From Thiobacillaceae bacterium (GTDB taxonomy: Bacteria > Pseudomonadota > Gammaproteobacteria > Burkholderiales > Thiobacillaceae), in NCBI GenBank assembly GCA_025458005.1, contig JALOTG010000044.1:1-35825 (forward strand): 35,825 nucleotides of DNA, in the 5' to 3' direction. The notes below the pieces were generated by a model that saw only the letters and a list, made by a program, of their open reading frames with translations, made no database searches and was not told the origin of the DNA. A program made the translations under genes and the position numbers. Shown here piece by piece: positions 1 to 35,825 of the stretch (the first letter of the stretch is position 1; each line of letters opens with the position of its first letter).

Positions 1-2563
1 GCATCAGCTTGCCCACCCCCTTCACGTCCAGCACCTCGAACGGGTTGTCCTGCAGGATCTTGTTCTGGTTGTACATGGGCAGGAACTTGTTCTCGGCGTC
101 CTCGCGCGAGAAGGAGAAGGCGGCCTGGGTCAGGTCGTTGGTGCCGAAGGAGAAGAACTCCGCCTCCTCGGCCAGGCTCTCGGCGCGCATGCAGGCGCGC
201 ACCACCTCGAGCATGGAGCCGAACTTGAAGTTGAGCTTGACGCCCGAGCTGGCCTCCACGTCGGTGCGGATGCCCTCCACCCAGGTCTTCACCCGCTTCA
301 GTTCCTGGGCGGTGCAGACCTGCGGCACCATGATCTCCGGGTGCACCTCGATGCCCGCCTTCTGGCACTCGGCGGCCGCCTCCAGGATGGCGCGGATCTG
401 CATCGAGTAGATCTCCGGGTAGGTCAGGCCCAGGCGCACGCCGCGGTGGCCCAGCATGGGGTTGACCTCGAACAGGGCGCGCACCTTCTTCAGCATCGCC
501 TCCTTCTTCTGCAGCGCCTCGTCCACCAGGGCGGGGTCGGCGGGCAGCTGCACCTGGGGATGGATGTCGCGGGTACGGTAGAGGAAGTCGACCGCGTCGT
601 GCAGCACCTGCATGCCGCGCACCGTGTCGCGCAGATGCTTGAGCTGCTCCAGCTCGTCCACCAGCTGCTGTTCGGTGGGCAGGAACTCGTGGATGGGCGG
701 GTCGAGCAGCCGTATGGTGACCGGGCGCGGCGCCATGACCTTGAAGATGCCGGCGAAGTCGGCGCGCTGGATGGGCAGCAGCTTGTTCAGCGCCACCTGG
801 CGGTCGGCCGGGGTTTCGGCGACGATCATCTCGACGACGATGGGCAGCCGCTCGACGGCGTTGAACATGCGCTCGGTGCGGCACAGGCCGATGCCCATGG
901 CGCCGAACTTCAGCGCCCGCTCCGCGTCATGCGGCGTGTCGGCGTTGGCCATCACCTTAAGTTTCGCCATCTCGTCCGCCCAGCCGAGCAGGGTGGCCAG
1001 CTCGGCGGAGAATTCCGCCTCGATCATCGCCACCTCGCCGATGTAGACGTTGCCGGTGGTGCCGTCGATGGTGATCACCGCGCCCTCGCCGAACACCTGG
1101 TCGCCGACCACCGCCTGGCGCAGGCGCACGTCGACGTGGATGCCCTCGGCGCCGGCGACGCAGGGCTTGCCCATGCCGCGCGCCACCACCGCCGCGTGGC
1201 TGGTCTTGCCGCCGCGGCTGGTGAGGATGCCCTGGCTGGCGAAGAAGCCGTGGATGTCCTCCGGCTTGGTCTCCTCGCGCACCAGGATCACCTTCTCCCC
1301 GGCGCGGCCCAGCTTCTCGGCGCGGTCGGCGTCGAACACGGCGATGCCCGAGGCCGCCCCGGGCGAGGCGGGCAGGCCGCGGGCCACCGCGCGGGCGCCG
1401 GCCTTCGGGTCGAGGCGCGGGAACAGCAACTGCTCGAGCAGCTCCGGCTGGATGCGCAGCAGGGCCTGCTGCCGGTCGATGAGGCCTTCCTTGACCATCT
1501 CCACCGAGGTGCGCACCAGGGCGGCGGCGTTCATCTTGCCGTTGCGGGTCTGCAGGCAGTAGAGCACGCCCTTCTCGATGGTGTACTCGTAGTCCTGCAC
1601 CTCCTTGTAATGGGTCTCCAGCTGGTTCCTCAGCTCGACCAGCTGCCGGTACAGGTCCGGCATCTCCCGTTCCAGCTCGGCCACCGGCTTGGGCGTGCGA
1701 ATGCCGGCCACCACGTCCTCGCCCTGGGCGTTGACCAGGTATTCGCCGAACATGGCGTTCTCCCCGGTGCCCGGGTCGCGCGTGAAGCCCACGCCGGTCG
1801 CCGAGTCGTCGCCCATGTTGCCGAACACCATGGCCACCACGTTGACCGCCGTGCCGTTGGCCATCTCCGGGGTGATCTTGAACTCGCGCCGGTAGTCCAC
1901 CGCCCGCTTGCCGGACCAGGAGTTGAACACCGCCTTGATGGCGATCTCCAACTGCGCGTGGGGATCGGCCGGGAAGGGCTTGCCGGTGACCCGCTCCACC
2001 ACCTTGAGGAAGCGCTCGGCGATGTCGGCCAGGTTCGCGGCGGACAGGCCCACGTCGTGCTTGACGCCGGCCTCCGCCTTGACGGCGTTGAACTCGGCGT
2101 CGAACTCCTCCTCCGGCACGCCCAGGGCCACCTTGCCGAACAGCTGGATGAAGCGGCGGTAGGCGTCGTAGCCGAAGCGCTCGTTGCCGGTCTGGGCGAT
2201 GAGGCCCTGCAGCGTATCGGCGTTCAGGCCCAGGTTGAGGATGGTGTCCATCATGCCCGGCATGGACATGGCCGAGCCGGAGCGCACCGACACCAGCAGG
2301 GGGTTGTCGCGGCCGCCGAAGGTCTTGCCGGTCTTCTCCTCCACCGCCGCCATGTGCAGGCGCGCCTGCTCCAGCACGCCGTCGGGAAGCTGGCGGGCGG
2401 GGTCGTCCAGATAGGCCAGGCAGGCCTCGGTGGTGATGACGAAGCCGGGCGGGACGTTCAGCCCGAACTGGGTCATCTCGCACAGATTGGCGCCCTTGCC
2501 GCCCAGCAGCTGCTTGTTCTTGCCGTCGCCTTCGGTAAAGGCGTAGACCCATTTCTTGCTCAT
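1..2563 (-). CDS. ppdK: Pyruvate, phosphate dikinase (3' end cut by window start)
   Basis: Reverse-strand translation from ATG at 2563: MSKKWVYAFTEGDGKNKQLLGGKGANLCEMTQ...; near position 1 the frame reads FLPMYNQNKILQDNPFEVLDVKGVGKLM, typical of the PPDK C-terminal region. Missing from the ORF track because it runs off the edge. Confidence 0.95.
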   Translation of the reverse strand, partial: MSKKWVYAFTEGDGKNKQLLGGKGANLCEMTQFGLNVPPGFVITTEACLAYLDDPARQLPDGVLEQARLHMAAVEEKTGKTFGGRDNPLLVSVRSGSAMSMPGMMDTILNLGLNADTLQGLIAQTGNERFGYDAYRRFIQLFGKVALGVPEEEFDAEFNAVKAEAGVKHDVGLSAANLADIAERFLKVVERVTGKPFPADPHAQLEIAIKAVFNSWSGKRAVDYRREFKITPEMANGTAVNVVAMVFGNMGDDSATGVGFTRDPGTGENAMFGEYLVNAQGEDVVAGIRTPKPVAELEREMPDLYRQLVELRNQLETHYKEVQDYEYTIEKGVLYCLQTRNGKMNAAALVRTSVEMVKEGLIDRQQALLRIQPELLEQLLFPRLDPKAGARAVARGLPASPGAASGIAVFDADRAEKLGRAGEKVILVREETKPEDIHGFFASQGILTSRGGKTSHAAVVARGMGKPCVAGAEGIHVDVRLRQAVVGDQVFGEGAVITIDGTTGNVYIGEVAMIEAEFSAELATLLGWADEMAKLKVMANADTPHDAERALKFGAMGIGLCRTERMFNAVERLPIVVEMIVAETPADRQVALNKLLPIQRADFAGIFKVMAPRPVTIRLLDPPIHEFLPTEQQLVDELEQLKHLRDTVRGMQVLHDAVDFLYRTRDIHPQVQLPADPALVDEALQKKEAMLKKVRALFEVNPMLGHRGVRLGLTYPEIYSMQIRAILEAAAECQKAGIEVHPEIMVPQVCTAQELKRVKTWVEGIRTDVEASSGVKLNFKFGSMLEVVRACMRAESLAEEAEFFSFGTNDLTQAAFSFSREDAENKFLPMYNQNKILQDNPFEVLDVKGVGKLM

Positions 2564-2763
2564 GATGCATCTCCCAAAGGATGGATGTTGACCTACGGTA
2601 GCGTGTTCTCGCGCGCCCTCTGTGGGTGGGGAGGCGGGGTGGCGGGCCGCGGCGGGCTGGCGGGCGGTCTTGGCGCCGCGCTCCCGTCCCGTGCCGTTTG
2701 CCTCCCGGGGCTAGCTGTCTGGCGTATCCGACATGATTCCGATCGCGGCGGCCATCCGGCCGA

Positions 2764-3318
2764 TCAGGCGGGCCGCCCAGGTCCGAAGCGCTCCAGCCAG
2801 AGCAGCCCCATCACCGTCTTGCCCTCGCAGATGCGACCGTCGCGCACCATCTCCAGGGCCTCGGCCAGCGGCAGGCGCAGGATCTCCAGGAACTCGTCGT
2901 GGTCGAGGTCGTCGCCGACGTGCCGCAGCCCCGTCGCCAGGTAGTACACCAGCCGCTCGTCCGAGTAGCCGATGCAGGGATAGAAGGTGGCCAGGTAGCG
3001 CCATTCCGCCGCCGCGTAGCCGGTCTCCTCCAGCAGCTCGCGCTGGGCGCAGGCCAGCTCGGTCTCGTCGGGGTCGAACTTGCCGGCCGGCAGCTCGATG
3101 AAGTCCCGGCGCAGGGGATAGCGGTGCTGCCGCTCCAGCAGCACGTCGCCGTTGTCGAACCGGGGGATGACCACCGCCGCGCCGGGGTGGACCAGGTATT
3201 CGCGGGTGGACTCCTGGCCGTTGGGCAGCCGCACCCGATCCCGCTTGGCGTGCAGCAGGCGGCCCTGGTAGACGGTTTCGGAGGACAGGGGGTGTTCGGT
3301 GAGGTCGGGCGCGGCCAT
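2764..3318 (-). CDS. NUDIX hydrolase, ADP-ribose pyrophosphatase-like
   Basis: NUDIX box GKFDPDETELACAQRELLEETGY; about 184-197 aa; start choice (3318 or 3357) uncertain. Confidence 0.88.
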   Translation of the reverse strand: MAAPDLTEHPLSSETVYQGRLLHAKRDRVRLPNGQESTREYLVHPGAAVVIPRFDNGDVLLERQHRYPLRRDFIELPAGKFDPDETELACAQRELLEETGYAAAEWRYLATFYPCIGYSDERLVYYLATGLRHVGDDLDHDEFLEILRLPLAEALEMVRDGRICEGKTVMGLLWLERFGPGRPA

Positions 3319-3459
3319 GGGGGAAGGCGGGGAAGCGGGCGGGGGGGTGTGGTTCACTTTTCCCCGACAGTATAGACCGGCTTGCCGATGCTTTTATTGC
3401 CGACAGGTGTCGGTTAGCATGAGCCCCCCGCCAGGCGTGCCATGCAAGGAGACCCCGAA

Positions 3460-4833
3460 ATGCCCGAAACCAAGATCATCCTGGAAGAAAAAGACATCCC
3501 CACCCACTGGTACAACGTGGTGGCGGACATGCCCAACAAGCCGCTGCCGCCGCTGGGTCCGGACGGCAAGCCGGTGGGACCGGACAAGATGGGCGCCATC
3601 TTCCCCATGAACATCCTCGAGCAGGAGATGAGCGCCGAGCGCTGGATCCCGATCCCCGAGCCGGTGCGGGAGATCTACCGGCTGTGGCGGCCCTCGCCCC
3701 TGTTCCGCGCCCACCGCCTGGAGGCGGCCCTGGGCACCCCGGCCAAGATCTACTACAAGTACGAGGGCGTCTCCCCGGCCGGCTCGCACAAGCCCAACTC
3801 CGCCGTGCCCCAGGCCTGGTTCAACAAGCAGGCCGGCATCAACCGCCTGACCACCGAGACCGGCGCCGGCCAGTGGGGCTGCAGCCTGTCCCTGGCCGGA
3901 CAGATGTTCGGCATGGAGATCCGCGTCTACATGGTGAAGGTGAGCTACCAGCAGAAGCCCTTCCGCCGTTCCATGATGCAGACCTGGGGCGCCGAGGTGT
4001 TCGCCAGCCCCACCGACATGACCCATGCCGGCCGCGCCATCCTCGCCCAGGATCCGGACAACCAGGGCAGCCTGGGCATCGCCATCTCCGAGGCGGTGGA
4101 GGAAGCGGCCAGCCGCGCCGACACCAACTACGCCCTGGGCTCGGTCCTCAACCACGTGCTGTTGCACCAGACCATCATCGGCCAGGAGGCCAAGAAGCAG
4201 TTCGAGAAGGTGGGCGACTACCCGGACATGATCTTCGCCCCCTGCGGCGGCGGCTGCAATTTCGCCGGCGTGTCCTTCCCCTTCTTCGCCGACAAGGCGG
4301 CCGGCGACAAGCGCGCCCAGAACCTGCGCTTCGTGGCGGTGGAGCCCAGCTCCTGCCCGACCCTGACCAAGGGCGTCTACGCCTACGACTTCGGCGACGC
4401 CTCCGGCTACACGCCGCTGATGAAGATGTACACCCTGGGCCACGATTTCATGCCACCCGGCATCCACGCCGGCGGCCTGCGCTACCACGGCGACTCGCCG
4501 CTGATCTCCCAGCTCTACCACGAGAAGCTGATCGAGGCGGTGGCCGTGCCCCAGGTGGCCACCTTCGAGGCCGGCGTGCAGTTCGCCCGCGCCGAGGGCA
4601 TCGTCCCCGCGCCGGAGTCCTGCCACGCCATCCGCGCCGCCATCGACGAAGCCCTGCGCTGCAAGCAGACGGGCGAGCCGAAGACCCTGCTCATCAACCT
4701 GTCCGGCCACGGCCACTTCGACATGGCCTCCTACGACAAGTACCTGGCCGGCGAGCTGACCGACTACGAGTATCCCGAGCACGAGATCCAGGCCGCGCTG
4801 GAGCGCTTGCCCAAGGTGGCGGAGCCGGCCTGA
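3460..4833 (+). CDS. trpB2: TrpB2-type tryptophan synthase beta chain-like PLP enzyme
   Basis: [25 protein letters not shown]..., [29 protein letters not shown]-terminal extension typical of TrpB2; AAGGAG before ATG at 3460. Confidence 0.9.
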
Positions 4834-4855
4834 CCGCAAGCCGCGGACCTGGAAC

Positions 4856-4882
4856 GGCCGCGCGACGCGCGGCCTCTTCCTT
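4856..4882 (+). terminator. Intrinsic terminator-like hairpin after trpB2
   Basis: GGCCGCGC-GAC-GCGCGGCC followed by TCTTCCTT; perfect 8-bp stem. Confidence 0.6.
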
Positions 4883-4953
4883 GGCCGGGCTGACGCCGCT
4901 CGACCGGGCTGATGCGGCCCGGGCGCACGGCGCGCGTCGTCGCTGCGGAACGG

Positions 4954-5454
4954 CTAGACGCCGCCGCTGTGGACCGTGTCGTAATAGATCTTCTCCAGTT
5001 CCAGCTTGTGCTGGGTCTCCTCGCTGGCCAGGTAGCGGAACAGGTCACGGATGGGGCCTTCCGGCGCCGTTTCGGCCAGTTCGCCGTAGTGCGTCATGGC
5101 CGCGTGCTCCCGGCCCATGGCGTACTGCAATACGGTCTGGTCGTCCGGGTTCTCCCCCAGGTCCGGCAGGTGCAGGCAGTCGGAGAACTTGCTGTCGCTG
5201 GCGGTGCGCTGGATTTCCTCCTTCACCTGATCAGCGATGTCCGCGCGCCGGGCCAGGGCGTTGAACAGGTCGTAGTGCCGCTGCTCCTCCGCGGCCAGTT
5301 CCTCCACCAGGTAGCGGATGCGCTTGCTGACCCTGGGGATCAGGGCCGCGTAGAAATCCCGGGCGCTGGCCTCGAAGCCGGTGGCCACTTCCAGGATTTC
5401 CCGCAGGGTGGTCTTGCCGCGCAGGCGGTCGATTGCGTGGGTACCTTCGGTCAT
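4954..5454 (-). CDS. Ferritin-like (rubrerythrin-type) diiron domain protein
   Basis: MTEGTHAIDRLRGKTTLREILEVATGFEASARDFYAALI...EELAAEEQRHYDLF...REHAAMTHYGELAE...ASEETQHKLELEKIYYD; two ExxH motifs. Start overlaps the stop of the upstream gene (ATGA). Confidence 0.85.
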   Translation of the reverse strand: MTEGTHAIDRLRGKTTLREILEVATGFEASARDFYAALIPRVSKRIRYLVEELAAEEQRHYDLFNALARRADIADQVKEEIQRTASDSKFSDCLHLPDLGENPDDQTVLQYAMGREHAAMTHYGELAETAPEGPIRDLFRYLASEETQHKLELEKIYYDTVHSGGV

Positions 5455-7250
5455 TTCGCCATCTCCACAGGCATCAGGACGGCATGCACGCTGGCGGCCA
5501 CCCGATGGCCGTCGGCCACCGCGTGCACCACGTCGGGGCCGGCCACGCAGTCTCCCGCCGCCCACAGCCAGGGCGCCGAGGTGCGGCCGTCGGCGTCGAT
5601 CTTCAGGCGGCCCCGGTTCCATTCCAGTTGTTCGGTCAGGGCCTCGCCCAGCAGGGAGGTGTCGGCGAACTGGCCGATGGCCTCGATCACCGTGTCGCAG
5701 GCGTGGATGGTTTCCTGGCCGTCGTCGTAGCGGGGCGCGAAGCGCTTGTTCTCGTCGAAGATGGACAGCACCTTCCAGGTCTTCAGGCCGATGAGCTTGC
5801 CCCGGGCGTCGATCTCGCAGCCCTGGGGACCGCAGTTGTCCCGGATGACGATGCCCTCTTCCAGGGCCTCCTTGATCTCGTCCGGGTCGGCCAGGAAGTG
5901 CTGCTGGTCCTCCAGGGCGGTGACCACCACGTCCACCTGGCCGTACTGCACCTTCTGCTTGCGGGCGAGCGACCGGGCGATGTCCATGGCCACGTTGCCG
6001 CCGCCGATGACCACGGCACAGTGGGGCAGATCGAAGGGTTCATTGGCGGCGATCCTGCGCAGCAGGTCGACGGCCCGATAGACCTTCTCGTGCTCGGAAT
6101 GGGGGATGCGGGTCTGCCGGCCCTGTTGCAGGCCGATGGCCAACACCACCGCGTCAAAGGTCTGGCGGAGTTCATCCAGGGTCTTGTCCACGCCGATGCG
6201 GCAGTTGTATTCGATCTTCACCCCCATGGACGCGATGACCGCCACGTCCCGGTCCAGGGCGTCATAGGGCAGGCGGTATTCGGGGATGCCATAGCGGGTC
6301 ATGCCGCCGGCCGCGGCCTCGGCCTCGAACACCGTGACGGCGTGGCCCATCCGCGCCAGATCGAAGGCGGCGGTGAGGCCCGCCGGGCCGGCGCCGATGA
6401 TGGCCACCCGCTTGCCCGTGGCCGGGCCGGGGCCGCCGATGAGGTCCGGGATACGGTCGAAGGGCACCTGATCCACGATGTGGCGTTTCAGCCAGCGGAT
6501 GGCGATGGGGTCCCCTTCGTGGCGGGCGGCGCAGGCGTCCTCGCACTTGTGGGTGCAGACCCGGCCGCACACGTGTGAGAAGGGGTTGGTCTCGTAGAGC
6601 AGCCTCAGGCCGCGCTCGTAGTCCCCGTCGCGGATGGCGGCGATGTACTGGGGTACCGCCATGTGGGTGGGGCAGGTGGCCACGCACAGGCCGCAGGCCA
6701 CGCAGCGGTCCGCCTCCAGGGCGGCCTCTTCCCGGGTGTAGCCGTGCACGATCTCCCGGAAGTTGTCGATGCGGTCTTCCGGGGGCATTTCCCCCATGGG
6801 GATGCGGTACTGGCCGGTGAGGCGGTGGCCTTCGGGGCGTCGGTAGCCCAGCTCGAGGGTGTTCCATTCCAGCCTGTCCACGCCCGGGGTAAAGCGGAAG
6901 GCGTCCGGGTCGCTTTCCACCCACGCGTAGGCGTTGGACATGGTCAGCGACTGGGTCATGCACACGTCCACACACAGGGCGCACCAGCAGCAGCGGCCGT
7001 AGTCGATGCGGGGGCGCAGGCCGGAATCTCCGGGTTTGGTCTCGATGCCCGTCACCGGCAGCATGTCGATGGCGCCGTTTTGGCAGATGGTCTCGCAGGT
7101 GCCGCAGCCAATGCACTTGGCCATGTCGTTCTGGTGGAAGCCGCGATAGCGGGGGGCGGCCTCCCGGTTCAGCGGGTCCGCGATGGACACCGGGTCGCGG
7201 AACAGGTGCTTCCAGGCGGTGAAGGGGGAAAGAAGGTCCTTGACGCTCAT
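5451..7250 (-). CDS. NuoI-like 2x[4Fe-4S] ferredoxin fused to GltD-like FAD/NAD(P) oxidoreductase
   Basis: MSVKDLLSPFTAWKHLF...CIGCGTCETICQNGAID...CCWCALCVDVCMTQ, then GltD-type cysteines CVACGLCVATCP / CGRVCTHKCEDAC, FAD motif VAIIGAGPAGLTAAFDLARMGH and second nucleotide motif VVIGGGNVAMDIARSLAR. Confidence 0.92.
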   Translation of the reverse strand: MSVKDLLSPFTAWKHLFRDPVSIADPLNREAAPRYRGFHQNDMAKCIGCGTCETICQNGAIDMLPVTGIETKPGDSGLRPRIDYGRCCWCALCVDVCMTQSLTMSNAYAWVESDPDAFRFTPGVDRLEWNTLELGYRRPEGHRLTGQYRIPMGEMPPEDRIDNFREIVHGYTREEAALEADRCVACGLCVATCPTHMAVPQYIAAIRDGDYERGLRLLYETNPFSHVCGRVCTHKCEDACAARHEGDPIAIRWLKRHIVDQVPFDRIPDLIGGPGPATGKRVAIIGAGPAGLTAAFDLARMGHAVTVFEAEAAAGGMTRYGIPEYRLPYDALDRDVAVIASMGVKIEYNCRIGVDKTLDELRQTFDAVVLAIGLQQGRQTRIPHSEHEKVYRAVDLLRRIAANEPFDLPHCAVVIGGGNVAMDIARSLARKQKVQYGQVDVVVTALEDQQHFLADPDEIKEALEEGIVIRDNCGPQGCEIDARGKLIGLKTWKVLSIFDENKRFAPRYDDGQETIHACDTVIEAIGQFADTSLLGEALTEQLEWNRGRLKIDADGRTSAPWLWAAGDCVAGPDVVHAVADGHRVAASVHAVLMPVEMAK

Positions 7251-7252
7251 GG

Positions 7253-8428
7253 CTATCGTTCGATCTCGGGCGGATAGGTGTGCAGGGACACCATCAGCGC
7301 GGCCACGTCGGAGATGTTGAGCCCCACGATCATGCGCTCCAGCAGGGCCATGGCGTGGGTGTAGGAGGGGCCGCGCACGTTGACCCGGCGCGGGTAGCCG
7401 CTGCCGTCGGTGACCAGGTAGTAGCCGTACTCGCCCCGCGAGCACTCCCCCCGCAGGTAGGTCTCGCCGCGGGGGATCCGCCAGTGCAGCATGCTGGGCA
7501 TGGGGGCCATGACCGGGCCGTCCTGGGGCATGCGCGCCAGGATCTGGCGGATCAGGTCCACGGACACCAGCACGTCCCGGCGGCGCACGTCGGCCCGCGT
7601 GTAGATGTCCGAGTCGTGGCCGATGACGGGCTCGAAGTCCAGCTGTGGGTAGACCAGGTAGGGGGCGTCCCGGCGCACGTCCTTGGCCACCCCGGCGGCC
7701 CGGGCGTTGGGGCCGGTGACGCCGTATTCGTCCAGCCAGGCGGGGTCGATGATGCCCTGCCCCACGCTGCGCCGCTTGAACACGGCGTTGCGGAACATCA
7801 CGTCCGAAACGTCCTTCAGGGTGCGCTCCACCTCCCGCAGGGTCTCTTCCATGCGGCCTTCGAAGCCCTCGGGCAGCTGGTCCCGCACGCCGCCTGGCAG
7901 GATGAACATGTGGTAGATGCGGGCGCCGGTCATCTCCTCGAAGCGGTCCAGCATCAGGTCGCGGGCATAGGTGGTCCACTGGCCGATGACGCCCAGGCCG
8001 ATGGCGCCGGCCTGCCCCCCCAGGTACATGAGATAGCTGTTGATGCGGCCCATCTCCAGGATCAGGGCGCGTATCCAATGGGCCTTCTCCGGCACCTCCA
8101 CGCCGGCGAGTTCCTCCACCGCCGCCGCGTAGCAGTATTCGTTGAAATCCGGCTCCGGTACGCAGATGCGGCAGACGATGGGGAAGCACTGGATGAAGGT
8201 GCGCCGCTCCATGAGCTTCTCGAAGCCCCGGTGCAGGTAGCCCACGTGGGTCTTGCCCGCCACCACCTCGTCGCCGCAGACGGTCAGTTCCACCGACATG
8301 TTGCCGGTGATGCCCGGGTGGTTGGGGCCCTGCCAGAGCTTCAGGTACTTGCCCGAGGCGAGGTCGATGTCCAGGCTGCCGTCGGGCTTCCTGGCCGGGT
8401 ATTGGGAGCGGTCGGGGGTGTAGGCCAT
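7253..8428 (-). CDS. NuoD / [NiFe]-hydrogenase-large-subunit-like subunit (MbxL/MbsL-like)
   Basis: MAYTPDRSQYPARK...GPNHPGITGNMSVELTVCGDEVVAGKTHVGYLHRGFEKLMERRTFIQCFPIVCRICVPEPDFNEYCYAAAVEEL...; C-terminus ALMVSLHTYPPEIER. Confidence 0.92.
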   Translation of the reverse strand: MAYTPDRSQYPARKPDGSLDIDLASGKYLKLWQGPNHPGITGNMSVELTVCGDEVVAGKTHVGYLHRGFEKLMERRTFIQCFPIVCRICVPEPDFNEYCYAAAVEELAGVEVPEKAHWIRALILEMGRINSYLMYLGGQAGAIGLGVIGQWTTYARDLMLDRFEEMTGARIYHMFILPGGVRDQLPEGFEGRMEETLREVERTLKDVSDVMFRNAVFKRRSVGQGIIDPAWLDEYGVTGPNARAAGVAKDVRRDAPYLVYPQLDFEPVIGHDSDIYTRADVRRRDVLVSVDLIRQILARMPQDGPVMAPMPSMLHWRIPRGETYLRGECSRGEYGYYLVTDGSGYPRRVNVRGPSYTHAMALLERMIVGLNISDVAALMVSLHTYPPEIER

Positions 8429-8429
8429 G

Positions 8430-8960
8430 TCAGCCCTTGCCCGGATAGAGCTGCTGCTTCATGTGGCTCTCGGGGTCGCGAGTTTCCCGCCCGGGCCGCT
8501 GGGCGTAGCTGTCCTGGGCGTACTGCAGGGTGTCGAAGTCGCGCCGGTAGGGGGGGATGTCGTTCCAGCCCTCCAGGATGAATTCCTCGTACACGCCGGG
8601 GCTGTCCGGGAAGTCGATGCCGAACATCTCCCGCAGCTCCCGCTGGTAGGTGGCCGCCGTGGGCCAGAGGTCGTGGATGCTGGCCATCACGGTGCCCAGC
8701 CGAGGCAGCATGACGCGCAGGCCGATGTCCCGGTTCTCGGCGCGGTTGGAGAGCAGGTAGGTGAGCTGGAACTGCCCCTGCTCGATCCAGTCCACCGCCG
8801 TCAGCAGCACCAGGTGGGTAAAGCCCTCCCGGTCCCGCAGGTGCAACAGGGCCGGCCGCAGGTATGCCCCGGGCAGGGTGACGAAGGCCAGATTGGATCT
8901 TTGCTCCGTGAACTCGCCCACGGGGAACAGGGCCTTCAGGCGGTCGTAGAGTGCGTGCAT
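8430..8960 (-). CDS. NuoC-like 30 kDa subunit
   Basis: MHALYDRLKALFPVGEF...LLTAVDWIEQGQFQLTYLLSN...WPTAATYQRELREMFGIDFPDSP...GWNDIPPYRRDF; ATG at 8960. Confidence 0.9.
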   Translation of the reverse strand: MHALYDRLKALFPVGEFTEQRSNLAFVTLPGAYLRPALLHLRDREGFTHLVLLTAVDWIEQGQFQLTYLLSNRAENRDIGLRVMLPRLGTVMASIHDLWPTAATYQRELREMFGIDFPDSPGVYEEFILEGWNDIPPYRRDFDTLQYAQDSYAQRPGRETRDPESHMKQQLYPGKG

Positions 8961-8968
8961 AGCATCGT

Positions 8969-9634
8969 TCACCAGTTGTAGTCCGGCATGTCCCAGTCGT
9001 GGATCACCTGCTTCTGGTTGGCCTTGTACCAGGTGAAGTTCTCCGCGTAGCGGTTGGCGCCTTCCGCCTGGCCGGCGCGGATCAGCTTCTTCAAATCCTC
9101 GAAGCCCTGCAGCAGGGCCTCCGGGCGGGGCATGCAGCCGGTGATGTAGAGGTCCACGGGCAGGTACTGGTCGAGGCACTTGATGGTGTTGTAGGAATCC
9201 CAGTACATGCCGCCATTGATGGTGCAGGAGCCCAGGCCGACGACGTATTTCGGGTTCTGCATCTGCTCGTAGGCGCGGATGGCCCGCTTCAGGGTCTTGG
9301 TGGAGAGATAGCCGGAGATCACCAGCAGATTGGCCTGGCGCGCCGTGGGCCGCCACTGGATGCCGTAGCGGTAGGCGTCGAAGCGGGGCGTCATCAGGGG
9401 GCGCATCTCGATGGCGCCGCAGCCGGTGCCGAAGCCGAGGATCCACAGGGACTGGGCGCGGGCCCAGTTGAAGAAGTCCTCGACGATCTTCAGGTAGGCG
9501 CCGTGCTGCACCGTGGGCGGGGCGTCGCAGAAGTAGTCCCTGAGGGGCTCCACCTCGAATTCCACGCCGTCCGGCCCCTTCACCTTGCGGGGCATCAGCT
9601 CGGGTTTGATGAAATGCATCGGGTCGCGCTTCAT
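8969..9634 (-). CDS. NuoB-like 20 kDa subunit
   Basis: SLWILGFGTGCGAIEMRPLMTPRFDAYRYGI...VVGLGSCTINGGMYWDSY...VDLYITGCMPRPEALLQGF. Confidence 0.92.
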   Translation of the reverse strand: MKRDPMHFIKPELMPRKVKGPDGVEFEVEPLRDYFCDAPPTVQHGAYLKIVEDFFNWARAQSLWILGFGTGCGAIEMRPLMTPRFDAYRYGIQWRPTARQANLLVISGYLSTKTLKRAIRAYEQMQNPKYVVGLGSCTINGGMYWDSYNTIKCLDQYLPVDLYITGCMPRPEALLQGFEDLKKLIRAGQAEGANRYAENFTWYKANQKQVIHDWDMPDYNW

Positions 9635-9643
9635 GTCTTCACC

Positions 9644-10549
9644 TCACACCAGCAGGATGGCCAGCACGCCGAGGGGCACGGCCCAGACCAGGAACCAGCG
9701 GATGGACTGCTCCACCCGGAAGCGGGGGAAGACCACCCCCACGAACACCGAGACCAGGTAGATGCAGAACACCTTGAGGAAGAACACCGGCCAAGTGGCC
9801 GCGCCGCCGAAGAACAGGTTCATGTAGACCACGATCTTGGCGATGGGGAAGATGGCCCGGTTGGTCTGCATCAGGGCCAGGTAGGAGGAGTGGTACTCGG
9901 TGGGCGGGCCGATGGGTATCTCCTGGGGCGCCAGCACCACGTCGAAGGGCGGCCGCATCATGGAGCCGAGGAAGGCGAGCATGGCCGCCGCCACGGCGAG
10001 CGGGTTGGTGAACAGGGTCCAGTTTTCCACGCCGCCCTGCTGGGCGGCGACGATGTCGGTGATGGACAGGGTCTGGTACTGGAGCGCCACCGCGAACACC
10101 GCCAGGGCGAAGGGCAGTTCGGCGGCGGTGACCTGGGCCAGGCCCCGGCTGACGCCGATGGCCGCGTGGGGATGGCCGCTCTCCCCCGCCCCCAGGGCCA
10201 TGCCCAGGGTGCCGAAGAAGACGAAGTAGAGGGCCAGGATCAGGTCGCCGGCGAACGACAGGTTGGAGAACATCTCCGAGCCGTAAATCGTGGGCACGAA
10301 CAGCAGCAGGCCCACCCCGCCGGAGAGGCGGAACACCGGGCCCAGGTAGAACATGACGCCGTGGGTGATGGAGGTGCGCAGGCCGTAGTTCTTGATCAGG
10401 TCGGCGTAGTTCTGCCAGATGGGCACGCCGTGGCGGCGCCCCACCCGCGCGGCGATCTTCTGCATCAAGGCGCCCAGCAGCATGCCGTAGTTCACCACGA
10501 TGAACAGGGTCAGCAGGGCGTAGGGGATCTTGATCCACTCGAATGCCAT
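9644..10549 (-). CDS. NuoH-like membrane subunit
   Basis: Polytopic protein with IWQNYADLIKNYG, RPPFDVVLAPQEIPIGPPTEY and MNLFFGG...FFLKVFCIYL; position between the antiporter and NuoB-like genes. Confidence 0.88.
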   Translation of the reverse strand: MAFEWIKIPYALLTLFIVVNYGMLLGALMQKIAARVGRRHGVPIWQNYADLIKNYGLRTSITHGVMFYLGPVFRLSGGVGLLLFVPTIYGSEMFSNLSFAGDLILALYFVFFGTLGMALGAGESGHPHAAIGVSRGLAQVTAAELPFALAVFAVALQYQTLSITDIVAAQQGGVENWTLFTNPLAVAAAMLAFLGSMMRPPFDVVLAPQEIPIGPPTEYHSSYLALMQTNRAIFPIAKIVVYMNLFFGGAATWPVFFLKVFCIYLVSVFVGVVFPRFRVEQSIRWFLVWAVPLGVLAILLV

Positions 10550-10553
10550 GGCC

Positions 10554-13500
10554 TCAGGCCCCCATGCCGATGAAGAAGGCGATGATGACGAAGGCCAGGA
10601 GGTGGAAGGCGTAGGTCTGGCCGTTGCCGTCGTAGAGCCGCCGTCCCAGGTCCCCCGCCGTGTGCAGCAGGTCGGTCACCGCCCCCCAGAAGTTCGTCGC
10701 CAAGGGCTGGGTCAGGAAACCCAGGGCCTTGCGGTAGGGGGCGAAGAAGTTCCAGGCGAAGTGGGTGGTCTCGGGCCGGTAGGGGCGCTCGGCCGAGAAC
10801 ACGATGTTGAACTGCTTCACCATCTGGGCGCGGCGGTTCACGAACAGCAGCCAGAGGAAGAGGGTCGTGAAGATCACGCCGACGACGATCATGATGGCGA
10901 TGGGGTCCCAGTAGCCGTACTGGCTGGTGATCTGCCCGCCCTCCCAGCGCAGGCCGCCGTCGGGGAAGAACCGGTCGAGGTAGGCGTCCACCTGGCGCAA
11001 GGCCAGGCCGGGCACCAGGGCGAACACCAGCAACAGGGCCACGTAGATCATCTGCGGCAGCACGATCCAGAAGGGCGCCTCCTTCACCCGTCTGAGCTCG
11101 TCCTTCAGCTGGCCCAGGAAGATGGTGTAGATGAGCCGGAACAGGTACAGGAAGGCCACCGGCCCGGCGAGGAAGAGGACCACGATGGGCAGGCGGGTCT
11201 CGCTGTCCATGATGGCGTTGTAGAAGATCCAGCGTCCGCCGAAGCCGGACAGCGGCGGCACGCCGGAGAGGGCGATGATGCCGATGAGCACGGCGATGAA
11301 GGACAGGGGCATGAGCCGGATCAGCCCGCCCATGCGGTACATCTCGCGGGTGCCGGTGCGCTTGGCCACGCCGCCCACGGCCAGGAACAGCATGGACTTG
11401 TAGATGTAGTGGTTGATGACGAACACCAGGGCCATGAGCCAGCCCAGGTGGTTCATCAGCGCCAGGCCGAACATGGCGTAGCCCATCTGGCCGATGGAGG
11501 AATAGGCCAGCAGGCGCTTGGCGTCTTCCTGGAACACCGCCATCAGGTTGCCCAGCAGGGCGGTGAGGGCGGCCACCCAGAGCAGGGCGTGGGTCAGCTC
11601 CACGCCATGGAGCTGCTGCTTGCCCATGGCCAGCAGCAGGACCATGAGTCCGTAGAGCCCCGCCTTCAGCAGGATGCCCGACACCATGGGGGAGACGTCC
11701 GTCTCCGCCTCGGCATGGGCGCCCGGCAGCCAGATGTGCACGCCGATGGCGGCGGTCTTGGTCATGAAGCCGATGGCCAGCAGCAGGAACACCCAGGGGG
11801 CCGCGGGCGCGGCTACCTGGGCCAGGGACGCCAGGTCGAGCTGGAGCGCGCCGGTGGCCGCGAGGTCGAGCCGTGGCACGGCGGCCGCCGCGATGGCGAA
11901 GCCCGCCAGGATCAGGAAGGCGCCGCCCAGGGAGAACAGGATGTAGGACAGGGCATGGGGCTCGGACGCCTTGCCGCGCAGGATCAGGAAGTAGGAGCCC
12001 ACCGTGAGCAGCTCCCAGGCGGCGAAGAACTCGAAGGCGGACGTGGCCTGGATCAGCATCACCATGCCGGCGTACATGAGCATGGCCGCCGGATAGAAGC
12101 CGATGCGCCGGCCGTGGGCGTGGTAGCTGGCCAGCAGGGTGAGGGCGCCGCCGATGAGGAAGATGATGGCGAAGATGAGCCGCATGGGGTCGTACTCGCC
12201 CCAGGTCATGATGAAGTAGGCCACCAGGCCGGCGATGGCCAGGGTGTTCTTGATCCAGGCGGGCAGCCAGTCCAGCAGCAGGAAGGCCAGGGCAAACAGC
12301 AGCGGCAGGGCCAGCAGCAGGTTGACGCGCCCGAACAGGTCGCCCCACAGCCAGGCCAGGGCCCAGCCCGCCGCCAGGGCGGCCAGCACGGGCACGAGCT
12401 TGTGGGGTGTGCAGGGCGCGGTCTCCCCTCCCGGGGCTTCCCGCTTCAGGAGGTAGCCGAACCAGCGGAACAGGTAACCGGCCTCGATCAGCGCGCCCAG
12501 CAGGACCAGGGCCAGCAGGACCAGGCGGTCCGCGCCGGCCAGGTGGTGCACCAGTTCCCACTTGGCGTAGAAGCCGGGGAAGGGGGGCAGGCCCGTGAGC
12601 ATGGCCATGAAGGTGGCGAAGGCGAACACCAGCAGGGGGCGTCTGCCCAGCGCCGCCCAGTCCGTCAGTCGCCGCTCCTGCACCAGCCCCGAGAGCCAGT
12701 ACAGGCCCGCCTTGGCCACGGCGTGCGAGACGAGCAGGCCGAAGGCGATGAAGGGGGTGGCCTCGCCCAGGATGTCCCGCTGGCCCAGCACCATCAGCAC
12801 CAGGCCGGTCTGGGCCACGGAGGAGTAGCCCAGCAGGCGGCGGTCATGGGTCTGGGGCAGGGCCAGGAGGTTGGCGGCAATGAAGGTGACGATGCCGATG
12901 GCCGTGGCCATCGGCAGCCAGGCGTCGCCGCCGATGAGCAGCAGCTTGTCCGCGGCGTAGAGGACCGCGGCGCCGGTGGCGGCGGAGAACAGGGCGGAGA
13001 AGGCGGGGGGGGCCGACTCGTAGATGTCCAGGGCCCAGCCGTTGGCCGGGAAGGGCTTCAGCTCGGACACGACGGCGATGAACATGAGGAAGAAGGCCAG
13101 GGCCGCGACGTTCGCCAGCCCCGCCTCGGCCATGCCGTCGATGTTCAGGGTGCCGGTGGCGTGGTAGGCGAAGATGATGCCGACGAGCAGGAACACCGAG
13201 ATGAACTGGGACACCACCAGGTACTTGAAGCCGGCCCCCAGGGCCAGGCCCGGCCGGTGGGTGTCGGACAGCAGCACCAGGCCGGCGGTGGAGATGACGG
13301 CCAGCTCCAGGAACACGAACAGGTTGAACATGTCCCGGGTAAGGATGATGCCGCCCAGTGCCATGACCGCCACCAGCAGCACGGCCATGGCGCGCCTGCC
13401 CTGGTTCAGCAGCACATCCTTGAGATGAATGGCCGAGAGCAGGCCGGTCAGGTTCACCAGCAGGGTCAGGGCGGCCTCCGGCAGGCCGAAGCGCAGGTTG

Positions 13501-13736
13501 ATGGCGAAGGGCGGCGGCGTGCCGGCGGTGAGGATCTCCACCGGGGCGGCCCCTTGCAGGACGAAGGCCCACAGCCAACGGGCCGGAATCCAGGCCATCC
13601 AGGCCAGGGCGACCAGGGTCAGTCCGTAGGCAACCCCGCTCTGCCGGGGATGCAGCAGCCCGAGCAGGAAGGCGGCGCCCAGGCCCGTGGCAAGGATGAG
13701 GAGGGGGCTCAGCAACAGGCCGTCCACGCCGCTCAC
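10554..13736 (-). CDS. Fused double antiporter subunit (two MrpD/NuoL/M-type domains in one ORF, about 1060 aa)
   Basis: GTG start overlaps the mrpC stop (GTGA). Domain 1 has MFNLFVFLELAVISTAGLV and GLPPFPGFYAKWEL; domain 2 has FEFFAAWELLTVGSYFLI, MTKTAAIGVHIWLPGAHAEAETDVSPMVSGILLKAGLYGL and GVPPLSGFGGRW. The frame is open throughout. Confidence 0.88.
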   Translation of the reverse strand: MSGVDGLLLSPLLILATGLGAAFLLGLLHPRQSGVAYGLTLVALAWMAWIPARWLWAFVLQGAAPVEILTAGTPPPFAINLRFGLPEAALTLLVNLTGLLSAIHLKDVLLNQGRRAMAVLLVAVMALGGIILTRDMFNLFVFLELAVISTAGLVLLSDTHRPGLALGAGFKYLVVSQFISVFLLVGIIFAYHATGTLNIDGMAEAGLANVAALAFFLMFIAVVSELKPFPANGWALDIYESAPPAFSALFSAATGAAVLYAADKLLLIGGDAWLPMATAIGIVTFIAANLLALPQTHDRRLLGYSSVAQTGLVLMVLGQRDILGEATPFIAFGLLVSHAVAKAGLYWLSGLVQERRLTDWAALGRRPLLVFAFATFMAMLTGLPPFPGFYAKWELVHHLAGADRLVLLALVLLGALIEAGYLFRWFGYLLKREAPGGETAPCTPHKLVPVLAALAAGWALAWLWGDLFGRVNLLLALPLLFALAFLLLDWLPAWIKNTLAIAGLVAYFIMTWGEYDPMRLIFAIIFLIGGALTLLASYHAHGRRIGFYPAAMLMYAGMVMLIQATSAFEFFAAWELLTVGSYFLILRGKASEPHALSYILFSLGGAFLILAGFAIAAAAVPRLDLAATGALQLDLASLAQVAAPAAPWVFLLLAIGFMTKTAAIGVHIWLPGAHAEAETDVSPMVSGILLKAGLYGLMVLLLAMGKQQLHGVELTHALLWVAALTALLGNLMAVFQEDAKRLLAYSSIGQMGYAMFGLALMNHLGWLMALVFVINHYIYKSMLFLAVGGVAKRTGTREMYRMGGLIRLMPLSFIAVLIGIIALSGVPPLSGFGGRWIFYNAIMDSETRLPIVVLFLAGPVAFLYLFRLIYTIFLGQLKDELRRVKEAPFWIVLPQMIYVALLLVFALVPGLALRQVDAYLDRFFPDGGLRWEGGQITSQYGYWDPIAIMIVVGVIFTTLFLWLLFVNRRAQMVKQFNIVFSAERPYRPETTHFAWNFFAPYRKALGFLTQPLATNFWGAVTDLLHTAGDLGRRLYDGNGQTYAFHLLAFVIIAFFIGMGA

Positions 13737-14101
13737 CCCTTCAGCTCCGTGAACCGGCCGATGTCCAGCGTGCGCTTCTGGCTGTACAGCCGCAGGGCGT
13801 AGGCCAGCATCAGGGCGGTGATCCCCACGCCGATGACGATGGCGGTGAGCACCAGGGCCTGGGGCAGGGGGTCGATGATGCGGGCCGCGGCATCGCTGGC
13901 GGCCAGGGTGGCGTCCAGGATGGGGGCCGTGCGCCCGTGCATATAGCCGATGGAGACGATGACGACGTTCACCCCCGTGCCGGCCACGGTGAAGGCGACG
14001 ATCATGCGCAGCAGGTTGCGGCGGGTGAGGGCGCCGTAGAAGCCGATGAGAATCAGCAGGAAGCCGGTGGCCATGGCCAGTTGGGCGATGCCGGGCATCA
14101 C
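13733..14101 (-). CDS. mrpC: MrpC / NuoK-like antiporter subunit
   Basis: MMPGIAQLAMATGFLLILIGFYGALTRRNLLRMIVAFTVAGTGVNVVIVSIGY...PLPQALVLTAIVIGVGITALMLAYALRLY. Confidence 0.9.
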   Translation of the reverse strand: MMPGIAQLAMATGFLLILIGFYGALTRRNLLRMIVAFTVAGTGVNVVIVSIGYMHGRTAPILDATLAASDAAARIIDPLPQALVLTAIVIGVGITALMLAYALRLYSQKRTLDIGRFTELKG

Positions 14102-14811
14102 GCTTCCTCGCGCGTTTCAGCGTCCGTCTCGGCGAGGCTGACCAGCATGGAGGACACCTCCGCGCCCACCTTGAGGCCGATGAGGACATAGATCAGGGGG
14201 ATGGCGCCGGCGGAGAACAACGCCCCCAGGGCGCCGGTGGGCAGGATGCGGTTGTCCAGGAAACCGCCCGCCAGGATCAGGCCCAGCAGGCCGATGAGCA
14301 CGTAGACGACGCCGGCGACGGATTCCACGGCGGCGATCAGGCGATGACCGAATCGCCGCAGCGGATCGGCCAGCAGGAGCAGCAGCGTGCCGGAGGCGAT
14401 GATGGCGCCGCCCTGGAAACCACCGCCCGGGGTCAGGTGGCCGTTGACGAAGACATAGACGCCCAGCAGCAGGATCAGCGGCGCCAGGTAGCGGCTGCCG
14501 GTGGTGAGCAGCTCCCCCACCGGCACCCGGCCCCGGGCGGGGGTGCCGGATTGACCGCCCTGGGACAGCACCAGGCCCACGATGGTGGCGGCCAGGAACA
14601 GCACCGTGACCTCGCCCAGGGTGTCCAGGCCCCGGTAGGTGACGATGATGGCGGTGACGATGTTGGCCGCCCCCAGGTCCTGGGCGGTACGCTGGGCGTA
14701 GTAGCGGGCGGTCTGGTTCAGTTCGGCGTCCGGCGCGTAGGTCGCGAGCAGAACCGCGAACAGGCCGCCGACCGCCAGCACCAGCACCAGGGCGATGAAG
14801 CGCTTAACCAT
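14098..14811 (-). CDS. mrpB: MrpB-like (MbhE+MbhF-like) antiporter subunit
   Basis: ANIVTAIIVTYRGLDTLGEVTVLFLAATIVGLVL...VYVFVNGHLTPGGGFQGGAIIASGTLLLLLA; MnhB signature. Confidence 0.9.
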   Translation of the reverse strand: MVKRFIALVLVLAVGGLFAVLLATYAPDAELNQTARYYAQRTAQDLGAANIVTAIIVTYRGLDTLGEVTVLFLAATIVGLVLSQGGQSGTPARGRVPVGELLTTGSRYLAPLILLLGVYVFVNGHLTPGGGFQGGAIIASGTLLLLLADPLRRFGHRLIAAVESVAGVVYVLIGLLGLILAGGFLDNRILPTGALGALFSAGAIPLIYVLIGLKVGAEVSSMLVSLAETDAETREEA

Positions 14812-15106
14812 CCTCGCCTCCCTTCGTTTCGGACTGGCTCCGGATGCGGCCCAGCACGAAGAAGAACAGGAAGGTGGTGAGACCGCTGCCGATGGCCGCC
14901 TCGGTCATGGCCACGTCAGGCGCCGCCAGCACCAGGAACAGCACCGAGGCCAGCAGGCTCACCAGGCCGGCGGCGAGGATGGCGATGGGCAGCCCGCTCG
15001 TGTCGGTCTGCGCCTCCTCGGCGCCGGGCTCGCCGATCGCCAGCAGGGCGGCGCCGAGCATGGCGACGCACAGCACCCCGGTCATGGCGGTCATCAGGTT
15101 GCCCAT
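14804..15106 (-). CDS. MbhD-like (DUF4040) antiporter subunit
   Basis: MGNLMTAMTGVLCVAMLGAALLAI...ILAAGLVSLLASVLFLVLAAPDVAMTEAAIGSGLTTFLFFFVLGRI; start overlaps the mrpG stop (TGATG). Confidence 0.85.
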   Translation of the reverse strand: MGNLMTAMTGVLCVAMLGAALLAIGEPGAEEAQTDTSGLPIAILAAGLVSLLASVLFLVLAAPDVAMTEAAIGSGLTTFLFFFVLGRIRSQSETKGGEDG

Positions 15107-15444
15107 CACGCCTCCCCCCGGTCTTCCGACAGCCGGTCCACGCTGGTGAGAGACGACTTGACCGTGCCGGCCCGATGGGCCGCCCGGGCCAGCACCTGGG
15201 ACGAGATGGGGTTGGTGAACAGGATGAACAGGCCGATGAGCAGCAGTTTCAGCCCCCACTCGGGGTGCAGGCAGGCGGCCCCCGCCAGGCCCAGCAGGGT
15301 GCCCAGGGTGGTGGCCTTGGTGCCCGCCTGGATGCGGTTGAACAGGTCGGGCATGCGCACCAGACCCAGGCCGCCCAGCAGCAGGAAGACCGCGCCAGCC
15401 ACAAGCAGCAGCGCGCCCAGGAGATGCAAGGGGGTGTCAGTCAA
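15106..15444 (-). CDS. mrpG: MrpG antiporter subunit
   Basis: MTDTPLHLLGALLLVAGAVFLLLGGLGLVRMPDLFNRIQAGTKATTLGTLL...FTNPISSQVLARAAHRAG. Confidence 0.93.
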   Translation of the reverse strand: MTDTPLHLLGALLLVAGAVFLLLGGLGLVRMPDLFNRIQAGTKATTLGTLLGLAGAACLHPEWGLKLLLIGLFILFTNPISSQVLARAAHRAGTVKSSLTSVDRLSEDRGEA

Positions 15445-15701
15445 AGGCCCCGCTCCAGGTAGCGGGCGATGACGATCACCCCCAGGAAGGACAGCAGGGC
15501 ATAGACCAGCGCCACGTCCAGGTAGATGCCGCGCCCCTCGGCAATGGCGGCCAGGACGATGCCGGTGATGCCGACGATGGTGAGCACGTCGAAAGCCACC
15601 ACCCGGTCGCCGGGCGACGGCCCCCTGAGGAAGCGGACCAGGGCCAGCAGCAGGGCCAGTCCGGCCAGGGCCGCCGCCAGCTGGATCAGCGTTTCAGCCA
15701 T
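15441..15701 (-). CDS. mrpF: MrpF antiporter subunit
   Basis: MAETLIQLAAALAGLALLLALVRFLRGPSPGDRVVAFDVLTIVGITGIVLAAI...DVALVYALLSFLGVIVIARYLERG. Confidence 0.93.
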   Translation of the reverse strand: MAETLIQLAAALAGLALLLALVRFLRGPSPGDRVVAFDVLTIVGITGIVLAAIAEGRGIYLDVALVYALLSFLGVIVIARYLERGL

Positions 15702-16106
15702 ACATGACCTCCAGGTAGCGCTCGAAGCCGGACACGATGCGGGCCGTGGCGGTTTCGATGTCTTCCGACTCCACGTTCACCCAGTGGATGTAGAGCCACT
15801 CGCCGTCCATCTCCACGGTGAGGGTGCCGGGGGTGAGGGTGATGGAGTTGGGCCCGCCAGGCGCAGGTTGGACTTGACCAGTTCCCTGAGGAAGTAGGCC
15901 ACGTAGACCGGCGCCGTGAGAAGTGCCCGGGGCGTGAAGCGGAATTCCGAGACCACCGACAGGCCGCCGCTGAACAGCAGGGTGATGACCAGGGCCGCGA
16001 CCACCCCCACCAGGAGGACGTCCGCGGCCAGGGAGCCGTTCAGCAGCAGCCACAGCCCCAGCAGGGTGGCGAACAGCATGGCCGACTCGCGCGCCCCGGC
16101 CATCAT
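15694..16106 (-). pseudogene. mrpE: MrpE subunit split by an internal deletion/frameshift near 15850-15856
   Basis: N-terminal frame (15777..16106): MMAGARESAMLFATLLGLWLLLNGSL...YFLRELVKSNLRLAG; the C-terminal part NSITLTPGTLTVEMDGEWLYIHWVNVESEDIETATARIVSGFERYLEVMYG lies in another frame. The usual segment between them is missing. Confidence 0.75.
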
Positions 16107-16207
16107 CCCGCCAGGGGTTCCGGGACGACCGTGGAACGGTCGGTCGCACGCGCCCGGGCCGCGCAGGGGACCGAGTCGACTCTCGCCGCAAGCTTGTCTT
16201 CGTTCAT
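16103..16207 (-). CDS. Possible 34-aa small ORF whose stop overlaps the mrpE start (ATGA)
   Basis: MNEDKLAARVDSVPCAARARATDRSTVVPEPLAG*; weak RBS; no recognised homology. Confidence 0.3.
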   Translation of the reverse strand: MNEDKLAARVDSVPCAARARATDRSTVVPEPLAG

Positions 16208-16475
16208 GGGTACTCTAAAGCAGGAATCGGGCCAGTTGGCCGCGACGGGGCCAACCTGCGCCCACGGGCGTGGCCAAGGGCCGCGAAAGGCCCTGGCAGG
16301 CGGGCATCTAATGTGCTTGCAATGATACATGGCAAAATTGACAGTGATGTGACTGACAGATCTGACGCGCCAACTTGGCGCTCGGATGCCCCAGCATCAT
16401 GCGCCGGCGGAGCGGGCGCATGATCCGCAGCCCATTGATGCGGGGGGGCCTGTCCCATGCTCGGGGACCACCGCG

Positions 16476-16501
16476 AAAAGAAAGGCCGCCCTGGGGCGGC
16501 C
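16476..16501 (-). terminator. Intrinsic terminator downstream of the ompA-like gene
   Basis: On the minus strand GGCCGCC-CCAG-GGCGGCC followed by TTTCTTTT. Confidence 0.75.
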
Positions 16502-16553
16502 CTGACCGCGACCGACTCCCCGCTGGCGGCGGGGAGCCCCGGATCTGCCGAAC

Positions 16554-17612
16554 TTACTCGAGAACGCGCAGCTCGACGCGACGGTTCTGGGCGCGCCCGT
16601 CGGCCGTGGCGTTGTCCGCGATCGGGCTGGACTCGCCATAGCCCTTGGCGGTCAGTCGGGCGGCGGCGATGCCCTGGGACACGAAGTAGTCCATCACGGC
16701 CTTGGCGCGACGTTCGGACAGCGGCTGGTTGTAGGCCTCCTCGTTGACGCTGTCGGTGTGACCGGCCACCTCCACCTTGAGGGCGGGATAGCGCTTCAGG
16801 GTCGCCACCGCGTCGTCCAGGATGGGTTTGGCGTCGTCGCGGATCACGTCGGCGTCGAAGTCGAAGTTCACCCCCTTGAGGATGATACTGCTGGTCAGGG
16901 TGCAGCCCTTGCTGTCCACCTTGTCGCCCCTCGGCGTGTCGGGGCACTGGTCGAGGCCGTCCACCACGCCGTCGCCGTCGCTGTCCAGCTCGCAACCGTT
17001 GGCGTCCACCTTGCGGCCGGGCGGGGTGCCCGGGCAACGGTCGAGGCGATCCACCACGCCATCGCCGTCGCTGTCCAGCTCGCAGCCCTGGGCGTTCACC
17101 TTGGCGCCCCTGGGCGTGTCGGGGCACTTGTCGAGGGCATCGACGACGCCGTCGCCGTCGCTGTCCGGTTCGCAACCCTGGGCGTCCACCTTGCGGCCGG
17201 CGGGGGTGTCCGGACAGCGGTCCAGGCGATCCACCACCCCGTCGCCGTCGCTGTCCAGCTCGCAGCCGCTGGCGTCCACCTTGGCGCCCGCCGGGGTGTT
17301 GGGACACTTGTCCTTGTCGTCGGTCACCCCGTCGCCGTCGCTGTCCTGGGGCGCGGCCTTCACGGGGGCGGCCTTCACGGGGGCGGCGGGGGCGGGTACC
17401 GGGCATTCCCTGCCCAGCAGTTCCCGACCCGGACAGCCGATGGTCCTGTAAAGCTCGTAGCCGCTGGTGAATCCGCTGCCGCTGGCGGCGTTGGCGGGGT
17501 CGTAGAAGCGTGCCTCCTGCGCCTGGACACTGATCGCCGCGGTGGCGAGGAACGCCGCGCCGAGGGCGCCAAGGACGGTCAGACGAGAGGGGGGGCGGGA
17601 TTTCTGCAGCAT
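16554..17612 (-). CDS. OmpA-family outer membrane protein with thrombospondin type 3 repeats
   Basis: MLQKSRPPSRLTVLGALGAAFLATAAISVQAQ; five DSDGDGV(V/T)D...C-P-(N/D/G)TP...GC repeats; C-terminal OmpA domain VNFDFDADVIRDDAKPILDDAVATLKRYPALKVEVAGHTDSVNEEAYNQPLSERRAKAVMDYFVSQGI. Confidence 0.93.
   Translation of the reverse strand: MLQKSRPPSRLTVLGALGAAFLATAAISVQAQEARFYDPANAASGSGFTSGYELYRTIGCPGRELLGRECPVPAPAAPVKAAPVKAAPQDSDGDGVTDDKDKCPNTPAGAKVDASGCELDSDGDGVVDRLDRCPDTPAGRKVDAQGCEPDSDGDGVVDALDKCPDTPRGAKVNAQGCELDSDGDGVVDRLDRCPGTPPGRKVDANGCELDSDGDGVVDGLDQCPDTPRGDKVDSKGCTLTSSIILKGVNFDFDADVIRDDAKPILDDAVATLKRYPALKVEVAGHTDSVNEEAYNQPLSERRAKAVMDYFVSQGIAAARLTAKGYGESSPIADNATADGRAQNRRVELRVLE
16900..17350 (-). 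repeat. Five about 90-bp (30-codon) tandem TSP3 coding repeats
   Basis: Regular recurrence of the DSDGDG-encoding gtcgccgtcgctgtcc at 90-bp spacing. Confidence 0.9.
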
Positions 17613-17764
17613 GGTTGTTCTCCTGGGTAAGGAAGTAAGGGACGACGGTAGCATCTCGGCTCTCACCGCCCGGCGGATGCCTTGGCGGAGGCCAGGAAAG
17701 GCGTGGTCACAGTCACGATCGGTGCCCGACACTCATGTCCAGTGGAGTGACCTGGGACAAGGAC

Positions 17765-18184
17765 TCACTTCTTCAGGGCGTCGCGGATCTCGCGCAGCAG
17801 CACGATGTCCTCCGGAGGCGTGGCCGGCGGGGGTGGCGCGGCGGGCTTTTCCCGCCTCAGCTTGTTGATCGCCTTGACCGCCACGAAGATGGCGAAGGCG
17901 ACGATGATGAAGTCCACCAGGGTGTTGATGAAGGCCCCGTACTTGATCAGCGGCGCGCCCGCCTTCTCGGCCGCCTCCAGGGTTTCGAAGGTCTGCTCGC
18001 CCAGATTGATGTAGAGCTGCTTGAAGTCCACGCCGCCCATGAGCTTGCCGATCGGCGGCATCACCACGTCCTTGACCAGGGAATCGACGATCTTGCCGAA
18101 GGCCGCGCCGATGATGACCCCCACCGCCAGGTCCACCACGTTGCCGCGCATGGCGAATTCCTTGAACTCCTGCATCATGCCCAT
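17765..18184 (-). CDS. mscL: Large-conductance mechanosensitive channel
   Basis: [51 protein letters not shown]...[28 protein letters not shown]. Confidence 0.97.
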
Positions 18185-18326
18185 TGCCGCATCTCCTTGA
18201 GGAATCGGGGTGATTTTCCGTGGTATCCGGTGACGTTGCTCGCGCGATGCCGAGACAAGCGGCCATTCCTGATGGTTCTTTTATTACATAGCGTAGACTA
18301 AATCATCAGCCGAACAAAACCCGACC

Positions 18327-19856
18327 ATGACTCTGATCCGCCCGGAAGACCTCATCCAGAGCTTGCGCGACGCCTTCCAGTTCATCTCCTACTACCACCC
18401 GGCGGATTTCGTGCGCGCCCTGAAGGATGCCCACGACCGCGAGCAGTCGCCGGCGGCCCGCGACGCCCTCGCCCAGATCCTGATCAACTCCCGCCTGTGC
18501 GCCGAGGGCCACCGCCCCATCTGCCAGGACACCGGCATGGCCGTGGTGTTCATGAAGATCGGCATGAATGTCCGCTTCGACGGCCCGCTCGGCCTGCAGG
18601 AGATGGTCGACGAGGGGGTGCGCCGGGCCTACACCGACCCCGACAACCCACTGCGCGCCTCGATCCTGGCCGACCCCGCCGGCGCGCGCCGCAATACTCG
18701 CGACAACACCCCCGCCGTGCTCTACACCGAGCTGGTGCCGGGCGACGCGCTGGAGGTGAAGGTGGCGGCCAAGGGGGGCGGTTCGGAGAACAAGGCGCAG
18801 TTCACGGTGCTCAATCCCAGCGACTCCATCGTCGACTGGGTGCTGTCGGTGGTCCCCGAGATGGGCGCCGGCTGGTGCCCGCCCGGCATCCTCGGACTGG
18901 GCATCGGCGGCACGCCGGAGAAGGCCCTGCTGATGGCCAAGGAGGCCCTGCTGGATCCCATCGACATCCAGGACCTGCGCGCCCGCGGCCCCGCCAACCG
19001 CGTCGAGGAACTGCGCCTGGAGCTGATGGACAGGGTGAACGCCCTGGGCATCGGCGCCCAGGGTCTGGGCGGCCTGACCACGGTGCTCGACGTCAAGATC
19101 CGCGACTATCCCACCCACGCCGCCTCGCTGCCCGTCGGCCTGATCCCCAACTGCGCCGCCACCCGCCACCTGCACTTCACCCTGGACGGCGGCGGTCCGG
19201 CCCGGTTCGACCCGCCGCCCCTGGAGATCTGGCCGGAGATCACCCGGGACGCGGCGGCGGGCACCCGCCGCGTCGACCTGGACCGCCTCACCAAGGCGGA
19301 CACCGCCGCCTGGCGCGCCGGCGACCGGCTGCTGCTCAGCGGCAGGCTGCTCACCGGCCGCGACGCGGCCCACCAGCGCATCGCCGACCTCGTCGCCCGC
19401 GGCGAACCCCTGCCGGTGGACTTCGCCAACCGCTTCATCTACTACGTCGGTCCGGTGGACCCCGTGCCTGGCGAGGCGGTGGGGCCGGCCGGCCCCACCA
19501 CCGCCACCCGCATGGACCGGTTCACCGACCTGATGCTGGGGCGAGTGGGGCTGATCGGCATGGTCGGCAAGGCGGAGCGCGGACCCGAGGCGATCGAGGC
19601 CATCCGGCGCCACGGCGGCGTGTACTGCATCGCCGTGGGCGGCGCGGCCTACCTGGTGTCGAAGGCCATCACCGCCGCCCGTGTGCTGGCCTTCCCGGAC
19701 CTGGGCATGGAGGCCATCTACGAGTTCGAGGTGCGCGACATGCCGGTCACCGTGGCGGTGGACAGCCAGGGCCGCTCGGTCCACGATAGCGGCCCGCGGG
19801 AGTGGCGCGTCAACATCGAGCGTCTCGGCCATGCCCGGAGCCCCGCGCGGGGTTGA
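18327..19856 (+). CDS. fumA: Class I fumarate hydratase ([4Fe-4S], FumA/B type)
   Basis: MTLIRPEDLIQSLRDAFQFISYYHPADFVRAL...CQDTGMAVVFMKIGMNV...GGSENKAQFTVLNPSDSIVDWVL...GPTTATRMDRFTDLML. Confidence 0.94.
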   Translation: MTLIRPEDLIQSLRDAFQFISYYHPADFVRALKDAHDREQSPAARDALAQILINSRLCAEGHRPICQDTGMAVVFMKIGMNVRFDGPLGLQEMVDEGVRRAYTDPDNPLRASILADPAGARRNTRDNTPAVLYTELVPGDALEVKVAAKGGGSENKAQFTVLNPSDSIVDWVLSVVPEMGAGWCPPGILGLGIGGTPEKALLMAKEALLDPIDIQDLRARGPANRVEELRLELMDRVNALGIGAQGLGGLTTVLDVKIRDYPTHAASLPVGLIPNCAATRHLHFTLDGGGPARFDPPPLEIWPEITRDAAAGTRRVDLDRLTKADTAAWRAGDRLLLSGRLLTGRDAAHQRIADLVARGEPLPVDFANRFIYYVGPVDPVPGEAVGPAGPTTATRMDRFTDLMLGRVGLIGMVGKAERGPEAIEAIRRHGGVYCIAVGGAAYLVSKAITAARVLAFPDLGMEAIYEFEVRDMPVTVAVDSQGRSVHDSGPREWRVNIERLGHARSPARG

Positions 19857-20041
19857 GGGGGAATCTGCCGTGGCGGGCGGATGGATGTTCACGACTGGCA
19901 GCGTGGCACGCTGCATAATGGGCAACGGGCCACGCCGCCGCGAGCGGCTTGCAAAAAGTTAATGCATTTTCTAAAGTTTTATTGTTAATCGCCGATATTT
20001 GCTAGAGTATCCACTCGTTCGTCCGCGCCCAAGCAAAAGCA

Positions 20042-21038
20042 ATGAACAAAGCGCTGATCCTGATCCTCACCCTGCTGGCCTTCATCGCCACGCCGGCGGC
20101 CGGGCTTGCCCGCGAGACGTCGGCGTCCGCCCCTGGCCAGACGGAAAAGACCGTCAAGAAGGCCAAGAAGGTCACCGGCAAGGACAAGAAGGCGCAGGTG
20201 AAGAAATCGGGCAAGAAGAAGCTCGCGTCGGCCAAGAAGTCCGGCAAGAAGAAACTGGCGTCGGCCAAGACGAAGAAAAAGATCGCCGCCAAGAAGCAAT
20301 CCCGCGCCAAGACCAAGCTGTCCTCGGCCAAGCGCGCCCAGGCCCGCGCCATGGCGGAGATGGGCGCGCCCTACACCGGTGGAGAACTGGCGCTGCGCTC
20401 GGCGGTCGCCATGGACCATCGACGCCGAGGACGTGGATCGCCTCAAGCACACCCGCTCGCGCCTGGCCGTGGGCACCACCCTGACCCGGGAAGAACTGAT
20501 GCACCTGGCCCTGATCGCCTCGGAAAACCGCGCCGCGGCCGCCCTGTCGCGCGCCTATCCGGGCGGGCGGGAGGCCTTCGTCGCCGCCATGAATCGCAAG
20601 GCCCGCGCCCTGGGCATGGAGAACACCCATTTCGTGGACGGCACCGGACTGTCCAGCGGCAACCGCTCCACCGCCGCCGACCTGGTCAAGCTGGTGGACA
20701 CCGCCTATCGCTACCCGCTCATCCGCAAGATCTCCACGACCGGCAACTACGACGTGCTGCTCGACGGCAAGCAGGTGCGCCACCTGGCCTTCGTCAACAC
20801 CAACCAGCTGACCCGCCGCGAGGACTGGGCGATCGGCGTGTCCAAGACCGGCTACATCAACGAGGCCGGCCATTGCCTGGTCATGCAGGCCGAGATCGCC
20901 CAGCAGAAGGTGATCATCGTCCTGCTCGACTCCTGGGGGAAACTGTCCCGCATCGGCGACGCCAACCGCATCCGCAAGTGGCTGGAAATGAACCTGCCCG
21001 GCAAGTTCGCCGACCGGTCGGGCAAGACATCGGTTTGA
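20042..21038 (+). pseudogene. pbpG: PbpG-like D-alanyl-D-alanine endopeptidase with an internal deletion/frameshift near 20408-20416
   Basis: N-terminal frame MNKALILILTLLAFIATPAAG...GGELALRSAVAM; downstream frame TIDAEDVDRLKHTRSRLAVGTTLTREELMHLALIASENRAAAALSRAYPGG...SKTGYINEAGHCLV. The segment that normally holds the catalytic SxxK (SITK) is absent. Confidence 0.8.
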
Positions 21039-21060
21039 CCTGAGGTTGGAGAGGGTTGAG

Positions 21061-21084
21061 AGGCGGCGCAAGCCGCCTTTTTTT
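21061..21084 (+). terminator. Intrinsic terminator after pbpG
   Basis: AGGCGGC-GCAA-GCCGCC followed by TTTTTTT. Confidence 0.85.
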
Positions 21085-21168
21085 CGCTTCTTCCCGCGGC
21101 CGACGGTCGCTTCGGCCGCGGCGGGCATGGTTTAATGGCGGCCAATCGCCAACCATGCTGGAGTCCCC

Positions 21169-22200
21169 ATGCACAAGAACACATCCGCTTCATTGCGCGC
21201 CGTCCTCTGCCTGGCCGTTTTGGGCATGGCCAGCGCGACCCCGGCCCAGGCCGCCGCCCCGGCCAGCCTGGCCGATTGCGCGGCCATCCCCGAGGACGCG
21301 GCCCGCCTGCGTTGCTATGACCAGGTCGCCCGCGCGCCCCGGCCCGCCCCCGCCGAGGACGTGGTGGCCATCTCCCCCGTTGCCGCGACCGGCAAGGCGG
21401 CCGCCCAGGTCACCCCGCTGTCCGCGCGCTGGGAACTCGACCCGGAAAGCCAGAAAGGCGTCTGGTCGTTTCGCCCCCACAAACCCAGTTACTTCCTGTT
21501 CGGCCGCTACACCGACGATGTCAACATCGATCCCTACATCATCAAGTTTGACGAGGACGTCATCGACGATGTCGAGGTCAAGTTCCAGTTGAGCTTCAAG
21601 GTCAAGGCCCTGGAAGACATGTTCGGCAGCAATGCCGACCTGTGGTTCGGCTATACCCAGCAGAGCAACTGGCAGCTCTACAACGACGACATCTCGTCGC
21701 CCTTCCGCGAGACCAACTACGAACCCGAGGTCTTCGTCTCCTTCCCGACCCGCTATGACCTCCTGGGACTGACCGGACGCTTCGTCAACGTCGGCTTCGT
21801 GCATCAGTCGAACGGCCGCAGCGATCCCCTGTCGCGCAGCTGGAACCGCCTGTATGCCCAATTCGGCTTCGAGTACGGCGACAACTTCAGCCTCCTGTTC
21901 AAGCCCTGGTATCGCATCGAGGAGGATGGTGACGACGACGACAACCCGGACATCACCGACTTCGTCGGCGATTTCGAGCTCCTGGCCAGCTACAGGCTGG
22001 GCGGGCATACGCTCAGCGCCCTCGGTCGCACCAGCTTCGAGCTCGAACACGGCTTCCTGCAGCTGGACTGGACCTTCCCCCTGTACCAGAACCTGAAGGG
22101 CTATGTGCAGGCCACCACCGGCTATGGCGAGAGCCTGCTCGACTACAACCATCAGCAGAACACGATCGGCATCGGCATTTCGCTGGTCGACTGGATGTGA
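21169..22200 (+). CDS. pldA: Outer membrane phospholipase A1
   Basis: Signal peptide; LWFGYTQQSNWQLYN, FRETNYEPEVFV, NVGFVHQSNGRSDPLSRSWNRLYAQ active-site region. Confidence 0.92.
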   Translation: MHKNTSASLRAVLCLAVLGMASATPAQAAAPASLADCAAIPEDAARLRCYDQVARAPRPAPAEDVVAISPVAATGKAAAQVTPLSARWELDPESQKGVWSFRPHKPSYFLFGRYTDDVNIDPYIIKFDEDVIDDVEVKFQLSFKVKALEDMFGSNADLWFGYTQQSNWQLYNDDISSPFRETNYEPEVFVSFPTRYDLLGLTGRFVNVGFVHQSNGRSDPLSRSWNRLYAQFGFEYGDNFSLLFKPWYRIEEDGDDDDNPDITDFVGDFELLASYRLGGHTLSALGRTSFELEHGFLQLDWTFPLYQNLKGYVQATTGYGESLLDYNHQQNTIGIGISLVDWM

Positions 22201-22478
22201 TGCCCGCCAGCCGCCTGGGAAGTCCCGAAGACGCGCCCAAGGCGGCGGGCGCCCGTGAACGAAGCCGTCCCTGAGACGGACGCGAGTGCCCCGCGCGACG
22301 GCGGCCTCGGGTGCCATGGCCGCCTCGTCCACGCCCACATGCCGCCCCGGCGGGCTTAGGCCGGGCCGGCGCGGCCCTGCCCCGCCGTCGTCACGCCTCT
22401 CACCACGGCACCCCAGCAGCGGAACCTAGTCGCATCGAGCCGTGCCAACCCGGCGAGGCGCGACTAGAATGCCCCGCG

Positions 22479-23495
22479 ATGCCCCGCCGATGTCCCGCGG
22501 CCCGCCGCCTGTGTCGCGTCTGGCTGGTGCTGCCGCTGGCTTTGCTGCTGGCGGCCTGCGCCACGCCCCACGTGCAACGGACGGACGAAGCCATGACCCT
22601 GCCCGCACTCCTGCCCGACCATGTTCGCGCCGAGGACGGCGCCCGCCTGCCCCTCAGCGTCTGGCTGCCGGAAGGTCGGCCACGCGGTGTCGTCCTCGGG
22701 CTGCACGGCTTCAATGACTATCGCCGCGCCTTCGAGGAGGTGGGGGAGGGGCTGGTCGCCCAAGGGATCGCCGTCTATGCCTTCGATCAACGCGGTTTCG
22801 GCGAGACGGAGCGGACCGGCCTGTGGTACGGCGGGGAGCGCATGGCGAGGGACGCGCGCGCGGTGGCCGGCCTGCTGCGCGAGCACCATGCCGGCGTGCC
22901 CCTCTACCTGCTCGGCGAAAGCATGGGCGGGGCCGTCGCCCTGCTTGCCCTGGCCGATGCGCCAACACGCCTGTCGGATGGGCTGGTCCTGCTGGCCCCG
23001 GCGGTGTGGGGGCGTTCCACCATGCCCGTGCTGCAGCGCGGCGCCCTCTGGCTGGCCGCCCATCTCTTCCCCGACCGGATCGTGTCGCCGCCGAAGGGGC
23101 TGAACATCCGCCCGACGGACAACCCCGAGGCGCGCCGCAAGCTGCGCGAGGACCCGCTGGTGATCAAGGCGACCCGGGTCGATGCCCTGTGGGGCATCGC
23201 GGAACTGATGGACCAGGCCCTGCTCACGTCACCCCCGCCCGGCCTGCCGACCCTGATCCTGTATGGCGAGCGGGACGAGATCATCCCCAAGCGCCCCACC
23301 TGCCGCTGGCTGGCCGGCCTGCCGGCCGAGGCGCCGATCCGGCTGGCGGTCTATCCCGAGGGCTGGCACATGCTGACCCGCGACCTGCAGGCGGCCACCG
23401 TGCTGGCGGACCTGGCCGCCTGGCTGACGGACCCCGCCGGGCACTTGCCTTCCGGGGTCGAGGTGGCGGGGCGGCAGCCGCACTTCTGCGGCTGA
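22479..23495 (+). CDS. Alpha/beta hydrolase lipoprotein (monoacylglycerol lipase-like)
   Basis: Lipobox LLLAACA; LGLHGFNDY, nucleophile elbow LLGESMGGAV, ILYGERDEIIP, GWHMLTRDL. Confidence 0.88.
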   Translation: MPRRCPAARRLCRVWLVLPLALLLAACATPHVQRTDEAMTLPALLPDHVRAEDGARLPLSVWLPEGRPRGVVLGLHGFNDYRRAFEEVGEGLVAQGIAVYAFDQRGFGETERTGLWYGGERMARDARAVAGLLREHHAGVPLYLLGESMGGAVALLALADAPTRLSDGLVLLAPAVWGRSTMPVLQRGALWLAAHLFPDRIVSPPKGLNIRPTDNPEARRKLREDPLVIKATRVDALWGIAELMDQALLTSPPPGLPTLILYGERDEIIPKRPTCRWLAGLPAEAPIRLAVYPEGWHMLTRDLQAATVLADLAAWLTDPAGHLPSGVEVAGRQPHFCG

Positions 23496-23656
23496 AGCCG
23501 GGCGCGCCGGGCCTGCAAGCCGCGGTCCTGCCCCCGCCCCGTCGGGGGAAAACCCGGGACTGGCTTGCCGGATTCAGGTCACGACCGGCCCGCGGCTGAT
23601 ATGTGCCCGCGCCGAAACCCGGCGATCCCTGTCTTCGGCCCCCGTCATGACGACGC

Positions 23657-25627
<1,971 letters not shown>

Positions 25628-25725
25628 ACGGGTGTTCTCCTCGACGCTCAAGGTTGGAAGTGCAGTGGAAGGCCACAGGGGCGAAATTAGGACAAAATCA
25701 TGCTTTTTTCAAACGCCCGTCAGCC

Positions 25726-28419
25726 ATGAGCCCACCCGACCCTCAAGCCGTCATCGCCCAGGCCGGTGAATACAGCCGCTGGCTGGCCGGCCGCCTGGCG
25801 GCGCAGCCCGACCTGGCGGCGGATCTGGCCGCCGGCCTGGCGCGGCCCTGGAGCCGCACCGAGATGGACGACTGGCTGGCCGCCCAGGCGGCCGACGATG
25901 AGGCCGCCCTCGGCCGCGCCCTGCGCCGGCTGCGCCAGCGCCTGCTCGCTCGCCTGATCGCGCGCGACCTGGCCGGCATGGCCGACCTGGCCGAGGTGAC
26001 CCGCAGCATGACCGAGTTCGCCGAGCTCGCCGTGCAGGCCGGCCTCGACTTCCTGCATCGCGACCTGGCCGGCGTGCACGGCGAGCCCCTGGACGGCCGG
26101 GGCAGCCCGCAGCGGCTGATCGTGGTGGGCATGGGCAAGCTGGGCGGCGGCGAGCTGAACGTCTCCTCGGACATCGACCTGATCTTCGTCTATCCCGAGG
26201 ACGGCGAGACCAGCGGGCCGCGCCGCCTGGGCAATCACGAGTTCTTCGTGCGCCTGGGCAAGCGGCTCATCAACCTGCTCAACGAGGCCACCGCGGATGG
26301 CTTCGTGTTCCGGGTGGATATGCGCCTGCGTCCCTACGGCGACTCGGGGCCGCTGGTGTCCAGCTTCGCCATGCTGGAGCAGTACTTCTACACCCAGGCG
26401 CGCGAGTGGGAACGCTACGCCTGGATCAAGGGCCGGGCGATCAGCGGCGAGCGCGTCGCCGAGCTGGAGCAGTTGCGCCGCCCCTTCGTGTTCCGCAAAT
26501 ACCTGGATTTCGGCGCCTTCGGGGCGATGCGCGAGCTGCACGCGCAGATCCGCCGCGAGGTGATGCGCCGCGACAAGGCGGACAACATCAAGCTGGGGCC
26601 GGGCGGCATCCGCGAGATCGAGTTCATCGCCCAGGTCTTCCAGCTCATCCGCGGCGGCAAGCTGTCCTCGCTGCAGGCGCGGCCGACGCGCGCCGTGCTG
26701 CACCAGCTCGCCGCCTACAACCTGATCCCGGAGGAGACGGCCGCCGTGCTGGAGGAGGCCTACGTCTTCCTGCGCAACCTGGAGCATCGCCTGCAGTACC
26801 TGGACGACGCCCAGACCCAGACCCTGCCGCACGACCTCGAGGCCCGCCGCCGCGTCGCGGCGGCCATGGGCTACGCCGACTGGGAAGGCTTCGAGGCCCA
26901 CCTCAACAGCCTGCGCCGCAAGGTCTCGGGCCAGTTCGAGCAGGTGTTCGGCGCCCCCCAGGAGGACCAGTCCGGCCATCCCCTGGCCGGCCTGTGCGAT
27001 CAGTCCGCCGAGGCGGCGGTGCCGCGCCTCGACGAGCTGGGCTACCGGGACGCCGCCGCGACCCTGGAGCGGCTGCGCGCCCTGCGTTCGAGCAGCCGCT
27101 ATCACGCCCTGCCGGCGGCCAACAAGACCGCCCTGGAGGGCCTGCTGCCGCCCCTGATCGAGGTGTCCGCCCGCTTCCCCAACCCGGACGAGACCCTGGC
27201 GCGCATCCTCGACCTGCTCGAGGCGGTCAGCCGGCGCGCCCCCTATCTGCAGCTGATGCAGGAATATCCCCAGACCCTCAATCAGGTCGCCCGGCTGGCC
27301 AGCGCCAGCCCCTGGGCCGCCCAGTACCTGCGCCAGCGCCCACACCTGCTCGACGAGCTGCTCGACCCGCGCGCGCTCTACGCGGCGCCCGACTGGCAGC
27401 TGGCGCGGCGCGAACTGGCGGAACGCCTGGCCGGCCTGGCCGGCGACGTGGAGCAGCAGATGGACACCCTGCGCCACTTCAAGCAGGCCGCCACCTTCCG
27501 CCTGCTCGCCCAGGACCTGGCCGACAAGCTGAGCATCGAGACGCTGTCCGACCACCTGGCCGACCTGGCCGACCTGATGGTGGAGGCTACCCTCGGGCTG
27601 GTCTGGGCCAGCCTGTCGGGCCGGCATCGCGAGGTGCCCGCCTTCGCGGTCATCGCCTACGGCAAGCTGGGCGGCAAGGAACTCGGCTACGCCTCGGACC
27701 TGGATATCGTCTTCCTCTACGACGACGACCACCCGGACGCCCAGGAGGTCTACGCCAAGCTGGCCAAGCGGCTCAATACCTGGCTGTCCACCCTGACTCC
27801 CGCCGGGGTGCTCTACGAGACCGACCTGCGCCTGCGCCCGGACGGGGCCGCCGGCCTGCTGGTGAGCACCATCGCGGCGTTCGAGGACTACCAGCGCCGC
27901 AGCGCCTGGACCTGGGAGCACCAGGCCCTGACCCGGGCGCGCTACTGCTGCGGCGACCGCGGCGTCGGCGCGCGCTTCGAGGCGATCCGCGAGGCGGTGC
28001 TGCGCCAGCCGCGCGATCCGGCCAAACTCAGGGACGAGGTGCTGGAGATGCGCCGGAAGATGCGCGACGGGCATCCCAATCCGAGTGGCCGGTTCGACGT
28101 CAAGCACGACCCGGGCGGCCTGGTGGACGTGGAGTTCGCCGTGCAGTACCTGGTGCTCGCGCACGCCCACGCGCACGCCGCGCTGACCGCCAACGTCGGC
28201 AACATCGCCCTGCTCGGGCGCTGCGCGGAGCTGGGCCTGCTGCCGGCCGAGGTGGCCCGGCCGGCGGCGGACGCCTACCGGGAACTGCGTCGCCTGCAGC
28301 ACGCGGTCAAGCTGCGCGGCGACGAGTATGCCCGGGTCAATCTGGCCGAGGTTGCCGAGAAGGCCCGGGCCGTGCTGCGCCTGTGGCTGGCCGTGTTCGG
28401 CGAGGGCGCGACCGCCTGA
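25726..28419 (+). CDS. glnE: Bifunctional glutamine synthetase adenylyltransferase/deadenylase
   Basis: Two GKLGG...E..SDID nucleotidyltransferase motifs (GMGKLGGGELNVSSDIDLIFVY; YGKLGGKELGYASDLDIVFLY); 897 aa. Confidence 0.97.
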   Translation: MSPPDPQAVIAQAGEYSRWLAGRLAAQPDLAADLAAGLARPWSRTEMDDWLAAQAADDEAALGRALRRLRQRLLARLIARDLAGMADLAEVTRSMTEFAELAVQAGLDFLHRDLAGVHGEPLDGRGSPQRLIVVGMGKLGGGELNVSSDIDLIFVYPEDGETSGPRRLGNHEFFVRLGKRLINLLNEATADGFVFRVDMRLRPYGDSGPLVSSFAMLEQYFYTQAREWERYAWIKGRAISGERVAELEQLRRPFVFRKYLDFGAFGAMRELHAQIRREVMRRDKADNIKLGPGGIREIEFIAQVFQLIRGGKLSSLQARPTRAVLHQLAAYNLIPEETAAVLEEAYVFLRNLEHRLQYLDDAQTQTLPHDLEARRRVAAAMGYADWEGFEAHLNSLRRKVSGQFEQVFGAPQEDQSGHPLAGLCDQSAEAAVPRLDELGYRDAAATLERLRALRSSSRYHALPAANKTALEGLLPPLIEVSARFPNPDETLARILDLLEAVSRRAPYLQLMQEYPQTLNQVARLASASPWAAQYLRQRPHLLDELLDPRALYAAPDWQLARRELAERLAGLAGDVEQQMDTLRHFKQAATFRLLAQDLADKLSIETLSDHLADLADLMVEATLGLVWASLSGRHREVPAFAVIAYGKLGGKELGYASDLDIVFLYDDDHPDAQEVYAKLAKRLNTWLSTLTPAGVLYETDLRLRPDGAAGLLVSTIAAFEDYQRRSAWTWEHQALTRARYCCGDRGVGARFEAIREAVLRQPRDPAKLRDEVLEMRRKMRDGHPNPSGRFDVKHDPGGLVDVEFAVQYLVLAHAHAHAALTANVGNIALLGRCAELGLLPAEVARPAADAYRELRRLQHAVKLRGDEYARVNLAEVAEKARAVLRLWLAVFGEGATA

Positions 28420-28513
28420 GGAAAAGCTCCCGCCCGCCGCATTCCCTTTCCAGCCATCGCGGGCCCTGGGATAGAATTGGCCATCTGATTCGAGAATCGC
28501 TGGAGTCCCCACC

Positions 28514-29434
28514 ATGTCCATGGCCGATCGCGACGGCGTCATCTGGTACGACGGCAGGCTCGTGCCCTGGCGCGAAGCCACCACCCACGTCCTCACCCAT
28601 ACCCTGCACTACGGCATGGGCGTGTTCGAGGGCGTGCGCGCCTACGAGACGCCCCGGGGCACGGCCATCTTCCGGCTCCAGGAACACACCGACCGCCTGT
28701 TCCGCTCGGCCCACATCCTGGGCATGAAGATGCCGTTCGACAAGGCGACCCTGAACGAGGCGCAGAAGCAGGTGGTGCGCGAGAACGGCCTGAAGTCCGG
28801 CTACCTGCGGCCGATGGCCTTCTACGGCGCCGAGGCGATGGGCATCTCGGCCAAGACCCTGTCCACCCACGTCATCGTCGCCGCCTGGCCCTGGGGTGCC
28901 TACCTGGGCCAGGACGCCCTCGAGCACGGCATCCGCGTGAAGACCTCCTCCTTTTCCCGGCACCATGTGAACATCACCATGTGCAAGGCCAAGGCCAACG
29001 GCAACTACATGAACTCCATCCTCGCCCACCGCGAGGCGGAGACCGACGGCTACGACGAGGCCCTGCTGCTGGACGTGGACGGCTTCGTCGCCGAGGGCTC
29101 CGGGGAGAACATCTTCATCATCCGCCGCGGCAAGATGTACACCCCGGACCTGACCAGCGCCCTGGAAGGCATCACCCGCGACACCCTCATCCAGCTGGCC
29201 GACGAGATCGGCTTGCCGGTGATCGAGAAGCGCATCACCCGCGATGAGGTGTACTCCGCCGACGAGGCCTTCTTCACCGGCACCGCCGCCGAGGTGACCC
29301 CGATCCGGGAACTGGACAACCGGACCATCGGCAATGGCGACCGGGGGCCGATCACCGCGCGGCTGCAGGGCATGTATTTCGATTGCGTCCAGGGTCGGGC
29401 CGAGCGGCACGCCGACTGGCTGGCGCACATTTGA
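28514..29434 (+). CDS. ilvE: Branched-chain amino acid aminotransferase
   Basis: MSMADRDGVIWYDGRLVPWREATTHVLTHTLHYGMGVFEGVRAYETPRGTAIFRLQEHTDRL...KANGNYMNSILA...EGSGENIFIIR. Confidence 0.96.
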   Translation: MSMADRDGVIWYDGRLVPWREATTHVLTHTLHYGMGVFEGVRAYETPRGTAIFRLQEHTDRLFRSAHILGMKMPFDKATLNEAQKQVVRENGLKSGYLRPMAFYGAEAMGISAKTLSTHVIVAAWPWGAYLGQDALEHGIRVKTSSFSRHHVNITMCKAKANGNYMNSILAHREAETDGYDEALLLDVDGFVAEGSGENIFIIRRGKMYTPDLTSALEGITRDTLIQLADEIGLPVIEKRITRDEVYSADEAFFTGTAAEVTPIRELDNRTIGNGDRGPITARLQGMYFDCVQGRAERHADWLAHI

Positions 29435-29444
29435 GGAAGCCGGC

Positions 29445-29648
29445 ATGAATCCAGTCGAAAACAAGCAACGCGTCGTGGAAGTGGGCGACGGGGATCTCCC
29501 CCTGCATTGCCCGATGCCGGGCCAGAGCCTGTGGAATAGCCACCCGCGGGTGTTCCTGCCGATCGAGGACAAGGGCGAGGCGCTCTGTCCCTATTGCGGT
29601 ACCCTTTACCGCCTGAAGGCGGGTGCCGGTCGCCCGCGCCACCATTGA
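29445..29648 (+). CDS. Zinc-finger (CHCC-type) domain protein
   Basis: MNPVENKQRVVEVGDGDLPLHCPMPGQSLWNSHPRVFLPIEDKGEALCPYCGTLYRLK. Confidence 0.88.
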   Translation: MNPVENKQRVVEVGDGDLPLHCPMPGQSLWNSHPRVFLPIEDKGEALCPYCGTLYRLKAGAGRPRHH

Positions 29649-29661
29649 GGATGACACTCCG

Positions 29662-30180
29662 ATGAAACCCCGTTGGCTCGCCCTGATCGCCGTACTCGCC
29701 CTGACCAGCCCCGTCCTGGCCCAGGTCCCCGCCCAATCCGCCAGCCCGGAGCAGGTCCAGCAGGCGATGCTGCGCCAGATGCAGATCATGGCGGCGATGT
29801 TCGACCTGCGCACCTCGAAGCTGGGCTTCGAGGAGACCGTGTCCGCCATCAAGGCCGCCGCCGAGAAGCGCGGCTGGAAGGTGGAGCGGTTGCATGACGT
29901 GCAGGCCTCCATGCGCGCCGGAGGGGCAAAGGATGCCCTGCCCATGAAGGTGATCTCCACCTGCCCGCCGGGGGCCAACGAGAAGCTGGCCAAGGCCAGC
30001 CAGGGCAAGGCCCCGCCGCTGCCCTGCCGGGTCACCGTGTTCCAGGACAAGGAAGGCAAGGTCCAGGTGGTGCGGCTCAACACCAGTCTGTTCGCCAAGG
30101 CGATGCAGGGCGAGCCGGCCCGGGTGATGGCCGAGGTGGCCGCCGAGGAGGATGCGATGCTCAAGGGCATCGTCGACTGA
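29662..30180 (+). CDS. DUF302 domain protein with signal peptide
   Basis: MKPRWLALIAVLALTSPVLAQ...GFEETVSAIKAAAEKRGWKVERLHDVQASMRAGG...VISTCPPGANEKLA...PLPCRVTVFQDKEGKVQVVRLN. Confidence 0.8.
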   Translation: MKPRWLALIAVLALTSPVLAQVPAQSASPEQVQQAMLRQMQIMAAMFDLRTSKLGFEETVSAIKAAAEKRGWKVERLHDVQASMRAGGAKDALPMKVISTCPPGANEKLAKASQGKAPPLPCRVTVFQDKEGKVQVVRLNTSLFAKAMQGEPARVMAEVAAEEDAMLKGIVD

Positions 30181-30200
30181 GCGATCCTGCCGCGCAATGG

Positions 30201-30229
30201 AAAAGCGCCGGGCATGCCCGGCGCTTTTT
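30201..30229. terminator. Bidirectional intrinsic terminator between the DUF302 gene and hemN
   Basis: AAAAGCGCCGGGCATGCCCGGCGCTTTTT, U-tract on both strands. Confidence 0.9.
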
Positions 30230-30244
30230 GCTTCCCGGCCCGGC

Positions 30245-31615
30245 TCAGGCCGTGCGCGAATAGCGCGGCTGTTCCTGGCTGGCCTGCCTGAGGTAGCTGT
30301 CGAAGCACATGGCGATGTTGCGCAGGAACAGGCGGCCCAGATCGGTCACCGCGATCCGGTCCGGCGCGATCCGCACCAGGCCATCCGCCGCCAGGGGGGG
30401 CAACTCGGCCAGGGCATCGGCGAAGTAGTCGCGGAAGTCGATGCCCCACTCGGCCCCGAAGGACTGCATGTCCAGTTCCAGGTCGCACATGACGCGGGTG
30501 ATCGCGTCGCGCCGGACCTGGTCGTCGCGGGTCAGGCGCAGGCCGCGTTCCACCGGCAGGTGGCCGCTGGCCACCCGCTCCTGGTAATGCTTGAGGTTCT
30601 TTTCGTTCTGCATGTAGACATCCGGCGTCTGGCTGATGCTGGAGGCGCCGAAGGCGTAAATGTCGCAATGCTTGTGCGTGGTGTAGCCCTGGAAGTTGCG
30701 CCACAGCGTCTTCCCCTGTTGCGCGCGGACCATCTCGTCGTCCGGCTTGGCGAAGTGGTCCATGCCGATGTTCAGGTAGCCGGCCGCGCCCAGCCGGTCG
30801 TGGATCAACTGCTGCAGGTCGAGGCGGGTGGCGAAGTCGGGCAGATCCTCTTCGTGGATCAGTTTCTGGTGCTTCTTCATCCACGGCACGTGGGCGTAGG
30901 CGAAGATGGCGAAGCGGTCGGGCGCCCAGGCGACCACCTGGTCCAGGGTGCGGGAGAAGCTCTCCACCGACTGGTGCGGCAGGCCGACGATGAGGTCCAT
31001 GTTGATGCTGGCGAAGCCCAGCTCCCGCGCCCAGCCGTAGACCTGGCGGATCATCTCGGCCGGCTGCACCCGGTTGACCGCCTTCTGCACCCGTTCGTCC
31101 AAGTCCTGCACGCCGATGGACAGGCGGTTGAAGCCGGACTCGCGCAGGGCCGCCAGGTGCTCCCGGGTCAGTTCGCGCGGGTCGGCCTCGCAACCCATTT
31201 CCGCATTTTCGGCGATGTTGAAGCGGGCGCGGATCATCCCCATCAGCCGGCGGATGTCCTCGGGCCTCAGATAGGTGGGCGTGCCGCCGCCCCAGTGCAG
31301 CTGCTCGACCCGGCGGCGCGAGTCGGTGAGCCCGGCGACGCGGGCGAGCTCCCGGTCGAGTACGCCCAGGTAGCGCTCGGCCTTGTGATAGTCGCCGGTC
31401 GCCACCATGTTGCAACCGCAGTAGTAGCAGAGCGTGTCGCAGAACGGGATGTGCGCGTACAGAGACAGGCCGCGCCCGGGGTCCTGGGACGCGCGCAGCT
31501 CGTCCAGCCAGTCCGACTCGGTGAAGTCGGTGGTGAAGTACGGCGCGGTCGGGTAGGAGGTGTAGCGCGGTCCGGGGCGGCTGTACTTGTTGAGCAGTTG
31601 GGTCAGATCGGTCAT
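30245..31615 (-). CDS. hemN: Oxygen-independent coproporphyrinogen III oxidase (radical SAM)
   Basis: MTDLTQLLNKYSRPGPRYTSYPTAPYF...YAHIPFCDTLCYYCGCNM...HWGGGTPTYL; start ATG at 31615. Confidence 0.97.
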   Translation of the reverse strand: MTDLTQLLNKYSRPGPRYTSYPTAPYFTTDFTESDWLDELRASQDPGRGLSLYAHIPFCDTLCYYCGCNMVATGDYHKAERYLGVLDRELARVAGLTDSRRRVEQLHWGGGTPTYLRPEDIRRLMGMIRARFNIAENAEMGCEADPRELTREHLAALRESGFNRLSIGVQDLDERVQKAVNRVQPAEMIRQVYGWARELGFASINMDLIVGLPHQSVESFSRTLDQVVAWAPDRFAIFAYAHVPWMKKHQKLIHEEDLPDFATRLDLQQLIHDRLGAAGYLNIGMDHFAKPDDEMVRAQQGKTLWRNFQGYTTHKHCDIYAFGASSISQTPDVYMQNEKNLKHYQERVASGHLPVERGLRLTRDDQVRRDAITRVMCDLELDMQSFGAEWGIDFRDYFADALAELPPLAADGLVRIAPDRIAVTDLGRLFLRNIAMCFDSYLRQASQEQPRYSRTA

Positions 31616-31683
31616 GGCGGCACGCTGGGCTGGGATCGGTCCATTGTAGGCAGGCGCCTGATTTCGTAGCAAGGAATTGGTCA

Positions 31684-32121
31684 TTGACAAGCGAGCGATG
31701 GGATAGTCCCGAGGACGCGGAACGCGCCTTCTACCTGGCCTTCGAGGCCGGAGACCTTGAGGCCATGATGGCGGTTTGGGACGAGACCGCGGACGTGTGC
31801 TGCATCCACCCCATGGGCCAGGCGTTGTGCGGACCCGATGCGGTGCGGGAGGGCTGGCGGGAGATACTCGCCTCCGGCCAGCGCCTGCAGTTCAGCGCCG
31901 AGCCCGCGCTCCGGCAGATCGGGACGGAGCTGGCGGTGAGCGTGGTGCGCGAACACATCCGGGTGGTCGGCCAGGACAAGACCAGCCCGCCCATGGTGGC
32001 AACCAACGTCTATCGCCGAACCACCGGCGGCTGGCGCATGACCCTGCATCATGTCTCGCCGGCGGTGGTCGCCATGGGCAACGGGATGGAGGACAAGCCC
32101 GCGTCCCGCTATCTGCATTGA
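31684..32121 (+). CDS. SnoaL/NTF2-like fold protein
   Basis: AFYLAFEAGDLEAMMAVWDETADVCCIHPMGQALCGPDAVREGWREIL...VVATNVYRRTTGGWRMTLHHVSP-like pattern; apparent TTG start. Confidence 0.75.
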   Translation: MTSERWDSPEDAERAFYLAFEAGDLEAMMAVWDETADVCCIHPMGQALCGPDAVREGWREILASGQRLQFSAEPALRQIGTELAVSVVREHIRVVGQDKTSPPMVATNVYRRTTGGWRMTLHHVSPAVVAMGNGMEDKPASRYLH

Positions 32122-32154
32122 TGAGGCCGATGCCGGGTTTTTTTGTCACCGGGG

Positions 32155-32190
32155 TGTCGGAATTTCGGCAGAGTGACTAAAATTCCGACA
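32155..32190. promoter_or_regulatory. 11-bp perfect inverted repeat, candidate operator
   Basis: TGTCGGAATTT-N14-AAATTCCGACA, just upstream of a TTGCCA-N18-TTATAT promoter-like element. Confidence 0.55.
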
Positions 32191-32194
32191 GCAC

Positions 32195-32224
32195 TTGCCA
32201 AAAGATGTATTTATAATGTTATAT
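32195..32224 (+). promoter_or_regulatory. Sigma70-like promoter candidate for the 32228-32395 transcript
   Basis: TTGCCA (32195-32200), 18-nt spacer, TTATAT (32219-32224), in an AT-rich island. Confidence 0.45.
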
Positions 32225-32340
32225 ATCTGCAATGCTCATGGGCCCTCGACGGTTCGAGGTCGAAAATCCGCTGATGGCACAGGAATTGCTGGAATCAGGC
32301 TGAAGGACGGGGGTTGCGCCGTCCCCAACGAACCTCCCTG

Positions 32341-32361
32341 ACCGCCGCAACGGCGGTTTTT
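32341..32361 (+). terminator. Intrinsic terminator 1
   Basis: ACCGCCG-CAA-CGGCGGT followed by TTTT. Confidence 0.75.
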
Positions 32362-32364
32362 CGA

Positions 32365-32395
32365 GCGGCATCGGTTTCCGATGCCGCTTTTTTTT
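32365..32395 (+). terminator. Intrinsic terminator 2
   Basis: Perfect 10-bp stem GCGGCATCGG/CCGATGCCGC, TTT loop, T8 tail. Confidence 0.88.
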
Positions 32396-32544
32396 GCACT
32401 CCTCGCCTTGATCGAGTCAGGATTCTCCCTCCGGACCCGGCCGATCGGCGCGGTATCCGCCCCCCGCCGATGCAGGCGCTGCCGCGCAATCGCGTGCGGA
32501 CTCCTGGAAACCGGATACGTACATAGAAATATCCGCAGCATTTA

Positions 32545-32558
32545 TTGATGGCCATCAA
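32545..32558. promoter_or_regulatory. FNR/ANR-type binding site upstream of fccA
   Basis: TTGATGGCCATCAA matches TTGAT-N4-ATCAA exactly; a -10-like TACCAT at 32582-32587 puts the box near -41.5. Confidence 0.7.
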
Positions 32559-32657
32559 GGAATCCCTCTTTGGTGGTTCAGTACCATATGTCGGACTGCG
32601 GCCAGGTACGGATGGCTCCACCATGGTCGTGCAGTGACTTTTTGTCTGGAGGAGAGC

Positions 32658-33102
32658 ATGCACAAAGTGCACCAAGGCATTGCGACGGCGATGACCGCCG
32701 TGGGCCTGATGCTGGCTGGCCTGGCCCAGGCCGCGCCGAATATCGAGGGACTGGCGCGCACCTGCAACAACTGCCACGGCACGGGCGGGGTGAGCGTGGG
32801 CACATCGATGCCCTCGATCGCCGGGCTGTCGGAGGCCTACCTGAAGCACATCATGATGGAATGGAAGAGCGGCGCGCGCGCCTCGGCCAACATGACGCGC
32901 CTGATCAAGGGCTACACCGACGAGGAGATCGCCGGCCTGGCCGCCTACTACGCCAAGCTGCCCTGGACGCCGCAGCCGCAGAAGGTGGGCGCGGACATCC
33001 TGGCCAAGGGCAAGGAGGCCACCGAGGATCAACAACGCCCGCAAGATGGACGCGGGCAACGTGCCCGTCGCCGCCGAGTTCTACGGCGCGCAAGGCAAGT
33101 AA
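32658..33102 (+). pseudogene. fccA: Flavocytochrome c cytochrome subunit with apparent internal deletion/frameshift near 33026-33031
   Basis: MHKVHQGIATAMTAVGLMLAGLAQAAPNIEGLARTCNNCHGTGGVSVGTSMPSIAGLSEAYLKHIMMEWKSGARASANMTRLIKGYTDEEIAGLAAYYAKLPW...GKEATED; C-terminal remnant MDAGNVPVAAEFYGAQGK* is in another frame. Confidence 0.75.
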
Positions 33103-33112
33103 GGGAAAGAGC

Positions 33113-34492
33113 ATGAGCCAAATCGATCGTCGCACCTTCATCAAGGCCCTGGCCGCCGCCTCTTCCGCCTCCGCCCTGTCATTGCCGTCGCTCGCCCTGG
33201 CCAAGACCAAGGCCAAGGTGGTGGTGATCGGCGGCGGCTATGCCGGCGCCACCGCCGCCAAGTACGTCAAACTGCTCGACAAGGACATCGAGGTGACCTT
33301 GATCGAGCCCAACCAGATCTACGTGTCCTGCCCGCTGTCCAACGAGGTGGTGGTCGGCCACCGCGACATCAAGACCCTGGCGGTCGGCTACGACGGGCTG
33401 AAGAAGCGCGGCGTCACCGTGCTGCACGACCTGGTCACCGGCGTGGACCGGGCCAAGAAGGTGGTCAGCACCAAGGGCGGCAAGAAGCTCGCCTACGACG
33501 CCTTGGTCATGTCGCCCGGCATCGACTTCCAGTACACGGGCATCGAAGGCTACACGGAGGCCCTCACCGAGCAGTTCCCGCACGCCTGGAAGGCCGGGCC
33601 GCAGACCCTGCTGCTGAAGAAGCAGCTCGAGGCGATGCCCGATGGCGGCGTGTTCGTCATCGTCGTGCCGAAGGGCCCGTTCCGCTGCCCGCCCGGCCCC
33701 TACGAGCGCGCCTCGCTGGTGGCCAACTACTTCCAGCACCACGGCAAGAAGAAGAGCAAGGTCATCATCCTGGACGCCAACGACTCGCACTCCAAGAAGG
33801 GCCTGTTCAACCAGGCCTGGGCCAAGCTGTACGGCTGGGAGAAGGAGGGCCTGGGCACCAACGGCATGATCGAGTGGGTGAAGGGCGCGGAGGGGGGCGG
33901 CGTCACCAAGCTGGACGCCAAGACCAAGACGGTGTCCTCCGACTTCGTCGACGTTAAGGCCGACGTGCTCAACATCATCCCTTCGCACAAGGCCGGCAAG
34001 ATCGCCGCCGACGCGGGCCTCACGGGCGCCGAGGGCAATAACTTCGAGAAGGGCTGGTGCAAGGTGGAGCCGATGACCATGGCCAGCGCGCTGGACGCCA
34101 ACATCTACGCCATCGGCGACAGTTGCGTGGCCGGCGAGATGCCGCTGTACGGCAACCCCAACGCGGCCTTCGACATGCCCAAGAGCGCGCACATCGCCAT
34201 GACCCAGGCCAAGGTGGCGGCCGCCGCCATCGTCGCCAAGCTCAATGGCCTGCCGACCCCCGAGCCCTACTACGCCAATACCTGCTACAGCGTGGTGGGC
34301 GACGACTACGGCATCTCGGTGGCGCACCTGTACCGGGTGGTCAACGGCACCTTCAAGTACATCCCGGAGGGCAGCGGCGTGTCCATGACGACCATGCCCG
34401 ACAAGTCGCCCGTGCCCGCCATCTACCGCAAGCTCGAGGCCGAGTACGCCGACGGCTGGCTGCGCAACGTCATCGCGGATGCGTTCGGCTGA
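33113..34492 (+). CDS. fccB: Flavocytochrome c sulfide dehydrogenase, flavoprotein subunit (Tat signal)
   Basis: DRRTFIKALAAASSASALSLPSLALA Tat-like signal; VVVIGGGYAGATAAKYVKLLDKDIEVTLIEPNQIYVSCPLSNEVVVG; GPFRCPPGPYERASLVANYF; NTCYSVVGDDYGISVAHLYRV. Confidence 0.94.
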   Translation: MSQIDRRTFIKALAAASSASALSLPSLALAKTKAKVVVIGGGYAGATAAKYVKLLDKDIEVTLIEPNQIYVSCPLSNEVVVGHRDIKTLAVGYDGLKKRGVTVLHDLVTGVDRAKKVVSTKGGKKLAYDALVMSPGIDFQYTGIEGYTEALTEQFPHAWKAGPQTLLLKKQLEAMPDGGVFVIVVPKGPFRCPPGPYERASLVANYFQHHGKKKSKVIILDANDSHSKKGLFNQAWAKLYGWEKEGLGTNGMIEWVKGAEGGGVTKLDAKTKTVSSDFVDVKADVLNIIPSHKAGKIAADAGLTGAEGNNFEKGWCKVEPMTMASALDANIYAIGDSCVAGEMPLYGNPNAAFDMPKSAHIAMTQAKVAAAAIVAKLNGLPTPEPYYANTCYSVVGDDYGISVAHLYRVVNGTFKYIPEGSGVSMTTMPDKSPVPAIYRKLEAEYADGWLRNVIADAFG

Positions 34493-34535
34493 GCGGGTGA
34501 CGAGTGACGCTGACCTTTTTCGAGGAAGGAGGCCC

Positions 34536-34568
34536 ATGACCGACACGCGAAACCTGACCGATGTCTAG
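34536..34568 (+). other. 10-codon ORF with a strong Shine-Dalgarno sequence between fccB and the ONR-like gene
   Basis: GAGGAAGGAGGCCC-ATG ACC GAC ACG CGA AAC CTG ACC GAT GTC TAG ([10 protein letters not shown]). Confidence 0.35.
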
Positions 34569-34572
34569 TACT

Positions 34573-34595
34573 GGCGGCCCCGCCGCGGGGCCGCC
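34573..34595 (+). other. Stable GC hairpin in the fccB-ONR intergenic region
   Basis: GGCGGCCCCG-CCG-CGGGGCCGCC, perfect 10-bp stem, no T-tract. Confidence 0.7.
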
Positions 34596-34623
34596 AAATC
34601 GAGCACCTGACAAGGAGATAAGC

Positions 34624-35825
34624 ATGAGGAAATCAAGCATCTGGGGACGAATGGCATCCGGCCTGGCCGCTGCCCTGTTCGCCTTCGGCGTGCAGGCGGC
34701 GGTGGACATCCCCAAACCGCAGATACCACCCCCGCCGCCCGAGAAGGCCCCGCCCGTCAAGCCGATCGACAGCAAGAAGTGCTATGCCTGTCACGAAAAC
34801 GTCGAGGATTGGCACACCCAGGGCCGTCACGCCACGGTGAACTGCGCCCATTGCCACGACGCTGAAGAGCACCTGAAGACCGCCAAGGGCAGCAACATGG
34901 GCACCCGTCCGGGCACCAACAAGGACCACCGCGCCTGCGCCACTTGCCACGTCGAGCAGTACAACACCTTCGTGCAGCCCAACCTGGAATCCCACGCCCG
35001 CGTCGAAAAGGCCCGCTACACCAGCCGGTCGCCCCTGTTCGACAAGCTGATGGAAGGTTACGGCTTCACCAAGGAGCACGCCGAGCCCCGCTCCCACGCC
35101 TTCATGCTGGTGGACCAGTGGGTGGTGGACCGCGCCTTCGGCGGCCGCATGCAGTTCAAGGACTGGACCTATGTGAACAAGGCCGAGCTGGCCGCCAACG
35201 GCGCCTGGAACGTGATTGTTGACAAGGAACCCAGCACCTCTGACCAGAAGCTCTTCATGCGCCAGACCGCCGCGGCCGTGAACCCCGTCTGCATGAACTG
35301 CAAGACGCAGGATCACATCCTGGACTGGGCCTACAAGGGCGACAAGCACCCCGCCGCCAAGTGGGACCGCACCTCCAAGCCGGTCGAGTTCGCCCGGGCC
35401 GTGAACCATCCGCTGAACTGCTTCATGTGCCACGATCCCCACTCGGCCAAGCCGCGCGTGGTGCGTGACGCCCTGATCGAGGCCGTGGTGGACCGCAAGC
35501 TGGGCACCTATCCCATGGACCCGGTGAAGAGCCAGCAAACCAAGATGGAGAAGGTGGTGTTCCAGCGGGATGGCAAGGACTTCCGCGCCATCGGCATGCT
35601 GTCCAAGTCCGACTCCAACCTGATGTGCGCCCAGTGCCACGTGGAGTATAACTGCGGCGTCGGCTTCGACTGCGCCGGTGCAGACGGCAAGGTCAAGATG
35701 ACCCCCGATCCGGACCAGAAGATGATCACCATGGCCGATCCGCGCACCAACCTGTTCCCGTGGACCAACGTCTTCGGCTACAAGAAGGTGATGACCGAGG
35801 ACTACAAGTTCAAGGACTTCAAGCA
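34624..35825 (+). CDS. Octaheme nitrite reductase (ONR/NrfA-related) multiheme cytochrome c, truncated at window end
   Basis: Signal peptide; haem motifs CYACH, CAHCH, CATCH, CMNCK, CFMCH, CAQCH in order; the CxxCK fourth haem and [10 protein letters not shown] are consistent with ONR. AAGGAG RBS. Confidence 0.85.

Follow-up and report, generated by a model that had tools for sequence, protein, structure and literature searches.

The closest described relative of the cytochrome considered here is TvNiR from Thioalkalivibrio nitratireducens (PDB 2zo5, 3f29), an octaheme nitrite reductase (ONR) with a CXXCK-bound catalytic haem and an Arg/Tyr-Cys/Gln/His active site, which reduces nitrite as well as hydroxylamine, sulfite and peroxide (PMC5433712). 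ONRs of this kind are hexamers and turn nitrite into ammonium. Crp/Fnr-regulated periplasmic nitrite reduction to ammonia is also carried out by the nrfABCDEFG and nrfHA systems, in which the CXXCK haem belongs to the pentaheme NrfA (regulation reviewed in PMC12285233). Sulfide oxidation by FccAB, as in Allochromatium and Thermochromatium (PDB 1fcd, 3vrd), involves a flavoprotein with the FCSD domains, a flavin-binding cysteine and redox cysteines, in combination with a dihaem FccA. We know of no established physiological electron donor for TvNiR-type ONRs. A literature search, with most subscription journals outside its reach, returned neither an fccAB-ONR operon nor a named donor for a TvNiR-type ONR. 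The role of multiple fccAB copies has been stated as open for Thioalkalivibrio (PMC6382920).

The enzymes of the present locus are already known; their arrangement and probable partnership are new. The ONR shares its octaheme composition, catalytic haem and active site with TvNiR but is encoded by the third gene of a predicted fccAB operon with a Crp/Fnr-type box, whereas in L067, the single Thioalkalivibrio locus whose sequence extends upstream, fccAB lies divergently from ONR and the FccB is unrelated. Similarly, FccB has the domains and cysteines of the Allochromatium and Thermochromatium proteins, and dihaem FccA is found in relatives, but FccB falls into a separate, ONR-tied clade and the FccA encoded here has lost haem 2. 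Unlike in the nrf systems, the nitrite reductase is octaheme and has no NrfB or NrfH partner, a sulfide dehydrogenase occupies the donor position, and the general ccm (haem attachment) operon adjoins the unit instead of nrfEFG.

The window, that is, the whole 35,825-nucleotide stretch of DNA analysed, is one complete contig (C164) of a 329-contig assembly which is ~90% complete, and it contains the following features:

32545..32558, strand not assigned: predicted FNR/DNR-type binding site TTGATGGCCATCAA, a perfect match at the head of the unit
32658..33102, plus strand: fccA, dihaem cytochrome subunit of FCSD, here with ~143 nt deleted near 33023 and a frameshift, haem 1 kept and haem 2 lost; the in-frame ORF extends to 33116
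33113..34492, plus strand: fccB, FCSD flavoprotein with Pfam FCSD domains, similarity to PDB 3vrd/1fcd, a Tat signal (RRTFIK), a flavin-binding cysteine and a redox cysteine pair
34536..34568, plus strand: 10-codon leader ORF with a strong Shine-Dalgarno sequence
34573..34595, plus strand: perfect GC-rich hairpin without a T-run, between fccB and ONR
34624..35825, plus strand: onr, octaheme nitrite reductase, 5' 400 codons, the rest being in contig C228 (584 aa in total)

The window ends with the contig, so that the ONR gene is complete at its 5' end and cut off at the other. Its last 99 bases overlap exactly with the reverse-read start of contig C228 from the same assembly, and although the join rests on this k-mer-like 99-bp overlap, it produces an uninterrupted 584-aa ONR and a gene order, fccA-fccB-ONR-ccmA...I, which is present intact in relatives. 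The joined protein contains eight haem motifs, seven CXXCH and one CXXCK (CYACH, CAHCH, CATCH, CMNCK, CFMCH, CAQCH, CKDCH and CLSCH), the same number as in all complete ONRs from the clusters, and its best PDB match over its length is TvNiR (2zo5, E=1e-221). The first-pass annotation, which had recognized an ONR-like gene ~130 bp behind fccA-fccB on the same strand, was thus correct, the ONR start lying 131 bp downstream of fccB; it had noted neither the contig break nor the fccA lesion, the leader ORF, the terminator behind ONR or the ccm operon. Residues Arg131, Lys188 (the lysine of CXXCK), Tyr303, Cys305, Gln360 and His361 of TvNiR correspond to R170, K227, Y342, C344, Q412 and H413 of the joined protein; all the TvNiR residues checked are present and invariant among the cluster proteins covering these positions. 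The protein is not a pentaheme NrfA, as the PRK11125 model yields 114 bits against a cut-off of 595 and there are eight haems. These features support assignment to the ammonia-forming type, with ammonium the probable product of nitrite reduction. A second, partial ONR with 55% identity is encoded elsewhere in the same genome (L033, contig C267), followed by a ccmF/nrfE-like gene, an order that recurs in Rhodocyclaceae and Comamonadaceae loci (L070–L077).

FccB contains the FCSD_central (6e-45) and FCSD-flav_bind (5e-18) Pfam domains, has 3vrd and 1fcd as its best PDB matches and carries Cys73, Cys192 and Cys391, which are kept in all aligned cluster FccBs; with these flavoprotein domains, the flavin-linked cysteine and the redox pair, it is an FCSD flavoprotein. 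In the tree, the cluster FccBs group together (97%) and away from the ordinary FCSDs that about half of the order possesses; 30 of the 32 members of this clade are linked to ONR, the nested members from genomes G129 and G187 being without one. In G187, the clade-type fccAB is located directly behind the gene for a nine-CXXCH cytochrome with a membrane cytochrome b-like part (L200), and a homologue of this cytochrome is encoded near ONR in L075, L076, L077, L081, L089 and L092. The genome under study encodes three other FCSDs with a monohaem FccA and no adjoining ONR.

The fccA gene called in the first-pass annotation does exist, starting at 32658, but is not intact. Its product aligns with FccA of G088 at 72% identity over residues 5–123 and then, in another frame, over residues 167–191. 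Compared with intact dihaem relatives, ~143 nt are gone between the codons for KGKEATE and NNARKM, removing the second haem domain, shifting the frame and leaving a single CXXCH. FCSDs have an intact mono- or dihaem cytochrome c subunit, and the intact FccAs aligned from close relatives all bind two haems; the window copy is deleted and frameshifted, possibly through misassembly. A search of all contigs did not find the missing piece elsewhere in the assembly, so that the loss may be a real lesion or a misassembly.

An ONR alignment, used to scan the genomes of named species, yielded 80 loci, to which further loci were added from genome searches. Thirty ONRs group in a single clade (97% SH-aLRT) whose sister group is the Thioalkalivibrio ONRs (99%); its members come under record titles that include Thiobacillus, Hydrogenophilales, Tepidiphilus, Gallionellaceae and unclassified Betaproteobacteria, although titles of MAGs may be wrong (one reads Bordetella parapertussis). 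In 29 of the 30, fccA, fccB and ONR are contiguous, fccB being the immediate upstream neighbour of ONR in the same orientation; the search for the same synteny in other genomes, proposed in the first-pass annotation, has therefore uncovered a recurrence which, judged by gene order, exceeds chance. The exception is L049, in which fccB and ONR are 5 kb apart. Beyond this clade, FCSD-ONR pairing was found only in L067 and in L079, where fccA-fccB is followed by an ONR from another lineage and the end of a ccm operon is just upstream of fccA. Independent recruitment of fccAB inside the main clade was ruled out, and the single origin of its FccBs points to long-standing vertical inheritance of the association there, with L079 and L067 as the only separate cases. 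Because the genomes are related, the cluster counts reflect long retention rather than independent origins.

Sequence signals delimit the three genes as a probable transcription unit. The perfect FNR box reported upstream of fccA was recovered at 32545–32558 and is one of only seven in the 3.19-Mb assembly, in which the reversed control pattern does not occur at all. When up to one mismatch is allowed, a TTGAT-N4-ATCAA box is present upstream of fccA in 23 of 28 clusters, 14 of them with a perfect copy, whereas only 4.8% of 480-bp segments drawn at random from these loci contain one; in L049, the box is missing before fccA and lies instead at -222 of ONR. At the other end, a strong terminator (hairpin and T-run) stands between ONR and ccmA in 21 of 23 clusters, whereas strong terminators within the fccB-ONR gap are present in 4 and absent from 20 of 24 clusters. 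On the plus strand of the window this gap contains no T-tract terminator, as had been claimed, the hairpin there lacking a T-run. A box before fccA and a terminator after ONR, but rarely in between, suggest that fccA-fccB-ONR is one unit, lending support, together with the conserved order, to the initial proposal. Of the 26 clade members whose sequence extends far enough past ONR, 23 have ccmA next to it, an adjacency consistent with the haem demand of an FccA-ONR pair, for which ten haems have to be attached, one of them to CXXCK; both types of haem motif are believed to be handled by CcmF/CcmI in Shewanella (PMC12285233). Inclusion of ccm in the operon was ruled out by the terminator before ccmA and by the loss of linkage in three genomes (L048, L050 and L051), in which fccAB-ONR is intact and ccm is absent or displaced; ccm is predicted to be a separate neighbour.

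An ORF of 9–11 codons with a strong Shine-Dalgarno sequence is found in the fccB-ONR gap of 17 of 29 clusters (0.07% in shuffled gaps), with a consensus near MTDAR-TTDV* and a stop codon that is kept while its type varies (TAA, TGA or TAG). A consensus stem corresponding to the hairpin is shared by 13 relatives, with compensatory changes in two of its eight pairs, which excludes strong covariation and permits a modest claim only. A known riboswitch or RNA family was also discarded, as the gap has no significant Rfam match. Translation of the leader ORF may keep the 130–160-nt gap occupied and shield the ONR mRNA from premature termination; alternatively, it may set the FccB:ONR ratio. In L095 (positions 9700–10000), a palindromic insert of ~180 bp is located within the gap, between the hairpin arms.

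An ‘FNR box’ is a site common to FNR, DNR and FixK proteins, and of the suggestion that the unit is FNR-controlled, the site is confirmed but the regulator is not supported. In 15 ONR-containing genomes, PRK11161 has no match at E<=1e-20, so that an E. coli-type Fnr, with its Fe-S cluster, was not found there. The genome under study encodes four HTH_Crp_2 (Crp/Fnr) proteins, three of which are without the N-terminal cysteine cluster and score best, below cut-off, with FtrB-type models. Two of the Crp/Fnr proteins are encoded next to nap, one divergently from napD with a one-mismatch box TTGACTTTGATCAA in between, and a related regulator gene lies just upstream of fccA in L048, L049 and L199. 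Given the failure to find Fnr and the presence of DNR/FtrB-like proteins beside nap and some fccA genes, a DNR-like Crp/Fnr activator shared with nap appears likelier than Fnr.

A connection of the unit to nitrate and nitrite reduction, implied by the initial reading, is supported by its genomic context. In three Thiobacillus-like genomes, napDAGHB directly precedes fccAB-ONR(-ccm): in two of these loci (L054 and L194), a box (TTGATTTTGGTCAA and TTGATTTCGGTCAA, respectively) stands before napD, and in the third (L065) the locus is cut by its contig. We interpret this arrangement of nap and fccAB-ONR(-ccm) as a predicted nitrate-to-ammonium island. In another genome (L055/L198), napDAGHB is 4.7 kb from fccAB-ONR. 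With gene content assessed through searches, napA was detected in 19 of 20 ONR-containing genomes tested in the family versus 8 of 20 without ONR, and within genus g4 in two of two versus none of nine. The genome under study carries napDA on one contig and napGHB on another, together with part of narG and one cytochrome d1-domain protein. Cytochrome d1-domain genes over the cut-off are present in 27 of 40 genomes, and narG in most as well; hence, the unit works beside denitrification, and nitrite has another sink, which counts against the reading given below, as do the damaged or misassembled fccA of the window, the two genomes that keep an FccB of this clade but no ONR, and the broad substrate range of TvNiR.

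We consider it probable that fccA-fccB-ONR is an operon of Thiobacillaceae-type sulfur oxidisers, switched by a Crp/Fnr-family protein, in which FccAB passes electrons to ONR for sulfide-driven reduction of nitrite to ammonium, serving detoxification; the locus is best read as serving the sulfide-driven ammonification or detoxification of nitrite. Under oxygen limitation and/or in the presence of nitrate, nitrite or NO, an activator, probably DNR-like, would bind the TTGAT-N4-ATCAA box and switch on transcription, which would end at the terminator after ONR. FccAB of the dedicated lineage would oxidise sulfide in the periplasm, electrons moving from sulfide through the FccB flavin to the FccA haems and from there to ONR, directly, as we infer, or via a small cytochrome, and ONR would reduce nitrite supplied by Nap or Nar to ammonium. 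Both half-reactions being periplasmic, topology implies that little energy is conserved and that no direct gain is to be expected. This low yield favours removal of toxic sulfide and nitrite with retention of ammonium, which is more likely than growth respiration. A stronger form, in which FccAB of this clade is the dedicated donor of ONR in a wholly soluble periplasmic sulfide:nitrite oxidoreductase making ammonium and balanced by the translated 10-codon leader ORF and the hairpin, is possible, but we advance it tentatively.

The genes could also be merely co-regulated, both products being needed under anoxia with nitrate, with FccAB delivering its electrons to the cytochrome c pool at large (to NirS or oxidases) while a different donor, for example a quinol dehydrogenase, supplies ONR. 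The reduction of small cytochromes by known FCSDs, the coexistence of denitrification genes and the two genomes with the same FccB lineage but no ONR are compatible with such a scheme; however, no NrfH/NapC-like donor gene accompanies ONR in the clusters examined, and nearly every clade member keeps the linkage, which reappears in other lineages (L079 and L067). We regard co-regulation alone as rather unlikely. A protective role of ONR during denitrification under sulfidic conditions, acting mainly on hydroxylamine, NO, sulfite or peroxide, would be in line with the substrate range of TvNiR (PMC5433712) and with the denitrifying gene complement. Considering the nitrite-making napDAGHB in front of the unit in three genomes, the tracking of ONR by napA in the family and the invariant nitrite-site residues, we regard this role as improbable. 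Least of all do we favour mere gathering of cytochrome genes at the ccm operon: frequent adjacency to ccmA and the position of ccm in L079 would fit, but fccA, fccB and ONR remain adjacent in loci that lack ccm or have it elsewhere, and the box and terminator delimit the three genes without ccm.

If FccAB is indeed the source of electrons for ONR, an ONR-locked FCSD lineage offers a concrete, testable answer to the questions of the ONR donor and of the multiple fccAB copies. Thiobacillus-like organisms commonly regarded as denitrifiers would then be expected to ammonify nitrite in a direct, sulfide-dependent manner, which matters for the loss or retention of nitrogen in sulfidic groundwater and bioreactors.

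Upstream of the fcc promoter, between it and a SnoaL-like gene, positions 32297–32395 might encode a small RNA, with a strong intrinsic terminator (32363–32389), a CCTCCC anti-Shine-Dalgarno-like motif and a weak Rfam match to the Burkholderia sRNA ncS54 (32 bits, gathering 43, E=9e-5); it was not found in related loci. Perfect boxes also occur elsewhere in the genome, for instance, upstream of a cytochrome gene (L041) and ~20–60 bp upstream of a hydrogenase small-subunit gene (L042; contig C314, positions 2330–2343).
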